Part shown: positions 1 to 64,000 of the stretch, piece by piece
Layout of the letters: every line of letters starts with the position of its first letter
How positions within the stretch are numbered: position 1 is the stretch's first letter
Position numbers and translations under genes: made by a program
Notes under the pieces: model-generated
The model's input: only the letters and a program-made list of their open reading frames with translations
The model's database searches: none
Told to the model about the DNA's origin: nothing
Source of the DNA: Erythrobacter sp. SCSIO 43205
GTDB lineage: Bacteria; Pseudomonadota; Alphaproteobacteria; Sphingomonadales; Sphingomonadaceae
DNA: 64,000 nucleotides
Direction of reading: 5' to 3'
Assembly (NCBI RefSeq): GCF_019904235.1
Contig: NZ_CP063202.1
Location: forward strand, 434,001-498,000

Positions 1-1499
1 AAGAACTACCCGAAGGCGAGGATCTGACCGTCTATTGGTCGGGCGAACCCGGCAGCGAAGGCGCGTGGCTTGATATGTGCCGTGGCCCGCATTTGGCATC
101 GACCGGAAAGCTCGATCCGCAAGCCTTCAAGCTGATGCGCACCGCCGGCGCATATTGGCGCGGCGACCAGAAGAATGCGCAATTGACGCGGATTTACGGC
201 ACTGCATGGCTGAACAAGAAGCAGCTAAAGGCGCACCTCCACCGCCTCGAAGAAGCGCAGCTTCGCGATCACCGCAAGCTGGGCCGCGAGATGGACCTCT
301 TCCACCTTCAGGAAGAGGCGCACGGCAGCGTGTTCTGGCACCCCAAAGGCTATCGCATCTGGCGCGAACTTGAGGCCTATATGCGCCGCAAGATGGACGG
401 CGCCGGCTACCGCGAGATCAAGACCCCGCAGGTGATGGATGCGCGCCAATGGGAGCAGTCGGGCCACTGGGGTAAGTACCGCGAAAATATGTTCGTAATC
501 CCTGACGAGGTGCCCAACACCGAGGATGAGGGCGATATCGTCTCCAAGGATGCGGATTGGATGGCGCTGAAACCGATGAACTGTCCTGCGCACGTTCTGG
601 TGTTCAAGCAGGGGATTACCTCCTACCGCGACCTGCCGATCCGCCTTGGCGAAATGGGCTGTTGCCATCGCAATGAACCGCATGGTGCACTGCATGGTCT
701 TATGCGCGTTCGCCAGTTTACTCAGGACGATGCGCATATCTTCTGCACCGAAGAACAGGTGGTCGAGGAGGTGCAAGCCTTCATCAACTTGGCCGACAGC
801 GTGTACCGCGATTTTGGCTTTGATTATAAGATCAAGCTCGCGCTGCGCCCTGAACAACGCTTTGGATCGGATGCGGATTGGGACAAGGCCGAGCAGGAAC
901 TGCGCGACGCGCTTTCTGCCAATGGCCTCGATTGGGAAGAGTTGCCGGGCGAAGGTGCATTCTATGCGCCAAAGCTTGAGTGGCACCTCACCGATGCGAT
1001 TGGGCGGACCTGGCAGGTGGGCACGATCCAGTCCGACCGCGTGCTGCCCGAACGCCTTGATGCTACATACATCGGCGAGGATGGCGAGAAGCACCGCCCC
1101 GTCATGCTCCACCGCGCGATCTTCGGGTCATACGAGCGCTTTATCGGCATTCTGATCGAGCACTTTGCAGGCCGCCTGCCCGTGTGGCTCGCGCCAACGC
1201 AGGCGGTGGTTGCGCCGATTGTCTCGGACGTCGATGGCTATGCCAGCGATGTGCTTGCGAAGCTCGAAGCCGCTGGCATTCGCGCCTCTAGCGATCTGCG
1301 CAATGAGAAGATCAACTACAAGATCCGCGAACACTCTCTTGCGAAAGTTCCGCACCTTTTGATCGTTGGTAAGCGCGAGGAAGAGGAAGGCACGGTTGCG
1401 ATCCGAACTTTGGGCGAGAAGGATCAGAAGGTCCTGCCGCTGGACGAGGCGATTGCGATGCTGAAAGGGGCTGCGACCCCGCCCGATCTCAAGGCGTAA
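1..1499 (+). CDS. thrS: Threonine-tRNA ligase, 5' end missing
   Basis: This charges tRNA-Thr with threonine in the cytoplasm. The reading frame is already open at base 3, so the gene begins upstream of the window; the first in-frame ATG (75) is internal. The visible part begins in the second additional (editing) domain, with the conserved DMCRGPH stretch. The class II catalytic core follows, with KPMNCPAH, a motif 2 region ([19 protein letters not shown]) and motif 3 near [11 protein letters not shown]. The C-terminal anticodon-binding domain starts around [11 protein letters not shown]. The C-terminus is complete. The usual neighbour infC is not downstream here; a TauE/SafE permease starts 4 bases after the stop. 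The identification is secure. Confidence 0.97.
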
Positions 1500-1503
1500 A
1501 CAC

Positions 1504-2262
1504 TTGGACTTTAGCGCTGGAGAATTCCTTGCAGGCTTCACCGCTGCGCAAATCGCGGTTGCGGTGGCGGCCACATTGGGCGCGGCGTTTATTCGAGGGC
1601 TCACAGGGTTCGGCTTTGGCATCCTGCTGGTGCCGATCCTCGCGCTTGCGCTCACCCCGGTTGAGGCGGTGTTGGCGATCAATATCATGGCCGGGCTTTT
1701 GGCTCTCACTGAGATCCGCATGATCCTGCGCGAGGCTGAGCGCAGCGCCTTCGTGATCGGCGGACTGGTGGTCTTGGCGACCACGCCGGGGTTGATCTTG
1801 CTCGATGCAACGCCGCAGAACCTCGCGCGGCTGCTCATAGCTTTGATCGCGCTGTCCGCGTTCTTCGCCATTCTTTTGCCTAAGCGAAGCGCCGCTCAGC
1901 CCGGACCTGTGACCACGGGCGCGGTGGGCATCTCAGCAGGCGTGCTCACGGGCTTTGCCGCCATGCCGGGGCCGCCCGTGGTACCCTACTACGTGGGGCG
2001 CGACATACCGCGTGTTACTGCCAAGGCCTCAATGATCGGTATCTTTGGCCTCGCCGCAGCAGCCGGAATTGGCTCAGGCGCAGCCATCGGCGTGCTCGAA
2101 TGGCGCATTGTGGTCCTTGGTCTGGCGCTCTTCCCGCTGGTGCTTTTTGGCAATTGGGTGGGCAGCCTCGCCTTTGGCAAGGTTAGTGATCCCGTCTGGC
2201 GCGCCTGTGTTGGCGTGGTCCTTGGAGCCGCGGCCATCGCGGCGCTTGTGAAGCTGATCTAG
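1504..2262 (+). CDS. TauE/SafE-type membrane permease, copy 1
   Basis: Predicted inner-membrane protein of the TauE/SafE (DUF81) family, whose members are thought to export sulfite, sulfoacetate or other small organic anions. The 252 residues are almost wholly hydrophobic, with about eight helices in two half-repeats. Each half carries the family's glycine-rich signature: RGLTGFGFGILLVPIL near residue 30 and GFAAMPGPPVVPYY near residue 145. The frame opens only with a TTG at 1504, four bases after the thrS stop, so a TTG start is likely. It may be translated by coupling to thrS. A second family member follows 13 bases downstream. The substrate cannot be told from sequence. Confidence 0.85.
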   Translation: MDFSAGEFLAGFTAAQIAVAVAATLGAAFIRGLTGFGFGILLVPILALALTPVEAVLAINIMAGLLALTEIRMILREAERSAFVIGGLVVLATTPGLILLDATPQNLARLLIALIALSAFFAILLPKRSAAQPGPVTTGAVGISAGVLTGFAAMPGPPVVPYYVGRDIPRVTAKASMIGIFGLAAAAGIGSGAAIGVLEWRIVVLGLALFPLVLFGNWVGSLAFGKVSDPVWRACVGVVLGAAAIAALVKLI

Positions 2263-2275
2263 AAGACAACCTCTG

Positions 2276-3010
2276 ATGTTCGGCTTTGCACCAGAGGCGA
2301 TTGCAATCGCAGCCATCACGGCCTTTGCCGCTGGCTTCGTGCGAGGTCTAGCAGGCTTTGGCTTGTCAGTGGTTCTCGTCCCCGTGCTTCAACTCGCCAT
2401 TGCGCCAACCGCCGCCGTTCTTGTCGGGATTGTGTCGCTGTTCCTGATTGGTCTGACCGACATTGGCCGGATCAAACGCGATGCAGATAAATCAGCGATC
2501 CCGCTCATCATGATTGCGCTTGCCGCAATGCCCGCAGGGCTTTGGTGCCTCACCACTTTGCCCGCTGATTGGGCGCGGCTGCTGATTGCCTGCGTCTCAC
2601 TTTGCGCTTTCGTATTGGTCGTCGTGCCTTTGGGTAATGCCGCCGTGCCGCGAAGGCCCGCTTTGGCGTTTTCTGGACTTGCGACAGGGTTCTTTGGCGG
2701 TTTTGCTGGGATGCCGGGTCCGGGCATGGCACCATTTTATTTGCGAGGAAGCTTTGCGCCAGACGCAGCGCGTGCTTCGATGATGGCGATTTTCCTCGTG
2801 GTCACGCCGCTTTCCGCTGTGTTTTTTATTGCGCTAGACGCGGGCACTTGGCGCGAGGCGGCATTGGCGCTGGCGCTTTTCCCATGTGTTCTGGTGGGCG
2901 ATTGGTTCGGGCACCGCGCTTATGGCCGGGTGACAGATCGGCAATGGCAAGTGAGCACGGCATTGGTTCTGGGCGCTGCGGCCACCGGTGCCCTTTGGAA
3001 GCTTTTTTAG
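2276..3010 (+). CDS. TauE/SafE-type membrane permease, copy 2
   Basis: A 244-residue paralogue of the preceding gene, with the same fold and the same two signatures: RGLAGFGLSVVLVPVLQL near residue 23 and GFAGMPGPGMAPFYLRG near residue 142. The two proteins match most in these loops and differ in the helices, so this is an old tandem duplication rather than a recent one. The ATG start lies 13 bases after copy 1, which suggests co-transcription. The pair could work separately or as a heteromer; the sequence does not decide. Transport of sulfur- or carbon-containing anions is a family-level guess. The TAG stop overlaps a candidate small ORF on the opposite strand. Confidence 0.85.
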   Translation: MFGFAPEAIAIAAITAFAAGFVRGLAGFGLSVVLVPVLQLAIAPTAAVLVGIVSLFLIGLTDIGRIKRDADKSAIPLIMIALAAMPAGLWCLTTLPADWARLLIACVSLCAFVLVVVPLGNAAVPRRPALAFSGLATGFFGGFAGMPGPGMAPFYLRGSFAPDAARASMMAIFLVVTPLSAVFFIALDAGTWREAALALALFPCVLVGDWFGHRAYGRVTDRQWQVSTALVLGAAATGALWKLF

Positions 3011-3099
3011 AGCGGCAGGGGTTGGCCTGCAAAGATCAGCGCAGCCGCGCTAGCGAGTACGACGACACTGCTGAACGCGTTGTCGCGACGAGCGCGCAT
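3007..3099 (-). CDS. Possible 30-aa single-helix small protein
   Basis: A short open frame, ATG to TAA, encoding MRARRDNAFSSVVVLASAAA and ten further residues ending in QPLPL. It has a positive N-terminus and then one hydrophobic stretch, like a small inner-membrane protein or a signal-anchor peptide. It lies 79 bases downstream of the agmatine deiminase gene on the same strand, and its stop overlaps the stop of the convergent TauE/SafE gene by four bases (ttag). No convincing Shine-Dalgarno sequence precedes the ATG. It could be a chance frame in GC-rich DNA, so confidence is low. Confidence 0.22.
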   Translation of the reverse strand: MRARRDNAFSSVVVLASAAALIFAGQPLPL

Positions 3100-3177
3100 T
3101 AAGGAGTATGTGCTGCGAGAAAGGGCAAATGCTTGAGCCATAGCCTCGCATAATCGCGGCAAATTCCTAACGCCGGG

Positions 3178-4170
3178 TTAAACTGGTGGTTTGAACGCTG
3201 GCATTTGCTGGCTCGCACAGTGAAATCCGCCTCCGCCAGCCAGCACTGCACCAGCAGGAAGACCGATGGTTTCGCGGTCGGGGAACAGCGCGGCGATAGC
3301 TTCCACCCCTGCCTCATCATGGGTCGAGCCAAATGTCGGCACGACCACCAGATGAGTGGTAATGGCGAAGTTCACATAGCTTGCCGGTTCAATCGTGCCA
3401 TCGCGGGTGATGAGGCCGGGGGAGGGGATCGTGACAACGTCGACACCAAACTCCTCAGCGCGCGCTTTTGCGTCGGCGTATATCCTTGCGTTGGGATCAT
3501 CGCTGCCAGTAGCTTCAGGCACGACCAAACGGTTGGGTGCCACAAAGCGCGCCAGATTGTCGACATGACCATCGGTATGATCGTTGATCAGCCCATCGCC
3601 GAGCCACAAGATCCGATCAAAGCCCAGCATTTCGGCAAGCTCAGCTTCGATCTCCTCACGGCTCATCTGAGGATTGCGATTGGGATTGAGAAGGCATTGT
3701 TCGGTTGTCGCTGCAAGCCCGGTCCCATCCCCGTCCACTGCACCCCCTTCAAGGACCATACTGGATTTGATGACGCACATTCCAGCACCACGGCCAAGCT
3801 CATTCCCGATGGTTTGGTCGCCTTCCATCAGATATTTGCCGCCCCAGCCATTAAAGCCGAAACGTACAGCCGTCGCTCGGCCACAGAGCATGACGACCAA
3901 AGGTCCAGTATCGCGCAGCCACACATCGCCATATGCGCGCCGTTCGAGGGTGACTGCTCCGCCGACAAGGGAGCGGGCGCGGGCTTCATTGGCCTCATCT
4001 CGCACCAGAAGCCGCACATTCTGTCCGCTGTCCGCGACTGCACTGGCGAAGGCTGCGATTTGCTCCTGCGCCACTTCAAGATAGTCGGGCCATTCTTCGG
4101 CCAGATGCGGAAAGCCAATCCACAACCATTCTTGCGGCGCCCACTCAGGCGGCATTATCGCATTGCTCAC
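3178..4170 (-). CDS. Agmatine deiminase / peptidyl-arginine deiminase family protein
   Basis: Cytoplasmic guanidine-group hydrolase of the PPAD/agmatine deiminase family. AguA members turn agmatine into N-carbamoylputrescine and ammonia on the way to putrescine. Family marks are the RDTGP motif near residue 86, FNGWGGKY near 105, the NDHTDGHVDN block near 200 with the catalytic His and Asp, and the nucleophile Cys318 in GGGGFHCASQQMP at the C-terminus. Length (330 aa) is slightly below the usual 340-370. The start is a GTG with a GGGAG Shine-Dalgarno about eight bases upstream. No N-carbamoylputrescine amidase (aguB) lies nearby, so agmatine as substrate is likely but not proven. Confidence 0.85.
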   Translation of the reverse strand: MSNAIMPPEWAPQEWLWIGFPHLAEEWPDYLEVAQEQIAAFASAVADSGQNVRLLVRDEANEARARSLVGGAVTLERRAYGDVWLRDTGPLVVMLCGRATAVRFGFNGWGGKYLMEGDQTIGNELGRGAGMCVIKSSMVLEGGAVDGDGTGLAATTEQCLLNPNRNPQMSREEIEAELAEMLGFDRILWLGDGLINDHTDGHVDNLARFVAPNRLVVPEATGSDDPNARIYADAKARAEEFGVDVVTIPSPGLITRDGTIEPASYVNFAITTHLVVVPTFGSTHDEAGVEAIAALFPDRETIGLPAGAVLAGGGGFHCASQQMPAFKPPV

Positions 4171-4261
4171 ACGTCACTCCCGGTCGGAAACTGGACCAAA
4201 TTCCCGAAGGCCTCTTACAGATGGCCTTGCGCCCTGCAAGCCGCTTCGCCAAGTGGAAGGC

Positions 4262-6985
4262 ATGGGCACGAGCGGCGAACATGATTGGGCAGATGCTATT
4301 GCGCGGGCGCGCAGGTTCGCGCCCTTCCTTATGCGCGCTCTGGAGCGTCAGCCCGATCTAGGGGCGTTTTTGGCAGCGGGAGATGGCGAAGGCGCGCTTG
4401 AATGGTCACGTGCGCACGCAGAGCATGAAGACACCGCAGTTGCGCTTCGTCGCCATCGTTTGGCACTCGCCACCACTCTTGCGATTGGCGATTTGGCAGG
4501 TGCCTTCACGCTTGATCGGGTAATGGACGAACTCAGCCGCTTTGCCGATCATGCCCTGGATAAAGCCATTCGCAGCGCGATTTTTGACCGGACGGGCGAA
4601 GATCGCAGCGATGGCATGATCGCTCTGGCGCTTGGCAAGCAGGGCGCGCACGAACTCAACTATTCCTCCGACATTGACCCTATATTACTCTATGATCCCA
4701 AGACCTTGCCCTGCCGGGAAAAAGATGATCCGGGCGAAGCCGCGCAGCGATACGCTCGGCGCGTAGTCAATCTGCTTTCGGACAATACGGCCGAAAGATA
4801 TGTGTTGCGGGTCGACCTTCGTTTGCGGCCCGCGAGTGAGATCAGCCCACCGGCGGTGCCAGTGTCCACGGCGCTCACCCATTATCAAGGCCAAGCGCTT
4901 GCATGGGAGCGAGCTGCCTTCATCCGTGCGCGCGCAGCCGCCGGAGATATTCAGGCAGGCGAAGCATTTCTTTCAGAAATCGCTCCCTTTATCTGGCGCC
5001 CGAAACTCGATTTTGGAGCGGTCAAAGAAATTCGCACGCTTACCCAGCGGATTCGCGCTGACAATGAGGGTGCCGATAGTCCCGGGCCCGGATTTGATGT
5101 CAAAAAGGGACGCGGCGGTATTCGCGAAATTGAGTTTTTCGCTCAGACCCATCAGCTAATCCACGCAGGCCGCGATCCGTCTTTGCGGGTTCGCGGGACG
5201 AGAGCCGCATTGAACGCGCTCGCCGCTGCTGGATGGATAGACGCGGATCATGCGCGGGTTCTGGGCGAAGGGTATGATCGGCTTCGCGTGATTGAACACC
5301 GCTTGCAAATGGTCGATGATCGCCAGACGCATAGCCTGCCTTCGGGTGAGGCGCTCGACCGCGTGGCGCAGCTTGACGGCATGGCCGATGGCGACGCGCT
5401 TGTTGCAGAGCTGACCGAACTGACCGCGAAAACGGGCGCGATTTATGATGAGCTTATCGGGCAGGAAGCGCCCGCGCCTTATCCTCAGCCCAAGCCTGAA
5501 AGCCGTGCGACGACGCTTGCGCAGATGGGTTTTGCCGATGCAGACGCGCTCGCACAGCGGATCGAAGATTGGCGCGATGGCCGCTATGCCTCGATCCGCA
5601 GTCCGCAGGCGCTCGAAGCGTTCGACCGTCTTTTGCCCCGGCTTCTCGATGCGATTGCACGAAGCGATGATCCAGAACGCGCCATCACTCGCTTTCAGGC
5701 CATTATTGAACGCACACAAAGCGCGATTGAATTGTTCCGATTGCTTACAGCCGAGCCTCGATTGATTGAGCGATTGGTCAATGCGCTCACCCTTTCACCA
5801 AGGATTGCCAGCACTCTTGCCCGCCGTCCCGAAACGCTCGACGTGCTGCTCGATCGTCAACCGATTGATTTTGAGCACACTTACGAACGCACGCTCGCAC
5901 GGCTTCGTGATGGGCCTGGACGGTCGGATTATGAGGCGAAGCTTGATTGTATTCGTCAGGTGGTAAGCGAAGCGCGCTTCACTCTTGAGATCAGCCTGCT
6001 TGAGGCTGAGCACAAACCATCACGCATCGCCGCTGCCTTATCGCACGTAGCAGAGGCCGCAATAACGGCAGCTGTCGAGGCGGCGCATGAGGAATTTGCC
6101 CAAGCTCACGGCCGGATCAAGGACAGCGAGCTTCTGGTACTGGGCCTTGGAAGGCTTGGGGGAGGGGCGCTTTCGCCCGCTTCGGACCTTGATATGATTT
6201 ACCTGTTCAAAGGTGAATATGGTGCAGAATCCGATGGCGAGCGCCCACTTGGCGCAACGCTTTACTACAATCGATTAGCAACCCGCGTGAATGCAGCGCT
6301 GAGCGTGCCAACCGCGCAAGGTGCGCTTTATGAGGTGGACACAAGGCTAAGGCCGCAGGGCAATCAGGGGCCGCTTGCCGTATCGATTGAGGCTTTTGCA
6401 AAATATCAGGAAAGCAGCGCTTGGACGTGGGAGCATATGGCGCTCAATCGCGCGCGGGTGCTGGCGGGGTCTGACGATGCGCGGGCGAAGGTTGAACAGA
6501 TCATTGCGCGAACACAGTGTCAGGTACGCAACCCGCTGGACCTGCAAAAAGACGTGCTCAAAATGCGCGGCGATATGGCCGAGCATAAGCCACCTAAGGG
6601 TGAGCTTGATGTAAAGTTGATGCGCGGCGGGCTGATTGATGTGGAGTTCCTCGTCCACTTCATTCAGCTGCGCGATGCGTCGAAACTGGGCAGCGACAAC
6701 CCTGCCATGCTCTCGCCCGATTTTGCTCTCGCTATTCCTGCGCTCATTGATTTGGGTCTGCTCGAACGGGAACTTTGGCCCGCTTACGACCTTTTGACCG
6801 ATGTGCTGGTTGCCAGCCGGTTGCTCGCGCCAGAGCGTAAGGAGCCGCCACCTGCGGCTGCCAACGCCTTGGCGCGCACTTGTGGGTGCTCTAGTTACGC
6901 CGAGCTTTTGGCCAGCGTAGCTGACGCGCGCAAATGCGTGATCCGCCAATGGGCGATAAATTTTGATGAGACTTTGGAGATTTGA
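4262..6985 (+). CDS. glnE: Bifunctional glutamine synthetase adenylyltransferase/adenylyl-removing enzyme
   Basis: It adds AMP to, and removes it from, glutamine synthetase, so tuning ammonia assimilation to nitrogen status; PII proteins control which reaction runs. Two nucleotidyltransferase domains are visible. The N-terminal adenylyl-removing site has NYSSDIDPILLYD from about residue 133. The C-terminal adenylylating site has SPASDLDMIYLF near 638. Each is followed by its helical GlnE domain, with GRGGIREIEFFAQ and RGGLIDVEFLVHF. The frame is open from 4163, but that would overlap the divergent deiminase gene. The ATG at 4262 (MGTSGEHDWADA) gives 907 residues and fits sphingomonad homologues. 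gltBD of the same pathway lies at 34-40 kb. Confidence 0.93.
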   Translation: MGTSGEHDWADAIARARRFAPFLMRALERQPDLGAFLAAGDGEGALEWSRAHAEHEDTAVALRRHRLALATTLAIGDLAGAFTLDRVMDELSRFADHALDKAIRSAIFDRTGEDRSDGMIALALGKQGAHELNYSSDIDPILLYDPKTLPCREKDDPGEAAQRYARRVVNLLSDNTAERYVLRVDLRLRPASEISPPAVPVSTALTHYQGQALAWERAAFIRARAAAGDIQAGEAFLSEIAPFIWRPKLDFGAVKEIRTLTQRIRADNEGADSPGPGFDVKKGRGGIREIEFFAQTHQLIHAGRDPSLRVRGTRAALNALAAAGWIDADHARVLGEGYDRLRVIEHRLQMVDDRQTHSLPSGEALDRVAQLDGMADGDALVAELTELTAKTGAIYDELIGQEAPAPYPQPKPESRATTLAQMGFADADALAQRIEDWRDGRYASIRSPQALEAFDRLLPRLLDAIARSDDPERAITRFQAIIERTQSAIELFRLLTAEPRLIERLVNALTLSPRIASTLARRPETLDVLLDRQPIDFEHTYERTLARLRDGPGRSDYEAKLDCIRQVVSEARFTLEISLLEAEHKPSRIAAALSHVAEAAITAAVEAAHEEFAQAHGRIKDSELLVLGLGRLGGGALSPASDLDMIYLFKGEYGAESDGERPLGATLYYNRLATRVNAALSVPTAQGALYEVDTRLRPQGNQGPLAVSIEAFAKYQESSAWTWEHMALNRARVLAGSDDARAKVEQIIARTQCQVRNPLDLQKDVLKMRGDMAEHKPPKGELDVKLMRGGLIDVEFLVHFIQLRDASKLGSDNPAMLSPDFALAIPALIDLGLLERELWPAYDLLTDVLVASRLLAPERKEPPPAAANALARTCGCSSYAELLASVADARKCVIRQWAINFDETLEI

Positions 6986-6989
6986 ACCG

Positions 6990-7463
6990 ATGACTGATTT
7001 TGCAGGACCCGGCGATGCGCTGCCCGATATTGCGATGGAAACGCCCGATGGCGGAACGGTGAAGCCATCCGATTTTGTGGGCAAGAAGCTCGTCCTCTTC
7101 TTTTATCCCAAGGATAACACGCCCGGCTGCACCACCGAGGCGAAGGACTTCACCGGGCTTAAGGGCGAATTTGACGCAGCCGGTGTGGAGCTTCTCGGCG
7201 TTTCAAAGGATTCTGCGAAAAAGCACCAGAACTTTATCGCAAAACATGATCTTAAAACGCCTCTCGCAACTGATGCTGAAGAAGGCGGGCTTTCCGACGC
7301 CTTGGGCATTTGGACTGAGAAGAAGATGTACGGCAAAACCTTTATGGGAATGGTGCGCACAACCTATCTTGTGGATGCCGATGGCAAGATCGCGCAAGTT
7401 TGGAACAAGGTGAAGGTGAAAGGCCACGCGGAAGAAGTGCTGGCCGCTGCCAAGGCCCTCTAA
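6990..7463 (+). CDS. bcp: Thioredoxin-dependent thiol peroxidase (Bcp/PrxQ), one-cysteine form
   Basis: Cytoplasmic peroxiredoxin that reduces hydrogen peroxide and organic hydroperoxides. The 157-residue protein has a thioredoxin fold with the peroxidatic cysteine in FYPKDNTPGCTTEAKDF (Cys47). The resolving cysteine found five residues later in the E. coli type (PGCxxxxC) is replaced by Asp here. No other cysteine exists in the chain, so this is a one-Cys variant that needs an external thiol for resolution. The ATG at 6990 has a TTTGGAGA Shine-Dalgarno ten bases upstream and follows the glnE stop by four bases. A ferritin-like DUF455 gene follows six bases after the stop, which suggests a small oxidative-stress unit. 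Confidence 0.92.
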   Translation: MTDFAGPGDALPDIAMETPDGGTVKPSDFVGKKLVLFFYPKDNTPGCTTEAKDFTGLKGEFDAAGVELLGVSKDSAKKHQNFIAKHDLKTPLATDAEEGGLSDALGIWTEKKMYGKTFMGMVRTTYLVDADGKIAQVWNKVKVKGHAEEVLAAAKAL

Positions 7464-7469
7464 ATTCCC

Positions 7470-8261
7470 ATGCAATCGGTATCTTCTGCCATTCGCGCCG
7501 CGCTTCTTACAGGTGATCCGCGCGCCAAGTGCTTTGCCACGCGCGACGTGGCGCGGCGTTGGCGAAAAGGCGAGCTTGCGTTTACATTTGATGAGGCGAT
7601 GCCGGATCAGCCCGCGTGGCCTGACCAGCCCGAACTCTTGCCGCCCAACAAAATGCCAAAGCGCGGCAAGTTCGGGTCAGAACGTGCGCGCATCGCCTTG
7701 TGGCATTCGCTTGCTCATATCGAGTTCGTCGCAATTGACCTGGCGCTGGATATGGCAGGGCGATTTGGGGCGGAGATGGGCGAAGAGTTTGTTTCCGACT
7801 TTCTTTATGTCGCAGCCGACGAAGCGATGCACCATGCTCTTCTTGCGCGCAAATTGGAAAGCCTTGGCAGCCATTATGGCGCGCTGCCAGCGCATGGCGG
7901 ATTGTGGGAAGCAGCGCACGAAACGCGCCATGATGTCGCAGCGCGCCTGGCGATTGTTCCCATGGTGCTCGAGGCGCGCGGGCTTGATGTGACGCCGGCC
8001 ACTCTTGAACGAGTCAAAGCCGCGGGAGATGAACACGGCGCGAAGATATTGGCACGCATTCTTGACGATGAAATCCGTCACGTCGGATTTGGCACCAAAT
8101 ACTTTTTAAAAATCGCTAAAGAATCGGGCGAAGACCCCGCCGAGGCTTGGAAATCCCTCGTTCGCAGGCATTTCAGAGGCCCCGTTAAGCCGCCATTCAA
8201 CGACTCAGCGCGTCTTGCAGCCGGTTTATCGCGGGACTTCTACGAAGATATTGCGGTTTAA
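7470..8261 (+). CDS. DUF455 ferritin-like protein
   Basis: A 263-residue protein of the DUF455 family, with a ferritin-like helical bundle of unknown reaction. The putative di-metal ligands are visible in helix pairs: WHSLAHIEFVAIDLALD, then AADEAMHHALLARKLE, and later DDEIRHVGFGTKYF. These carry the spaced Glu and His residues expected of a carboxylate-bridged iron or manganese centre. There is no signal peptide, so it is cytoplasmic. It starts six bases after bcp and is probably co-transcribed. The partnership with a peroxiredoxin hints at oxygen or iron chemistry, but that is inference. The family is related in fold to the tRNA hydroxylase MiaE. Confidence 0.85.
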   Translation: MQSVSSAIRAALLTGDPRAKCFATRDVARRWRKGELAFTFDEAMPDQPAWPDQPELLPPNKMPKRGKFGSERARIALWHSLAHIEFVAIDLALDMAGRFGAEMGEEFVSDFLYVAADEAMHHALLARKLESLGSHYGALPAHGGLWEAAHETRHDVAARLAIVPMVLEARGLDVTPATLERVKAAGDEHGAKILARILDDEIRHVGFGTKYFLKIAKESGEDPAEAWKSLVRRHFRGPVKPPFNDSARLAAGLSRDFYEDIAV

Positions 8262-8335
8262 CGAATCGGCCCGATAACTGTTTTTTACGAATTGGCTGTG
8301 CAGAAGTGTTCGCCGAATCGTTAACCACGCAAACG

Positions 8336-8355
8336 AAGGCATTTTCGCCTTTTTT
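8336..8355 (+). terminator. Possible intrinsic terminator after DUF455 gene
   Basis: A short hairpin (aaggc, loop attttc, gcctt) runs directly into a T tract ending at 8355. It lies 75 bases after the DUF455 stop. The stem has only five base pairs, so strength is doubtful. Confidence 0.45.
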
Positions 8356-8421
8356 GAGCCAGCCATGGGCGTGGGGGTAAACTATAGTGGTCGCGCACGG
8401 CCAAGTTAGGACCGGGTCAAA

Positions 8422-9153
8422 ATGTACGCCTCTTTGCGCAGCATTTCAAAAACAGTCACCGCGATTTTCGGTGCAGCAACCTTGTTTGTGGCACCGAGTG
8501 CCCACGCCAATTCTTCCGCTAACAGCGCTGCCGATGTGACCGCTCCAATCCGGGAAACGCAGGCCGAAACCCTCGCAAACGGGGATGAGCGTTTTCGCGA
8601 ATTGTTTGCCAGCTGGACCTCACTCGACAGCCTGAGCTCGACAATCGACACACCGCCAGTTGTCGTTGAGCGTCCGACGGTGTCTGTCCCGTCGCTTACT
8701 CCGGTCAATGGCGCGCGGATGAGCAGCGGATTTGGTCATCGCACTCACCCAACACGCGGTGGTCGCCGGATGCATAAGGGCGTCGATCTGGCCGCACCAA
8801 CAGGAACGCCGGTTTACGCGACTGCAGACGGCATTGTGGATCTTGCACGTTGGGGCCGGGGCTATGGCCTATATATTAAAGTTGATCACGGCGCTGAGCT
8901 TGAAACGCGTTATGCGCACCTCTCGCGGCTCGCGGTTGCTGCGGGCGACCGCGTCGAAAAAGGTGAAGTCATCGGTTATGTCGGATCCACTGGTTGGTCG
9001 ACCGGCCCCCACCTTCATTATGAGGTACGCGTAAATGGGGTTGCAGTTGATCCGATTCACTATATGGTAGCGGAAAGAGAAGAGGTGGACGCCCCTCAAG
9101 ATCGCATCGCAATGATCGAAGGGCGTCGCCGTGTCGGTGCTGGCGGGGAGTAA
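8422..9153 (+). CDS. M23 family metallopeptidase, exported
   Basis: Predicted zinc endopeptidase acting on peptidoglycan cross-links in the periplasm. A signal peptide covers residues 1-29, ending at SAHA. A low-complexity linker of about 65 residues follows. The LytM/M23 domain starts at MSSGFGHRTHPTRGG. Zinc ligands are visible as His118 and Asp122 in the MHKGVDL motif and His199 in PHLHYEV (His197 is the catalytic partner). The protein has 243 residues and lacks coiled coils or LysM domains. All metal ligands are present, so it is likely an active enzyme rather than an EnvC-type activator. It appears to be monocistronic, with a clear terminator at 9243-9270. Confidence 0.9.
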   Translation: MYASLRSISKTVTAIFGAATLFVAPSAHANSSANSAADVTAPIRETQAETLANGDERFRELFASWTSLDSLSSTIDTPPVVVERPTVSVPSLTPVNGARMSSGFGHRTHPTRGGRRMHKGVDLAAPTGTPVYATADGIVDLARWGRGYGLYIKVDHGAELETRYAHLSRLAVAAGDRVEKGEVIGYVGSTGWSTGPHLHYEVRVNGVAVDPIHYMVAEREEVDAPQDRIAMIEGRRRVGAGGE

Positions 9154-9172
9154 GCCTCGCATTTGAGTTTTC

Positions 9173-9270
9173 GCCGTTATTTGACGGCTCACAAAATGCC
9201 CGCCTGGAAGCGGGTCGGACATTGGAGAGGGTGTCCGATATAGGCGGCGGGTTTTCCCGCCGCCTTTTTT
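9173..9270 (+). ncRNA. Candidate structured RNA or 3' UTR with four tandem hairpins
   Basis: Downstream of the M23 gene four hairpins follow one another: gccgt/acggc (9173-9188), cccgc/gcggg with loop CTGGAA (9199-9214), a seven-pair tcggaca/tgtccga stem with loop TTGGAGAGGG (9215-9238), and the GC-rich terminator (9243-9264). Two apical loops expose GGA. This is more structure than a simple terminator needs. It could be a small RNA processed from the 3' end of the mRNA or made from its own promoter, though no promoter was recognised. It matches no RNA family that I know. Confidence 0.4.
9243..9270 (+). terminator. Strong intrinsic terminator after the M23 gene
   Basis: A nine-pair GC-rich hairpin (ggcggcggg, loop tttt, cccgccgcc) is followed at once by six T residues. 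It is the clearest rho-independent terminator in the window. Confidence 0.9.
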
Positions 9271-9420
9271 GTGCGCATCCCTGAGTCGGAAACGCTTGAA
9301 GTGCAGGCGCATCACGATTTCTCCCACAAATCGCTTGAGCAGCGCGAGTAGCTCGTTAGGTTGCACTAAGAGACTGTTCGAAGATCTGATGGCTTTCGAG
9401 CAGCGAGGGAGAGAAAATCA

Positions 9421-10959
9421 ATGAGCTTGCATCCGATCGCCCATGCGGCGACGCGCCCGGACCACCCCGCCGTCATCATGGCTGGCAGCGGTGCGCAAAT
9501 GACCTTCAAGGAAATGGACGAGGCCTCCAATCGCTTTGCGCATCTGTTGCGCGCGCGCGGATTTGGCGAGGCTGATGCTTTCGGGGTCCTTCTTGAAAAC
9601 CGCATGGAGTATTTCACTCTCATCTGGGGCTCGCAGCGCTGCGGGGCGATGCTGGTGCCTATCTCAACACGCCTGACCGCGCCTGAAATCTCCTATATTC
9701 TGCGCGATTCGCAGGCGAAGTTGCTGATCACGTCGCCAGCCTATGCCGATGTGGTCGAGGGTATACGCGCCGAGCTTCCCGAGCTTGAAATCCTCGTGAC
9801 GCGAAGCGGGGGCGCGGACGATTTCGAGGCGGCCTTGAGTGAGCATTCGCCAGAAGCGGTCGCTGATCCGACACCGGGCCGCGTGATGCTCTATTCTTCG
9901 GGCACCACGGGGCGGCCCAAAGGCGTGCGCCCGCCGCCACCTGCTGATCCCGATGTGCAAGCGCCTGTCCCACTGATGGGGCTGGCGACGATGGGGGCTG
10001 GGATGCCGGCCGATGGTTCGATGGTCTATCTGTGTCCCGCCCCGCTTTATCACGCAGCGCCTATCGGATGGGCCTCGACCGTCCAGCGCCTTGGCGGGAC
10101 GGTTGTGGTGATGGAGAAGTTCGATCCCGAAGATGCTCTGGCCGCGATTGAGAAATACAAGATCACCGACAGCCAGTGGGTGCCCACCCATTTCGTGCGC
10201 TTCCTGAAACTCGATGAGGAGGCGCGGGGTCGCTACGATCTCTCCAGCCACCAGCGCGCGCTTCATGCAGCAGCTCCCTGCCCTGTTCCCATCAAGCACG
10301 AGATGATCGAATGGTGGGGACCGATCATCAACGAATATTACGCAGGGTCTGAAGGCATCGGCATGACGCTGGTGAAGTCGGAAGAATGGCTCCAGCATCC
10401 CGGCACCGTGGGCGTTCCGATCTATGGCAAGCTCCACATTTGCGGCCCAGATGGCGAGGAAGTGCCAGCGGGCACAGACGGGCTCATCTATTTCGAGAAC
10501 GACATCTTGCCGACCTATCACAACGATCCTGAGAAAACGAAGGAATCGATGCACCCCAAAGGCTGGATGACGCTTGGCGACATTGGCCATGTGAACGAGG
10601 CAGGCTACCTCTTTCTTACCGATCGCAAGAGCCACATGATCATCTCTGGCGGGGTCAATATCTATCCGCAGGAGATCGAGAACCTCCTCGTCACGCACGA
10701 CAAGATCATGGATGCAGCCGTCATCGGCGCGCCGTGCCCTGAGCTTGGCGAGAAGGTAGTCGCAGTGGTCCAGCCCATGGATATGGCCGATGCGGGCGAA
10801 GCGTTTGAGGCGGAGCTGCGAGACTTCCTTGCGCCTAACTTGGCCCGCATAAAGATGCCGAAGCAATTCGACTTTCGCCCCGATCTGCCCCGCGAGGCCA
10901 ATGGCAAGCTCTACAAGCGCGAGCTGCGCGATGAGTACGCCGCCAAGGCGCAAGGGTAA
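9421..10959 (+). CDS. Acyl-CoA synthetase, AMP-forming (FadD-like)
   Basis: It activates a carboxylic acid to its CoA thioester through an acyl-adenylate. This 512-residue ANL-superfamily enzyme has the P-loop motif YSSGTTGRPKGV at 158-169, the aromatic-rich NEYYAGSEG region, the adenosine-binding GWMTLGDIG, the hinge TDRKSHMIISGGVNIYP and the catalytic lysine in ANGKLYKREL (Lys496). The start ATG has a GAGGGAGAG Shine-Dalgarno. A cytochrome P450 begins three bases after the stop, so the pair is translationally linked and probably degrades one substrate, such as a fatty, terpenoid or steroid side-chain acid. The exact acid cannot be read from the sequence. Confidence 0.92.
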   Translation: MSLHPIAHAATRPDHPAVIMAGSGAQMTFKEMDEASNRFAHLLRARGFGEADAFGVLLENRMEYFTLIWGSQRCGAMLVPISTRLTAPEISYILRDSQAKLLITSPAYADVVEGIRAELPELEILVTRSGGADDFEAALSEHSPEAVADPTPGRVMLYSSGTTGRPKGVRPPPPADPDVQAPVPLMGLATMGAGMPADGSMVYLCPAPLYHAAPIGWASTVQRLGGTVVVMEKFDPEDALAAIEKYKITDSQWVPTHFVRFLKLDEEARGRYDLSSHQRALHAAAPCPVPIKHEMIEWWGPIINEYYAGSEGIGMTLVKSEEWLQHPGTVGVPIYGKLHICGPDGEEVPAGTDGLIYFENDILPTYHNDPEKTKESMHPKGWMTLGDIGHVNEAGYLFLTDRKSHMIISGGVNIYPQEIENLLVTHDKIMDAAVIGAPCPELGEKVVAVVQPMDMADAGEAFEAELRDFLAPNLARIKMPKQFDFRPDLPREANGKLYKRELRDEYAAKAQG

Positions 10960-10962
10960 GCC

Positions 10963-12252
10963 ATGGCCGCTCCTGCTATCCTGCCAGAGGACATCGCCCG
11001 CGAGGTCATCGCTCCCACCAGCTACGGTGAGTGGAACGGCATTCTCGATACCTTCGATACCTTGCGCGAAACTACGCCGGTCGCCAAGGTGGTGGCGGAG
11101 GACGACAGCTTTGAACCCTTCTGGCTCATCACCCGCTATGACGACGTGATGCGCATCTCGAAGGACAACAAGACCTTCCTCAACAACCCCAAGCCCGTCG
11201 TCTTCGCAACCAGAGAGGCGACCGCTTTCTCGCAAGCTGCGACCGGCTCCAATATGCTTGTCGACAGCCTCGTGGTCTTCGATGCGCCGGTCCATCCCAA
11301 GTATCGCAAGCTTACCATGGACTGGTTCATGCCGCGCAACCTTGCAAAGATCGAAGCCGAGATCCGCGCGCTTGCACACCGCACCATCGACAAGATGATC
11401 GAAGCCGGACCCGAGGTCGACTTTGTCAAGCTCGTCTCCGGCCCCTATCCCTTGCACGTTGTCATGCAGATCCTCGGCGTTCCCGAAGAGGACGAGCCGC
11501 GTATGCTGATGCTTACCCAGCAGATGTTCGGTGGTCAGGATGCAGACCTCTCAGGCACAGGGATGGAGAATATGTCGCCAGAGCAGGTGCTCCAACTGGT
11601 CGCAGGCGCGGTGAAGAGCTTTGAGGACTACTTCGCTGCCCTCGCCGAAGACCGCCGCGCCAACCCCACCGATGATGTCGCCAGCGTTATCGCCAATGCG
11701 CTTGTCGATGGGGAACCGCTGCCGCCGCGTGACCTTGCAGGCTATTATATCATCGTTGCGACAGCAGGGCATGACACCACCAGCGCGTCCACCGCAGGCG
11801 CGATGATGGCTCTGGCCAATGATCCGGAGCAATGGGCGCGGGTCAAGGCCGACCGCTCGCTGCTTCCCGGCATTGTTGAAGAGGCGATCCGCTGGACCAG
11901 CCCCGTGCAGCACTTCATGCGCACCGCTGCTGAAGACGTTGAGATCGGCGGGCAAGAGATCAAGGCGGGCGACTGGATGATGATCAACTATGTCGCGGCC
12001 AATCATGACCCGGCCCAGTTCGACAATCCGCGCAAGTTTGATGCGGCCCGCTCGCCCAATCGTCACCTCGCCTTTGGAGCAGGAGCGCATCAATGCCTGG
12101 GCCTGCACTTGGCGCGGCTTGAGATGCGGCTCTTGTTCGAAGCACTGCTCGACCGGATCGAGGCGGTCGAGCCAGCGGGTGAGGCCAAGCGGTCGAACTC
12201 AACCTTTGTCGGCGGATTGAAGACGCTGCCCTTGAGAATAACACCGGCTTAG
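10963..12252 (+). CDS. Cytochrome P450
   Basis: Soluble bacterial heme mono-oxygenase of 429 residues. Diagnostic sites are all intact: the I-helix oxygen-activation motif AGHDTTS (268-274), the K-helix ExxR as EAIR (307-310), and the heme-ligand loop FGAGAHQCLG with Cys378. There is no membrane anchor. It follows the acyl-CoA synthetase by three bases. No ferredoxin or ferredoxin reductase gene is nearby, so electrons must come from a partner encoded elsewhere. Sequence style recalls the CYP108 and steroid or terpene hydroxylase groups of sphingomonads and actinobacteria, but subfamily assignment would need alignment. Confidence 0.93.
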   Translation: MAAPAILPEDIAREVIAPTSYGEWNGILDTFDTLRETTPVAKVVAEDDSFEPFWLITRYDDVMRISKDNKTFLNNPKPVVFATREATAFSQAATGSNMLVDSLVVFDAPVHPKYRKLTMDWFMPRNLAKIEAEIRALAHRTIDKMIEAGPEVDFVKLVSGPYPLHVVMQILGVPEEDEPRMLMLTQQMFGGQDADLSGTGMENMSPEQVLQLVAGAVKSFEDYFAALAEDRRANPTDDVASVIANALVDGEPLPPRDLAGYYIIVATAGHDTTSASTAGAMMALANDPEQWARVKADRSLLPGIVEEAIRWTSPVQHFMRTAAEDVEIGGQEIKAGDWMMINYVAANHDPAQFDNPRKFDAARSPNRHLAFGAGAHQCLGLHLARLEMRLLFEALLDRIEAVEPAGEAKRSNSTFVGGLKTLPLRITPA

Positions 12253-12609
12253 AATGGGCGGCGGCCCAAGGGTTAGTTGATAAAACACTTCCCTGAGCGG
12301 GGAGTGGTCAAAACCATCAACCAAGCGCTCTGCTTACGCCGTGTAGGAAATATCGGCACTATTCGCTGAAATTAAGAGTCTTATATGGCGACACATTCGC
12401 AATAATTCAAGGTTGCGCGCGAAATATATTTTCACCTCGCGAATTATTGAAACAACATATCCGATTTTGCTGTCCTTTTCGGGCAGTATCTGTTAATACA
12501 GCATTCATGGGATCAAGTTGGAAACGTGCCACTTTTTGTGAAGGTGGAGGCGTTTTGGGAGAGCTGGACTTCACCAAAACAACCTCCCTTTATGAAAGGA
12601 GGTGAGTTC
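12253..12609. other. 357-base gap: AT-rich promoter region and structured leader of yqiJ
   Basis: The stretch 12350-12520 is clearly richer in A and T than its surroundings and probably contains the promoter of the yqiJ-flotillin operon. I could not fix a definite -35/-10 pair. The last 65 bases form a structured leader, listed separately. The frame from 12526 (GTG) is open and runs in frame into yqiJ, but has no ribosome site of its own. No other gene is visible. Confidence 0.6.
12546..12603 (+). promoter_or_regulatory. Two-state mRNA leader that can hide the yqiJ Shine-Dalgarno site
   Basis: Three segments compete. The strong ribosome site AAAGGAGGTGA is inside an inverted repeat acctcc (12582-12587) / ggaggt (12598-12603), which would block it. 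The same cctcc can pair with ggagg at 12546-12550, and this alternative stem is extended by gttttgg (12552-12558) with ccaaaac (12574-12580). Folding the upstream stem would free the ribosome site. This is the geometry of a translational attenuator, thermosensor or riboswitch. It is seen directly in the sequence; function is inferred. Confidence 0.5.
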
Positions 12610-13254
12610 ATGACACTACTTGAAGCCCACAATTTGCCTTTTGCAGGCGCGGCCATACTTCTGGTGTTTATCGCTCTTGCTCAAGTCATTGGGATGGGTG
12701 ATATTTTTGACGGTGCAGATGCAGATATCAATCTGGATGGCGACATTCAGGCCGACACCGCTGCGCCCAGCGGGTTCTTCACCGCTTTGATGAGCCTTCT
12801 TGGGGTAGGCCGTGTGCCTTTTCTTATCTGGCTTGCGGTGCTGCTGTTCGCTTTCGCCGCGATCGGTGTTGCGGGTCAGCAAGCGCTGATCGGCACCGTG
12901 GGCGCGCCGCTTCCAGGCTGGCTTGCAGCGATTGCCGCCATGGCTGCTGCGCTTCCCGTGACGGGCGCGCTCTCCCGGCCATTGGCGCGGATCCTTCCGC
13001 AGGATGAAACCAGCGCGGTGGGTCTGGGCAGCCTTGTGCGCCGCGATGCCGAGATTCAGCTTGGGACCGCGAAAGCCGGCTCGCCTGCGCGCGCCAAGGT
13101 GATCGACGCCCATGGCCAGCCTCACTTTGTGATGGTCGAGCCAAACGATCCGGAGGCGACGCTCAAACAGGGCGAAACCGTCATGCTCGTGCGCCGCGAG
13201 GGGGAGACTTTCTTCGGCGTGCAATATGAAAATCCGATGTTGGCGCTGAACTAA
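12610..13254 (+). CDS. yqiJ: YqiJ-like membrane protein with OB-fold (NfeD-type) tail
   Basis: Inner-membrane partner of a flotillin, similar to YqiJ of E. coli (DUF1449). The ATG at 12610 is preceded by a near-perfect Shine-Dalgarno (AAAGGAGGTGA), giving 214 residues. Three hydrophobic segments (about residues 9-28, 75-97 and 102-125) are followed by a soluble C-terminal domain of about 75 residues, rich in beta strands, as in NfeD-like OB folds. An acidic DGADADINLDGD loop sits between helices one and two. A flotillin gene follows 89 bases downstream. In other bacteria such pairs organise ordered membrane domains under membrane stress; that role is by family. The leader suggests translational control. 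Confidence 0.78.
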   Translation: MTLLEAHNLPFAGAAILLVFIALAQVIGMGDIFDGADADINLDGDIQADTAAPSGFFTALMSLLGVGRVPFLIWLAVLLFAFAAIGVAGQQALIGTVGAPLPGWLAAIAAMAAALPVTGALSRPLARILPQDETSAVGLGSLVRRDAEIQLGTAKAGSPARAKVIDAHGQPHFVMVEPNDPEATLKQGETVMLVRREGETFFGVQYENPMLALN

Positions 13255-13343
13255 CGCAGCCAACAAAACCAATCACGCGCGCAGCGGCAGCGACCCCCGC
13301 AATGCCGGCCGCGAGCGCAAAGAACACATGCAATGGAGGGAAT

Positions 13344-15107
13344 ATGGAAAGCCTGATTGAACTCGCGATATGGATCGGCCTCGCCTTCGTGGTGCTGCTC
13401 GTCATCTTTATCGTGCTCACTTCGCTTTATAAGCGCGCGTCGAAGGAAATCGCGTTCGTGCGTACAGGTGTCGGCGGCGAAAAAGTCGTTATGAACGGAG
13501 GCGCGCTCGTGCTCCCCGTTTTCCACGAAACCATGCCGGTCAACATGAACACGCTGGTGCTATCCGTGGTGCGCCGCGATGGCGAAGCGCTTATCACGCT
13601 CGACCGTCTGCGGATCGATGTGAAAGCCGAGTTCTACGTCCGCGTTCGTCCCGATGCAGGCGCAATTGCGATGGCGGCGCAAACGCTTGGCCAACGCACG
13701 ATGCAGCCGGAAATGCTCAAGGATTTGGTCGAAGGCAAGTTCGTCGACGCGCTGCGGTCTGTGGCTGCCGGTATGAGCATGAACGAGCTGCACGAGCAAC
13801 GCGCAGACTTCGTGCAAAAGGTGCAGCAAGTGTCGTCCAATGACCTCGCCATGAACGGTCTGGAGCTCGAATCCGTCTCGCTCACGGGTCTTGATCAGAC
13901 ATCGATTGAACACTTCAACGCCAACAATGCGTTTGACGCTGAGGGTCTGACTAAGCTCACCGAACAGATCGAGGCGCGCAAGAAACTGCGCAACGACATC
14001 GAGCAGGACACCCGCGTTCAGATGGAGACGAAGAACCTTGAAGCCGACCAGCGCTCCTTCGAGATCGGGCGTGACAAGGAATACGCAAGGCTCCAGCAAG
14101 AGCGCGAGGTTGAGGTGCGCCGTGCCTCGCAAGCCTCCGAAATCGCCCGCGAACAGGCAGAGCGTAGCCGCGAAGCTGATGCCGCCCGAATTGAGGCGAA
14201 AAAGCAGGTCGATGCGCAGCAGATTGAAGCCGACCGCCTTGTTGAAGAGGCCCGGATTGACCAGCAACGCGCGCTTGAGATTGCGCGGCAGGAACAGCAG
14301 ATCGCTGTCCAGAACAAATCTCGCGAGGAAAGTCAGGCGAAAGCCGAAGCAGACCACGCGAGGGCTCTGGCGGTGGCAGCAGAAGAGCAGGTTGTGACCT
14401 CGCGGGAGAGCGAAGTCGCAGAGCGTCAAAAGAAGATCGAGCTGATCGAAGCGGCAAAGCAAGCCGAGCGCGATGCAATTTCGATCAAGGTGGAAGCGGA
14501 AGCAGAGAAAGACGCCGCCACCAACCGCGCCGAAGCCTCACGTCTTGAGGCCAAGGGTGAAGCGGATGCCGAAATCCTTCGCGCCGAAGCAGACCGTGTG
14601 CGCTTTGAAGTCGAAGCGGCTGGTCAACGCGCGGTCAACGAGGCGGCCAACATCCTCTCGATGGATCAGATCAGCCTGCAAACCAAAATGGCGCTGCTTA
14701 AGGTTCTGCCAGAGGTTATTCGCGAAAGCGCCAAGCCGATGGAAGCCATCGATTCGATCAAGATCGTTCAGGTCGACGGGCTTACGCAGAAAGGTGGCGG
14801 GTCTTCGGGTGCGTCGGCTGGTTCCGGTGCCAATGGATCAGGGGGCTCTGGCAACCTCGCGAACGACGCGGTTTCAGCAGCATTGGCCTATCGCGCTCAG
14901 GCACCCGTGCTTGATGGATTGATGAAAGAGCTTGGCCTTGATGGCTCATCGCTGGGGAGCCTTGCACAAGGTGCGGCGGCGGAAGTCGCTCCTGCCAATG
15001 ATGGCGATGAAGGGAAGTCTTTGGCCGAAATCATGACCGATGTCGCAGAGCAGGTCGAAGATGCCGAAGAACGCCTCGGCGGCGCAGAAGGCGAAGCGGC
15101 CGAGTAA
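13344..15107 (+). CDS. Flotillin family protein
   Basis: Membrane scaffold protein of the SPFH/flotillin group (YqiK/FloT type). An N-terminal transmembrane helix (about residues 4-28) is followed by the SPFH (band 7) domain to about residue 200. A long Ala/Glu-rich coiled coil reaches about 430, with many EA and AEA repeats (for example EAEAEKDAATNRAEASRLEA). A glycine/serine-rich linker and an acidic tail end the chain. The ATG at 13344 has GGAGGGA four bases upstream; 587 residues is within the family's range. It follows yqiJ, the usual partner gene. The protein should oligomerise at the inner membrane and mark detergent-resistant membrane patches. Confidence 0.9.
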   Translation: MESLIELAIWIGLAFVVLLVIFIVLTSLYKRASKEIAFVRTGVGGEKVVMNGGALVLPVFHETMPVNMNTLVLSVVRRDGEALITLDRLRIDVKAEFYVRVRPDAGAIAMAAQTLGQRTMQPEMLKDLVEGKFVDALRSVAAGMSMNELHEQRADFVQKVQQVSSNDLAMNGLELESVSLTGLDQTSIEHFNANNAFDAEGLTKLTEQIEARKKLRNDIEQDTRVQMETKNLEADQRSFEIGRDKEYARLQQEREVEVRRASQASEIAREQAERSREADAARIEAKKQVDAQQIEADRLVEEARIDQQRALEIARQEQQIAVQNKSREESQAKAEADHARALAVAAEEQVVTSRESEVAERQKKIELIEAAKQAERDAISIKVEAEAEKDAATNRAEASRLEAKGEADAEILRAEADRVRFEVEAAGQRAVNEAANILSMDQISLQTKMALLKVLPEVIRESAKPMEAIDSIKIVQVDGLTQKGGGSSGASAGSGANGSGGSGNLANDAVSAALAYRAQAPVLDGLMKELGLDGSSLGSLAQGAAAEVAPANDGDEGKSLAEIMTDVAEQVEDAEERLGGAEGEAAE

Positions 15108-15118
15108 GCCACAACCGT

Positions 15119-15142
15119 CACCCCGGCCCACGAGCCGGGGTG
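15119..15142. repeat. Palindromic intergenic repeat, caccccggc type
   Basis: A nine-pair inverted repeat (caccccggc, loop ccacga, gccggggtg) directly after the flotillin gene. No T tract follows, so it is not a classical terminator. It resembles the short GC-rich palindromes that are scattered between genes in many alphaproteobacteria, and its gtcacccc edge is shared with the element at 45275-45357. Confidence 0.55.
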
Positions 15143-15261
15143 GGGGTCACTTGACTGTCGTTACTTGAATATTCGTGTATAGAACACTCGTATTATTCAT
15201 CTTTTTGGCAGCTTTTCTATTTTCGCAGTGGGCAGGAAAGTCCCAGAAACGTACAGAAAGT

Positions 15262-15432
15262 ATGAATAACGAAAACATTATCGAACTTAACATCGATGAA
15301 ATTGAAAATGTTGCAGGCGGCCCTCTTCCCGTGGCCGCGTACTATGCGATCATCGCTGCCAGTGGCTTCGTAACTGGTGGAGCCGTTGGCTACGGGATGC
15401 TGATGATCGCTGAAAACATGGCACATCCTTAA
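15262..15432 (+). CDS. Double-glycine-leader peptide, bacteriocin-like precursor
   Basis: A 56-residue peptide starting MNNENIIELNIDEIENVAGG. This 20-residue leader fits the class II bacteriocin/microcin consensus: Leu at -12, Glu at -8, Ile at -7, Val at -4 and Gly-Gly at -2/-1. The predicted 36-residue core (from PLPVAAYYAII) is hydrophobic, without cysteine, and has GxxxG-type spacing in GFVTGGAVGYGM, as in helix-forming pore bacteriocins. No lantibiotic-type modifying enzyme or C39 peptidase transporter is in the window. The frame is open upstream to a GTG at 15175, which would add a hydrophobic 29-residue segment; the leader match favours the ATG at 15262. The Shine-Dalgarno is weak. Confidence 0.6.
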   Translation: MNNENIIELNIDEIENVAGGPLPVAAYYAIIAASGFVTGGAVGYGMLMIAENMAHP

Positions 15433-15459
15433 GGGATAAACCGGAGACAAGGGCTGATC

Positions 15460-15555
15460 ATGTCCACAAATCCAGAATTGAAAATCTTCGCCCTATTTTT
15501 CACTTTGGGGCTCTTTTCTGTCATAGCCGCTTACGGTTTGGCGAACAGCTTCTAG
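15460..15555 (+). CDS. 31-aa single-helix membrane protein next to the GG-leader peptide
   Basis: A tiny frame, ATG to TAG, encoding MSTNPELKIFALFFTLGLFS followed by VIAAYGLANSF. It is a short polar N-terminus plus one hydrophobic helix. A GGAG ribosome site lies 14 bases upstream. It begins 27 bases after the GG-leader gene, in the same direction, and both are more AT-rich than their neighbours. By position it could be an immunity peptide, a second bacteriocin component without leader, or an unrelated small membrane protein. Its stop overlaps the galU stop on the other strand by four bases (ctag). Confidence 0.45.
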   Translation: MSTNPELKIFALFFTLGLFSVIAAYGLANSF

Positions 15556-16430
15556 CGCAACAACCGCTCAGCCATTGCGCGCACCTCGGCGCCCATGTCC
15601 TCACGCTCCAGCGCCAGCGCTAAAGTCGCCTCGACAAAGCCAAGCTTGCTGCCACAATCGTAGCGATTGCCGTCAAAGGTCACTGCGTGGAAGGGCTGAT
15701 CGCCGATCATCTTGGCCATCGCGTCGGTGAGCTGAATTTCGCCGCCTGCGCCTTTGCCTTGCGTCTCCAAAGTGCGCATGACTTCGGGCTGAAGGATGTA
15801 GCGGCCTGAGATGATCTTGTTCGAGGGAGCCTCGGCAACCGAGGGCTTCTCGACAAGGCCTGTGACCTCGGTCAAAGCGCCGTTCTCAGCGCCCGGTTTG
15901 ATAACGCCGTAGCTGGAAACCTCCTCCATCGGCACTTCGAGAACGCTGATCAGATTGCCGCCCACCTCTTCATAGGCATCGACCATCTGCTTCATGCAGC
16001 CGGTCCCGCCTTGTTTGCCGATCATCAGCTCATCGGGGAGGAAGATTGCAAACGGCTCATCCCCCACAATCGCGCGCGCGCACCAGATTGCGTGGCCAAG
16101 GCCCATGGGCACTTGCTGGCGTACGGTGATGATGTCGCCCGGCGTTGCTCTGGTCGGCTCTAAAACGCCCATATCCTTGCCACGCGCGCTCATCGTGTCT
16201 TCGAGCTCGTATGCGACATCAAAGTGCTCAACGATAGCGGTCTTGCCTCTGCCAGTGACAAAGATCATCTGCTCGATCCCCGCCTCGCGCGCTTCGTCGA
16301 CGGCATATTGGATCAGCGGGCGGTCAACGATGGGGAGCAGTTCCTTGGGGATCGCCTTGGTCGCAGGCAAAAAGCGCGTGCCCAGTCCCGCCACGGGAAA
16401 GACGGCTTTCTTGATCGGTTTCTGGCTCAT
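15552..16430 (-). CDS. galU: UTP-glucose-1-phosphate uridylyltransferase
   Basis: It makes UDP-glucose from UTP and glucose-1-phosphate, a precursor for exopolysaccharide, LPS core and other glycans. The 292-residue protein has the nucleotidyltransferase signature AGLGTRFLPATKAIPKE at residues 14-30, the VDRPLIQYAVDEA segment, and the sugar-binding block with VEKP and SGRYILQPEV. It is divergent from murA with a 128-base shared upstream region, so two cell-envelope precursor genes face each other. Length is typical. Together with the sugar transferase at 26 kb and the glycan genes at 42-44 kb it would feed surface polysaccharide synthesis. Confidence 0.95.
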   Translation of the reverse strand: MSQKPIKKAVFPVAGLGTRFLPATKAIPKELLPIVDRPLIQYAVDEAREAGIEQMIFVTGRGKTAIVEHFDVAYELEDTMSARGKDMGVLEPTRATPGDIITVRQQVPMGLGHAIWCARAIVGDEPFAIFLPDELMIGKQGGTGCMKQMVDAYEEVGGNLISVLEVPMEEVSSYGVIKPGAENGALTEVTGLVEKPSVAEAPSNKIISGRYILQPEVMRTLETQGKGAGGEIQLTDAMAKMIGDQPFHAVTFDGNRYDCGSKLGFVEATLALALEREDMGAEVRAMAERLLR

Positions 16431-16558
16431 TTGGCGTGTCCCTCAGTCGATTTTATCGTTGGCAATGCCGTGCCCCCTGCGCTGCCTTACGTCAATGCTG
16501 CGGATGGCGAGCGCTTGTTCAGTTGCGCGCTAGCTGAGTTTTGTTAAGGCATTTGTGC

Positions 16559-17842
16559 ATGGACAAATTGATTATCAAAGGCGGCAATCGCCTCTCAGGC
16601 ACTATTCCGGTTTCAGGCGCGAAGAACGCGGCGCTGACGCTTATTCCTTGTGCGCTTTTGACCGAAGAGCCGCTAACCCTGCGCAATTTGCCGCGCCTTG
16701 CCGACATTGACGGGTTCCAGCATTTGATGGGCCAGTTCGGCGTGACTGTGAGCATTCAGGGCAATAACCGCCCCGAAGATTTCGGCCGCGTGGTGACATA
16801 TCAGGCAGCGCGCGTGACTTCGACCGTTGCGCCTTACGATCTCGTGCGAAAAATGCGCGCCTCGATCCTTGTGCTTGGCCCAATGCTGGCGCGCATGGGA
16901 GAGGCGACGGTATCGATGCCGGGTGGTTGCGCAATCGGGAACCGTCCGATTGACTTGCACCTGAAAGCCTTGGAAGCGTTTGGGGCGGAAATTGAGCTTG
17001 CCGCAGGTTATGTAAAAGCCACCGCGCCTGACAGCGGGCTTCCGGGCGGCGATTTTGACTTCCCCGTCGTCTCGGTTGGCGCGACTGAGAACGCGTTGAT
17101 GGCAGCAGTTCTCGCCAATGGCACCTGCCGCCTGTTCAATGCCGCGCGCGAACCTGAGATTGTCGACCTGTGCAATCTGCTCGTCGCCATGGGCGCAGAG
17201 ATTGAAGGGATCGGCACGAGCGACCTCACCATCCACGGGGTCAGGCGCTTGCACGGCGCGACTTACCGCGTGATGCCTGACCGGATTGAAGCGGGCTCCT
17301 ATGCTTGTGCTGCCGCAATCACTTGCGGCGACGTGCGTTTGGAGGGGGCGAGCGCGCACGACATGGCCTCAACCCTGCACGCGCTTAAAGCCATTGGTTT
17401 GCACGTTGAAGAGGACGCAAAAGGCGTCACCGTCAAATCCAATGGCGCATTAAAGCCCGTCGATCTCACCACCGCGCCTTTCCCCGGCCTTGCCACTGAT
17501 ATGCAGGCGCAGTTGATGAGCCTTTTGTGCAAGGCGGAGGGGACAAGCGTGCTGAAGGAGACGATTTTCGAAAACCGCTTCATGCACGTTCCCGAACTTG
17601 CGCGCATGGGCGCCAACATCGCCACCGAAGGTCGCACTGCGATTGTGAAGGGCCCTGCGGATTTGACTGGCGCGGAGGTGATGGCAACGGATCTGCGCGC
17701 CTCGATGAGCCTTATCATCGCGGCTCTTGCGGCTGAAGGTGAGACGACGGTACGCCGCATTTATCACCTCGACCGCGGGTATGAGCGGCTTGAGGAGAAG
17801 CTCCAGTTGCTCGGCGCCGATATTCAGCGCGTAGACGACTAG
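16559..17842 (+). CDS. murA: UDP-N-acetylglucosamine 1-carboxyvinyltransferase
   Basis: It catalyses the first committed step of peptidoglycan synthesis, transfer of enolpyruvate from PEP to UDP-GlcNAc. The N-terminus [20 protein letters not shown] and the SGAKNAAL signature are typical. The active-site cysteine, target of fosfomycin, is Cys124 in [10 protein letters not shown]. The length (427 aa) is normal. The ATG at 16559 was chosen over an upstream ATG (16541) because homologues begin with MDKL or MDK. Its TAG stop overlaps the stop of the convergent RHH gene by four bases (ctag). Confidence 0.96.
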
Positions 17843-18099
17843 GCTGAAACTCCGCGCTTGTTTGCCACCAACCACACCCTGATCGCACTTGCTAGCCCCG
17901 GCGGTGTGTCGGACTGAATGCGCTCTGCGTCTATTTGGGCGACGAGCGCGCTTACTGGCATTTCTGCCTTTTCGGCTGCATCTTTTAGCATATCCCAGAA
18001 CACCGGCTCCAGGCTGATGCTTGTCCTGTGCCCCTCAATCGCAATCGAGCGCTTCACCGGCGGGTGATAGGGAACGGGCCATTGGTGTTGTGGGCTCAC
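17839..18099 (-). CDS. Ribbon-helix-helix domain protein (RHH_4 type)
   Basis: An 86-residue protein whose middle part ([20 protein letters not shown], then an [16 protein letters not shown] helix) fits the RHH_4 ribbon-helix-helix family, common in alphaproteobacteria. Such folds bind DNA as dimers through the short beta strand, here RTSISLE. It overlaps the upstream DUF2805 gene by four bases (ATGA), so the two are translated together. It could be a small autoregulator or a general DNA-binding protein. No toxin is recognisable next to it. The target is unknown. Confidence 0.8.
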
Positions 18100-18305
18100 T
18101 TATAATGCTCGCGCCGGTCGGAAAACTCGCGCACCCGTTTGCGCCAGGCGCGATAGCTGCCGGGTTTAAGATTGTCGCGCATCAACTCCTTCACCTCGCT
18201 TTCCTTAAGGCCAAATTCGGCCTCGATCACAGCAAAAGGCGTATGATCGCTCAAGGCCATTTCGATAATGGCGCTTTTGTGGGCAGGGGAGAGGGTGTGG
18301 GGCAT
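18096..18305 (-). CDS. DUF2805 (TIGR03643) family protein
   Basis: A 69-residue protein with the conserved family features LSPAHKSAIIEMALSDHTPF, FGLKESEVKELMR and a C-terminal KPGSYRAWRKRVR segment. The pattern of helices with a turn around FGLKESEV resembles a helix-turn-helix, so DNA binding is plausible but not shown. It is the first gene of a two-gene operon with the RHH protein, joined by an ATGA overlap. The family is widespread in proteobacteria and has no known function to my knowledge. Confidence 0.8.
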   Translation of the reverse strand: MPHTLSPAHKSAIIEMALSDHTPFAVIEAEFGLKESEVKELMRDNLKPGSYRAWRKRVREFSDRREHYK

Positions 18306-18383
18306 TGCTTTGTCAGTCCGTTTGTAATCAAACGTCTTACAACGCCGCTGGTTTCAGGAAACCCGCAATCAGCCAGAGTACGC

Positions 18384-19037
18384 TTATGCCGCCCGCGCTT
18401 TCGCCAAGAGTTTGGCAAAGCGGCTTTTCTTCATGTCACCAAAGGGCTGCAATTGCATCGCGCAATGCGCCAATTCCTCGCTTTCGAGCGGGTGCTGGAA
18501 TTGCAGGCCGTAAAATTCACCTTCACTCCAGCGCACTTGCGCCAAGCGCGGCGACATTCCGGGAAGCTCAAAACTGATAAGGCCGCGCGTTCGAATATCC
18601 TCAAAGCTTGCGATCTTTGCTCCTTCGCAAGACAGATCGACCAGCTTTGCATCAATCACCTTTCGCGCATCCTGAATCCGCGCCGTGCCTTCGATATTGA
18701 GCCGCAAGGGGCGGATGGGGTGCGGGGTTTCCTCGCGCAGGAATTCATCCAGAGTGATCGTGCAGCCAAAGCGGTATCCCGCCTGACGCGATTGTGCCCA
18801 CATCCGCTCCACCGGGTAAGTCATGCCATTGGCAAGCTGAAGGATGGTGCGCGTCTCAGGCGGTACATCGTGCAGGAAACCAAGGCCGATGCCGTTTTCC
18901 GACACATCGCGAATAAGGGTGAGATATTCGCCGCTCTGGCACACCAGCTTGGCGCGGCGCAGCATCAGGCTCGCACGGTGCGACTGCCGCTTGTTTGCGC
19001 CTTGTGCCTTCGTGCTTTTTGAGCTCGACTGTTCCAC
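18384..19037 (-). CDS. PilZ domain protein, two PilZ-like modules
   Basis: A likely cyclic-di-GMP receptor of 217 residues. Module one shows the RxxxR-like RASLMLRR near the N-terminus and the DVSENGIGL motif (D/N-x-S-x-x-G). Module two shows DLSCEGAKIASFE. The ligand motif is complete only in the first module, so only one may bind c-di-GMP. The protein has no membrane segment or output domain. Start choice: the frame is open to a TTG at 19076, but the GTG at 19037 has a strong GAAGGAG site nine bases upstream and is preferred. It is transcribed alone and leaves no clue to the process controlled. Confidence 0.8.
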   Translation of the reverse strand: MEQSSSKSTKAQGANKRQSHRASLMLRRAKLVCQSGEYLTLIRDVSENGIGLGFLHDVPPETRTILQLANGMTYPVERMWAQSRQAGYRFGCTITLDEFLREETPHPIRPLRLNIEGTARIQDARKVIDAKLVDLSCEGAKIASFEDIRTRGLISFELPGMSPRLAQVRWSEGEFYGLQFQHPLESEELAHCAMQLQPFGDMKKSRFAKLLAKARAA

Positions 19038-19227
19038 CTTGCTTGCTCCTTCGAGGCTCTTTGCCAACAGGGCCAAAGCCTGAGATGCAAGCGGTCTGCG
19101 CCGTCCGAGCCATTCAAACTTTCGTAACCTGTGTTAAGAGAAGCTAGGCCAAGAGGGTTAATAAAGCCCTAAAATTGTGTGCCATATACCGCGTAAGGCG
19201 GACACATCATCGCAACAGCATTAGGGG

Positions 19228-19950
19228 TTAGTACATATGCTGGCCGCCATTTATGCTCATGGTCGAGCCGGTCATGAACGCGCCATTGTCCGATGTGAGG
19301 AAAGCGACGCCGCGTGCAATCTCTTCGGCGTGACCAAGGCGACCAACCGGGATTTTGGCAACGATCTTCTCCAGCACAGGCTCCGGGACTGCTGCGACCA
19401 TGTCGGTGTCGATATAGCCCGGTGCAATGGCATTGACCGTGACACCAAATTTCGCGCCCTCTTGCGCCAATGCTTTGGTAAATCCGTGAATGCCCGATTT
19501 GGCGGCGGCATAGTTTACCTGTCCATATTGGCCCGCCTGTCCGTTGATCGAGCCGATATTGACGATCCGGCCCCATCCACGTTCGCGCATTCCGGGAAAC
19601 GTCGCTTTGGCCATGTTGAAACACCCGCCAAGATTGACGCGCATCACATCGTTCCAATCATCAAAGCTCATCCTGTGGAGCGTTCCGTCGCGGGTGATGC
19701 CAGCGTTGTTGACGACAATATCAACGGGGCCGTGTTCCTCGGCGACCTTGGCGCAGCCTTCAAGGCAGGCCTCGTGATCGCCCACGTCCCATTTGTAAGA
19801 GGGGATACCGGTTTCTTTGGTAAAGGCGGCGGCGGCTTCGTCATTCCCGCCATAATTGGCGATGACTTTGTGGCCCTGGCGTTTGAGGCGCTGGCAGATT
19901 GCCTCGCCAATTCCCCGCGTTCCGCCTGTGACGATGGCGACTCTGCTCAT
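19228..19950 (-). CDS. phaB: Acetoacetyl-CoA reductase
   Basis: NADPH-dependent short-chain dehydrogenase that makes (R)-3-hydroxybutyryl-CoA, the monomer for polyhydroxybutyrate. The 240-residue chain has the cofactor motif TGGTRGIG (8-15), NNAG (81-84) and the catalytic Ser134, Tyr147 and Lys151 in the PhaB-specific block GSINGQAGQYGQVNYAAAK. This block separates PhaB from FabG. The ATG has a GGAGGGG ribosome site. phaA and phaC are not adjacent, but a PHB depolymerase gene is at 51 kb, and an R-hydratase and a thiolase are at 45 kb. Confidence 0.92.
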   Translation of the reverse strand: MSRVAIVTGGTRGIGEAICQRLKRQGHKVIANYGGNDEAAAAFTKETGIPSYKWDVGDHEACLEGCAKVAEEHGPVDIVVNNAGITRDGTLHRMSFDDWNDVMRVNLGGCFNMAKATFPGMRERGWGRIVNIGSINGQAGQYGQVNYAAAKSGIHGFTKALAQEGAKFGVTVNAIAPGYIDTDMVAAVPEPVLEKIVAKIPVGRLGHAEEIARGVAFLTSDNGAFMTGSTMSINGGQHMY

Positions 19951-20066
19951 TGGTAATCCCCTCCATTCGTTATGAGAAAGGAGAGTAGCCGCGACGCTAC
20001 GTCACGCAACATAAATCGCAAGGCTTTATGGGCCGTGCATACCAATGTCTAATCCGCGCGGCGGCG

Positions 20067-20888
20067 TTAGAATTTGATTTGGGTTCCGACGTAAACCGCC
20101 TGGCTGTCCTTCACCGAATTGGTGAGCGGGTCGAGGCGGTCGAGACGGTCGCGCTCTTGCGACAGGCGAACGCCGGCAGTCACGTCAATTTTGCGCGAGA
20201 GGCTAAAGCTGCCGCCAAGGTCAACGGTTTGTGCGGCTACCGCGTCAAGCGTATTGGCAGACCGGCCAGCAACGCGCTCGCCTTCAATCTCGATCCGGGG
20301 TTGAAGCCGGCTTGGCTTATCAACGGCGGTTGGCCCTGCAGGGGCGAAATCGGCAAGGTCAGGCATTCCCATCGTGCGCAGCTCATTCACAGGAGCTGCA
20401 CGGCCCGAAGGTGATGTGGTAGCCTGTGTGCGGGCAAAGGTTTGGTAGCCGCGCGCAGTCCCAAGGTTGAAGCGGCTGGTCTGTACGCCAGCGATCTGTT
20501 TGCCAGTGCCGGGCGCGCTTTGAATCGCGGAGCGAACCGAAATAGCCTTGGCAACGTCATCATCAACGCGAACAGCAACGGTTACCGTGCGTTCGCTTGC
20601 GCGGGTGATGTCTGTCCCAAGCGGTGTGAAGCTAAGGCCGCGTGCGCGCGCTTTTTCAGCAACGCGCGCAGCAAGCGCAGGATCAACCGAGGTTGGCGTG
20701 AAAAGTTCAAATGTCGCAGCAGCGCCCGGCTCAGCTGTATCGGCAAGACCAACGACAGCCAGACCAGCGGAAGGGAGCGCCAAAGACAGAGCCGCAGCGA
20801 CACCAAGAGCAGGGACACCAAGAGTAGGGCCAAACGCGCGTTTTACGCCGCCTTTCGCCTTAGCCAAGATGATCCGCCTGATTGCCAT
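20067..20888 (-). CDS. Exported protein of unknown function with outer-membrane-like C-terminus
   Basis: I do not recognise a family. The 273 residues begin with a basic stretch and a hydrophobic segment (about 22-45, GVPALGVAAALSLALPSAG), consistent with a signal peptide or anchor. The middle part is Ala/Thr/Arg-rich and probably flexible. The last 65 residues look like beta hairpins (VDLGGSFSLSRKIDVTAGVR) and end in VYVGTQIKF, a terminal phenylalanine like that of BamA-dependent outer-membrane proteins. With so few strands it would have to oligomerise or be only surface-attached. It is transcribed alone from the structured gap at 20889-21317. Confidence 0.6.
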   Translation of the reverse strand: MAIRRIILAKAKGGVKRAFGPTLGVPALGVAAALSLALPSAGLAVVGLADTAEPGAAATFELFTPTSVDPALAARVAEKARARGLSFTPLGTDITRASERTVTVAVRVDDDVAKAISVRSAIQSAPGTGKQIAGVQTSRFNLGTARGYQTFARTQATTSPSGRAAPVNELRTMGMPDLADFAPAGPTAVDKPSRLQPRIEIEGERVAGRSANTLDAVAAQTVDLGGSFSLSRKIDVTAGVRLSQERDRLDRLDPLTNSVKDSQAVYVGTQIKF

Positions 20889-21317
20889 TGCTCTTACTTC
20901 AACTGTATCCCTTTTCGCTTTTCAGCGCGTTCTCTAAACATATCTTGGCTGAACCTATGCTGAGCAACCGTTGCAGGCCGATTAGCACGGGCGACTCCAC
21001 GAGTCGTTAGATTGATGACAAAAAGTGATAAATCCCCAAACGCGCCCTACGCAATCATTTCGTCCATTGTGGAGCACGTTAAGCCTGAACCTGTTGCGCT
21101 CAGCACACAGGGCGTATGATCTAGGCCATGTTGCCTACAGGCATTCTGGCAACGCCTAAGGCACCAATTCAGGCGCGGTAAAGGCCCGCATGAATAGCCG
21201 CAGTCTTATCGGATCAGTACCGATAAGCTGGGCGCAGATGCGAAAGTGCGCTTGCCGCGCACGGCTCGCCCGTTATAGAGCTAGGCGCATTAAGGATTAG
21301 AGGGACAAAGTAACGCT
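20889..21317. other. 429-base gap with three to four stable hairpins
   Basis: No gene is recognisable. Hairpins seen: cgactc/gagtcg (20992-21006); cctgt-tgc/gca-acagg (21090-21111); taggc-gttgcc/ggcaac-gccta with a three-base bulge (21122-21158); and the eight-pair cttatcgg/ccgataag with loop atcagta (21205-21227). None has a T tract. The gap holds divergent promoters for the exported protein (minus) and the DUF3576-leuS operon (plus), and may encode a structured RNA. A 17-codon frame at 21128 is probably chance. Confidence 0.5.
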
Positions 21318-21767
21318 GTGACACGCGCACCCATTTCAACCGCCACGAAATTTGCCATCAGCGCAGCCGCTTTGGCGACCCTTGCCGCCTGCGGAGGGTC
21401 TGAACGTCCTCGCACCGAGCTGGCGGCGGCTCAAATCAACACGATTGGCGTGAACGCCTATCTGTGGCGCGGCGCGCTTGAGACGTTGTCCTTTGCGCCG
21501 ATGGCGTCGGCGGATAGTGATGGCGGCGTGATCGTGACCGATTGGTACGCCAACCCTGCCAACCCCAATGAGCGGGTGAAGGTAACGGTGACGATCCTTG
21601 ACCAGGACCTTCGCGCCGATGCTCTTCGCGTCTCGGCAAGCCGTCAGGTATCGCAAGGCGGTGGCTGGGTCGATGCGCCGGTTCAGGCTGCGACCGTGCA
21701 AAAGCTTGAGGATATCATCCTCACCAAAGCGCGCGATCTTCGTCGCAAGGCTCTCGCGGGCAGCTAA
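21318..21767 (+). CDS. DUF3576 lipoprotein
   Basis: Outer-envelope lipoprotein of the DUF3576 family, 149 residues. The signal peptide ends in the lipobox LAAC with Cys25 as the lipidated residue. The mature part has conserved family features (NAYLWRGALETLSFAPM, then VKVTVTILDQDLRADALRV). The start is GTG at 21318 with AGAGGGA upstream. It precedes leuS, lptE and holA, a gene order typical of sphingomonads, so it is probably the first gene of that operon. The function is unknown; the link with lptE suggests outer-membrane assembly, which is inference. Confidence 0.85.
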   Translation: MTRAPISTATKFAISAAALATLAACGGSERPRTELAAAQINTIGVNAYLWRGALETLSFAPMASADSDGGVIVTDWYANPANPNERVKVTVTILDQDLRADALRVSASRQVSQGGGWVDAPVQAATVQKLEDIILTKARDLRRKALAGS

Positions 21768-21869
21768 GCTCTTCTGGTCCCCCGTGACCAGCTCATCACC
21801 GAGGTAGAAACAGGGGGCTGCACCACGCGGCCCTCTTGCGCTTGTTCTGAACAGCGTTAGCGAGACTTC

Positions 21870-24377
21870 ATGACCGATACACGATTCGATCCATCAACGG
21901 CGGATGCCCGCTGGCAGGCGGCCTGGGACAAGGCAGGCACATTCACCGCCGATTCCGATAGCGACAAGCCCAAGTCTTACGTGCTTGAGATGTTCCCCTA
22001 TCCATCGGGCCGCATCCACATGGGGCACGTGCGCAATTACACCATGGGCGATGTCCTTGCGCGCTATAAGAAGATGCGCGGGTTCGAAGTGCTCCACCCG
22101 ATGGGTTGGGACGCGTTCGGGATGCCTGCGGAAAATGCGGCGATGGAAAAGAAGGTCCATCCCGGCAAGTGGACTTACGCCAATATCGAGGCGATGAAAG
22201 CGCAATTGAAGCGCATCGGCTTTGCGCTCGACTGGACCCGCGAATTTGCGACCTGCGACCCTGAATATTATGGGCACGAACAGGCGCTCTTCATCGATAT
22301 GTATGAGGCGGGCCTCGTCTATCGCAAATCGTCTGAGGTGAACTGGGACCCGGTCGACATGACCGTACTCGCCAATGAGCAGGTGATCGACGGCAAGGGC
22401 TGGCGTTCAGGCGCAGAGGTTGAAAAGCGCAAGCTTGACCAGTGGTTTTTGAAGATCACCGATTTTGCCGAAGACCTGCTTGAGGGCCTGGGCGAACTTG
22501 AAGACTGGCCTGAGAAGGTCAAGGTCATGCAGGAAAACTGGATCGGCAAGTCGAGCGGGCTGGAGTTTTCTTTCGATCTGTCGAATGGCGAAAAGCTCCC
22601 CGTTTATACCACCCGTCCGGACACGATCTTTGGCGCAAGTTTCGTCGCAGTCGCAGCCGATCATCCGATTGCGCAGGGGCTTGCTGGTGATGAGGCGGTC
22701 GCTGCGTTTATTGACGAATGCAAGAAGGGCGGCACGACGGCGGCTGCGTTGGAGACGGCGGAAAAGCTGGGTTATCGCACCGACATCACGGCCAAGCACC
22801 CGTTCACGGGCGAAGCGATGCCGGTCTTCATCGCGAACTTCGTTCTGATGGATTACGGCACGGGCGCGGTCATGGGCGTTCCCGGCCACGACCAGCGCGA
22901 CTTCGAATTCGCGACCAAGTACGAGCTTGCGATCACCCGCGTTGTGGCGAAGGACCTCGACAGCGCAGACGCTCCGATGGGCGATGAAGCCGAGCCAGGC
23001 GATGGCGTGATCGTCAATTCCGACTTCTTGAATGGCCTCAGCGTCGAACACGCGAAGGCCGAGGTTATCAGCCGTGCCGAGGACGGCGGTTGGGGCGAGG
23101 GCACGACCGTCTGGCGGCTTCGCGACTGGGGTATTTCGCGCCAGCGTTATTGGGGTACGCCCATTCCCTTCATCCATTGTGATGCGTGCGGCATTGTTCC
23201 CGTTCCAAAGGACCAGCTTCCGGTGAAATTGCCCGAAGATGTGGACTTTGAAACGCCGGGCAACCCGCTTGAGCGTCACGCCACATGGAAGCACACCTCA
23301 TGCCCCAAATGCGGGGGCGAGGCACGGCGCGAAACCGATACGCTCGACACCTTCACCAACTCCTCATGGTACTTCCTGCGCTTTGCATCGCAACCTGCCG
23401 ACAAGCCGTTTGACGCAGAGGAAATCGCCAGGTGGATGCCGGTGGAGCATTATATCGGCGGCATTGAGCACGCGATTTTGCACCTGCTCTACGCACGCTT
23501 CTGGACGCGGGCACTCGCGCATATCGGCAAGTTTGACGTAAAAGAACCCTTCGCCTCGCTCTTTACGCAAGGCATGGTGACGCATGAGACGTACCGCCTG
23601 GGTGATCGGGGGTGGCTCTCACCTGATGAAGTTCGCATCGAAGGTGAAAAAGCCTTCGCGCTTGAAGGCGGCGAAGAAGTCGAGCGTGGCCGCGTCATCA
23701 AGATGTCGAAGTCGAAGAAGAACGTCGTCGACCCTGACAACATCATCCGCGACTACGGCGCGGACGCGGTGCGCTGGTTCATGCTTTCCGATAGTCCGCC
23801 AGAGCGCGATCTGCCGTGGTCCGAGGCTGGCATTGAGGGATGCTATCGCTTTGTCCAACGTCTGTGGCGTTTGTTCGAGCAGTTGGACGAAAGCGCGACA
23901 GGCGAAGATAAGGGCCTTGCCCGCCGCGCGCACCAGACCATTGTGGCCGTTGCCGAGGACATTGAGGCGCTCTCCTTCAACAAAGCGGTTGCGCGCATTT
24001 ACGAACTCACCGGCGCAACCGAAAAGGCCAAGCCCAGTGAGAGCCGCAACTTTGCCATCCGCGCGCTGCTCCATATGGTTAGCCCGATGATGCCGCACCT
24101 TGCCGAAGAGGCACACGCTAAAATGGGCGGCGAGGCGCTTATCGCAGAGAGCCCTTGGCCCGAGCATGACGAAGCGATGTTGGTCGAGGACGAAGTCACC
24201 ATTGCGGTTCAGCACAAAGGCAAACTGCGCGATACGCTGACCGCTCCCAAGGGCGCATCCAAAGAGGATTTGGAAGCGATGGCGCTCGCATCCGAAAAGG
24301 TGCAGCGGTCGTTGGACGGTGCACAAATTCGCAAAGTCATTGTCGTACCCGACCGGCTGGTTAATATCGTCACCTGA
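21870..24377 (+). CDS. leuS: Leucine-tRNA ligase
   Basis: Class I aminoacyl-tRNA synthetase that charges tRNA-Leu. The 835 residues contain the HIGH-type motif in [16 protein letters not shown], the large CP1 editing domain ([20 protein letters not shown]), a cysteine pair for zinc in CDACGIVP and a second in CPKCGGE, the KMSKS loop at Lys611, and the anticodon-binding helical domain. The C-terminus is complete. The stop codon shares one base with the lptE start (TGATG), so translation is coupled. Confidence 0.97.
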
Positions 24378-24904
24378 TGACGTATCGCGCACCTTCTTTG
24401 GCCGCCATTTTGGTCCTCGCCCTTGGGCTTCCCCTGACGGGTTGTGGCCTTCAGCCTATGTACGCAGGAGGCGCGTCTTCGCCCGTGGCACAGGGCCTCG
24501 CAGCGATCGAAGTGCCTGCGATTCCGGGGCGAGACGGCTGGCTGGTGCGAAACGCATTGCGCGACCGTTTGGGGGCTGCGGGCGATCAAGGCGGCTATCG
24601 CTATCGCCTTGATGTGCGATTGGATGACGCTCTTGAGGCATTGGGCGTCCTAAACGATGATACTATCAGCCGCGAATTGCGCATCCTTCGCTCACGCTAC
24701 CAGCTGGTAGATATCTCGACGGGCGAAATTTTGCTCGATGCAACCGCTGGTTCGGATGCAGGGATCGACGTTGTCTCCAGCGAATACGCCACCATCGCGG
24801 CTGAACAACGCGCGCTTGAAAACCTCGCTGAAGAAGTTGCAAGCCGGATGGTGACGCGCGTTGCGCTCACTTTGCGGGAGCGCGAGCGCGACGCGGCGCA
24901 ATGA
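24377..24904 (+). CDS. lptE: LPS assembly lipoprotein LptE
   Basis: Outer-membrane lipoprotein that plugs the LptD barrel and helps place LPS at the surface. The 175-residue chain has a signal peptide with lipobox LTGC (Cys23), then GLQPMYAGG as in other LptE proteins. The rest shows the alternating strand pattern of the alpha/beta LptE fold, ending in a basic helix (TLRERERD). It lies between leuS (one-base overlap) and holA, the common order in Gram-negative bacteria. lptC and lptA are at 27.6-28.8 kb; lptD is not in the window. Confidence 0.88.
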   Translation: MTYRAPSLAAILVLALGLPLTGCGLQPMYAGGASSPVAQGLAAIEVPAIPGRDGWLVRNALRDRLGAAGDQGGYRYRLDVRLDDALEALGVLNDDTISRELRILRSRYQLVDISTGEILLDATAGSDAGIDVVSSEYATIAAEQRALENLAEEVASRMVTRVALTLRERERDAAQ

Positions 24905-24914
24905 GGGCCGCCGG

Positions 24915-25955
24915 ATGAAGGCGAAACACAGCGAATTTGCAAGGGGGCTTCCGCGTTCCGCCTCTCAGGCTTCGATCTTCTTCTTTTGCGGCCCCGACGA
25001 AGCGGGCGCGTCGGCAGCAGCGGACAAGATAATCGCAGCGCTTCCCGATGCAGGTGAACGGATCGAATTGTCAGGCGGCGACCTTAAGCGCGATCCCGCC
25101 CTGCTCGGTGATGAGGCGCGCTCAGGATCGCTGTTCGGAGATAAGCGCCACATCCTTGCCCGGGTGACCGGCGAAGAGGCGCATGACGCTTTAAAGGCAT
25201 TAATCGAGACAAGTGATTCCGGCGCAGGGGATGCTGCGCCCATATTGGTGATCGCAACCTCGGCCACCGACAAATCGCGCACCGCCAAATTGCTCGAAAA
25301 ACGCCCCGACGCCCTCGTCACCATGTTTCACCCGCCCGACCTTGGCAGTGTCGCAGGCGCGGTGCGGTCGATGGCCGATGCAGCAGGATTGCGACTCGGC
25401 GGCGACTTGGCAGAGCGAATCGCGCGCTCCGCCGGGCTCGACGTTCGGCTTGCCCAGTCCGAAGTGGACAAATTGGCGCTTTATCTCGACGCCTCCAGCC
25501 AGACGCCCAAATCCGCCACTCCTGAAGATCTGGCAGCAATCGGCGCGCCAACCGAAGATGACGGCTTTGCACCTTTGGTTAATGCGGTGCTTGGCGGAGA
25601 GCTTGGCAAATTGCCAAGCGAACTCAGGCGGATGAAGGAGCTGGGGATCAATCCTGTTGGCCTCCTCCTCGCGCTTGAACGGCGCGCAGGCCAATTGACC
25701 CAGATCACTGCAAAGCTTGGGCCCCGCGGCAATTTTGATAATCTGGGCAAGGGCGAAAAGGCACAGCTTGGCGTTTTCTGGAAGGAAGAACGCGAGATTC
25801 GTCAGCAACTTGGCCGCTGGCCCGCGCGCAAGCTCGGCCGCCTGATCCCGCGCCTTGCCGCCCTGCATCAGAGCTTGCTTGCCAATTCTCAGGCCGCCGA
25901 GCTTTTGCTCGCCCAGGACCTCACCCAGATCGCCCGATTTGCCGCCAAACGGTAG
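24915..25955 (+). CDS. holA: DNA polymerase III subunit delta
   Basis: Clamp-loader subunit that opens the beta clamp during loading. The 346-residue protein has the DNA_pol3_delta fold: an N-terminal ATPase-like domain without a Walker A motif, starting SIFFFCGPDEAGASAAADKI, the LFGDKRHILARV clamp-binding region, and a C-terminal collar domain. The ATG at 24915 follows GAGGGCCGCCGG and lies ten bases after the lptE stop; upstream in-frame starts would overlap lptE. It ends the DUF3576-leuS-lptE-holA operon. Confidence 0.92.
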   Translation: MKAKHSEFARGLPRSASQASIFFFCGPDEAGASAAADKIIAALPDAGERIELSGGDLKRDPALLGDEARSGSLFGDKRHILARVTGEEAHDALKALIETSDSGAGDAAPILVIATSATDKSRTAKLLEKRPDALVTMFHPPDLGSVAGAVRSMADAAGLRLGGDLAERIARSAGLDVRLAQSEVDKLALYLDASSQTPKSATPEDLAAIGAPTEDDGFAPLVNAVLGGELGKLPSELRRMKELGINPVGLLLALERRAGQLTQITAKLGPRGNFDNLGKGEKAQLGVFWKEEREIRQQLGRWPARKLGRLIPRLAALHQSLLANSQAAELLLAQDLTQIARFAAKR

Positions 25956-25999
25956 CATTTTCGGACAGATGTGATTTTTCGCACCTGCAAAAAATTCAC

Positions 26000-26011
26000 T
26001 TTTACGTAAAA
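26000..26011. promoter_or_regulatory. Palindrome ttttacgtaaaa upstream of the sugar transferase
   Basis: A perfect 12-bp palindrome 61 bases before the sugar-transferase ATG, followed by a second cgtaaa at 26015-26020. It could be a regulator's binding site. The AT-rich setting makes chance occurrence possible. Confidence 0.3.
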
Positions 26012-26071
26012 TCCCGTAAAGGTTCTTTAGTAACGGCGTACTAAGGGTATCTACGGGGTTAGGCGTTAGAT

Positions 26072-27475
26072 ATGAATAAACAGACCGGGTTGCTGCTGGA
26101 CGCAGCGCATACCGAGAAAATAGCACGGCCAATCGCGCCATCGCTCGAAAGGCGCCGTTTGCGCGCCTTCGCAGTGATGATGGTGATTGACGCAGCGCTT
26201 CTGCATATCGCCTTTGCTGCCGCCAGCCTTATTTATCACGGCGACTGGGCTTCGCCTAACAATATGCTGGCAGCCCAAACCTTGCTGCCAGTGTTCTTCA
26301 CCATCGCTCTTTACAATGGCAGCTATGGCGGACAGGCGCTGGGCGATTGGGTGTTCGCCGCAAAACGCGCTTTGACCGCGCTTCTGGTGTCGACGGCGCT
26401 GGTGAACTTCCTCGCCTTCTATACCAAGTCGAACGCTGAATTTTCCCGTGGGTCAGTGACGCTGGGCCTCATCTTGTCGGCGATTGCGATCGTTTCCTTC
26501 CGGCGCGTAGTGGAAATGTTCATTGCGCGCTTCTGGCAGGGTCGCACCACCAATGAATTGGTGATTGACGATGGCGGCCCCAGCTTTGCGAGCACGCGCG
26601 GGGAAAGTATTCTGGCGAGCGATTACGCGCTTGATCCCACCAGCCACGATCCCTTCATGTTCGATCGCCTCGGCAAGCTTCTGCAAAATCAGGACAAGGT
26701 TGTCGTCAGCACCCCGCGTGAGCGGCGCGAGCAATGGGCATTCCTGTTGAAATCGGCTGGCGTCCACGGTGAGATCGTCAGCCAGCCAGCGCATGATCTG
26801 GGCGCGCTGGGTGTGCAGCATTACGAAGCGCAGGATCGCACGACTCTGATTGTCTCAAATGGTCCGTTGAAGCTGCGTTCGCGTATCTCGAAACGCCTTT
26901 TTGATACAGTGATAGCGGGCGCTGCACTGCTTGCGCTCTCGCCTTTGCTGCTTGTTGTTGCGCTAATGATCAAGCTGGAGGACGGCGGCCCCATCTTCTT
27001 CGTCCAACGCCGCATGGGGCGGGGCAACACCTTCTTCAATATGTTCAAATTCCGCTCGATGAAGGTGGACAAGAACGATGCAGAGGGCGCGCGTTCGACG
27101 GGGCGCGAGGATGATCGGATCACGCGCATCGGTGCCTTTATCCGAAGGACAAGCATTGATGAACTGCCGCAGCTGATCAATGTGCTGAAAGGCGATATGT
27201 CGATCGTCGGCCCGCGGCCGCACGCATTGGGGAGCCGGGCAAACAACAAGTTTTTCTGGGAAGTCGATGCCCAATACTGGCGCCGCCACTGCCTGAAGCC
27301 GGGGCTGACAGGCCTTGCACAGGTGCGCGGGCACAGAGGGGCAACCGAGAAGGAAAGCGATCTCACCGATCGGTTGCAATCCGACCTTGAGTATATCTCA
27401 GGCTGGTCGCTGCGGCGCGATATTGAAATCGTGTTCAAGACGATCCTCGTGCTGCGGCACGAGAATGCTTACTGA
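26072..27475 (+). CDS. Polyprenyl-phosphate sugar-1-phosphate transferase for exopolysaccharide
   Basis: It begins a polysaccharide repeat unit by linking a sugar-1-phosphate to undecaprenyl phosphate at the inner membrane. The 467-residue protein has the two-part WbaP/GumD layout: four or five N-terminal membrane helices (about 30-160), a CoA-binding-like middle domain, one reentrant helix (FDTVIAGAALLALSPLLLVV), and the catalytic C-terminal domain. In that domain are GPIFFVQRRMG, FKFRSM, RRTSIDELPQLINVLKGDMS and VGPRP. All conserved catalytic residues appear intact. It stands alone, away from the exosortase-type glycan genes at 42-44 kb. The first sugar is probably glucose or galactose, which is a guess. 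Confidence 0.9.
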   Translation: MNKQTGLLLDAAHTEKIARPIAPSLERRRLRAFAVMMVIDAALLHIAFAAASLIYHGDWASPNNMLAAQTLLPVFFTIALYNGSYGGQALGDWVFAAKRALTALLVSTALVNFLAFYTKSNAEFSRGSVTLGLILSAIAIVSFRRVVEMFIARFWQGRTTNELVIDDGGPSFASTRGESILASDYALDPTSHDPFMFDRLGKLLQNQDKVVVSTPRERREQWAFLLKSAGVHGEIVSQPAHDLGALGVQHYEAQDRTTLIVSNGPLKLRSRISKRLFDTVIAGAALLALSPLLLVVALMIKLEDGGPIFFVQRRMGRGNTFFNMFKFRSMKVDKNDAEGARSTGREDDRITRIGAFIRRTSIDELPQLINVLKGDMSIVGPRPHALGSRANNKFFWEVDAQYWRRHCLKPGLTGLAQVRGHRGATEKESDLTDRLQSDLEYISGWSLRRDIEIVFKTILVLRHENAY

Positions 27476-27526
27476 GTTTTGCGAAGGCGTATCCGCGCCT
27501 TTGTCCTCGCTAGACGGGCAGGCAAG

Positions 27527-27584
27527 CTGCCCCCGCGAAGTTTATCCTGAGCGGCTGGCTTGCCAGCCAGTCGAAGGGGCGGCC
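27527..27584. repeat. Intergenic repeat with tatcctgagc...gtcgaagg edges
   Basis: Between the sugar-transferase gene and lptA lies tttatcctgagc, a hairpin (ggctgg/ccagcc) and agtcgaaggg. The tcctgagc...gtcgaagg frame is a familiar intergenic repeat type of sphingomonads, from memory. It sits between convergent genes and may help end transcription. Confidence 0.45.
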
Positions 27585-27599
27585 TTGCAGGTGACCTAC

Positions 27600-28157
27600 T
27601 TAATCACCACTCACATTAAACGTGCCGGTCACCCGGCCATTGTCACCAGGGGTGGTCGAATTGGCACCGCTTGCGCGGCCATCGACGCTGGAAAGACCGG
27701 TTGCAAGGTTGATCACAAGCCGCTCACCGCGCAGCACATCGCCGCCTCGGCTGAGCGAAACATTGCCCGCCATGGTGATGATGCGCTTGCCAAAGTCATA
27801 GACCGCAACATCGCCGCTGGCGCGTTCATTGGCCCGCGTCACCACCACGCCGCCATTGGCTGTGATGCGTTGAACATCCAGAGAGCCATCGTCGGTGTAG
27901 CTTGCCAGCATCCGGTTTGAACGCACACTCAATGGCCCCTGATTGACCACCACATTGCCGCTCAAAACGACGCGGTTCGCACGGTCGTCAAAATCAATGC
28001 TGCCCGCGTCGAAGGACACTGGCGCATTGGTGTCATGCGAGGCGATGGTTTGCGCGTGTGCGCTCATACCAAGGGCAATACACCCGCCTATCAAAGCTCC
28101 GCCCGCGGCCCAGCTAAGGCCAATTTTCGCAAGATTTGAGGAAGAAATGCGGGCCAT
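27600..28157 (-). CDS. lptA: LPS transport periplasmic protein LptA
   Basis: Periplasmic bridge protein that carries LPS from the inner membrane to LptD/E. The 185 residues comprise a signal peptide (cleavage after SAHA near 34) and the OstA/LptA beta-jellyroll domain, recognisable by repeating strands such as DFDDRANRVVLSGNVVVNQG, RSNRMLASY and GVVVTRANERASGD. It starts immediately after the lptC stop, with no spacer, and is the third gene of rnd-lptC-lptA. The lptB ATPase and rpoN genes that often follow are not there; a convergent sugar-transferase gene ends 124 bases away. Confidence 0.9.
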   Translation of the reverse strand: MARISSSNLAKIGLSWAAGGALIGGCIALGMSAHAQTIASHDTNAPVSFDAGSIDFDDRANRVVLSGNVVVNQGPLSVRSNRMLASYTDDGSLDVQRITANGGVVVTRANERASGDVAVYDFGKRIITMAGNVSLSRGGDVLRGERLVINLATGLSSVDGRASGANSTTPGDNGRVTGTFNVSGD

Positions 28158-28847
28158 TTACGGCATCCTTTGTCCGATTGTGTTCATGCCGCTGAGTTTG
28201 CCCGGAACCATAGTCAGCCGGGCATTGCCATCAAGCGAGATCGTGCGCGCGTCGAGATCGCCGCGCATGGAATTGGCGGAAAATGTGCCGACGGGCAGTG
28301 CGCCTTCGACCCCGCCTGTGCCGGTCATCGTGCGTGTCTCAAGGTTGAACTCAACCCCGCTTGCCTCGATCGCATAGCCATCGGCGGTGCGAACACGCAT
28401 CGTGCCTTCGACGTCGACCACTTCGCTGTCGATGTCATAGACCCCGCCTGCTGCTGACAGTTGGGCAGGGCCTTCTTCCAGCAAAAGCTGGGCGAGAAGA
28501 TCATCCATGCGCACTTTGCCTTCCGCGCTTGAGCGCTGCACCGCTTCGCCTGCGGTGATCGAGAAAGGGCGGCCCATATCATCGCGGCCCCGGTACATGG
28601 CATTATCGACGCTTAAGCGTTCATTGATCACTGCAACGCTGTTGCGGTCGAGCAGAAAGCTGATTTCGCCGCGCGGCGACAGTGGCGTGATAATCATCAG
28701 TGCAGCCATCACCCCGACACCCATAGGCAGTGCGCGCGCCAGAAAGGCCACGAGCTTGTCGTGGCTGCCGCCAGGAGCTGCAAAATCCTGACGCTTGCTG
28801 CGTAGTTCCTTGGCGCGGTTGGTTTCGATGCGGCGTTTGATGACCAT
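28158..28847 (-). CDS. lptC: LPS export protein LptC
   Basis: Single-pass inner-membrane protein that joins the LptBFG transporter to LptA. The 229 residues have a cytoplasmic basic N-terminus, one membrane helix (about 36-56, ALPMGVGVMAALMIITPL), and a periplasmic LptC jellyroll with strands such as ISFLLDRNSVAVINERL, AQLLLEEGPAQLSAAGGVYD and GYAIEASGVEFNLETRTM. It sits 18 bases after rnd and abuts lptA, a conserved order in alphaproteobacteria. Confidence 0.9.
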   Translation of the reverse strand: MVIKRRIETNRAKELRSKRQDFAAPGGSHDKLVAFLARALPMGVGVMAALMIITPLSPRGEISFLLDRNSVAVINERLSVDNAMYRGRDDMGRPFSITAGEAVQRSSAEGKVRMDDLLAQLLLEEGPAQLSAAGGVYDIDSEVVDVEGTMRVRTADGYAIEASGVEFNLETRTMTGTGGVEGALPVGTFSANSMRGDLDARTISLDGNARLTMVPGKLSGMNTIGQRMP

Positions 28848-28865
28848 TGTTAGGCGGCCTCTGTC

Positions 28866-29501
28866 CTACCTGTAGTAACCTTCATTGTGGCTGAATATGT
28901 CGCGCCCGTCCCAGCCTGCAATGTCGAGCGCGGCGCGCGTTGGCAGGAAGTCAAAGCACGCTTGTGCGATTTCCATGCGCCCCTCGCGTTCGAGGCGCAC
29001 CACCAGCTCATCGCGCAGGCGGTGGAGGAAACGCACGTCAGAGGCCGCGTAATCGCGCTGCGCCTCGTTCAATTCCGGCCCGCCCCAATCGGAGGATTGT
29101 TGCTGCTTGGAGATATTTTCGCCGAGCAGTTCATCGGTCAGGTTTTTGAGCCCGTGGCGATCGGTGTAGGTGCGCACCAGCTTGCTTGCGATCTTGGTGC
29201 AGAACACAGGGCCTGCCTCAACGCCAAGATAATACTGGATCGCCGCCAGATCGAAGCGGCCAAAATGGTAAAGCTTCACCCGGTTCGGATCAGCAAGGAT
29301 GCGCGTCAAATTGGGCGCTTCATAATCGCTACCCGGCGAAAAGCGCACCAGATGCTCATCGCCTGAACCATCGGAGATTTGCACCACGCACAAACGGTCG
29401 CGGTGGGTGATAAGCCCCATCGTCTCGGTATCGACAGCCAAGTCGCTTGTGCCCTCAAGCACGCCATCGGGGAGGTCTTCTTCGTGAAAATATACAGCCA
29501 T
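28866..29501 (-). CDS. rnd: Ribonuclease D-type 3'-5' exonuclease
   Basis: Cytoplasmic DEDDy exonuclease, probably trimming the 3' ends of stable RNAs. The 211-residue protein has the first acidic motif DTET (Asp24, Glu26), the second around FGRFDLAAIQYYL, and the third YAASDVRFLHRL with the tyrosine that defines the DEDDy class. It lacks the HRDC domains of E. coli RNase D, as is usual for the short alphaproteobacterial form. The ATG giving MAVYFHEEDLPDG (29501) was chosen over an upstream in-frame start at 29525. It leads the rnd-lptC-lptA operon. Confidence 0.88.
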   Translation of the reverse strand: MAVYFHEEDLPDGVLEGTSDLAVDTETMGLITHRDRLCVVQISDGSGDEHLVRFSPGSDYEAPNLTRILADPNRVKLYHFGRFDLAAIQYYLGVEAGPVFCTKIASKLVRTYTDRHGLKNLTDELLGENISKQQQSSDWGGPELNEAQRDYAASDVRFLHRLRDELVVRLEREGRMEIAQACFDFLPTRAALDIAGWDGRDIFSHNEGYYR

Positions 29502-29616
29502 ATGGGCAACGCCATTACGCCACATTGGGTGAGAGGGGAAGAGGGCGCTTTAAGAGGGGGAAACCCGCGTGGTTCGCCTCGCCTCAGATGTGCGCTGGGT
29601 GTAACCTGCCTGCCTA

Positions 29617-30303
29617 ATGGCAAGCGAAGACATCCCTGAAACTTGGCGCGCGGCGCTGGAGCCTGCATTGCGCACGGCGCAAGCGCGCAAGCTTGGCGGC
29701 TGGCTGGTGGCTGAGGAGCAGGCGGGCAAGGTGATCTATCCGCCGCGTGGGGCAAGGCTTGCAGCGCTCAAGGCGACGCCCTTGGACAAGGTGCGCGTCG
29801 TTATCCTTGGCCAAGACCCCTATCACGGGCCGGGCCAAGCTCATGGGCTGAGCTTTTCGGTGCAGGACGGGGTCAAACAGCCCCCATCGCTGGTCAATAT
29901 CTTCAAGGAACTGGAAAATGACCTTGGAATCCCTCGGCCTGAGAGCGGCAATCTCACGCCGTGGGCGCGCCAAGGCGTGCTGCTTTTGAATAACACGCTC
30001 ACGGTTCAAGAGGGGCAGGCGGGAAGCCATGCCGGGCGCGGTTGGGATGCGATCACCGATGCCTGTGTGCAAGCGGTGGTGGATCAGGGGCTTCCGTGTG
30101 TTTTCATACTGTGGGGCAGCCATGCCGCAAAGAAAGCGAGCCGGGTAAAGGGCCTTGGCGCTGGCCAGCACCATCGCGTGATCAAATCCCCGCATCCCTC
30201 ACCATTGTCGGCACACCGGGGCTTTTTCGGCTCTAGCCCCTTCAGTCAGACCAACGCTTTTCTTGAGAGCCAAGGCTGCGAGCCAATAGATTGGAAATTA
30301 TGA
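29617..30303 (+). CDS. ung: Uracil-DNA glycosylase
   Basis: It removes uracil from DNA at the start of base excision repair. The 228-residue family 1 enzyme has the water-activating loop GQDPYHGPGQAHG (Asp67, His70), the NNTLTV uracil-specificity strand and the minor-groove loop HPSPLSAHRGF (His193). The length is typical. It is divergent from rnd, with a 115-base shared upstream region. Confidence 0.95.
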   Translation: MASEDIPETWRAALEPALRTAQARKLGGWLVAEEQAGKVIYPPRGARLAALKATPLDKVRVVILGQDPYHGPGQAHGLSFSVQDGVKQPPSLVNIFKELENDLGIPRPESGNLTPWARQGVLLLNNTLTVQEGQAGSHAGRGWDAITDACVQAVVDQGLPCVFILWGSHAAKKASRVKGLGAGQHHRVIKSPHPSPLSAHRGFFGSSPFSQTNAFLESQGCEPIDWKL

Positions 30304-30367
30304 TCAGAGGCGTTGCAATATCGAGTGATATTCTAAAGACTGGAATGCAGCTTTTATGAAAAGGGCG

Positions 30368-30384
30368 TTAGACAGGGGGTCTAA
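30368..30384 (+). promoter_or_regulatory. Hairpin with the ribosome site in its loop, before the 30387 lipoprotein gene
   Basis: A six-pair inverted repeat (ttagac/gtctaa) with loop aggggg-like sequence directly before the GTG start at 30387. The loop holds the probable Shine-Dalgarno purines. Folding could modulate translation. Confidence 0.35.
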
Positions 30385-30386
30385 TC

Positions 30387-30962
30387 GTGAAGAAGACAGC
30401 AGCTTTTCTCATTTTTGCCAGTGTCCTGCTTCAAGGGTGCGGGTGGGATTCAAAGACGAGGCTTGTGCCGACCTATGAGCGCGAGGTTATCGCTTTGTCC
30501 GGCACTTATGATGTGGGTGAGGACAGCGTTTCATTTTCACCTTTCTCCAACGAGGGCCTGCAAACTGTAATCATTGAGACAGGCAGTGGCAGTCGATACA
30601 CCAACCGCGTTGCTTATGATCTGGTGCAGGTGAAGGGTGCGATTGAAGAGGGTGTGGACCGCCGGGAGTTCACATATCTGGCCGAACGTCGCCAAATTCC
30701 GCAAGAAGAGCCCAAGCTCACTTACGAATTGATCACCGTGCGCAAGGTGCATGGGGAAAATGCTGTTTTCACAGGCGACTACGAGTTCAAGCAATATTCG
30801 CTGAAATGCGCTGATGCGACAATGCGGATCAACACCAACACCGAAGGGTCTGGCTGCACCTTCAATCGCTATAGTGAATTGATGGCCGCCACCACCGACG
30901 TGTTGCAATGGATGAGCGATCCCCGAATTGCGATAGAATATGACACTGGATACAAGCGTTAA
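30387..30962 (+). CDS. Lipoprotein of unknown function
   Basis: I do not recognise the family. The 191-residue protein has a lipoprotein signal (MKKTAAFLIFASVLLQGC, Cys18). The mature part looks like a beta-rich single domain (YDVGEDSVSFSPFSNEGLQT, then RVAYDLVQVKGAIEEG) with two further cysteines near the C-terminus (LKCADATMRI and GSGCTF) that could form a disulfide. The start is GTG at 30387. An enoyl-CoA hydratase-family gene begins seven bases after its stop, but the two products share no evident role. Confidence 0.65.
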   Translation: MKKTAAFLIFASVLLQGCGWDSKTRLVPTYEREVIALSGTYDVGEDSVSFSPFSNEGLQTVIIETGSGSRYTNRVAYDLVQVKGAIEEGVDRREFTYLAERRQIPQEEPKLTYELITVRKVHGENAVFTGDYEFKQYSLKCADATMRINTNTEGSGCTFNRYSELMAATTDVLQWMSDPRIAIEYDTGYKR

Positions 30963-30969
30963 CCCGCCC

Positions 30970-31764
30970 ATGACACAAACAAATCAAGCAGACACCGTCC
31001 TTTATGAAGTGCGCGACAAGGTCGCTCTTGTCACGCTCAACCGACCGGAGGCGATGAACGCGATCAACAAGGCGCTGCGCCGCCGTCTTTACGAAGTTAT
31101 GCGCGCAGCTGACCGCGACGACACGGTTCATGCGGTTGTCCTGACGGGCGCAGGAACGCGCGCCTTTACCGCTGGCCTCGATTTGAAAGAGCTGGGCAGC
31201 CAGGAGGGCGCGCTTGGCGCTGCCAATGATAAAGACCCTGCGAACAACCCGGTCAAAGCGATCGAAGTGTGCCGCAAGCCGGTGATTGGTGCGGTCAACG
31301 GGGTTGCGATCACTGGCGGGTTCGAAGTGGCGCTTGCCTGCGATTTTCTCATCGCTGCGACCAATGCGCGCTTTGCCGACACCCATGCGCGCGTTGGTAT
31401 CACCCCGGGCTGGGGCCTGTCGCAGAAATTGTCGCGCATGATCGGGATCGGTCGGGCCAAGGAGCTTGCTTTCACTGGCAACTTCCTTGGCGCAGAGACG
31501 GCGCTGCAATGGGGGCTGGTCAATCATGTGGTCGAGCCTGACGATTTGCTGCCAACCGCGCTCAAACTGGCCGAGGATGTGGCCAGCATCGATACCGCTT
31601 TCGTGCAAAGCTATAAGCGGCTGATCGACGATGGCTTTGCGGTGAGTTTTGGCGAAGGCATGGCAATCGAGGCCAAGCGCTCGTCCGCTGCCAATTCAAA
31701 GGTCGCGCCTGAGCAGGTCGAATCGGTGCGCAAAGACGTGCAGGAACGCGGGCGGGGCCAGTAA
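30970..31764 (+). CDS. Enoyl-CoA hydratase/isomerase family protein
   Basis: A crotonase-fold enzyme acting on an acyl-CoA thioester. The 264 residues show the oxyanion-hole segments AGLDLKEL and NGVAITGGFEVALACDF. Aligned by eye with rat crotonase, the second catalytic glutamate is kept (KELAFTG) but the first is replaced by histidine (DTHARVGITPG). Hydration of a simple enoyl-CoA is therefore uncertain; isomerase, hydrolase or another crotonase reaction is possible. The ATG at 30970 was preferred over 30940, which lies inside the lipoprotein gene. No other beta-oxidation gene is adjacent. Confidence 0.85.
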   Translation: MTQTNQADTVLYEVRDKVALVTLNRPEAMNAINKALRRRLYEVMRAADRDDTVHAVVLTGAGTRAFTAGLDLKELGSQEGALGAANDKDPANNPVKAIEVCRKPVIGAVNGVAITGGFEVALACDFLIAATNARFADTHARVGITPGWGLSQKLSRMIGIGRAKELAFTGNFLGAETALQWGLVNHVVEPDDLLPTALKLAEDVASIDTAFVQSYKRLIDDGFAVSFGEGMAIEAKRSSAANSKVAPEQVESVRKDVQERGRGQ

Positions 31765-31812
31765 GGGTTGAACCAATAGGGCGGCAATGACGATTGAGGC
31801 GGCGAGCGCAGC

Positions 31813-32487
31813 CTATTCAGCGGGCACTTCGACCTTGCGAAAAGTCATCGAGCCCAATGGCCCATTGACTTCGAGTATCCCGTCAACAAACCGCCCCGTC
31901 GCTTCGTCAAAATCGACGACGCCAAGGTCATTGCGGTGAAATTCAAAGTGCATCGTGCCGCGCGCATTGGCGGTGCTGTGCGCGCTTACATCGAAGGCCT
32001 CTGACTGTATGTCATAGCTTCGCATATGAAAGGCGACCTTTTCAAGCCGATCACATTCCTCGCCAGGCGTCCAATCGCCTTCACTTACATAATCGTAAAC
32101 CGTCTCTCCATTGGCGCACAGGCCGTAAACCCTTGCATATTGGAAAGGTCTGTCCGTGCCTGCCCAGACAATGCGGAAGGCCGGGCCATCCTTGGTGGGT
32201 TCCACCCGCGCAAGGGTGAATTGCGGCGGGACCGGCTTGGGGTCACTGGTGAAGGTGATCACGCCATCTTTTTCAGCCCAATGGCCAGTTGCGCGCGCGT
32301 CAAGCGAGCCAACGGAAAGCCCCCATCGAAAGCTTCCATCCGCCTCAATCACCATGCCCATGGCGGTTTCAAAGCTGCCGCCATCATAGCGGCCCACAAA
32401 ACTTGATTCATCCCTCGATGCTTCCTGCGCCCAGGCAGTCGTGCAAAGCGTGAGTGCTGCGACAGTGATCAGCGTTTTGAACTTCAT
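31813..32487 (-). CDS. Exported protein of unknown function
   Basis: No family is recognised. The 224 residues start with a clear signal peptide (MKFKTLITVAALTLCTTAWA) and continue as a soluble, beta-rich periplasmic protein (FVGRYDGGSFETAMGMVIEA, GSFRWGLSVGSLDARATGHW). Two cysteines (GLCANGE, GEECDR) may pair. The opening resembles lipocalin-like or 'DUF' domains in which a signal is followed by GxYxxx strands, but this is only an impression. It follows the porin gene on the same strand by 43 bases and may be co-transcribed with it. Confidence 0.65.
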   Translation of the reverse strand: MKFKTLITVAALTLCTTAWAQEASRDESSFVGRYDGGSFETAMGMVIEADGSFRWGLSVGSLDARATGHWAEKDGVITFTSDPKPVPPQFTLARVEPTKDGPAFRIVWAGTDRPFQYARVYGLCANGETVYDYVSEGDWTPGEECDRLEKVAFHMRSYDIQSEAFDVSAHSTANARGTMHFEFHRNDLGVVDFDEATGRFVDGILEVNGPLGSMTFRKVEVPAE

Positions 32488-32530
32488 TCCCGCAAGTCTA
32501 GCAGCGATAAGGTGGCATGGCTAAAAGTCA

Positions 32531-33838
32531 TCAAAACTGGGCGGTCAGCCGCGCGCCTACTGTCACACCGGTTGACCGTGCGGCGACTGCGCTGTCGACC
32601 ACCTGAACATTGCCGCTGATCGCGAACTGTTTGTGGAATTGATAGGTGTAGAACGCTTCCATGCCGACCTCATCCTCAATCCCCAGACGAAAGGCGATGT
32701 CATCGACAAGCTCGTTGGTGAGCGAATAGCTGAAGGCGGCAATGCCAAAGCGGTCTTGCGGGCGGAAACGCGGGTTTCCTGACATGCCCAAATAGCCTGA
32801 GTAGTCAAGGAAGGTTGGATCGCCCGCCGAGGCCTGGAACCGTGCCATGATGCCCCAGCCTTTGCCGGGCGCTTCGGGGTAGGTTTCGATGAATTGATAG
32901 CCGGACAATTGCACCGCAAGCTCGCCGCTTTCATCGCCGAACGACCCGCCTGCAGGCGGGGTAAGTGCGGCGGGCAGGATGTCGCGGGCAAAGTCATCGC
33001 GGTTCGAACCCAGAAGTACGGCGGTGTAAAACCCCGGCTTGCCGCCGACTTTGGGCATGAAGGTCGCACCCGCCAGAAACATGACGCCATTGTCAAACGG
33101 GTCTTCCAGCCCGCTGCGTTGATATTGGGAATCGACGTCGAACACCCACAATCGGTAAATCACCTTATTGGTCGGCACATTCAGCATCGCACCTGTCACC
33201 GTATTGGGCGCAATGCCTGACGGCGGAAGGACAAAGCCAAGGTTTTGAAAACCAATGTGGCCGTTGCTTTGGATGATCGGGATTTTGCGGGTCTGTTCGA
33301 GCAGGTTGAGCTTGCCCACCTCAAGCGCTGCGCCGCTGTCCCATTTGTATTCAAGGCTTGCGCTTACATCGAACCTGCCCCGGTCACCGGGCTGAAACAT
33401 CAGGGCGTTGTTGGGGATGAGGCCGATCTCGCCAATCGTATCCTCGCCCCAGCGATATTCTGGGCGCAGTTTCAAAGACAGGTTTGACGGGCCACCAAAC
33501 GCAGAGGAACGCAGCCTGAAATAGCCATCCACCCGTCCCCCATATTGCGCGACCGTGCGGGCATCGCCGGCAATGGGCGCTTCGAGGAATTGCGAGGCGA
33601 GAACTTCGAGCTCGAAGTCTTTCGGGCCGTTTTGTTTTGTGCCGGGAGTGTGAGCGACAACCGTTGCCGGTGGATATGAGGGGGCAGCCGGTACAGCAAG
33701 AGCCGGGTCACCCTCGCTCATTGGCGGGGCCTCTATCTGTGAACTTTGACTTTGTGCAAGAGCGCCGCTCGCCGCAAGACCGACGCACATACCGAAAATG
33801 CCGCGCGCTGCACCCGCGCATTGACGGCCAATCTTCAT
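32531..33838 (-). CDS. Outer-membrane porin, OprB-like carbohydrate type
   Basis: A 435-residue protein with a signal peptide (cleavage after GALA near 28), a Pro-rich segment, and then an outer-membrane barrel. It has alternating amphipathic strands throughout (FRLRSSAFGGPSNLSLKLRP, RFDVSASLEYKWDSGAALEV) and ends in VGARLTAQF with the terminal Phe used by the BAM machinery. Several blocks (GKLNLLEQ, GMEAFYTYQFHKQFAISGNV) match OprB-family carbohydrate-selective porins. The sugar specificity is not visible. No sugar transport or catabolic genes adjoin it. Confidence 0.82.
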   Translation of the reverse strand: MKIGRQCAGAARGIFGMCVGLAASGALAQSQSSQIEAPPMSEGDPALAVPAAPSYPPATVVAHTPGTKQNGPKDFELEVLASQFLEAPIAGDARTVAQYGGRVDGYFRLRSSAFGGPSNLSLKLRPEYRWGEDTIGEIGLIPNNALMFQPGDRGRFDVSASLEYKWDSGAALEVGKLNLLEQTRKIPIIQSNGHIGFQNLGFVLPPSGIAPNTVTGAMLNVPTNKVIYRLWVFDVDSQYQRSGLEDPFDNGVMFLAGATFMPKVGGKPGFYTAVLLGSNRDDFARDILPAALTPPAGGSFGDESGELAVQLSGYQFIETYPEAPGKGWGIMARFQASAGDPTFLDYSGYLGMSGNPRFRPQDRFGIAAFSYSLTNELVDDIAFRLGIEDEVGMEAFYTYQFHKQFAISGNVQVVDSAVAARSTGVTVGARLTAQF

Positions 33839-33981
33839 CTGAATTTTCTTCCTGTCCCCGAAAGACGCATCTTACGTGCGCCTTTATTTCACCGTGAATT
33901 GAAGGAGATGCAGTAATATTACAGATGAAATCAAGCAGGGTGACGCAATTGTGCCCTGTTTGAATTCTTAAGTGTCTTTTG

Positions 33982-34007
33982 GGTACTAGGGCAAAAGCAC
34001 TAGTACC
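33982..34007. terminator. Eight-pair inverted repeat after gltD
   Basis: A perfect ggtactag/ctagtacc repeat with a ten-base spacer, beginning five bases beyond the gltD stop. There is no T tract in the gltD direction, so it may stop exonucleases or work with Rho rather than act as an intrinsic terminator. Confidence 0.4.
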
Positions 34008-34011
34008 GCGA

Positions 34012-35463
34012 TCATCGCGGAAGTTCGCTGACGCCCATAAGCGCTTCGTCAACAGCGCGAGCGCACTGGCGACCTTCGCGGATGGCCCAGACCACAAGGC
34101 TCTGACCACGGCGCATATCCCCGCAGGCAAAGACATTTTCGACGCTGGTGGCGTAGCTTTGCGTATCCGCTGCAACATTGCCGCGCTGATCCAGATCCAC
34201 ACCTGACTGGTCGAGAAGGCCAGCCTTGACCGGCCCGACAAAACCCATGGCAAGGAAGATAAGGTCGGCTTTAAGCGTAAACTCGCTGCCAACGATCTCG
34301 CGCATCTGTTGCTGGCCGTTTTCGTCCTTCACCCACTCAACGCGCGCACACTCAAGCCCAGTGACTTTCTCGCCATCGCCCACCACGCGTTTGGTCAGTA
34401 CGGCCCAGTCACGCTCCACACCTTCTTCATGGCTCGACGAAGTGCGCAGCTTCAATGGCCAATGCGGCCAGGTCATCGCCTTGTCCTCTTTTTCAGGAGG
34501 CTTGGGCATGATCTCAAGCTGAGTGACCGAGGCAGCGCCCTGACGATTGGAGGTGCCAACACAATCAGAACCCGTGTCACCGCCGCCAATGACGATGACG
34601 TGCTTGCCTGTGGCCTTTAAGCTTCCGCGAGGGGCCGCACGGCTTTCCTCATCGCCCGCATTGCGCTTGTTCTGCTGAGTCAGGAATTCCATCGCGAGGC
34701 GAACGCCGTTCAATTCCGCGCCCGGAATTTCCAATTGGCGCGCGTTTTCTGCGCCGCCCGAAAGCACCACCGCGTCAAAGTTTTCCTGCAAGGACTGGAA
34801 CGAGATATCGACGCCAACTTCCTTGCTGGTTTTGAACGTCACCCCTTCGGCTTCCATCTGCTGACAGCGCCGGTTGATGAGGTGTTTTTCCATCTTGAAG
34901 TCGGGAATGCCGTAGCGAAGCAGCCCGCCGATACGGTCGTTCTTCTCGAACAGGGTCACCGAATGGCCAGCGCGCGCCAATTGCTGTGCGCACGCCATGC
35001 CAGCAGGGCCAGAGCCCACGACGGCAACCGATTTGCCAGTCTTTTTCTCTGGAATTTGAGGCGTGACCCAGCCTTCTTTCCAACCCCGGTCGATGATTGC
35101 ACATTCGATCGATTTGATCGTCACCGGCTGGTCAATGATGTTGAGCGTGCACGATGCCTCGCAAGGCGCGGGGCAGATGCGGCCTGTGAACTCCGGGAAA
35201 TTGTTGGTGGAATGCAGAACGTCCAATGCGTTCTTCCAGTCGTTTTCATAAACGAGATGGTTCCAGTCGGGGATCATATTGTTCACCGGACAGCCGTTGT
35301 GACAATATGGAATGCCGCAATCCATGCAGCGTGAGGCTTGCGCGCTCAGCGTCTCGTCATCGGGCTGCACCACGAATTCGCGGTAGTTTTCAAGCCGCTT
35401 TGCCGGCTCGATATAATCCCGCTCGCGGCGTTCGATTTCGAGGAAGCCTGTATCTTTACCCAT
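34012..35463 (-). CDS. gltD: Glutamate synthase [NADPH] small subunit
   Basis: It supplies electrons from NADPH to GltB for making glutamate from glutamine and 2-oxoglutarate. The 483-residue beta subunit has the N-terminal iron-sulfur cysteines ([14 protein letters not shown] and [10 protein letters not shown]), an FAD-binding [17 protein letters not shown], and the NADPH-binding [11 protein letters not shown]. It lies 11 bases downstream of gltB and forms the usual gltBD operon. This completes the GS-GOGAT cycle whose regulator, glnE, is at 4-7 kb. Confidence 0.95.
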
Positions 35464-35474
35464 GATTGGTATTC

Positions 35475-38400
35475 CTATTCCGCTGCCACGCTCTCAGCCT
35501 CAAGGCGTTCGGCCTCAAGCGCTTCGAGGGCGCGTTTGTAATCGGTTGGCATGACCTTCACGAATTTGGTGAGCGCATTGTCCCAATCGGCGAGAAGGTC
35601 AGAGGCGACCTTGCTGCCGGTGTGAAGCTGGTGACGCTCAACCAGAATACGAAGACGCTCTGCGTCGTGACGCAGCATATCGCCCATGCCAAGATCATTG
35701 ACCGAGCGCGTGCGCTGGCTTGGACGGCCTGTCCCCTCGTCAGCATCAGGCTCAGCAGAGATTGGCTCAAGCTTGACCTGTGCGTGATTGACGAGATCGG
35801 AGAAATTGCCGTCCGCATCATAAACATAGGCGACACCGCCGCTCATGCCCGCAGCAAAGTTGCGGCCCGTCTTGCCCAGCACGACGACAACGCCGCCGGT
35901 CATATATTCGCAAGTGTGATCGCCTGTCCCTTCGACAACGGCAATCGCGCCTGAGTTGCGAACGGCGAAACGCTCCCCGCCAACGCCAGCGAAATACGCT
36001 TCGCCGGAGATTGCACCGTAAAGGACAGTGTTGCCAACGATGATGTTTTCATTCGCTGCGCGCGGGGCGTTTTCGGGAGGCCGCACGATGATGCGCCCGC
36101 CTGAAATGCCTTTGCCCACATAGTCATTGGCATCGCCGACAAGATCAAGCGTGACCCCGTGCGCAAGCCATGCGCCAAAGCTTTGACCTGCAACGCCGGT
36201 CAGATTGATACGGATTGTATCGACCGGGAGCCCTTCGTGACCGTGCTCTTTGGCAATGGTGCCTGAAAGCATCGCGCCAGCGGTACGGTTGACGTTGCGG
36301 ATCTCGTAATTGAGTTCCACCGGCGTCTTATTGCTGATGGCCTCGCTTGCGTCTGCGATAAACTGATTGTCGAGGGCGGCTGCAAGCCCGTGGTCCTGCG
36401 TCTCAGTGTGGTTGAGAGGCGTGCCCCATTCAAGCGCAGGTGCAAACAACAGACGATCAAGATTGATCCCTTGTGCTTTCCAGTGGCGGTGCATTCGCGT
36501 CATGTCGAGACGGTCGACCCGGCCAACCATCTCGGCAACCGTGCGGAAGCCCATTTCAGCCATGATCTGACGCAGTTCCTCGGCGACGAAGAACATATAG
36601 TTGACCACGTGCTCTGGCTGTCCGGTGAAGCGTGCGCGCAGCACTGGATCCTGTGTCGCAACGCCCACGGGGCAGGTGTTGAGGTGGCATTTGCGCATCA
36701 TAATGCAGCCCGCCGCGATCAGCGGGGCGGTGGCAAAGCCAAACTCGTCAGCGCCCAAAAGCGCGCCGATAGCCACATCGCGTCCTGTGCGAAGGCCGCC
36801 ATCAACCTGCACCGCAATGCGACTGCGCAAATCGTTGAGAAGCAGCGTTTGCTGTGTCTCGGCAAGGCCGATTTCCCATGGGGAACCTGCATGGGTGAGC
36901 GACGTCAGAGGCGATGCGCCCGTACCCCCATCATAGCCTGAAATCGTCAGGTGATCGGCTTTCGACTTCGACACACCAGCGGCAACCGTGCCCACACCCA
37001 CTTCGGAGACAAGCTTCACCGAAATGCGTGCTGATGGCTGAACGTTCTTAAGATCGTGGATCAGCTGAGCCAGATCCTCAATCGAGTAGATGTCGTGGTG
37101 CGGCGGAGGTGAGATAAGGCCCACGCCCGGTGTTGAGTGACGCACCGCGCCAATGCGTTTATCGACCTTGTGGCCCGGCAGCTGACCGCCTTCGCCCGGC
37201 TTTGCGCCTTGGGCCATCTTGATCTGAATATCGTCGGAATTGGCGAGATATTCGGTCGTCACACCAAAGCGGCCCGAAGCCACCTGCTTGATGCGGCTGC
37301 GCATGGTGTCGCCGTTTTCCATCGGCTTGAAGCGGAACGGTTCCTCGCCCCCTTCGCCTGTGTTTGATCGCCCGCCTATGCGGTTCATCGCAATCGCCAA
37401 AGTCGAGTGCGCTTCGTGGCTGATCGAGCCAAAGCTCATCGCGCCGGTGGAGAAGCGTTTGACGATCTCGCTTGCCGGTTCAACTTCGTCGAGCGGGATC
37501 GGATGCTCGGCTTTCTTGAACTCCATCAGGCCGCGGATCGAAAGCAGACGTTCGTTCTGATCGTTGACCGACTTGGCGAACTCTTCGTAATTCGCCCAGT
37601 TGTTGCCACGAACCGCGTGCTGCAATTGCGCGACGTTTTCCGGCGTCCAGGCGTGCTCTTCACCGCGCAGACGGTATTGGTAGATACCGCCGACATCGAG
37701 CATCCCTTTGTAAAGCGGATTATCGCCATAGGCGGCTGCGTGACGGCGGATGCTTTCCTCTGCGATCTGTTTGAGGCCTACACCTTCGATGGTGGTCGCA
37801 GTGCCAGTGAAGTAATTGGCGATAAACTCGCTTGAGAGGCCCACCGCGTCAAAAATCTGCGCACCGCAATAGGACTGATAGGTCGAGATGCCCATCTTGG
37901 ACATGACCTTGCGGATGCCTTTGCCGACCGCCTTGATGTAATTTTGCTGGACCTGTTCAGGGGTAAGCTCGGAGTGCTTCTTCTGGCGAATGTCTTCCAG
38001 CGTTTCGAAGGCGACATAAGGGTTGATCGCCTCTGCGCCATAGCCAGCAAGCACGCAGAAATGGTGCACTTCGCGCGCTTCGCCGGTTTCAACGACAAGG
38101 CCCGTTTGCATCCGAAGGCCTTGACGGACCAGATGATGGTGAACCGCAGCCGTCGCCAGAAGCGCTGGCATGGGAATACGATCTTCGCTTTGCGCCCGGT
38201 CAGAGATGACGAGGATATTCTGGTCCTGAAGCACCGCTTCGGTTGCGGCCCAGCACATTTCCTTGATCGCCATTTCAAGGCCATCAGCTCCAGTGCTCGC
38301 ATCCCAGGTCATGTCGATGGTGGTGCAACGGAAAGCGCCGTCCAAAACCGCCTCGACCGAACGGATTTTGGCAAGATCATCGTTGGAGAGGATCGGTTGC

Positions 38401-40115
38401 TCGACTTCCAGACGCTTGTGCGTCCCCGCATCGCGGCCAAGGAGGTTCGGGCGCGGGCCGATCATCGACAAAAGGCTCATCACCAATTCTTCGCGGATCG
38501 GATCAATCGGCGGGTTGGTGACCTGCGCAAAGTTCTGCTTGAAGTAATCGTAGAGCAGCCGCGCCTTGTTCGACAGCACCGCGATCGGCGTGTCAGTGCC
38601 CATAGAACCGATGGGATCATCGGCATTAACCGCCATGGGCTCAAGGAATTTGCTTATATCTTCCTGAGTGTAGCCGAACGCTTGCTGGCGTTGCAGCAAG
38701 GTCGATTCAGCGACAGGAACTTCGGAAAGCTCTGGCTCAATCTCTTTGATATCGGCCAGCTTGTACTGTGCTTGCTTCAACCAGTCGGCATAAGGTTCAG
38801 CCGTCGCAAGCTCAGCTTTCAGCTCTTCATCTTCAACAATCCGCCCCTCTTCAAGGTCGATGAGGAGCATCTTGCCGGGCTGCAGGCGCCATTTGCGAGT
38901 GATGTCTTCTTCAGCAAACGGCAGAACGCCGCTTTCGGAAGCCAGACACACGATGTCGTCCTTGGTGACGCAGAAGCGAGCCGGGCGAAGGCCGTTGCGG
39001 TCCAATGTCGCACCGATTTGGCGGCCATCGGTAAAGCACACGGCAGCCGGACCATCCCACGGCTCCATCAGTGCGGCGTGATATTCATAAAACGCCCGGC
39101 GGTCGGGATCCATCAACGTGTTGCCCGCCCATGCTTCCGGGATCAGCATCATCATCGCGTGGGCAAGCGAGTATCCGCCAGCGAGCAGCAATTCCAGAGC
39201 GTTATCAAGGCACGCGGTGTCCGATTGCCCGTGCGGGATGATCGGCCACATCTTGTCCAAATCTGGCCCCAGAAGATCGCTCTCCATCGTGCGGCGGCGC
39301 GCATTCATCCAGTTCACATTGCCCCGATTGGTGTTGATTTCACCATTGTGAGCAATCAGGCGGAACGGGTGGGCAAGGCGCCAGCTGGGGAAAGTGTTGG
39401 TCGAGAAGCGCTGGTGCACAAGACCCAGAGCCGAGACGCAATCAGGATCGCGCAAATCATCGTAAAAGCTGCGCACCTGCTCACAAAGGAGCAGACCCTT
39501 GTAGACGATGGTGCGGCTTGAAAAGCTCGGCACATACAGGTCGGTCAGGCCGGGGAGATCATGCTTCTCCGCCAGTTTCGCGAGTGGGTTTTGCACCTGC
39601 TTGCGGATCACGATGAGCTTGCGCTCAAACGCGTCCTGATCCTCGCAATTTGGGCCTTTGGCGATGATCGCTTGGCTGATCACAGGCATGGAATCGATCA
39701 CCGCCTTGCCAAGTCCATCAAGCGTGGTTGGCACGTCGCGCCAGCCAAGGAAGACCTGCCCCTCTTTGGCGGTAAATTTCTCGAATTGCTCAGTGACAAA
39801 GGCGCGCGCCGCTTCGTCCTGCGGCATGAAGCACATGGCAACGCCATATTCGCCAGGCGCAGGCAGGTTTACATCGTGCTCGCCTGCCCATTTGCGGAAG
39901 ATCGGATCGGGGATCTGCAAAAGCAGTCCGGCACCATCGCCGAGCAACGGGTCAGCGCCCACTGCGCCCCGGTGGTCAATACGCTCCAGAATCTGAAGCG
40001 CTTGCTCGATAATGGCATGACTTTTCTCGCCCTTGATATGGGCGACCATGCCTACTCCGCAGGCGTCATGTTCATTTACCGGATCATAAAGACCCTGGGA
40101 ATCGGGGTATCCCAT
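35475..40115 (-). CDS. gltB: Glutamate synthase large subunit
   Basis: The glutaminase and synthase subunit of GOGAT. The N-terminal class II amidotransferase domain has its nucleophile cysteine in [13 protein letters not shown]; the residues before it are a propeptide. The central domain, the FMN-binding synthase domain (for example [18 protein letters not shown], and [15 protein letters not shown] for the 3Fe-4S cluster) and the C-terminal GXGXG beta-helix follow in order. The length, about 1546 residues, is normal. The ATG at 40115 is used here; a GTG nine codons upstream (40142) is also possible, and neither has a strong ribosome site. gltD follows 11 bases on. Confidence 0.94.
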
Positions 40116-40322
40116 AGCGAGTTCCAATCTGTCAGATGCCACCGCTCTGGCGTTGTGCGCGGTGTGCGCGAGGCGGTGGCGAGGTCAAGCAGATACGCAC
40201 GCCCAAAGGCGATGTATCCGTTTCGCACCCTATTGCAGATGGAATGTCGATATTGCAACCGCGAAGCGTGAAATTTTATTTCGCTAAGATGCAAATCCTG
40301 ATATTTTTACGCAAGTGAGCTT

Positions 40323-40353
40323 GCAAAAAATGCGCCTTCTCAAGCTTTTTTGC
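40323..40353. terminator. Likely bidirectional terminator between gltB and the 40358 gene
   Basis: Inverted repeat gcaaaaaa/ttttttgc enclosing, on the minus strand, a small gctt-GAGA-aggc hairpin followed by six T residues. It lies just after the stop of the gene at 40358-41650 and upstream of gltB. Confidence 0.45.
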
Positions 40354-40357
40354 GTTT

Positions 40358-41650
40358 TCAGGCAGCTCCGCGAAGCCCTTGCAGACGGCTAAGCGCGCTG
40401 CGCAGTTCTTCTTCGGTCTCATCCAGATTGCTTGGTGTTGGAGCTGCGGGCTGAGCCTGATGGCGCGCTGTATCAAAACCGTTCTCGGTGAACAGCGTCA
40501 GCGCTTTCAGCGCCTCGGCAAGCGCTGCATCGCGGCTTTTCTGAGTGTTTTCAAATTGCGCGCGTTCCTTTGCCTGACGCTCGTGCAGGGCAGCGGCAAA
40601 GCGCTCGACCATCTCGACCAGGCTGAGCTCGTCTGTGGGTTTCTGGCGCAAGGCCTCAAGTGCGGTTGCCGGTTTGAACTCTGGTGAGGGCGCTGGCGCA
40701 TCGTGCGCTGTCTCGTCTGGCACCACCGAGAAGCCGCCCAGATCAAGCGCGCCGGGTTTTTCGCCCAAAGGTTTGCGCTGTGGGGTGATTTGTTCTGCGC
40801 TGAGCGATGCGAACCCGCTCTCAGAGCCGCGTTTGGCAGCACCGTCCTTTGCAGCACCAGTTTCAGCAGCACCAGATTCAGTAGCGCCCGCCTGAGGCTT
40901 GCGCGGTGCAAAGGCACGCACTCCATCCGGCCCCTGACCAGCCGCTTCACAGGTCGCGCCTTCGCACGATTCGATCAGCGCATCCTTGAAATGTTTGCGG
41001 GTAAAGGCCCAATTGCCGCTGTCATCACCTTGCGCACCGCTGTCCGAATCGCTGTGAATGTCGTCAGGCGCATCCATTTCAAAGCCGCGCTGAGCCAGTT
41101 CGCCCAGCGTAGGGCCAGGAGTGGAGGCTGATGGCTTGGAAGGTGCCTCTTCAAAAGGTGTTTGCTTGAAAGGTTGAGGCTCTTCAGTGTCACTTTGGTC
41201 AATTGGGGCATCAAGGCTCACGCTGCCAAGGTCTGAAGCCGGATTGATCGGTTCAAATTCACGCGATTTGAACGCTTTGGAAACAAGCGCATCATCGCCT
41301 TTTCGCGCCTTGGTGTAGTTTGCAATGGCGCTTGCCACGATAAAGCCAAGGAGCGCGCCGGCACAGCCAACGCCAAGCGCGAGGATCAGCCGCGCTGCGA
41401 TCAACGGCAGGTACACGCCGCTTAGCGAAGAGGCGCGGGCAATCGCATAATCCGGCATCACCGCCATGATGAGCGCCATCAAGAGCCCGCCCCAGATCGT
41501 TACCATGGGCACAAAGGCCCGGTGCTTTGGCACGGTGGCGAAGGATGAACCTGATGCTTTCGCCTTACGCTTGCGCGCCGAACTCTTGCCGTTTTCGACC
41601 GCGTCTGCGTGGTTCCTCACGATAGTCCCGATATGCTTGCTCGATTGCAT
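40358..41650 (-). CDS. Membrane-anchored low-complexity protein of unknown function
   Basis: I do not recognise a family. The 430 residues begin with a basic region, two membrane helices (about 47-67 and 83-107), and then about 250 residues of acidic, Pro/Ser/Ala-rich sequence likely to be disordered. A short repeat is seen in GAAETGAAKDGAAKRG (about 240-256). The C-terminal 100 residues form helices (SLVEMVERFAAALHERQAKE) that could be a coiled coil. The plan suggests a scaffold or organiser at the inner membrane. It is followed on the same strand by gltB but probably ends at its own terminator. Confidence 0.6.
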   Translation of the reverse strand: MQSSKHIGTIVRNHADAVENGKSSARKRKAKASGSSFATVPKHRAFVPMVTIWGGLLMALIMAVMPDYAIARASSLSGVYLPLIAARLILALGVGCAGALLGFIVASAIANYTKARKGDDALVSKAFKSREFEPINPASDLGSVSLDAPIDQSDTEEPQPFKQTPFEEAPSKPSASTPGPTLGELAQRGFEMDAPDDIHSDSDSGAQGDDSGNWAFTRKHFKDALIESCEGATCEAAGQGPDGVRAFAPRKPQAGATESGAAETGAAKDGAAKRGSESGFASLSAEQITPQRKPLGEKPGALDLGGFSVVPDETAHDAPAPSPEFKPATALEALRQKPTDELSLVEMVERFAAALHERQAKERAQFENTQKSRDAALAEALKALTLFTENGFDTARHQAQPAAPTPSNLDETEEELRSALSRLQGLRGAA

Positions 41651-41698
41651 TGCGCGTTTTTGCCTTCATTTGGCCAGTCGGCGCATTCCATCCACGCC

Positions 41699-42964
41699 TC
41701 AGGCACCTAACCCCTGTACGCGCTGCTCGCCATTACGCGAGCCCGCGTCCAAGGCCTGAGCTAAGAGGATATGGTAAACACTAAGATAACGCCGCGCATT
41801 TTCATGCCAATTATGGTGTGATTTCACATGGCTAAGGCCGCGTGCGCGGATTGCGTCCCATTCATCGCGCCGGGCAAAAAGCTCATCCAAGGCGCTTGCA
41901 CAGGCGGCTGGATTGTCGGGCTCGAACAAAAAGCCGGTTTCGCCATTAGTGATAAGCTCGCGGTGCCCGCCAACATCTGACGCGGCGACAAGGCGTTGCT
42001 GCGCCATGGCTTCCAAGGGTTTCAACGGTGTCACAAGATCAGTGAGGCGCGAGTGTTTGCGCGGGTAAGCGAGCACGTCGATGAGCGAGTAATAACGCTC
42101 AACCTCAGTATGAGGGACGCGGCCTGTGAAGGTGACAGCATCGGGTTCGGGAAGCGATGATGCAAGGTGGCGCCATTTTTCGTCCATCGGGCCTGCGCCT
42201 ACGAGAAGCAGGCGGGCTCCTGCTTGTTTTTTACGCAGCATTGGCATCGCGGCAATCAGGTCATCGACACCTTCATAATCATAAAAGCTGCCGATATAGC
42301 CGATGACGGGCGTGCCCGGCTCGAAACCAAGCTCTGCGGCGAGTGTCTCATCGCGCGGCGCGGGCTCACCAAACAAGGTCAAGTCGACGCCATTAGGCAT
42401 CACCCCGATTTTGCCCCCCGGTATGCCGCGCGCGATCAGATCATCGCGAAGCCCGTTGCATATGGTAAAGACCCCGTCCGCAGCTTTTGCGATTTGCGTC
42501 TCAAGACTGCGGGTAAGGCGGTATTTCAATGACCCTTCAGTCCCCGTCAGATTACCCACGGCGGCATCTTCCCAAAAGGCGCGGATTTCATAAACGAAGG
42601 GCACGCCAAGCTTGCGCGCTGCCCGCATCGCGCCGCCACCACAAAGCGCGGGCGAGTGCGCGTGGATCACATCTGGGCGCCATTCTTCGGCAAGCTCTAG
42701 GATCGCTTCCATCAACGCCGCCATCTCGCGAAACTCGCTCACCCCGACGGGCCCATTGGGCGTGCCGGGCGTGCGGTGGAAGGTGAGGCCGTCGAAGGCT
42801 TCCATTGTCTCGGACCATTCCGCCTCATTATTGTGTCGCTGCGAGGTAATCCCGCGCACTTCGACACCAGCGGCTTCCTGAGCCTTTAAAATCGCGCGCG
42901 TGCGGAAGGTGTAGCCGCTGTGAAGCGGAAGCGAATGGTCGAGAACGTGCAGAATCCGTGTCAT
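41699..42964 (-). CDS. Glycosyltransferase, exosortase-A system-associated
   Basis: GT4-type glycosyltransferase of 421 residues. The N-terminus (MTRILHVLDHSLPLHSGYTF) closely matches my memory of TIGR04063, a family found with exosortase A and polysaccharide genes. The GT-B fold marks are present: VMPNGVDLTLFGEPAP, VIGYIGSFYDYEGVDDLI and the donor-binding region VTPLKPLEAMAQQRLVAASD. It is divergent from the O-ligase-like gene pair at 43.0-44.7 kb. No exosortase (xrtA) or PEP-CTERM protein is seen in the window, so the rest of the system must be elsewhere. Confidence 0.85.
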   Translation of the reverse strand: MTRILHVLDHSLPLHSGYTFRTRAILKAQEAAGVEVRGITSQRHNNEAEWSETMEAFDGLTFHRTPGTPNGPVGVSEFREMAALMEAILELAEEWRPDVIHAHSPALCGGGAMRAARKLGVPFVYEIRAFWEDAAVGNLTGTEGSLKYRLTRSLETQIAKAADGVFTICNGLRDDLIARGIPGGKIGVMPNGVDLTLFGEPAPRDETLAAELGFEPGTPVIGYIGSFYDYEGVDDLIAAMPMLRKKQAGARLLLVGAGPMDEKWRHLASSLPEPDAVTFTGRVPHTEVERYYSLIDVLAYPRKHSRLTDLVTPLKPLEAMAQQRLVAASDVGGHRELITNGETGFLFEPDNPAACASALDELFARRDEWDAIRARGLSHVKSHHNWHENARRYLSVYHILLAQALDAGSRNGEQRVQGLGA

Positions 42965-43031
42965 GGATGAAACGTTTAACCCAATGTGCTTAACGCGCCG
43001 TCAACTGCTCTGCTGTAAAGCGCCAGCCAAG

Positions 43032-43232
43032 ATGATCGACTATTTCGCTCTTGCTTTGGGCCACGGCCTGCTTGTGCTCGTGTTTGTGCGGCTGGTTGTG
43101 CGCGACAGCCTCGATGTCGATCCGGCGATCACTGCGCTTCGTGAACAAGCCAGGACCAAACGCCCCAACTCAGCCCAGCGGCGCGCATCTCGCAAGGCCG
43201 CAGCGCGCGAGCCGGACGACGCGGACCAATGA
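43032..43232 (+). CDS. Small single-pass membrane protein before the O-ligase
   Basis: A 66-residue protein with one N-terminal hydrophobic helix (MIDYFALALGHGLLVLVFVR) and a basic cytoplasmic tail rich in Arg/Ala. The start at 43032 was chosen because the frame upstream (from 42963) has no membrane logic and overlaps the divergent gene. It overlaps the O-ligase gene by four bases (ATGA), so it is translated with it and may be a partner subunit. The family is not recognised. Confidence 0.6.
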   Translation: MIDYFALALGHGLLVLVFVRLVVRDSLDVDPAITALREQARTKRPNSAQRRASRKAAAREPDDADQ

Positions 43233-44656
43233 TCGATTTCGTCTTTCTCGGCTTTATCGGCTTCATTCTGGCGCTGGGGCTCAAGCGGCCGTATTTCTGG
43301 GTGCTGCTTTATGTCTATATCGACATTCTGGCCCCTCAGAACATCGGTTATGGCATTATTCAAAGCGTGCCAGTGTCGCTCATCGCCTTTGGCGCGGCTT
43401 TTGTGGGGTGGGTGTTGTTCGACAAGAAAGAAGGTGCCCGCTTTTCGCTGCGCCAGGGATTGATCCTGCTCCTTTTATGCTGGTGTTTTTTCACGCTTCA
43501 GATTGCGGATTACCCCCAAGAGGCTGCGACCAAATGGGACTGGGTGTGGAAGGCGATGGTGTTTGCCATCTTCCTGCCCTTTACCGTCACCACCCGCGAG
43601 AGGATCGAAGCGCTTGCGCTCACCATGGTTCTGACCGTCGGGATGATTGTCATCTCAACCGGCATGAAGACGGTGCTGGGCGGGGGCGGCTATGGGTCGC
43701 TCAAATTCTTCGTGAAGGACAATAGCGGGATTTACGAAAGCTCGACGCTCGCAACTGTTGCGATCGGCCTCATCCCGATGATCATATGGTTCACCCGCTT
43801 TGGCACGATCATCAAGCCGCACTGGACTGTCACCGTATTCGCAGTGGCGCTGTGTTTTGCCTGTTTGATGATCCCCATCGGGACAGAGGCACGCACTGGG
43901 CTTTTGTGTATCGCAGCGCTGGGTGTTTGCCTGCTGCGTTATACCGAAAAGCGGCTTTTGTTTATCGCCGCTGCACCCGTGCTCGCCCTGATGGCGCTGC
44001 CGTTTTTGCCGCAAAGCTATTACGACCGCATGGCCACCATCGCTCAGCCTGGCGGGGACGAAAGCGCTTCCACCCGGATGCAGGTGTGGGCGTGGACGAT
44101 TGACTATGCGTCATCGAAACCGCTCGGCGGCGGGTTTGACGCCTATCGTTCAAACTCTTTTACCTACACCATGCCGGTGCGCACTACGAATGAGGACGGC
44201 AACACCACCACCACCGAATACCGTGAAGTGACCGACGAAGCGCGCGCCTTTCACTCCTCTTTCTTCGAGCTATTGGGAGAGCAGGGGTATCCGGGGCTGT
44301 TCATATGGTTGCTGCTTCACGGGCTTGGCGTGTGGCAGATGGAAAAGACCTATCGGCGCTGGAAGGGCAAGACGCAAGAAAACGAGGCGTGGATTTCGCC
44401 CATGGCCGCCGCCTTGCAGATGGCGAGCCTTATCTATCTGGTCGGCGCAACCTTTCAAGGAATTGGCTATCAACCGGTGATGTTGATGATCGTGGGGCTG
44501 CAAATCGGGCTTTATTCCTACGTCCATCGGCTCGACTCAGCGAAGCGGTTTCTGGTCACTGATCGGGCATCACAGCGCCTCCAAAGGCGCGCGGTTCGTA
44601 GTAAGCGGGCACGCAAGGCTCATTCCGCCCAAGGCCCGCAGCCAGCATTGCCGTAA
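43229..44656 (+). CDS. O-antigen ligase-like protein, exosortase-A system-associated
   Basis: Polytopic inner-membrane protein of 475 residues with about ten to twelve helices and a large periplasmic loop (about 280-350) carrying the Wzy/WaaL-type HSSFFELLGEQGYPGL motif. It fits the group annotated as putative O-glycosylation ligase, exosortase-A-associated (TIGR03097), from memory of the N-terminal FVFLGFIGFILALGLKRPYF and LAPQNIGYG blocks. Such proteins join or polymerise lipid-linked glycans in the periplasm. It overlaps the small upstream membrane protein and is divergent from the matching glycosyltransferase. Confidence 0.83.
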   Translation: MIDFVFLGFIGFILALGLKRPYFWVLLYVYIDILAPQNIGYGIIQSVPVSLIAFGAAFVGWVLFDKKEGARFSLRQGLILLLLCWCFFTLQIADYPQEAATKWDWVWKAMVFAIFLPFTVTTRERIEALALTMVLTVGMIVISTGMKTVLGGGGYGSLKFFVKDNSGIYESSTLATVAIGLIPMIIWFTRFGTIIKPHWTVTVFAVALCFACLMIPIGTEARTGLLCIAALGVCLLRYTEKRLLFIAAAPVLALMALPFLPQSYYDRMATIAQPGGDESASTRMQVWAWTIDYASSKPLGGGFDAYRSNSFTYTMPVRTTNEDGNTTTTEYREVTDEARAFHSSFFELLGEQGYPGLFIWLLLHGLGVWQMEKTYRRWKGKTQENEAWISPMAAALQMASLIYLVGATFQGIGYQPVMLMIVGLQIGLYSYVHRLDSAKRFLVTDRASQRLQRRAVRSKRARKAHSAQGPQPALP

Positions 44657-44745
44657 CGGCATCGGCTAACGCCTTTCTCACCTGCTGATCACTCTAACGC
44701 TTTATCGTTGCGTTTGGCGTTCGCCCCTGCCATTACGGCCCCAAC

Positions 44746-44762
44746 TTAACGTAAACGTAAAC
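44746..44762. promoter_or_regulatory. Possible LiuR/FadR-like operator before the MaoC gene
   Basis: The stretch ttaacgtaaacgtaaac contains a tandem acgtaa motif, 51 bases before the MaoC hydratase ATG. It resembles the acgtaaacgtaaa-type sites that I recall for the MerR-family regulator LiuR in branched-chain acid and fatty-acid operons. No regulator gene is nearby. Confidence 0.35.
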
Positions 44763-44813
44763 CGCGCGGGCGCGCCATGATGCGTGCCGCGCCAAGGGAA
44801 GGGAGCCCAGCAC

Positions 44814-45266
44814 ATGACCACACCTCAAGATCTGGCCGCCAAGGTTGGCGAAAACATCGGCACTTCTGAATGGGTCGAGATGACTCAGGAGAAAGTGAAT
44901 ATGTTCGCCGATGCGACCGGCGATCATCAGTTCATCCATATCGATGAAGAAAAAGCCAAGATGACCCCGTTCGGCGGCACCATCGTCCATGGCTTTATGA
45001 CCTTGTCGATGATCCCCTATCTTGGCGCGAACAGCGATACGCCAAAGATTGATGGCGTGAAGATGGGCGTGAATTATGGCGGCAACAAAACCCGCTTCAT
45101 CGCGCCTGTGCGCGTGGGCAAGCGTATCCGCGGCCACTGGAAGCTGCTCGAAATGGTCGAAAAGCGCCCCGGTCAATGGCAGCAAACCGCCGAGATCACG
45201 ATTGAGATCGAGGGCGAGGAAAAGCCTGCCCTGATCTGTGAATGGATCACCATGCTCTTCGTATAA
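44814..45266 (+). CDS. MaoC family (R)-specific enoyl-CoA hydratase-like protein
   Basis: A 150-residue single hot-dog-fold hydratase. The catalytic pair lies in the hydratase-2 motif FADATGDHQFIHID (Asp37, His42), followed by FGGTIVHGFMTLS. Such enzymes (PhaJ-like) make (R)-3-hydroxyacyl-CoA, linking beta-oxidation to PHA synthesis, or act in other CoA pathways. The ATG at 44814 follows AAGGGAGC; an upstream start at 44784 lacks support. A thiolase lies 126 bases downstream across a palindromic repeat, and phaB and phaZ elsewhere fit a PHA role. Confidence 0.85.
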   Translation: MTTPQDLAAKVGENIGTSEWVEMTQEKVNMFADATGDHQFIHIDEEKAKMTPFGGTIVHGFMTLSMIPYLGANSDTPKIDGVKMGVNYGGNKTRFIAPVRVGKRIRGHWKLLEMVEKRPGQWQQTAEITIEIEGEEKPALICEWITMLFV

Positions 45267-45274
45267 ACCCTTCC

Positions 45275-45357
45275 TCGTCACCCCAGTGAAAACTGGGGTC
45301 TAGAGCTACGAATACCCCACTTTGCCGCTTGAGATCCCAGCTTTCGCCGGGATGACG
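45275..45357. repeat. Composite palindromic repeat, cgtcacccc...ggatgacg
   Basis: Two adjacent hairpins: ccccagt-GAAA-actgggg (45281-45298) and atcccagc-tttc-gccgggat (45333-45352), with outer edges cgtcacccc and ggatgacg that can also pair. This is a classic sphingomonad/alphaproteobacterial intergenic repeat type. It lies between the MaoC and thiolase genes. Confidence 0.65.
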
Positions 45358-45392
45358 AAATTTGCGGCGATAATAAAAAGGACACCCTCAAT

Positions 45393-46574
45393 ATGTCACG
45401 TGACGCAGTCATCGTCTCTACCGCTCGCACGCCCATCGGGCGCGCTTACAAAGGCGGCTTTAATGCAACTCCGGGCGCAACGCTCGGCTCGTTCTCTTAC
45501 AAGGCCGCGGTTGAGCGTGCCGGCATCGACGGCGGTGAAGTTGACGATGTCGTGTGGGGCGCAGTGCTTACGCAAGGAACGCAATCGGGCAATATCGGCC
45601 GTCAGGTCGCCCTTCGCGGCGGCGCACCTGTCACTGTCGCAGCGCAAACCATCGACCGCCAGTGCTCCTCAGGCCTGATGGCAATCGCAACGGCTGCCAA
45701 GCAAATCATCGTCGACAATATGGACGTTGTCGTTGGCGGTGGTCAGGATTCGATCTCCATGGTGCAGACCCCAGAGATGCGCGTTGCTCCCGACCCCTCG
45801 CTGATCGCGATGCACAAGGATGTGTATATGCCGATGCTCGCCACCGCTGAGACAGTGGCCGCGCGCTACAACATCAGCCGCGATGCGATGGATGAATACG
45901 CGCTTCAATCGCAGCAACGCACTGCTGCCGCACAGGAAGCTGGCAAGTTCGATGATGAGATCGTGCCTGCCACCACCACCATGATGGTGAAAGACAAGGA
46001 AACCGGTGAAATCTCGCAAAAAGAAGTCACCATCACCAAAGATGAAGGCAACCGTCCTTCGACCACTTTGGAAGGGCTGCAAGCGCTCCAGCCTGTGATG
46101 GGCCCGGACAAGACGATCACTGCGGGTAACGCCTCGCAGCTTTCCGATGGTTCGTCTGCAAGCGTCCTGATGGAAGCCAAGCTCGCTGAGCAAAAAGGTC
46201 TTGAGCCGCTTGGCCGTTATGTCGGTATGGCAGTTGCTGGCACCGAGCCTGACGAAATGGGCATTGGCCCTGTTTTCGCAATTCCGAAGCTGCTTAAGCA
46301 AACCGGCCTCAAGATGGATGACATCGGTCTTTGGGAATTGAACGAAGCGTTTGCTGTGCAGGTTCTTTACTGCCGCGATCAGCTCGGTATCGACAACGAC
46401 ATTCTCAACGTCAACGGCGGCTCGATTTCGATCGGTCACCCATACGGCATGACGGGCGCGCGTTGCACCGGCCACGCTTTGATCGAAGGCAAGCGTCGCG
46501 GTGCAAAATATGTTGTCGTCACCATGTGTGTCGGCGGCGGCATGGGCGCAGCGGGCCTGTTCGAAGTTTTCTAA
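45393..46574 (+). CDS. Acetyl-CoA acyltransferase (thiolase)
   Basis: Thiolase of 393 residues that condenses or cleaves beta-ketoacyl-CoA. The nucleophile Cys91 lies in [14 protein letters not shown], the base His in [12 protein letters not shown] (about 349), and the second cysteine in [10 protein letters not shown] (Cys379). The sequence is closer to degradative (FadA-like) thiolases than to PhaA as judged by eye. It follows a MaoC hydratase and ends at a clear terminator, which suggests a short acyl-CoA operon. The ribosome site is AAAAGGACACC. Confidence 0.9.
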
Positions 46575-46601
46575 GCTTCCTCAGCTCGAAACAATGACAA
46601 G

Positions 46602-46637
46602 GGCGCGCGGAAGGGTCATCCCACCGCGCGCCTTTTT
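46602..46637 (+). terminator. Intrinsic terminator after the thiolase
   Basis: Nine-pair GC-rich stem (ggcgcgcgg/ccgcgcgcc) with a 13-base loop and five T residues. It lies between the convergent thiolase and alpha/beta hydrolase genes. Confidence 0.85.
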
Positions 46638-46655
46638 CTTTGAGGCCCTGATAAA

Positions 46656-47483
46656 TCAATTGTTCTGGAAAAAATCGACCAGGTCCGAGGCAAGCCGGTC
46701 GGTAACGGTCGCGAACACTGCGTGCGGTTCGTTCTCATATTCGATCAGCGTCGCGCTCTCGACTTTCTCTGCCACTTGGCGACCCGTGACCTCAATCGGG
46801 ACCGTCTTATCCGCGGTCCCGTGAATGACGAGCGTTGGCACGGTGATGTGCTCAAGGTCTGGCCTGAAATCGGTGTAGGCAAAAGCGGCAGCGGACTTGA
46901 GGGTCGCATATTGCGCGCTCTTCATTGTGGTCAGCCATGCCCAGTGTCGTTCTTCGTCGCTCACCTGCGTACCGGGGCCCCCGACACCGTAAAAATCCTT
47001 GAAGAAATCAGTGAAGAATGCGCGAAAATCGCTCTTCATGCCCTTGGTCATCTCCTGAAATGTCTCATCCGGGACACCGTCGGGATTATCGTCGGTTTTC
47101 AACATATAAGGCACAACCGAGCTGATGAGAGCCGCAGCGTTGACGCCTTTTCCGCCGTGCCGGCTCATGTAGCGCGCGATTTCACCACCACCCATCGAAA
47201 ATCCGGCGAGGCCGATATTCTCGGTCAGTCCGAGGTGGTTGATCAGATCCGCCAGATCATCGCTGAAAGTATCGTAGTCATACCCCCCCGAAGCATGGTC
47301 GGACCGACCGAAACCGCGACGGTCATAGGCAATCGCGCGCATACCTTTGTCGGCAAGCTCCATCATCACCGGATCCCAGCTATCGCCCGATAGAGGCCAG
47401 CCGTGGATCAAGATGATAGGACGACCTTCGCCCAGTTCCTTATAGCGAATGTGTGTTCCGTCGCGGGTTGCAAATTTTGGCAT
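46656..47483 (-). CDS. Alpha/beta hydrolase, non-heme haloperoxidase-like
   Basis: A 275-residue alpha/beta hydrolase of the cofactor-free chloroperoxidase/esterase group. The oxyanion-forming HGWP (27-30), the nucleophile elbow GFSMGGGE (Ser96), Asp225 in HGTADKTVP and His254 in NEPHAVF are all present. The family hydrolyses esters or lactones and can make peracids in vitro; the natural substrate is unknown. There is no signal peptide. It stands alone, transcribed towards the terminator at 46602-46637. Confidence 0.88.
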   Translation of the reverse strand: MPKFATRDGTHIRYKELGEGRPIILIHGWPLSGDSWDPVMMELADKGMRAIAYDRRGFGRSDHASGGYDYDTFSDDLADLINHLGLTENIGLAGFSMGGGEIARYMSRHGGKGVNAAALISSVVPYMLKTDDNPDGVPDETFQEMTKGMKSDFRAFFTDFFKDFYGVGGPGTQVSDEERHWAWLTTMKSAQYATLKSAAAFAYTDFRPDLEHITVPTLVIHGTADKTVPIEVTGRQVAEKVESATLIEYENEPHAVFATVTDRLASDLVDFFQNN

Positions 47484-47626
47484 GGGGGCGTTTCCTTTGA
47501 TTATTCATTCGATTCCCCTGACGAACAAGAAGTCAGCGCCATCGTTCCATGACGATTGGGGGCGAGCCGGGACCGTTGCGGCGTGGGGCTTGCCACTGAA
47601 GACGCACTGGCGCATCCTGCCTGCCC

Positions 47627-48232
47627 ATGGGCATTTTGGAAATCATCGGGATCGCAGGGTCAGTGAGCCTCTTAAGCGGTTGGCGGCTTTATCTGTGCAT
47701 TTTTGCAACCGGCCTTGCGATGCGGTTGGAGGCGCTGCCTGTGCCAGAGCATCTGGCCAGTCTCGGCGTGCTTGAAAACCCGTGGGTTATGGGGATCGCA
47801 GCTGTTGGCGCGCTGGCGGAATTTTTCGCCGATAAGGTAATGTGGCTCGATAGCGCTTGGGACACGGTGCACACGCTCGTTCGCCCGGTTGGCGGGGCGT
47901 TGCTCGCGCTCGCGATTGTCGATCCGTCCGACCCTGCGACCCAAGTGATTGCCTTCTTGCTAGGCGGCGGGGCCAGTTTCCTCGCGCATGGCGGCAAAGC
48001 CTCGGCGCGCGCCGTGGTCAACACATCGCCTGAACCTGTCAGCAATGTCGCTGTCTCCACCGCAGAGGATGTCGCGACCGTTGGCCTCTTATGGTTCGCC
48101 TATGAATACCCGCTTGCCGCTGCCGGGGTGGCGGCGGTCCTGCTGGTTGTTGTGATCGGTCTTTTGTGGATGGCCAAGCGGGTGATCAGCCGCCTGTTCT
48201 TCCGCACTCCTAAGGAAATTTCCGAGGGTTAA
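47627..48232 (+). CDS. DUF4126 membrane protein
   Basis: Predicted inner-membrane protein of 201 residues with four to five helices, rich in Ala/Gly/Val. It matches the DUF4126 family: an N-terminal IGIAGSVSLLSGWRLYLCIF, a central EFFADKVMWLDSAWDTVHTL, and a GGGASFLAHGGKASARAVVN segment. The AHGGKA and EFFADK motifs are the family's conserved parts as I recall. The function is unknown. It is followed by sthA in the same direction, 44 bases on. Confidence 0.82.
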   Translation: MGILEIIGIAGSVSLLSGWRLYLCIFATGLAMRLEALPVPEHLASLGVLENPWVMGIAAVGALAEFFADKVMWLDSAWDTVHTLVRPVGGALLALAIVDPSDPATQVIAFLLGGGASFLAHGGKASARAVVNTSPEPVSNVAVSTAEDVATVGLLWFAYEYPLAAAGVAAVLLVVVIGLLWMAKRVISRLFFRTPKEISEG

Positions 48233-48276
48233 GCCACACCCCCTGTGGTCGTTCTCCTGTATGGACGGGAGGCCCT

Positions 48277-49731
48277 ATGGCGCGTTTTGACTTTATTGTA
48301 TTGGGAGCTGGCCCTGCCGGACGGCGCGCTGCCATCCAGGCGGCTAAACTTGGCAAGTCAGTGGTGGTGGTGGATGACCGCGCAAAGGTCGGCGGAGTGT
48401 CAGTGCACACTGGCACAATCCCCTCAAAGACTCTGCGCGAGACGGCGCTTAACCTGTCGGGTTGGCGCGAGCGCGCATTTTATGGCCAAGGGTACAGGAC
48501 CAGAGCGACAATCTGCTCTGATGATCTTGATCAACGTATCGGTAAAACCTTCGACTATGAAGTGGCCGTCCTCGAACACCAGTTTGCGCGCAACGGTGTG
48601 CAGACAATCGCCGGACGCGGATACTTCAAAAGCGCCCACGAGATAGCGATCAAGCGCGAGCTCGGTGGCTCTGAAATCGAAGAGATAATCGAGGGCGAGA
48701 AAATCCTCATTTCGGTTGGTACGCGCCCCTATCGGCCCGCACATATCCCGTTCAACCAGACCAATGTCTTCGATAGCGACAGCTTCATCCTCCAACCGCA
48801 AATGCCCTCTAGTCTGACGGTGGTGGGCGGGGGCGTGATCGGCCTTGAATATGCGACGATCTTTAGCGCGCTCGACATTCCGGTGACATTGATCGAGCCC
48901 AATGAGCAGCTCTTGCCCTTCATGGACCGGGAGATCGTTGATCACCTCGTTCAATCCATGCGTGAGCGGGGGATGTGCCTGAGGCTGGGATGCTCGCTTT
49001 CCTATGTCTATTTCAGCGAAAAGGGCGACCCCATTTGCCAATTGGCCGACGGGCGTTTGATCGGGTCGCAAATGGTCCTGTTTGCGGCCGGGCGTGAGGG
49101 ATCGACGTCTGGCCTCAATCTGGAAGCGTGCGGGCTTGAGGCGGACGGGCGTGGACGGCTCGAAGTCGATCGCACCACGTTTCAGACTTCTGTCCCCCAT
49201 ATCTATGCCGCAGGCGATGTAATCGGCTTTCCCAGCCTCGCCTCCACCTCAATGGAGCAGGGCCGCGCGGTTGCCTGCCATGCGTTTGGCGAACCGATTT
49301 GCGCTGACGATCAAGCACCGCCTTACGGGGTCTACGCGGTTCCCGAACTTTCCAGTGTCGGCATGACAGAGGACGATGCGCGCAAAGCGGGCGTTCCTTA
49401 CGAATGCGGCATTGCGCGGTTCAGAGAAACATCGCGCGGGCACATCATGGGGCTTGAGGCGGGTATCCTCAAGCTCATCTGCCACCGCGACACGCGCAAG
49501 CTTATAGGGGTTCACGTCGTTGGCGAAGGAGCCTCGGAGCTGGTCCATATCGGACAGGCCGTGCTTAACCTTGGCGGGACAATCGACTATTTCGTCGAGA
49601 ACAGCTTCAACTATCCAACGCTTGCCGAAGGCTACAAAGTCGCAGCGCTGGACCTTTGGAACCGTTTGCAAATCGCGCCGGCTAAATCGAGCCCTGAAAA
49701 GCCGCGCCGGCGCAAGAAGAAAGCTGCCTAA
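48277..49731 (+). CDS. sthA: Soluble pyridine nucleotide transhydrogenase
   Basis: FAD enzyme that exchanges hydride between NADPH and NAD+ in the cytoplasm. The 484 residues show FIVLGAGPAGRRAAIQAAKL for FAD, VGGGVIGLEYATIF for NAD(P), and a C-terminal dimerisation domain. The region that carries the redox disulfide in related lipoamide dehydrogenases reads GGVSVHTGTIPSKTLRE, with no cysteine. This separates transhydrogenases from disulfide reductases and supports the call. A basic RRRKKKAA tail ends the chain. Its TAA stop overlaps the stop of the convergent gene by four bases. Confidence 0.9.
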   Translation: MARFDFIVLGAGPAGRRAAIQAAKLGKSVVVVDDRAKVGGVSVHTGTIPSKTLRETALNLSGWRERAFYGQGYRTRATICSDDLDQRIGKTFDYEVAVLEHQFARNGVQTIAGRGYFKSAHEIAIKRELGGSEIEEIIEGEKILISVGTRPYRPAHIPFNQTNVFDSDSFILQPQMPSSLTVVGGGVIGLEYATIFSALDIPVTLIEPNEQLLPFMDREIVDHLVQSMRERGMCLRLGCSLSYVYFSEKGDPICQLADGRLIGSQMVLFAAGREGSTSGLNLEACGLEADGRGRLEVDRTTFQTSVPHIYAAGDVIGFPSLASTSMEQGRAVACHAFGEPICADDQAPPYGVYAVPELSSVGMTEDDARKAGVPYECGIARFRETSRGHIMGLEAGILKLICHRDTRKLIGVHVVGEGASELVHIGQAVLNLGGTIDYFVENSFNYPTLAEGYKVAALDLWNRLQIAPAKSSPEKPRRRKKKAA

Positions 49732-50177
49732 CCGCCGTCGCTTGGGTTGGAGCCGCTTTCGCTCGCGGTGTTTTGCTCGGCCATCATATTGCCGCCGAGC
49801 CCTTTTACCACAGATGCCTGCATCGGGCGCCTGAGCCGCGTTTTGTCCTCGCTGGGGGCAAGAAGGCCGCTCACAAATTCGACCATTTGCCCGACCATGC
49901 CCTGATCCTGCGGCGGTTTAATCCGCACGGCTTTGTCTGGCTCCACGACCACAAATTTGTCGCCACGCACCAGAACCGCATTGGCCGCTCCGCTTGTCTT
50001 GACGACATCGCCCACCTGCAATTCAGTTCCGCGTGCGCCATAGAGTGATTTGTCGCCGCGAATGACGGATACCTGCCCGTCTGCTTCGGAAATGCTCCAA
50101 CCAGAGCTCTGCGCAAGCGCGGCGCTGCCCATGCACAAGGCTGCTGCAACGCAAATGGTTTTGGTCGTCTGGATCAT
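49728..50177 (-). CDS. Exported FecR-like domain protein
   Basis: A 149-residue secreted protein. A signal peptide ends at AALA (about 22), then a small domain follows (GQVSVIRGDKSLYGARGTEL, then VGDVVKTSGAANAVLVRGDK). This is the beta pattern of FecR/SLR-like periplasmic domains, where 'xVxRGxxxxxAxxGxxLxxGDxV' is typical. The C-terminal part is basic and then Ser/Gly-rich. No sigma factor or TonB receptor accompanies it, so this is not a classic FecR signalling set. The function is unknown. Confidence 0.65.
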   Translation of the reverse strand: MIQTTKTICVAAALCMGSAALAQSSGWSISEADGQVSVIRGDKSLYGARGTELQVGDVVKTSGAANAVLVRGDKFVVVEPDKAVRIKPPQDQGMVGQMVEFVSGLLAPSEDKTRLRRPMQASVVKGLGGNMMAEQNTASESGSNPSDGG

Positions 50178-50269
50178 ATTCGCCCCATTGCTTCGATCAG
50201 ATCGAGCATATGGGATACTACTTAGGCTTTACCGCCAGATTGGGCCTTGTGGTTAAGGGCGGGTAACCA

Positions 50270-51277
50270 TCATTGAAGGAGCACGCGCGCCTCAGCGTCG
50301 ATTGCGGCAATGATTTCGCCTGCGCTGGGCGCGTCCTTGATAAGCCCCGTCCCTTCACCAACGGTCACGTGTGCGCGGGAGTAATCGCGCGCTTCAACAC
50401 CCGCCTTATAGTTGGCAATTGCCCCGGCTGGGTCAGCGCCGAGTTCGTCCAAGCGGCCTTCCCATTCGCGGTGAATACCATTTCGAAGCGCTCGAAAATC
50501 AAAGTGGGCTGGCCAGTTTTTCTCGCGCAATATGTCAAACACTTTGGAACGCGCGGTGCTGTCACCATCAGCGGCCACGGCTTGAGCAATCGCGGCTTCT
50601 GGCGCCAGGCTTTCAGCGCTCGCCCAAAGACGTGAGCCCACCAATGCGCCGTCCGCGCCAAGCATAAGAGCAGCAGCAAGTCCGCGCCCATCGGCAATCC
50701 CGCCTGCTGCGAGCAATTGAACGTGGGGCGCCTTGGCGGCGAGATAATCGGCAATTTCGGGCACCAGCGTAAAGGTACTGCGCCCGTCGAGTGCGTTCAT
50801 CCCATGACCGCCTGCTTCTGCGCCTTGCGCAACGATAACGCTTGCGCCCGCCTCCACCGCCTCGCGCGCCATGGCGAGCGTTTGCACCTGACAGATCAGC
50901 GCAATATCAGCGGCGATGATGCGTTTGGCGAGCGCTGTGGGATCGCCAAAGGAAAGCATGATTGCAGCAGGTTTTGCTTCGCGATCCAGCAGCCAATCGA
51001 GCGCCGATGAATCCTCCTCCAGTCGCCAGGTGATGAAACCACAGCCCAGCCGCGCAAGAGCCTCTGGCGTATCACAAAGCGCTTCTTCAGCGGCTGAATA
51101 TTGGGTGCTGGTAAACTCTAGATCGCCGTAAGCCCCGCCGATCAGCGCCAGTGCCCCCGCCTTGGCGCAGGTCGTTGCCAAAGCGCCGCCAGTGCCAAAC
51201 GCCATAGGGGCAAGCGCAATCGGCGTGGAAAGGCCAAACCGCCGCGCAAAACGGCTATCGCTGAGCCTGTCGGCCAT
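50270..51277 (-). CDS. Nitronate monooxygenase (2-nitropropane dioxygenase family)
   Basis: FMN-dependent TIM-barrel oxidoreductase of 335 residues that oxidises alkyl nitronates such as propionate-3-nitronate. The N-terminal PIALAPMAFGTGGALA, the FMN-phosphate region AAGGIADGRGLAAALMLGAD, and the family signature AQGAEAGGHG are present. Some family members instead serve as enoyl-ACP reductases (FabK), but the AQGxEAGGH block and length favour nitronate monooxygenase. The ATG at 51277 was taken over the adjacent TTG. It lies nine bases after phaZ and is probably co-transcribed with it. Confidence 0.85.
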   Translation of the reverse strand: MADRLSDSRFARRFGLSTPIALAPMAFGTGGALATTCAKAGALALIGGAYGDLEFTSTQYSAAEEALCDTPEALARLGCGFITWRLEEDSSALDWLLDREAKPAAIMLSFGDPTALAKRIIAADIALICQVQTLAMAREAVEAGASVIVAQGAEAGGHGMNALDGRSTFTLVPEIADYLAAKAPHVQLLAAGGIADGRGLAAALMLGADGALVGSRLWASAESLAPEAAIAQAVAADGDSTARSKVFDILREKNWPAHFDFRALRNGIHREWEGRLDELGADPAGAIANYKAGVEARDYSRAHVTVGEGTGLIKDAPSAGEIIAAIDAEARVLLQ

Positions 51278-51286
51278 CAATGCCTC

Positions 51287-52558
51287 TTAAGAATGAGCGG
51301 CGATAAACTCTTCGACCACCGGCGCGACTTTCGTGCGCCAGCGGCTCCCGTTGAAGATGCCATAGTGGCCTGCGCCCTCAGCCAGAAGATATTTCTTCTT
51401 ATCTTCGGCCAAATTGGGCGTGAGTTTGAGAGCCGCCTTGGTTTGGCCGATGCCTGAAATATCATCGCGCTCACCTTCGACCGCGAGAAGGGCGGTGTGA
51501 GTAATGCCAGCAAGGTCAACGATCTCGCCTTTATGGCGGAACTCGCCATTGGGGATGGAGTGTTTCTGGAACACTTCTTCGACGGTCTGGAGGTAAAATT
51601 CCGCGGTCATATCGCAAACGGCGCGATATTCGTCGTAGAAATCCTTGGTCGCCTGCGCGCTTTCTTCATCGCCCAGTGTGAGGTGTTTGAACATCTCATA
51701 ATGGCTCATCATATGGCTTTGCAGGTTCATGCTCATAAAGGCGGAAAGCTGCATGAAGCCTGGATAAACCTTACGTCCCGCGCCGCGATATTGCATCGGG
51801 ACGGTGGCGATTACGCTTTGACGGAACCATTCGATTGGACGGTTCATCGCATGATCATTGACCGTGGTCGGGCTTTCGCGCGTGTCAATCGGCCCGCCCA
51901 TCATGGTGAGGGTGTCGGGACTTGCGGGCGAGTCGTGCTGGTTAAGCAGCGCGGTTGCGGCGAAGGCAGGAACCGAAGGCTGGCACACTGCCATCATATG
52001 CGGGCGCGCAGGCTTGGTCCGTTCTGTCCCCGATTGCGCGGCGATATATTCGAGAAATTCGATCAGATAGTCGATGTAATCATCAAGGTCGAATGACCCT
52101 TCGTGCACGGGCACGGTCTTCGCATCGGCCCAGTCAGTGATGTACACTTCGCACGACTCCAGCATCCGTTCGACCGTCCCGCGAAGCAGCGTTGCAAAGT
52201 GCCCGCTCATCGGCGCTGCGATCAGCAATTTGGGCCGGCGCGCAGTAGCCTCGCCATCGACAATGTCCACGCCTTCAACGCGGAAGCGTTTGAGATCACC
52301 AAACGGGCGATTGAGCACGGTTGATTCGATGACCGAATGGGTCTTTCCATCAATCGCAACTTCGGTGATGCCAAAGGCGGGCTTTCCGTATGCAGCGGTT
52401 GAATGGGCAAGCACGTCAAAAGCATTGGCGCTCATCGCGCCGATGGTGGTCTTGCTCCACGGATTGGAGGGGCTGCTTAAGAGCTCGGAACTGAGTGAGG
52501 CGACCGTGCTGACTGAATTGAGCCAGCTGCGCTGGAGTTCATAGGCTTTGTAAAGCAT
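51287..52558 (-). CDS. phaZ: Intracellular polyhydroxyalkanoate depolymerase
   Basis: It breaks down PHB granules inside the cell. The 423-residue protein starts MLYKAYELQRSW, like the i-PhaZ family; an upstream in-frame start at 52573 is less likely. The nucleophile is the cysteine in MMAVCQPSVPAFAA (Cys192), typical of the intracellular class. The acid lies in VEGERDDISG and the base in EGAGHYGIFNG. There is no signal peptide, in keeping with a granule-bound enzyme. Together with phaB (19 kb) it shows that the cell stores and uses PHA; phaC is not in the window. Confidence 0.92.
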   Translation of the reverse strand: MLYKAYELQRSWLNSVSTVASLSSELLSSPSNPWSKTTIGAMSANAFDVLAHSTAAYGKPAFGITEVAIDGKTHSVIESTVLNRPFGDLKRFRVEGVDIVDGEATARRPKLLIAAPMSGHFATLLRGTVERMLESCEVYITDWADAKTVPVHEGSFDLDDYIDYLIEFLEYIAAQSGTERTKPARPHMMAVCQPSVPAFAATALLNQHDSPASPDTLTMMGGPIDTRESPTTVNDHAMNRPIEWFRQSVIATVPMQYRGAGRKVYPGFMQLSAFMSMNLQSHMMSHYEMFKHLTLGDEESAQATKDFYDEYRAVCDMTAEFYLQTVEEVFQKHSIPNGEFRHKGEIVDLAGITHTALLAVEGERDDISGIGQTKAALKLTPNLAEDKKKYLLAEGAGHYGIFNGSRWRTKVAPVVEEFIAAHS

Positions 52559-52759
52559 TGTTGACCCGTCCAAAGTTTGGGCGCGTGGCTCGACTTATCG
52601 GCCCCTTGATCGGGCCTATCACGCGGCGTTTGTGTCTCGTCTTACATGGGGTGTGACAGATAATTGTGCAATGCACAATCGCCTTCGTCGCGCCCGTCTG
52701 TCGATTTTGTGGCTTTTGCAGGTGTAATTTTTAGCATTCGCGACTAGGTGAAAGTCGAT

Positions 52760-54607
52760 ATGAATGCGCAAGCTGACAAAATCCAGACAGGTGATGGCGA
52801 CGAAAGTGGGTCGGTGGAGGACACTGCTGAGGTAAGCGAGGCCGCGCCAAAGTCGCGTTCGCTCGCGCCTTTGAGGATGGTTTTTGGTGAGGCGGGGAAA
52901 TACCCGGCTCAGATCGGCTATGCGCTTGCCGCTTTGATGGTGTCGGCGCTGGCTACTCTCGCGATCCCGTGGCGCTTCAAGGTCATTATCGACGAAGCAT
53001 TCAGCGGCTCTGCCGGACCCGAAGAGATCGGCCATGCTTTCCAATATCTGCTGATGATTGTTTTAATTCTGGGCATCGGGACAGCGGCCAGGTTTTATTT
53101 CGTCAGCTGGATCGGGGAGCGGGTCGTGGCCGACATACGGCTAAAGGTACAGCGCAACCTGCTGCGTTTGTCGCCCAGCTTTTACGAGGAAAACAGCCCT
53201 AAGGAAATTTCCAGCCGAATGACTTCGGACACCGCGATTATTGAGACGGTGGTGGGCACAACCGTATCGGTCGCGCTTCGCAACACGCTTACGGGCATTG
53301 GCGGGATAATCCTGCTGTTCTATCTTGCGCCGACGCTCACCATATCTCTTTTGATCGGGATACCTCTCGTGATCCTCCCGATTGTCTTTTTCGGACGCAA
53401 GATTCGCGCTGTTTCGCGATCAAGCCAGGACCGCGTGGCAGATGTGGGCGCCTATGTGACCGAAGTCCTTTCCGCGATGAAGGTCGTTCAAAGCTTCGGG
53501 CAGGAAGCGCGCGAAGGCGATCGGTTTGCCGGCGTTGTGGAGCGGACCTTCGACACTGCGCGGCGGCGGATCGCGCTTCGTGCGGGTATGACATCCATCG
53601 TCATCCTGCTCGTTTTTGGCGGTATTACGCTGGTGATGTGGCGCGGCGCGCTTGCGGTTTCGCAAGGTGAAATCAGCGGCGGGACCATCGCTGCATTTGT
53701 TCTGACCGGCGGCCTTGTCGCGGGCGCTTTGGGCTCGCTCACCGAAGTTTACGGCGATCTTTTGCGCGGCGCAGGTGCGGCTAGCCGGTTGGCGGAATTG
53801 CTTGAGACGCGCTCTGAAATCGCCGCACCGCAGAGGCCAGAAGCGCTGCCGTCGCCGCCTCGTGGATCGCTTTCCTTTCGCAATGTCACTTTTCGCTATC
53901 CCGCGCGGCCTGACACGCCTGCGCTCAAAAACTTCAGCCTTGAAATCGAGCCGGGAGAGACGGTTGCTATCGTTGGCCCGTCGGGCGCTGGTAAATCCAC
54001 GCTGTTCCAACTGGTTGAGCGTTTTTACGACCCGCAAGAGGGCACTATCCGCCTCGACGGCGTGCCTCTGCCAAAGGCGGATCCTGCCGATATTCGCGAG
54101 AGGCTGGCTTTCGTCCCGCAAGAGGGTGTTTTGTTCAGCGCCAATGCGCGAGACAACCTTCGCTATGGCCGCTGGGATGCGTCCGATGAAGAAATCTGGG
54201 AAGCTGCGCGCGCGGCCAATGCTGAAGAGTTCTTGAAAGCGCTTCCCCAAGGGCTCGACACTTATCTTGGCGAAGGCGGTACGCAGCTTTCCGGTGGTCA
54301 GCGGCAACGCGTGGCGATTGCCCGCGCGCTCCTGCGCGATGCACCGATCCTGTTGCTGGACGAGGCGACCAGCGCATTGGATGCGCAAAGCGAACAATTG
54401 GTGCAAGCTGCGCTCGATGAGTTGATGAAAGACCGCACGACCCTTGTGATTGCGCACCGCCTTGCGACCGTGCGCGCAGCCGACCGCATTATCGTGCTGA
54501 GCAATGGCGAAGCGGTCGAACAGGGAACGCACGCCGAATTGACAGAAAATGGCGGGCTTTACGCGCGCCTTGCCAAGTTGCAGTTTGCAGCAACCGAGGC
54601 GGCATAA
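52760..54607 (+). CDS. ABC transporter, fused permease-ATPase (MsbA/lipid-exporter type)
   Basis: A half-transporter of 615 residues that dimerises in the inner membrane. It has a hydrophilic acidic N-terminus (about 40 residues), six helices (about 50-320), and an ATPase domain with Walker A GPSGAGKST, signature LSGGQRQRVAIARALL, Walker B ILLLDEATSALD and the H-loop IAHRLATVR. The ATG at 52760 is used because AGGTGA lies eight bases before it; a GTG at 52748 is in frame. It lacks the N-terminal C39 peptidase domain of bacteriocin exporters. Possible substrates are lipid A-type lipids or drugs. It stands alone. Confidence 0.9.
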   Translation: MNAQADKIQTGDGDESGSVEDTAEVSEAAPKSRSLAPLRMVFGEAGKYPAQIGYALAALMVSALATLAIPWRFKVIIDEAFSGSAGPEEIGHAFQYLLMIVLILGIGTAARFYFVSWIGERVVADIRLKVQRNLLRLSPSFYEENSPKEISSRMTSDTAIIETVVGTTVSVALRNTLTGIGGIILLFYLAPTLTISLLIGIPLVILPIVFFGRKIRAVSRSSQDRVADVGAYVTEVLSAMKVVQSFGQEAREGDRFAGVVERTFDTARRRIALRAGMTSIVILLVFGGITLVMWRGALAVSQGEISGGTIAAFVLTGGLVAGALGSLTEVYGDLLRGAGAASRLAELLETRSEIAAPQRPEALPSPPRGSLSFRNVTFRYPARPDTPALKNFSLEIEPGETVAIVGPSGAGKSTLFQLVERFYDPQEGTIRLDGVPLPKADPADIRERLAFVPQEGVLFSANARDNLRYGRWDASDEEIWEAARAANAEEFLKALPQGLDTYLGEGGTQLSGGQRQRVAIARALLRDAPILLLDEATSALDAQSEQLVQAALDELMKDRTTLVIAHRLATVRAADRIIVLSNGEAVEQGTHAELTENGGLYARLAKLQFAATEAA

Positions 54608-54746
54608 CCGGGCACGACTGAACGGCACTTCTTTCGACGAACAACGCTGCACGTGCGACCAAGGGCAACCTTGTCGATGCGCTTGCGCTAAACCACATTT
54701 ACGAGAGTAACGTCTCAAGCAATTTTCAATCGGGGACCAATTGAAC

Positions 54747-56939
54747 ATGATCCGAACCACCAAATTCCTTCTTGCAGGAACCGCAGCCCTCGCGCTTTCG
54801 ACGGGCGCGATTGCGCAGGACAATCACCAAGACCACAGCCAGCACCAACCCCACGGCCTCACCGACCATCTTGACGATCACGCCGATACCGGCAGCGAAA
54901 CCACCGCGCCGACGATGGATTTCGGCAGCTGGGGCGTTGGGCTTGAGACTATTGATAGCTCCATTCAACCGGGCGACGATTTCAACGCTTATGTCAACGG
55001 CAAGTGGATTGCCGCCAATGAAATTCCTGCTGACCGTCAACGTTATGGCGCGTTTGATATGCTTCGCGAAGGCGCGACGCAGGATGTGAAAACGCTGGTC
55101 GAAGAGCTGGTCGCCTCTGACCCTGCTCCCGGAACGCAAGCGCGCCGCATTGTTGATGCCTACACCTCTTACATGGATGTGGACGCGATTGATGCAAACG
55201 GCCTTGCACCTGTGCAGCCCTATCTTGCTCAAATCTATGGCGCATCTGACCTTGATGCGCTGATGCGCGTCTCGGCACAGCCGGGGTTCCCATCGCTTGT
55301 CGGCGCACGCGTCACCATCGATGCGCGCAACCCAACCGATTACGCAGTTGGCATTGGTTTTGACGGCATGGGGCTGCCGGACCGTGATTATTACCTTGTC
55401 GATTCTGAGAGCAATCTTGAAATTCGCGAGAAATACAAAGCCTTCCTCACGACCATGTTTGAAGCAGCCGGCTATGCGGATGCAGCGGGCGCAGCGGAAG
55501 CTGTTTATGCGTTCGAGGCAAAGGTTGCAGCCCTTGAATGGGCACGTCCGGTCCTTCGTATGCCGCAGCTCACTTACAATGTGCTCAGCGAGCAAGAGCT
55601 GAGCGAGCTGGCAGGCGATTTCCCGATCGAAGGCGTGCTCGAAGCTTCACAGCTCAATGGGCAGACACGCTTCCTTGCGCGCCAGCTTCCTCCCACAGAG
55701 GAAGAAATCGAGGCGATGGGCCTGACTGAGGCGCAGCTCGACATGATTGGTGGTGGTTTGCCAGCCATGATGCAGCTTATCAACGAAACGCCGCTCGCAA
55801 CGATCAAAGCCTATATGGCAAAAACCATGCTCAACGATTACGCCGCTGTGCTGTCGAGCGATCTGGATGAAGCGAGCTTTGATTTCTACGGTCGCACGAT
55901 CAATGGCCGCGAAGAGCAGCAGGACCGCTGGAAGCGCGCGATCAGTGCAGTGGAACAGGCTTTGGGTGAGCAACTTGGTGCGCTTTATGTCGAGAAGCAT
56001 TTCCCGCCTGAAAGCAAGGCGCGCATGGATGAGCTTGTTGCCAACCTCACGACCGCGATGAACGAGGCGCTTGATCGCAACGAGTGGATGACCGAGGCGA
56101 CCATTGAAGAGGCACGCGACAAGCTTAATGGCTTCGTGCCGATGATCGGCTATCCGGACGAGTTCAAGACTTATGACGGCATGGAAATCACCGCCGACAA
56201 CCCGCTTGCCAATGCGTTTTCGGTTGCCTCGTGGTGGGATGCGGAAATGCGTTCGCGCCTCGATGAAAAGGTTGATCCGACCGAATGGGGCATGACGCCG
56301 CAAACGGTGAACGCCTATTATTCGCCGCTGACCAATCGCATCGTCTTCCCCGCTGCGATCCTGCAACCGCCGTTCTTTAACGCCAGCGCTGATCCGGCGG
56401 TCAATTATGGCGGCATTGGCGCTGTCATCGGGCACGAGATTGGCCATGGCTATGATGACCAAGGCTCGCAATTCGACGCGACAGGCACGCTGCGCAATTG
56501 GTGGCAACCCGAAGACCGCGAAGGCTTCGTCGAGTTTACCAAGCAAATGGGCGAATTCATCGAAGCGTATTGTCCGGTTGAAGGGTCAAACGGGCCAGAA
56601 TGCCTTCGCGCAGGTCAATCCATGGGAGAGACGCTTGGCGATGTGGTCGGGCTGCAAATGGCCTACCGCGCATACAAACTTTCGCTCAACGGTGAAGAGG
56701 CTCCGGTGATTGACGGCCTTACTGGCGATCAACGCTTCTTCCTTGGTTTTGCTCAGATCTGGCGCGGGATGGAGCGCGAGGAGAGCCTTCGTAACCGGGT
56801 CATGACGGCCAACCACCCTCCCGGCGAATTCCGCCTGAACAATGCCGTGCGTCATAATGATGCGTGGTACGAGGCGTTTAACGTCACTGAAGAGCACGAA
56901 TTGTATCTCCCGCCAGAGAAGCGCGTGAAGATCTGGTAA
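54747..56939 (+). CDS. M13 family zinc metallopeptidase (PepO/neprilysin-like), exported
   Basis: Secreted endopeptidase of 730 residues. A signal peptide ends at AIAQ (about 24) and a His-rich stretch (DNHQDHSQHQPHGLTDHLDD) follows. The N-terminal M13 domain opens with IQPGDDFNAYVNGKW. The catalytic domain has NAYYSP for substrate binding, HEIGH (His563, Glu564, His567) and the third zinc ligand in GETLGDVVG. The C-terminus ends in a motif ending in RVKIW, as in family members. The ATG at 54747 is preferred over TTG at 54741 by Shine-Dalgarno spacing (GGGGA). It cleaves small peptides in the periplasm by family. Confidence 0.93.
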   Translation: MIRTTKFLLAGTAALALSTGAIAQDNHQDHSQHQPHGLTDHLDDHADTGSETTAPTMDFGSWGVGLETIDSSIQPGDDFNAYVNGKWIAANEIPADRQRYGAFDMLREGATQDVKTLVEELVASDPAPGTQARRIVDAYTSYMDVDAIDANGLAPVQPYLAQIYGASDLDALMRVSAQPGFPSLVGARVTIDARNPTDYAVGIGFDGMGLPDRDYYLVDSESNLEIREKYKAFLTTMFEAAGYADAAGAAEAVYAFEAKVAALEWARPVLRMPQLTYNVLSEQELSELAGDFPIEGVLEASQLNGQTRFLARQLPPTEEEIEAMGLTEAQLDMIGGGLPAMMQLINETPLATIKAYMAKTMLNDYAAVLSSDLDEASFDFYGRTINGREEQQDRWKRAISAVEQALGEQLGALYVEKHFPPESKARMDELVANLTTAMNEALDRNEWMTEATIEEARDKLNGFVPMIGYPDEFKTYDGMEITADNPLANAFSVASWWDAEMRSRLDEKVDPTEWGMTPQTVNAYYSPLTNRIVFPAAILQPPFFNASADPAVNYGGIGAVIGHEIGHGYDDQGSQFDATGTLRNWWQPEDREGFVEFTKQMGEFIEAYCPVEGSNGPECLRAGQSMGETLGDVVGLQMAYRAYKLSLNGEEAPVIDGLTGDQRFFLGFAQIWRGMEREESLRNRVMTANHPPGEFRLNNAVRHNDAWYEAFNVTEEHELYLPPEKRVKIW

Positions 56940-56946
56940 AAAACGC

Positions 56947-56963
56947 AGGCGTTTCGCCTCTTT
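56947..56963 (+). terminator. Weak terminator-like hairpin after the M13 gene
   Basis: Five-pair stem (aggcg/cgcct, loop ttt) followed by ctttg. The T tract is short, so termination is uncertain. Confidence 0.35.
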
Positions 56964-57004
56964 GAAATTGACATGGGCCCGGCTTCATTCATGGAGTTGG
57001 GCCT

Positions 57005-57862
57005 ATGTCGTTTTTGCAGCTTCTTATTATCGCCGTGGTGCAAGGCATCACCGAGTTCCTGCCGATTTCATCGTCGGGGCACCTCATTTTGATCTCGGTC
57101 TTTACCGACTTTCAGGATCAGGGCCCGCTGATCGATGTGGCGGTGCACGTGGGCTCGCTGCTGGCGATCATCGTCTATTTTTTCAAAGATGTGCTGGTGC
57201 TTGCACGCGGCGGCTTTGCGTCCATTGGGGTGGGGGCGAAAGCTCCCAATGCGCCTGCTGAACGCAAATTGTTCTGGTGGATTGTGCTTGGCACCATTCC
57301 GGCGGTGGCGTTTGGTCTTTCGATCAAGCTTGGCCTCTTCAACGGGCTTGCGACCGGCCTGTTCGGGATTGAGATTGTTAATGATGATCTGATGAGCTCA
57401 ATCCGTTTCACCGATCTCATCGCCTTTAATCTCATCTTCTATGGCGTGCTGCTCGGCCTTGCGGACAAGGTCGGGAGCGAAGTCAAAGAGTTCGAAGACA
57501 TGAGCTGGCGCGATGGCTTGATCGTCGGGATGGCTCAGGCGCTCGCGATTATTCCGGGTACTTCGCGTTCAGGCGTCACCATGACCGCAGCGCGCTTCCT
57601 TGGCTACAAGCGGGTGGAGGCGGCGCGTTTCTCCTTCCTCCTGTCGATTCCCGCTGTGGCGGGCGCAGGTGTGCTGATCGTGCCGGAGATTTTCGAGGCG
57701 GGCATGGCATTGGCCGTGGATGCGCTCATCGCAGGGGTACTGACCTTTATCTCGGCCTTTGCCACCATGTATTTTCTGATGAATTTCCTTAAAAAAGCCT
57801 CGATGATGGTTTTTGTTCTCTACCGGGTGGCTATGGGCGTCGGGCTCTTGTACTTCTTCTAA
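57005..57862 (+). CDS. uppP: Undecaprenyl-diphosphatase
   Basis: Integral membrane enzyme that recycles the undecaprenyl carrier for peptidoglycan and glycan synthesis by removing one phosphate; overexpression of homologues gives bacitracin resistance. The 285 residues contain both signature regions: QGITEFLPISSSGHL near residue 14 and PGTSRSGVTMTAARFLGYKR near 182, with about eight helices. The carrier is needed by murA-initiated wall synthesis and the sugar transferase at 26 kb. A small membrane protein gene starts two bases after the stop. Confidence 0.94.
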   Translation: MSFLQLLIIAVVQGITEFLPISSSGHLILISVFTDFQDQGPLIDVAVHVGSLLAIIVYFFKDVLVLARGGFASIGVGAKAPNAPAERKLFWWIVLGTIPAVAFGLSIKLGLFNGLATGLFGIEIVNDDLMSSIRFTDLIAFNLIFYGVLLGLADKVGSEVKEFEDMSWRDGLIVGMAQALAIIPGTSRSGVTMTAARFLGYKRVEAARFSFLLSIPAVAGAGVLIVPEIFEAGMALAVDALIAGVLTFISAFATMYFLMNFLKKASMMVFVLYRVAMGVGLLYFF

Positions 57863-57864
57863 CC

Positions 57865-58116
57865 ATGGCTTTAATCATCCTCATCAACCTTGGCGCACTG
57901 CTAGGCTGGCTTGGCTCTATCGTCTTGCGTCTTGAGATCCCCGGCGCGGTTCTTCGCATGATTGCCGTTGGTATTGTCGCCAGCCTCACCGCAGGGCTTA
58001 TCGCTAATGGCGGCACGTTTCTGGGCTCGCTCAGCTGGCTGGGTTTTGGCGCAGCGGTGGGCGCAACCCTTCCCGCAATCGTCGGCTATTACGCCTTCGC
58101 TACACGCGAGGTCTGA
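57865..58116 (+). CDS. Small membrane protein, GlsB/YeaQ-like
   Basis: An 83-residue hydrophobic protein with three likely helices (ILINLGALLGWLGSIVL, LRMIAVGIVASLTAGLIA, FGAAVGATLPAIVGYYAF). The glycine-spaced layout resembles the GlsB/YeaQ/YmgE (transglycosylase-associated) family, whose function is unclear. It begins two bases after uppP, so the two are translated together. No catalytic residue can be pointed out. Confidence 0.55.
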   Translation: MALIILINLGALLGWLGSIVLRLEIPGAVLRMIAVGIVASLTAGLIANGGTFLGSLSWLGFGAAVGATLPAIVGYYAFATREV

Positions 58117-58124
58117 ACCGGGCC

Positions 58125-59063
58125 CTAAACTGGTTCGGCACCAGAGCCATTGCCCCCGCGCAGGTGGTATTCCTGTGTGCCCCGGTTCACCACATTATCG
58201 ACGTCGATCACAGCTGAATTGGCGTAGGTGAAGCCGGGTGCAAGATTGCGATAGAGCCGGTCAAAATCGCGCTCCACTGTCTGGCGGTAGAGGTCTTCAA
58301 AGCTTTCGATCACAAAATATGTGGGCTGCAGATCGCTGATGACATAGTCGGTGCGCATGACGCGGTCGACGTTGAGCATAATGCGATTGGGGCTTTTGGC
58401 TTCAACGGCGAACTTGGCCTCGGTTGGGCCTGACAGGATACCGGCGCCATAGGCACGGATGCCTTCAGCCTCTTCGATCAGGCCGAATTCGACCGTGTAC
58501 CAATAAAGCGCGCCCAGCGACTTCAATCGGTTGTAGCGCATCGCTTTCCACCCGGCGCGGCCATATTCCTGCATATAATCGGCAAACACCGGATCGGTCA
58601 GCATGGGCACATGGCCGAAGACATCGTGGAATACGTCAGGCTCCTGAATGTAATCGAATGTCTCGCGCGAGCGGATGAAATTGCCCGCCGGGAAACGGCG
58701 ATTGGCCAAGTGCCAGAAGAAGACGTGATCGGGGATCAACATGGGTACGGGAATAACGCTCCACCCCGTCAGCTTGCCCAATTCCTCTGACAGCTCACCA
58801 AATTCAGGGATACCGCCGCGCGACAGATCGAGTTTGTCTAGGCCAGCCATAAAGGCGCTGGCGGCGCGTCCGGGGAGCACCTCCATCTGGCGCGCGAAGA
58901 GATCGTTCCACACCTGATGATCTTCGGTGGAATAATCGGTCTGCGCAGGTTCGACCCAATCCTCGCCCACGTGCTCAGGCTTGGCGAGCGGCGCGGTGAA
59001 CACATCTGCCCCCAGCTCTGGAAGTGCAGTGTAATCGGTGTCAGGATGTGCCTTGGTAGCCAT
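58125..59063 (-). CDS. phhA: Phenylalanine 4-monooxygenase
   Basis: Iron- and pterin-dependent enzyme that hydroxylates phenylalanine to tyrosine, the first step of aerobic phenylalanine breakdown. The 312-residue bacterial form has the iron ligands His146 and His151 in PDVFHDVFGHVP and Glu192 in YWYTVEFGLI. There is no ACT regulatory domain, as in other bacterial homologues. No pterin dehydratase (phhB) or homogentisate genes are adjacent. An 18-bp palindrome lies directly before the start codon and may be the binding site of a regulator. Confidence 0.95.
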   Translation of the reverse strand: MATKAHPDTDYTALPELGADVFTAPLAKPEHVGEDWVEPAQTDYSTEDHQVWNDLFARQMEVLPGRAASAFMAGLDKLDLSRGGIPEFGELSEELGKLTGWSVIPVPMLIPDHVFFWHLANRRFPAGNFIRSRETFDYIQEPDVFHDVFGHVPMLTDPVFADYMQEYGRAGWKAMRYNRLKSLGALYWYTVEFGLIEEAEGIRAYGAGILSGPTEAKFAVEAKSPNRIMLNVDRVMRTDYVISDLQPTYFVIESFEDLYRQTVERDFDRLYRNLAPGFTYANSAVIDVDNVVNRGTQEYHLRGGNGSGAEPV

Positions 59064-59064
59064 G

Positions 59065-59082
59065 TAGTATCATATGATACTA
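59065..59082. promoter_or_regulatory. 18-bp perfect palindrome between phhA and ppk2
   Basis: The sequence tagtatcatatgatacta is a perfect palindrome without spacer. It starts one base before the phhA initiation codon on the minus strand and ends 36 bases before the ppk2 ATG. In a GC-rich genome such an AT-rich palindrome is unlikely by chance and is best explained as an operator for a dimeric repressor or activator. The regulator is unknown. Confidence 0.55.
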
Positions 59083-59118
59083 TTGGGCCGCATCTGCAAG
59101 TACAATAGGGGGCACGTG

Positions 59119-59892
59119 ATGGCGCTGAAAGGCAAGGAATACCGCGAACTGTTAGAGCCACTGACCGAGGAACTGGTCGGCATGGCGCGCTGGGCAAAGG
59201 CGACGGGCGCGCGGATCGTGGTGATCTTTGAAGGGCGCGATACGGCGGGCAAAGGCGGCGCGATCAGAGCGGTGCGCGACAAGCTGAACCCGCGTCAATG
59301 CCGCACCGTTGCCCTGTCGAAGCCCAGCGAAGAAGAGCAAATCCAATGGTATTTCCAGCGTTACGTGTGCCACCTGCCGCACGCGGGCGAAATCGTGCTG
59401 TTCGACCGCTCCTGGTACAACCGCGCCGGGGTCGAGCGGGTGATGGGATATTGTTCTGAAGAGGAGGCGGAGGCGTTCCTCAAAGTCGCGCCTATCTTTG
59501 AAAAGATGCTCACCGATGATGGCATTTTGCTGTTCAAATATTGGCTCACCACCGATCAGGACCGTCAGGAAGAGCGGCTGAAAGAACGCGGTGAAGACCC
59601 ATTGAAGCGCTGGAAATTGTCGCCCGTCGATCTGGCTGCGCGTGAAAAGTATCAGGCCTACACCGATGCGCGCGAGGCCATGCTGAAAGCCACGCACACG
59701 GCACACGCACCATGGACGTTGGTCGATTTCAACGATCAGAAACGCGGGCGTTTGACGCTAATCCGCGACCTGCTCGACCGCCTGCCTGATATGCATATCG
59801 AGCCGCCTTCAATCGATTTTCCCGATCTTGGGCATAAGCCACACAAAGAGACTTACGGGGTACTGAAACCGCTTGAGCCTTACCCGACTTGA
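59119..59892 (+). CDS. ppk2: Polyphosphate kinase 2
   Basis: It transfers phosphate between polyphosphate and nucleoside phosphates. The 257-residue one-domain PPK2 has Walker A GRDTAGKGGA (39-48), the lid-region arginines, and Walker B-like LFDRSWYNRAGVERVMG (about 94-110). Single-domain length and the first-residue pattern fit class I, which favours NDP to NTP, but class III is not excluded. The ATG at 59119 has AGGGGG upstream. It is divergent from phhA and convergent, without a gap, with the HTD2-like hydratase gene. Confidence 0.92.
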   Translation: MALKGKEYRELLEPLTEELVGMARWAKATGARIVVIFEGRDTAGKGGAIRAVRDKLNPRQCRTVALSKPSEEEQIQWYFQRYVCHLPHAGEIVLFDRSWYNRAGVERVMGYCSEEEAEAFLKVAPIFEKMLTDDGILLFKYWLTTDQDRQEERLKERGEDPLKRWKLSPVDLAAREKYQAYTDAREAMLKATHTAHAPWTLVDFNDQKRGRLTLIRDLLDRLPDMHIEPPSIDFPDLGHKPHKETYGVLKPLEPYPT

Positions 59893-60741
59893 TTAAAGGC
59901 TGACAGAAGCCTTGGTCACTTGTCGCCCGTCGCTGGCAAAGGCACCGAGCTCAAAACCATCCTCGCTTTTGCGCATGACGAGGTTGAGCGGATCGCCTGC
60001 AATGGCTGGCGAGACACCTCTAAAGGCAAAGTGGCGCAGACGATTGTCGCCAAGCTCACTTGCCGCCATTTGCAATAGCAGCGATGCGGTGAGCGGCCCG
60101 TGCACCACGAGCCCTCGATAGCGCTCCACATTTTGCGCATAGGGCGCGTCATAGTGGATGCGGTGGGTGTTGAAGGTGAGCGCAGAGTAGCGGAAGAGCA
60201 GTCGCTCGTCGGGCACGATAAGGCGGTGTGCGTCCCATGCGCTTGCATCGAACACCCCTTCGCTGGCTCCAAGCGGACTGAGCGGCGCATCAGCCGGAGC
60301 AGCCTCGCGGTAGACGAGTGTCTGCGTCTCCTTCACCGACAGCGTGCCGTTTGCGAGCGTTTCATGCTCGACGTTCACAAAGGCGAGCTTGCCGGACGCG
60401 CCGTCCTTCTCGCTGATGGAGGCAATACGGCTGGTGCGCTTGATGACCGCGCCCACAGCGATGGGTGCGATAAAGCGAATATCGCTTGAGGCCCACATCC
60501 GGCGCGGGAGGGGAAAGGGCGGAAAAAAGCTGTCAGGACTCTCATCACGGGCAGGGTGGCCGTCTTCGCCAAGTGCCGAGGTAGGGGCATCGGGCGTGCA
60601 CAGGACGAAATGGACACCCTGCGGCATGATCCAGCGCTCGGGCATGGGAATGTCGAGGGTCGCGCACCACTGTGCGGCGTGCTGCGGGGTGAGCGTGTCG
60701 TGGCTTTCTTGCGTGCGCCCGATCCAGTCCTCAAAATTCAT
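59893..60741 (-). CDS. MaoC-type acyl-CoA hydratase, HTD2/mesaconyl-CoA hydratase-like
   Basis: A 282-residue protein with two hot-dog halves. The catalytic half contains FRYSALTFNTHRIHYD, the hydratase motif in HTD2-type enzymes, then RGLVVHGPLTASLLLQ. The N-terminal half lacks the catalytic pair, as expected of a pseudo-domain. Relatives include mitochondrial 3-hydroxyacyl-thioester dehydratase 2 and bacterial mesaconyl-C4-CoA hydratase. It overlaps the thiolase gene upstream by four bases (ATGA) and ends a CaiB-thiolase-hydratase operon. Its substrate is unknown. Confidence 0.8.
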   Translation of the reverse strand: MNFEDWIGRTQESHDTLTPQHAAQWCATLDIPMPERWIMPQGVHFVLCTPDAPTSALGEDGHPARDESPDSFFPPFPLPRRMWASSDIRFIAPIAVGAVIKRTSRIASISEKDGASGKLAFVNVEHETLANGTLSVKETQTLVYREAAPADAPLSPLGASEGVFDASAWDAHRLIVPDERLLFRYSALTFNTHRIHYDAPYAQNVERYRGLVVHGPLTASLLLQMAASELGDNRLRHFAFRGVSPAIAGDPLNLVMRKSEDGFELGAFASDGRQVTKASVSL

Positions 60742-61964
60742 GAGGCGCGCTCAAACACAGCCGCGATACCCTGACCCCCGCCAATGCACATGGTTTCAAG
60801 GCCATAGCGCGCGCCCCTACGATGCATTTCTGCCGCCATATCGGCCAAGATGCGCCCGCCGGTCGCGCCAATCGGGTGACCAAGGCTGATACCGGAGCCA
60901 TTGACGTTGAGGATCTCGCGGCGCGAATCATCATCGCTCCAGCCCCAGCCTTTCAGGACGGCGAGCACTTGCGGCGCGAAAGCTTCGTTCAATTCAACAA
61001 GGTCGATGTCGTCCCAGCTGTAGCCGCGCCGTTCGAAAAGCCTTTCGGTCGCGGGCACAGGCCCGATCCCCATGCGCGAAGGGTCACAGCCCGCCGCTGC
61101 CCAGCCTCCGAACCAGAGCGATGGGGTAAGGCCGAGCTCTTCGAGTTTGTCTTCTGCCACCACCAGGCAAGCTGCTGCCGCGTCGTTCTGCTGGCTGGCA
61201 TTACCGGCGGTGACGATGGCTTGCGGGTCACGCTTGCTATCGATGGCACGAAGCTTCCCAAGCGTTTCCATCGTCGCGTCGGTGCGGAAGCCTTCGTCCT
61301 TGGCAAAGGTCACAGGATCACCGCGCCGTTGAGGAACATCGACCGTCACAAGATGATCATCGAACTTACCCGCTTCCCACGCGGCAGCCGCATTTTGGTG
61401 CGAGCGCACCGCGTAAGCGTCCGCCTCTTCGCGGGTGATCTTATAATCTTTCGCCAGATTGTCGGCGGTTTCGATCATACCGGTGATAACGCCAAAGCGC
61501 TCGATCGGCTGGCTCATCAGACGGCCGCGCGACAGGCGATCGTAGAGCGTGATGTCCCCCATGCGCGCACCCCCGCGACCCTGAAGCGTGTAGTGCTCGA
61601 CATTGGACATACTCTCGCATCCGCCAGCGACGACGACATCCGCCATCCCGGTTTCGACCATCATCGCAGCATTAGCGACCGCTTGCAGGCCAGAGCCACA
61701 GCGACGGTCGAGCTGGTATCCGGGCACTTCCAAGGGAAGGCCGGCAGCAAGCCATGACCAGTGGCCAATCGCAGGCGCCTCTCCATTGCCGTATCCTTGT
61801 GAGAAAACCACGTCGTCGACACGCTCGGGGTCGATGCCGGAGCGCTCCACCAGCGCCTTCAAAATCACCGCGCCAAGCTCGCCTGCGTTAAGGCTGGAAA
61901 GCCCGCCGAGGAATTTGCCAACGGGGGTGCGTAAGGGTGAAACAATAGCGGCGCGTCTGGACAT
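60738..61964 (-). CDS. Thiolase (acetyl-CoA acetyltransferase family)
   Basis: A 408-residue thiolase with nucleophile Cys89 in YQLDRRCGSGLQAVA, the base His in GISLGHPIGATGGR, and the C-terminal cysteine in TMCIGGGQGIA. The ACAT/FadA-type layout is complete. It is the middle gene of CaiB transferase - thiolase - hydratase, overlapping the hydratase gene and following the transferase by 12 bases. It differs clearly from the thiolase at 45 kb, so the two probably serve different pathways. Confidence 0.9.
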   Translation of the reverse strand: MSRRAAIVSPLRTPVGKFLGGLSSLNAGELGAVILKALVERSGIDPERVDDVVFSQGYGNGEAPAIGHWSWLAAGLPLEVPGYQLDRRCGSGLQAVANAAMMVETGMADVVVAGGCESMSNVEHYTLQGRGGARMGDITLYDRLSRGRLMSQPIERFGVITGMIETADNLAKDYKITREEADAYAVRSHQNAAAAWEAGKFDDHLVTVDVPQRRGDPVTFAKDEGFRTDATMETLGKLRAIDSKRDPQAIVTAGNASQQNDAAAACLVVAEDKLEELGLTPSLWFGGWAAAGCDPSRMGIGPVPATERLFERRGYSWDDIDLVELNEAFAPQVLAVLKGWGWSDDDSRREILNVNGSGISLGHPIGATGGRILADMAAEMHRRGARYGLETMCIGGGQGIAAVFERAS

Positions 61965-61976
61965 GAGCGATCTTTC

Positions 61977-63221
61977 TTAGCGGTGTGAGTAGTCTGCGTC
62001 TTTATCGGAAACGGCAACGGTGCCAGCGTCAATCAGCTTGGCAATTGCGCCCGATGAGAGGCCAAGCTTGTCGGCAAGCACCTCTTCGGAATGTTGCCCA
62101 AGGAAAGGCGCTGGCGCAGGATTTCCGGCTTCGCGTTCCGGCATATTGGCGAAAGAACGCGTGGCTGGATATTCAAAGCCCGAAGGGTTCGCAGGCGATG
62201 GCCCGAAAAGGGGATTGTCCGTCACAAGCACCGGATCGGTCGATGCCTCGTGGTGCGAGCGGTATTTTTCAAAGGTGCAGCCATGATCCGCCATGCGGGT
62301 CGAGAGCGTTTCGTAGTCGAAGCTTTCGGCAGCCTTCTGGAAAAGATCAAACAGGCGGTGGCGGTTTTCAAAACGCGGACGGTCGCCTGCGTTAAAATCA
62401 ACGCCAAGCTCTTTCTCAAGCGCAGCGATTTCTTCGGCCACATCGAAAGCGGCGACAAGGCCGCTCCATTGCTTGGGAGTGAGCGCTGCGACCATAAAGC
62501 GGGCGCCGCATTTGCTCTGAAAATCGCGCCCGAATGCGCCCCAGATGGCATTGCCCAAGCGCTCACGGTCAGAGCCGCGATAGAGCATTTCAGCCATGGT
62601 GCCCGAATTGGCGAGTGTCCCGATAGCGACATCGCCCAAAGGCACACGCATTTGCGAACCTTCTCCCGTGGCGGCGCGGTGGTGCAGCGCCGACATCAGG
62701 GCAAAGGCGCTGTATGCGCCAGTGATGAAATCCCATGCGGGCAGCGGCTGGCTGACCGGGGGCGCGGTCTTCGCGTCCCACTCCTCCGGCCCGGTCATGA
62801 GCGGATAGCCCGCCGCGGCATTGACGGTGAAATCCATCGCCTGACGCCCATCATGCCAACCCATGATGCGCACGCTTACCATGTCATCACGTTTCGCTTG
62901 CATCGCTGCGTGAGACAGAAAGCTTTTCTCCGGCAGATTGGTGATGCACTGCCCCGTCTTTGCCGCAAGTTCGACACACAATTCGCGTCCCTCGCCGCTT
63001 CGCAGGTCGAGGGCGACCGATTTCTTCGCGCGGTTCAAATTCTCCCAGGAAAGCGAGCGACCCTCTTTGGTCAGCATATAGCGGTCGTAGTCGAGCCCGC
63101 CGCCCGTGTGATCAACGCGAATGACCTCTGCGCCCATTTGCGCGCAGTAAAGGCCCGCTGTGGGCGAGGCGACGAAGCTTGAGACTTCGATGATCGAGAG
63201 GTCGTTTAGAAGGTTATACAT
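61977..63221 (-). CDS. CaiB/BaiF-type CoA transferase
   Basis: Family III CoA transferase of 414 residues that moves CoA between carboxylic acids. The N-terminal Rossmann part (IIEVSSFVASPTAGLYCAQM, GAEVIRVDHTGGG) and the conserved catalytic aspartate (Asp164 in PAWDFITGAYSAF) are present. It is followed by a thiolase and an HTD2-like hydratase and preceded by an acyl-CoA dehydrogenase on the same strand, so it likely activates or recycles an acid degraded by beta-oxidation-like steps. Acids handled by relatives include bile acids, succinate/mesaconate and oxalate; the choice here is open. Confidence 0.9.
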   Translation of the reverse strand: MYNLLNDLSIIEVSSFVASPTAGLYCAQMGAEVIRVDHTGGGLDYDRYMLTKEGRSLSWENLNRAKKSVALDLRSGEGRELCVELAAKTGQCITNLPEKSFLSHAAMQAKRDDMVSVRIMGWHDGRQAMDFTVNAAAGYPLMTGPEEWDAKTAPPVSQPLPAWDFITGAYSAFALMSALHHRAATGEGSQMRVPLGDVAIGTLANSGTMAEMLYRGSDRERLGNAIWGAFGRDFQSKCGARFMVAALTPKQWSGLVAAFDVAEEIAALEKELGVDFNAGDRPRFENRHRLFDLFQKAAESFDYETLSTRMADHGCTFEKYRSHHEASTDPVLVTDNPLFGPSPANPSGFEYPATRSFANMPEREAGNPAPAPFLGQHSEEVLADKLGLSSGAIAKLIDAGTVAVSDKDADYSHR

Positions 63222-63243
63222 GTGTTCCTTGGCCCACCCCCAA

Positions 63244-63301
63244 CCCCTCCCGCAGGCGGGAGGGGAGCAAGACTTGCCATCCTGAACTTGTTTCAGGATG
63301 G
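63244..63301. repeat. Two palindromic intergenic repeats
   Basis: Ten-pair cccctcccgc/gcgggagggg (63244-63265) and ten-pair ccatcctgaa-cttgt-ttcaggatgg (63277-63301). They lie between the CaiB transferase and acyl-CoA dehydrogenase genes. The second is of the catcctgaa...ttcaggatg type common in sphingomonad genomes. Confidence 0.65.
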
Positions 63302-63333
63302 CTTGGCCGCAGCCGGGTGGGCGCTGCTCTCCC

Positions 63334-64000
63334 TTATCCGTTCAACGCCTGCCATTCGCGCAGCATATGCTTTGCGATTTGAAGCTGGAGAATCTGTGTA
63401 GTGCCTTCGTAAATGCGGTAGATGCGCGCATCGCGGTAGAAGCGTTCGGCGTCATATTCAGCCAAGTACCCCGCCCCGCCGTAAACCTGCACCACGCGGT
63501 CAACGACGCGTCCGCACATTTCCGATGAGAAGACTTTGAAAGCAGCCGCCTTGATAAGGATGTTCTCACCTCTGTCGGCGCGCTCTGTCACATCGCGCAT
63601 CATCGCTTCGGCAGCGTAGATTTCAATCTCGCTGTCAGCCAGCATTTGCTGGATCAGCTGGAAATTGGCGATGGGTTCGCCAAAGGCCTTGCGCTCATTG
63701 GCATACCGGATTGCTGAATCAAGCGCGCGGCGCGCATATCCAGCTGCCGTTGCACCAACGGAAATGCGCCCGTTATCGAGGCTTTGCATTGCAAAGCGAA
63801 AGCCCTTGCCAGTCTCCCCGCCAAGCAGCGCTTCGCCCGGCACCTCAACATCGTCGAGCATAATGTCCGAGACATGGCTGCCCGATTGGCCCATTTTCTT
63901 ATCCGGCGAACCGGTTGAAACACCCGGCGTATCCATCGGCACCAGAAAGGCGCTGACGTGCGCATTTTTCGGAAGGTTTTCCTTCTCGGTGCGCGCCATG
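63334..64000 (-). CDS. Acyl-CoA dehydrogenase, 3' part only
   Basis: FAD enzyme that makes the alpha,beta double bond in acyl-CoA. The visible 222 codons are the middle beta domain and the whole C-terminal helical domain; the N-terminal part is beyond the window edge. Seen are FRFAMQSLDNGRISVGATAA, RKAFGEPIANFQ, VQVYGGAGY and the IYEGTTQI motif with the catalytic glutamate of the short/medium-chain type. It precedes the CaiB transferase by 112 bases of repeat sequence, so it may or may not share one transcript with it. Confidence 0.92.
   Translation of the reverse strand, partial: MARTEKENLPKNAHVSAFLVPMDTPGVSTGSPDKKMGQSGSHVSDIMLDDVEVPGEALLGGETGKGFRFAMQSLDNGRISVGATAAGYARRALDSAIRYANERKAFGEPIANFQLIQQMLADSEIEIYAAEAMMRDVTERADRGENILIKAAAFKVFSSEMCGRVVDRVVQVYGGAGYLAEYDAERFYRDARIYRIYEGTTQILQLQIAKHMLREWQALNG

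Follow-up and report, generated by a model that had tools for sequence, protein, structure and literature searches.

Most of what is known about class II bacteriocins comes from Gram-positive and enteric bacteria. Those of the enterobacteria, the class II microcins, are small toxins of Gram-negative cells that carry a double-glycine (GG) leader, have a C39 exporter and come with an immunity protein, itself small and located in the membrane. Here we describe a locus of Erythrobacter sp. SCSIO 43205 that shares the GG leader, the C39 exporter and the Gram-negative host with these microcins and holds a candidate for the partner role, presumably smaller than the microcin immunity proteins; no microcin model matched its peptide. 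The window, meaning the whole stretch of 64,000 nucleotides that was analysed, is C1:434001-498000 of a 3.38-Mb single-contig genome (G000).

Cdz (CdzABCDI) of Caulobacter crescentus is a contact-dependent glycine-zipper bacteriocin, and a single toxin is the prediction for the majority of Cdz-like systems (PMC5380434). Cdz and the present locus have in common a leader ending in G[G/A/S], a zipper with hydrophobic residues at the x positions, an alphaproteobacterial host, a type I exporter made of an ABC protein and an adaptor, and a small membrane immunity partner, for which the window holds a candidate (PMC5380434). In contrast, CdzC and CdzD have 86 and 84 residues with extended zippers and are encoded beside their exporter, whereas the window peptide has 56 residues and one zipper and lies 1.02 Mb from an exporter, and CdzI has three predicted helices against one in the 31-residue candidate partner (PMC5380434). 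When the peptide was compared with the limits for Cdz-like systems, the leader ending in G[G/A/S] was present as VAGG at residues 17-20, and the one to two zippers uninterrupted by proline or charge as a single GFVTGGAVG; the 56 residues fall below the range of 60-151 for the toxin, and the sole C39 match of the genome lies 1.02 Mb off rather than within about 10 kb (PMC5380434). Since length and exporter neighbourhood depart from these limits, we did not assign the peptide to the Cdz-like class.

The lactobin A/cerein 7B family (TIGR03949, class IIb bacteriocin) is alike in its leader and GxxxG core, and a paralogue in the same genome passes the model with 28.5 against a curated cut-off of 21.5 bits. 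The window peptide, in contrast, scores 16.2 bits, has no second GG peptide beside it and belongs to a Gram-negative host. It also stays below the gathering cut-off of PF10439 (16.3 against 27.1 bits, residues 4-43), so neither family was assigned. With the CTB family bacteriocins (NF038167) it shares a leader similarity of 19.4 bits, below the cut-off of 32 and confined to residues 1-26, and every bacteriocin model that matched the peptide scores under its cut-off.

Our preferred reading, to which we give a probability of about 0.55, is that the island represents a class II bacteriocin cassette of satellite type, served by a shared remote exporter, and that its 31-residue protein protects the producer. 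The exporter encoded 1.02 Mb away, a C39-peptidase ABC protein with an HlyD adaptor, would recognise the 56-residue precursor by its GG leader. Cleavage after GG would remove the 20 leader residues, and the 36-residue glycine-zipper core would be delivered outside, where it would form oligomers as a helix inserted in the membrane of related cells. The leaderless one-helix protein would remain in the producer's inner membrane and neutralise the core, most likely by helix-helix contact. The leader and the exporter genes are read from the sequence itself; export, cleavage and toxicity of the peptide, and immunity from its partner, we infer by analogy with Cdz. Systems that pair a GG-leader bacteriocin with a small immunity protein are known; the variant described here consists of a 0.4-kb satellite whose exporter is remote and, as seen in relatives, a partner that appears to copy the core without the leader. 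If a shared exporter serves scattered satellites in Sphingomonadales, weapons could be changed without moving a transporter, and satellite cassettes would escape mining based on exporter neighbourhood.

An AT-rich insertion between flotillin and galU

The first-pass annotation had described an island AT-richer than its surroundings and squeezed between flotillin and galU, and both points hold. The G+C content is 45% in 15151-15555 against 58% in the window, and the flanking genes encode a flotillin (PF15975, Band 7) and a nucleotidyl transferase (PF00483), which is called galU by name only. galU was matched in 111 of 114 genus genomes, and the loci of the 30 best-scoring matches were read, the window's own included. 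Flotillin adjoins galU in 29 of these 30 loci, the other being L109, with none in its 3,260 bases. The spacer between the two genes measures 444 bp in the window genome; among 28 relatives it is 48-133 bp in 22, often with a hairpin resembling a terminator by eye, and 472-1188 bp with other ORFs in 6. No GG peptide lies between flotillin and galU in any of the 28 relatives compared. The nearest relative by galU within the best 30 of 111 loci, G024 (96%), has a spacer of 48 bp with a similar hairpin. Among the 30 loci read, the island is an insertion seen in the window genome only. A search for insertion traces found short repeats but no clear target duplication. No promoter-like site was found before the cassette on the plus strand in a promoter and terminator scan, and no upstream motif common to the cassette and the exporter cluster was evident, the best ungapped 18-mers sharing 12-13 bases in a comparison without a shuffle control. 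The features are collected in Table 1.

Table 1. Features of the island and of proline-rich GG peptides elsewhere. Positions are those of the window unless a locus is named.
Feature	Position	Strand	Remarks
GC-rich inverted repeat 3' of flotillin	15114..15147		Likeness to the repeat in the 48-bp spacer of G024 judged by eye
AT-rich insertion, about 404-405 bp	15148..15551		Edges approximate; from flotillin hairpin to galU end
Hydrophobic stop-free in-frame extension upstream of the GG peptide	15175..15261	+	A GTG start would give 85 aa
GG-leader peptide, 56 aa	15262..15432	+	ORF reading; leader 15262-15321, core 15322-15429
Glycine zipper GFVTGGAVG (GxxxGxxxG)	15364..15390	+	Single, within the core
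Ribosome-binding-like purine stretch 5' of the 31-aa ORF	15443..15453	+	By eye
Leaderless one-helix membrane ORF, 31 aa, candidate immunity partner	15460..15555	+	ORF, hydropathy, recurrent architecture
Proline-rich GG peptide	L033 7655-7858
Proline-rich GG peptide	L158 9835-10038
Proline-rich GG peptide	L077 9506-9318	minus

The coordinates reported for the 56-residue peptide proved exact and its double-glycine leader complete. The leader, MNNENIIELNIDEIENVAGG, comprises the first 20 residues, with L-12, E-8, I-7, V-4 and GG at -2/-1, and is followed by a 36-residue core, PLPVAAYYAIIAASGFVTGGAVGYGMLMIAENMAHP. In the 64 kb on both strands, a strict leader pattern with an ATG start matched once, at this peptide, against 0.007 expected, and a loose pattern likewise matched once against 0.23 expected, where the expectations were derived from 150 Markov resamplings in 2-kb blocks. 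The features of a GG peptide, namely hydrophobic residues at -12, -7 and -4 and the GG itself, are accompanied by a C39 exporter in the genome. The GxxxG-type spacing claimed for the core is borne out by one GxxxGxxxG zipper, and the segment AENMAHP of the peptide contains one acidic residue. Both patterns pick out one GG peptide in the window, and a pair of cooperating GG peptides of the TIGR03949 type was not found there. The core has no Cys, which makes lanthionine rings impossible; no lanthipeptide modifying enzyme is encoded in the interval between flotillin and galU.

The one-helix ORF of 31 residues was likewise found where it had been reported, after a gap of 27 bases. Its top Kyte-Doolittle mean is 2.24 over a 17-residue stretch, and its stop codon shares two bases with that of galU. 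It was not accepted as a CydH/YnhF small membrane protein, the score against NF033411 being 13.4 bits (E 0.055) with a cut-off of 30.

The open frame directly upstream of the peptide, 15175-15261, encodes a hydrophobic stretch, MYRTLVLFIFLAAFLFSQWAG..., which weakly resembles the 31-residue ORF (shuffle p 0.023). This extension is probably not translated, and its origin could lie in an earlier copy of the membrane partner that became joined to the peptide's frame, or in chance. The same open frame and its weak likeness, together with several sister loci that carry two GG peptides and a small ORF where the window carries one GG peptide, would fit a cassette that is a non-working, decaying remnant, half of a former two-peptide module. 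We consider this quite improbable, given that the leader, the zipper and both frames are intact and that a single toxin is predicted for most Cdz-like systems (PMC5380434). Two minus-strand ORFs overlap the island, at 15147-15293 (48 aa, ATG) and 15217-15450 (77 aa, TTG), and both are probably spurious.

A remote exporter and the GG peptides of the genome and its relatives

The first-pass annotation had seen no dedicated exporter in the window and had predicted a remote C39 transporter. A genome search agreed on both counts, with one C39 peptidase match at C1:1468497-1468883 (E 2.5e-30), outside the window, 1.02 Mb from the island and beside a paralogue of the window peptide. The match belongs to a 702-residue C39-ABC protein encoded 2 bases downstream of an HlyD-type adaptor, and the cluster (L033) further contains six GG-peptide candidates, of which one starts with a codon other than ATG, together with a CHASE2 sensor kinase and a LuxR-type response regulator. 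Cys24 and His97 of the C39 domain, which we take to be the catalytic positions of the family, are invariant in 7/7 aligned exporters. The paralogue, at C1:1466316-1466498, is the best relative of the window peptide in its own genome (51% identity over residues 4-41, E 2.7e-5), and no small hydrophobic ORF adjoins it (L033 8317).

Considering that a sensor kinase and a response regulator adjoin the GG peptides in the exporter cluster, the exported peptide might serve as a pheromone signal and not as a toxin, with that kinase perhaps sensing it. We judge this very improbable. The core is a hydrophobic glycine-zipper stretch, one exporter is common to six candidate cores of different kinds, as in bacteriocin arsenals, and CHASE2 is, to our knowledge, not a known peptide receptor.

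Two further GG-type genes lie in the genome at C1:176522-176647 (E 2.2e-4) and, as a weak match, at C1:1821184-1821252 (E 0.28). On the minus strand of L302 (G000:C1:169000-184000), a GG-type peptide is followed by a 109-residue hydrophobic protein with no family match at cut-off, and this partner is more Cdz-like in kind. L084 (G000:C1:1813000-1829000) contains at 8244-8074, minus strand, a 56-residue GG-type peptide with a weak match, whose leader SNIIELNMGDIDVVCGG is near that of the window peptide and whose core is hydrophilic.

The expected conservation in relatives was borne out for the leader pattern, which recurs in the paralogue and in GG peptides of G024 and G023, but not for the peptides themselves, as no orthologue of either window ORF was found in the genomes searched. 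At E up to 1, the searches gave matches in 25 of 61 relatives and 157 of 397 family genomes, mostly in long frames or at chance level, and only the stronger of these matches were fetched. A search of genome contigs with the window peptide gave 325 stretches matching a pattern, with no relative among them. A C39 match was obtained in 39 of 114 genus genomes, several in short frames without a transporter, and a GG-peptide profile matched 11 of 114 at E up to 0.1. Four of these matches (G025, G483, G488 and G502) were set aside as chance, lying in frames of 222-665 residues, and that of G484, a 177-residue frame, was not read. The remaining 7 profile-matched genomes are all among the 39 with a C39 match; since most GG matches lie near an exporter, this co-occurrence does not count as independent evidence. 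In G000, G024 and G478 a GG locus was read that lies apart from the exporter, and all three genomes have an exporter, that of G478 lying on a different contig of a draft from the GG locus. A plasmid search with one GG peptide of L214 gave no match, and a small-membrane-protein profile, which matched 41 of 396 genomes at E up to 0.05, mostly at helices in long frames, was left unused.

Other kinds of GG peptide were met in the course of these comparisons. Those of L080-L083 are of another, hydrophilic type, and the exporters, present in three of the four loci, show only about 30% identity. Proline-rich GG cores (PMPLPYPIPGPLPLPLPIP...) recur in the exporter clusters of three genomes (Table 1). 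L035 (G041) encodes two GG peptides with a VECNCQCG motif common to their tails, and its C39 exporter is 47% identical to that of the window genome. In L156 (G478), at 7093-6719 on the minus strand, consecutive GG peptides end in the matched histidine tails SEFFHHHV and SEFLHHHT, with no small membrane partner found beside them.

Small hydrophobic ORFs beside GG peptides

Under a fixed rule (ATG start, 25-66 residues, start within 150 bp), a small hydrophobic ORF follows 21 of 53 GG peptides with hydrophobic cores, 0 of 65 with other cores and 17 of 1135 long ORFs from the same loci, where the core threshold of 1.3 admits the window peptide (core 1.58). Fisher's test for the association gave 1e-20 and 3e-9. 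The 21 of 53 include the window and L157, whose partner is itself a GG peptide, and removing both leaves 19 of 52. The loci were gathered by similarity searches, are not wholly independent of one another, and had been cleared of seven duplicates or near-duplicates. These counts supersede a looser set (21/36, 5/46 and 60/1072) that admitted GTG and TTG starts, ORFs of up to 130 residues and GG fragments, and in which a core threshold of 1.6 excluded the window (1.58). No small hydrophobic ORF stands beside the other 32 of 53 hydrophobic-core peptides, including the paralogue of the window peptide. Two sorts of partner can be told apart by eye, namely one-helix proteins of 31-60 residues and proteins of about 56-65 residues with two hydrophobic stretches, the latter including those beside the strongly Cdz-like zipper peptides of L077 and L158. 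In the satellite locus of the nearest relative, a 34-residue ORF lies beside the GG peptide.

Based on this recurrent arrangement, the 31-residue protein is probably the immunity partner of the 56-residue peptide, and it is the architecture of other loci, not homology of its own, that backs this role. No convincing relative of the ORF was found in 61 genomes, the best other match being a 324-residue frame at E 0.41. This lack of relatives is what would be expected if the ORF had arisen by chance in T-rich DNA and the GG peptide were the sole gene, and a small hydrophobic ATG ORF within 150 nt appears in 3.5% of random sequences of island composition and after 1.5% (17/1135) of ordinary genes. 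However, the place and size of the ORF match those at other hydrophobic GG loci (21/53), the 34-residue ORF of the nearest relative among them, and a ribosome-binding-like stretch precedes it by eye. A chance origin is, in our assessment, improbable.

A different role for the small protein is suggested by at least six loci (L034, L036, L172, L173, L214 and L299) where two or three GG peptides and the small ORF follow one another and where the ORF, in most of the six, resembles these peptides. The role could be structural or regulatory, such as that of an additional helix that joins the core in an assembly at the membrane of the producer or assists in export. The 31-residue protein, however, has no GG leader, so the C39 route should not carry it. 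Moreover, the two-helix ORFs after the Cdz-like peptides of L077 and L158 rank low in likeness to their own cores (0.44 and 0.33, with a pooled p of 0.07 each), as separate immunity proteins would, with the caveat that the ORF of L158 exceeds segments from the same locus in likeness to the core (p 0.0005). We regard a structural or regulatory role as unlikely and keep the immunity partner as the preferred role.

Likeness between small partners and peptide cores

In L172 (Sphingomonas sp. IBVSS2), a 44-residue ORF between two GG peptides ends in SGYIVGQDLAQAESDRM, and the second GG peptide ends in NGYTIGKDIAQNERR. This tail motif, GYxxGKDLA-like, recurs in L173 and L214 (Lysobacter dokdonensis), and the tails are interchangeable among the three loci: the GG core of L173 scores 69 with the ORF of L172 against 49 with its own. 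In L299, where the start is GTG, GISLGRTLFQ stands beside GVSVGRAIFQ (GxSxGRxxFQ), and L074 has the common tail VKLS...K...V.LGG..G.

To compare partners and cores under fixed rules, 25 downstream small hydrophobic ORFs picked by such rules were ranked against the GG cores of their own and 38 other loci. The own locus fell in the top tenth for 10 of the 25 against 2.5 expected (binomial p 8e-5); all of these 10 except L194 and L209 (5073) were checked further, and one of the 25 ORFs, that of L157, is itself a GG peptide. The 31-residue ORF of the window ranked its own core 4th of 39 GG loci (0.103). Earlier permutation tests had used hand-picked loci, L074 having been chosen partly for its visible likeness. 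The likeness was then set against 2000 natural hydrophobic segments from 173 open frames of at least 250 residues, taken from all six frames of 12 loci, own loci partly included. The p values were 0.0005 for L172, L173, L214 and L299, 0.0025 for L074, 0.0035 for L189, 0.02 for L036, 0.04 for L071, 0.10 for L034 and 0.27 for the window pair, and those of three two-helix partners were 0.07, 0.07 and 0.31. Segments from the same locus gave a similar order, with the exceptions of L034 (0.0006) and the two-helix partner of L158 (0.0005); for L071 no such segment could be drawn. It is therefore well supported by sequence comparison that the partner resembles a peptide core without the leader in at least six other loci.

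Between the two window ORFs, the likeness was not significant against pooled segments (p 0.27), segments of its own window (0.22) or shuffles (0.14), so a leaderless decoy is not claimed for this pair. In these cassettes as a group, it is possible, though rather unlikely, that the one-helix partner is a core paralogue minus the GG leader, which would form mixed, dead helix assemblies and block the toxin. Having lost the leader, such a partner would stay in the inner membrane of the producer. The 31-residue protein of the window would then be a diverged member, a membership that its own sequence does not show. No description of decoy immunity, or of such peptides in Erythrobacter or Sphingomonas, was found among open-licence PubMed Central papers searched by title and abstract start. 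Should the one-helix partners prove to be core copies that lack a leader, they would offer a simple and testable route for the co-evolution of immunity and toxin.

The pair that is most Cdz-like among those read lies in L158, the exporter cluster of the nearest relative, where an 88-residue peptide with an extended glycine zipper (10251-10517) is followed by a 60-residue ORF with two hydrophobic stretches (10585-10767).
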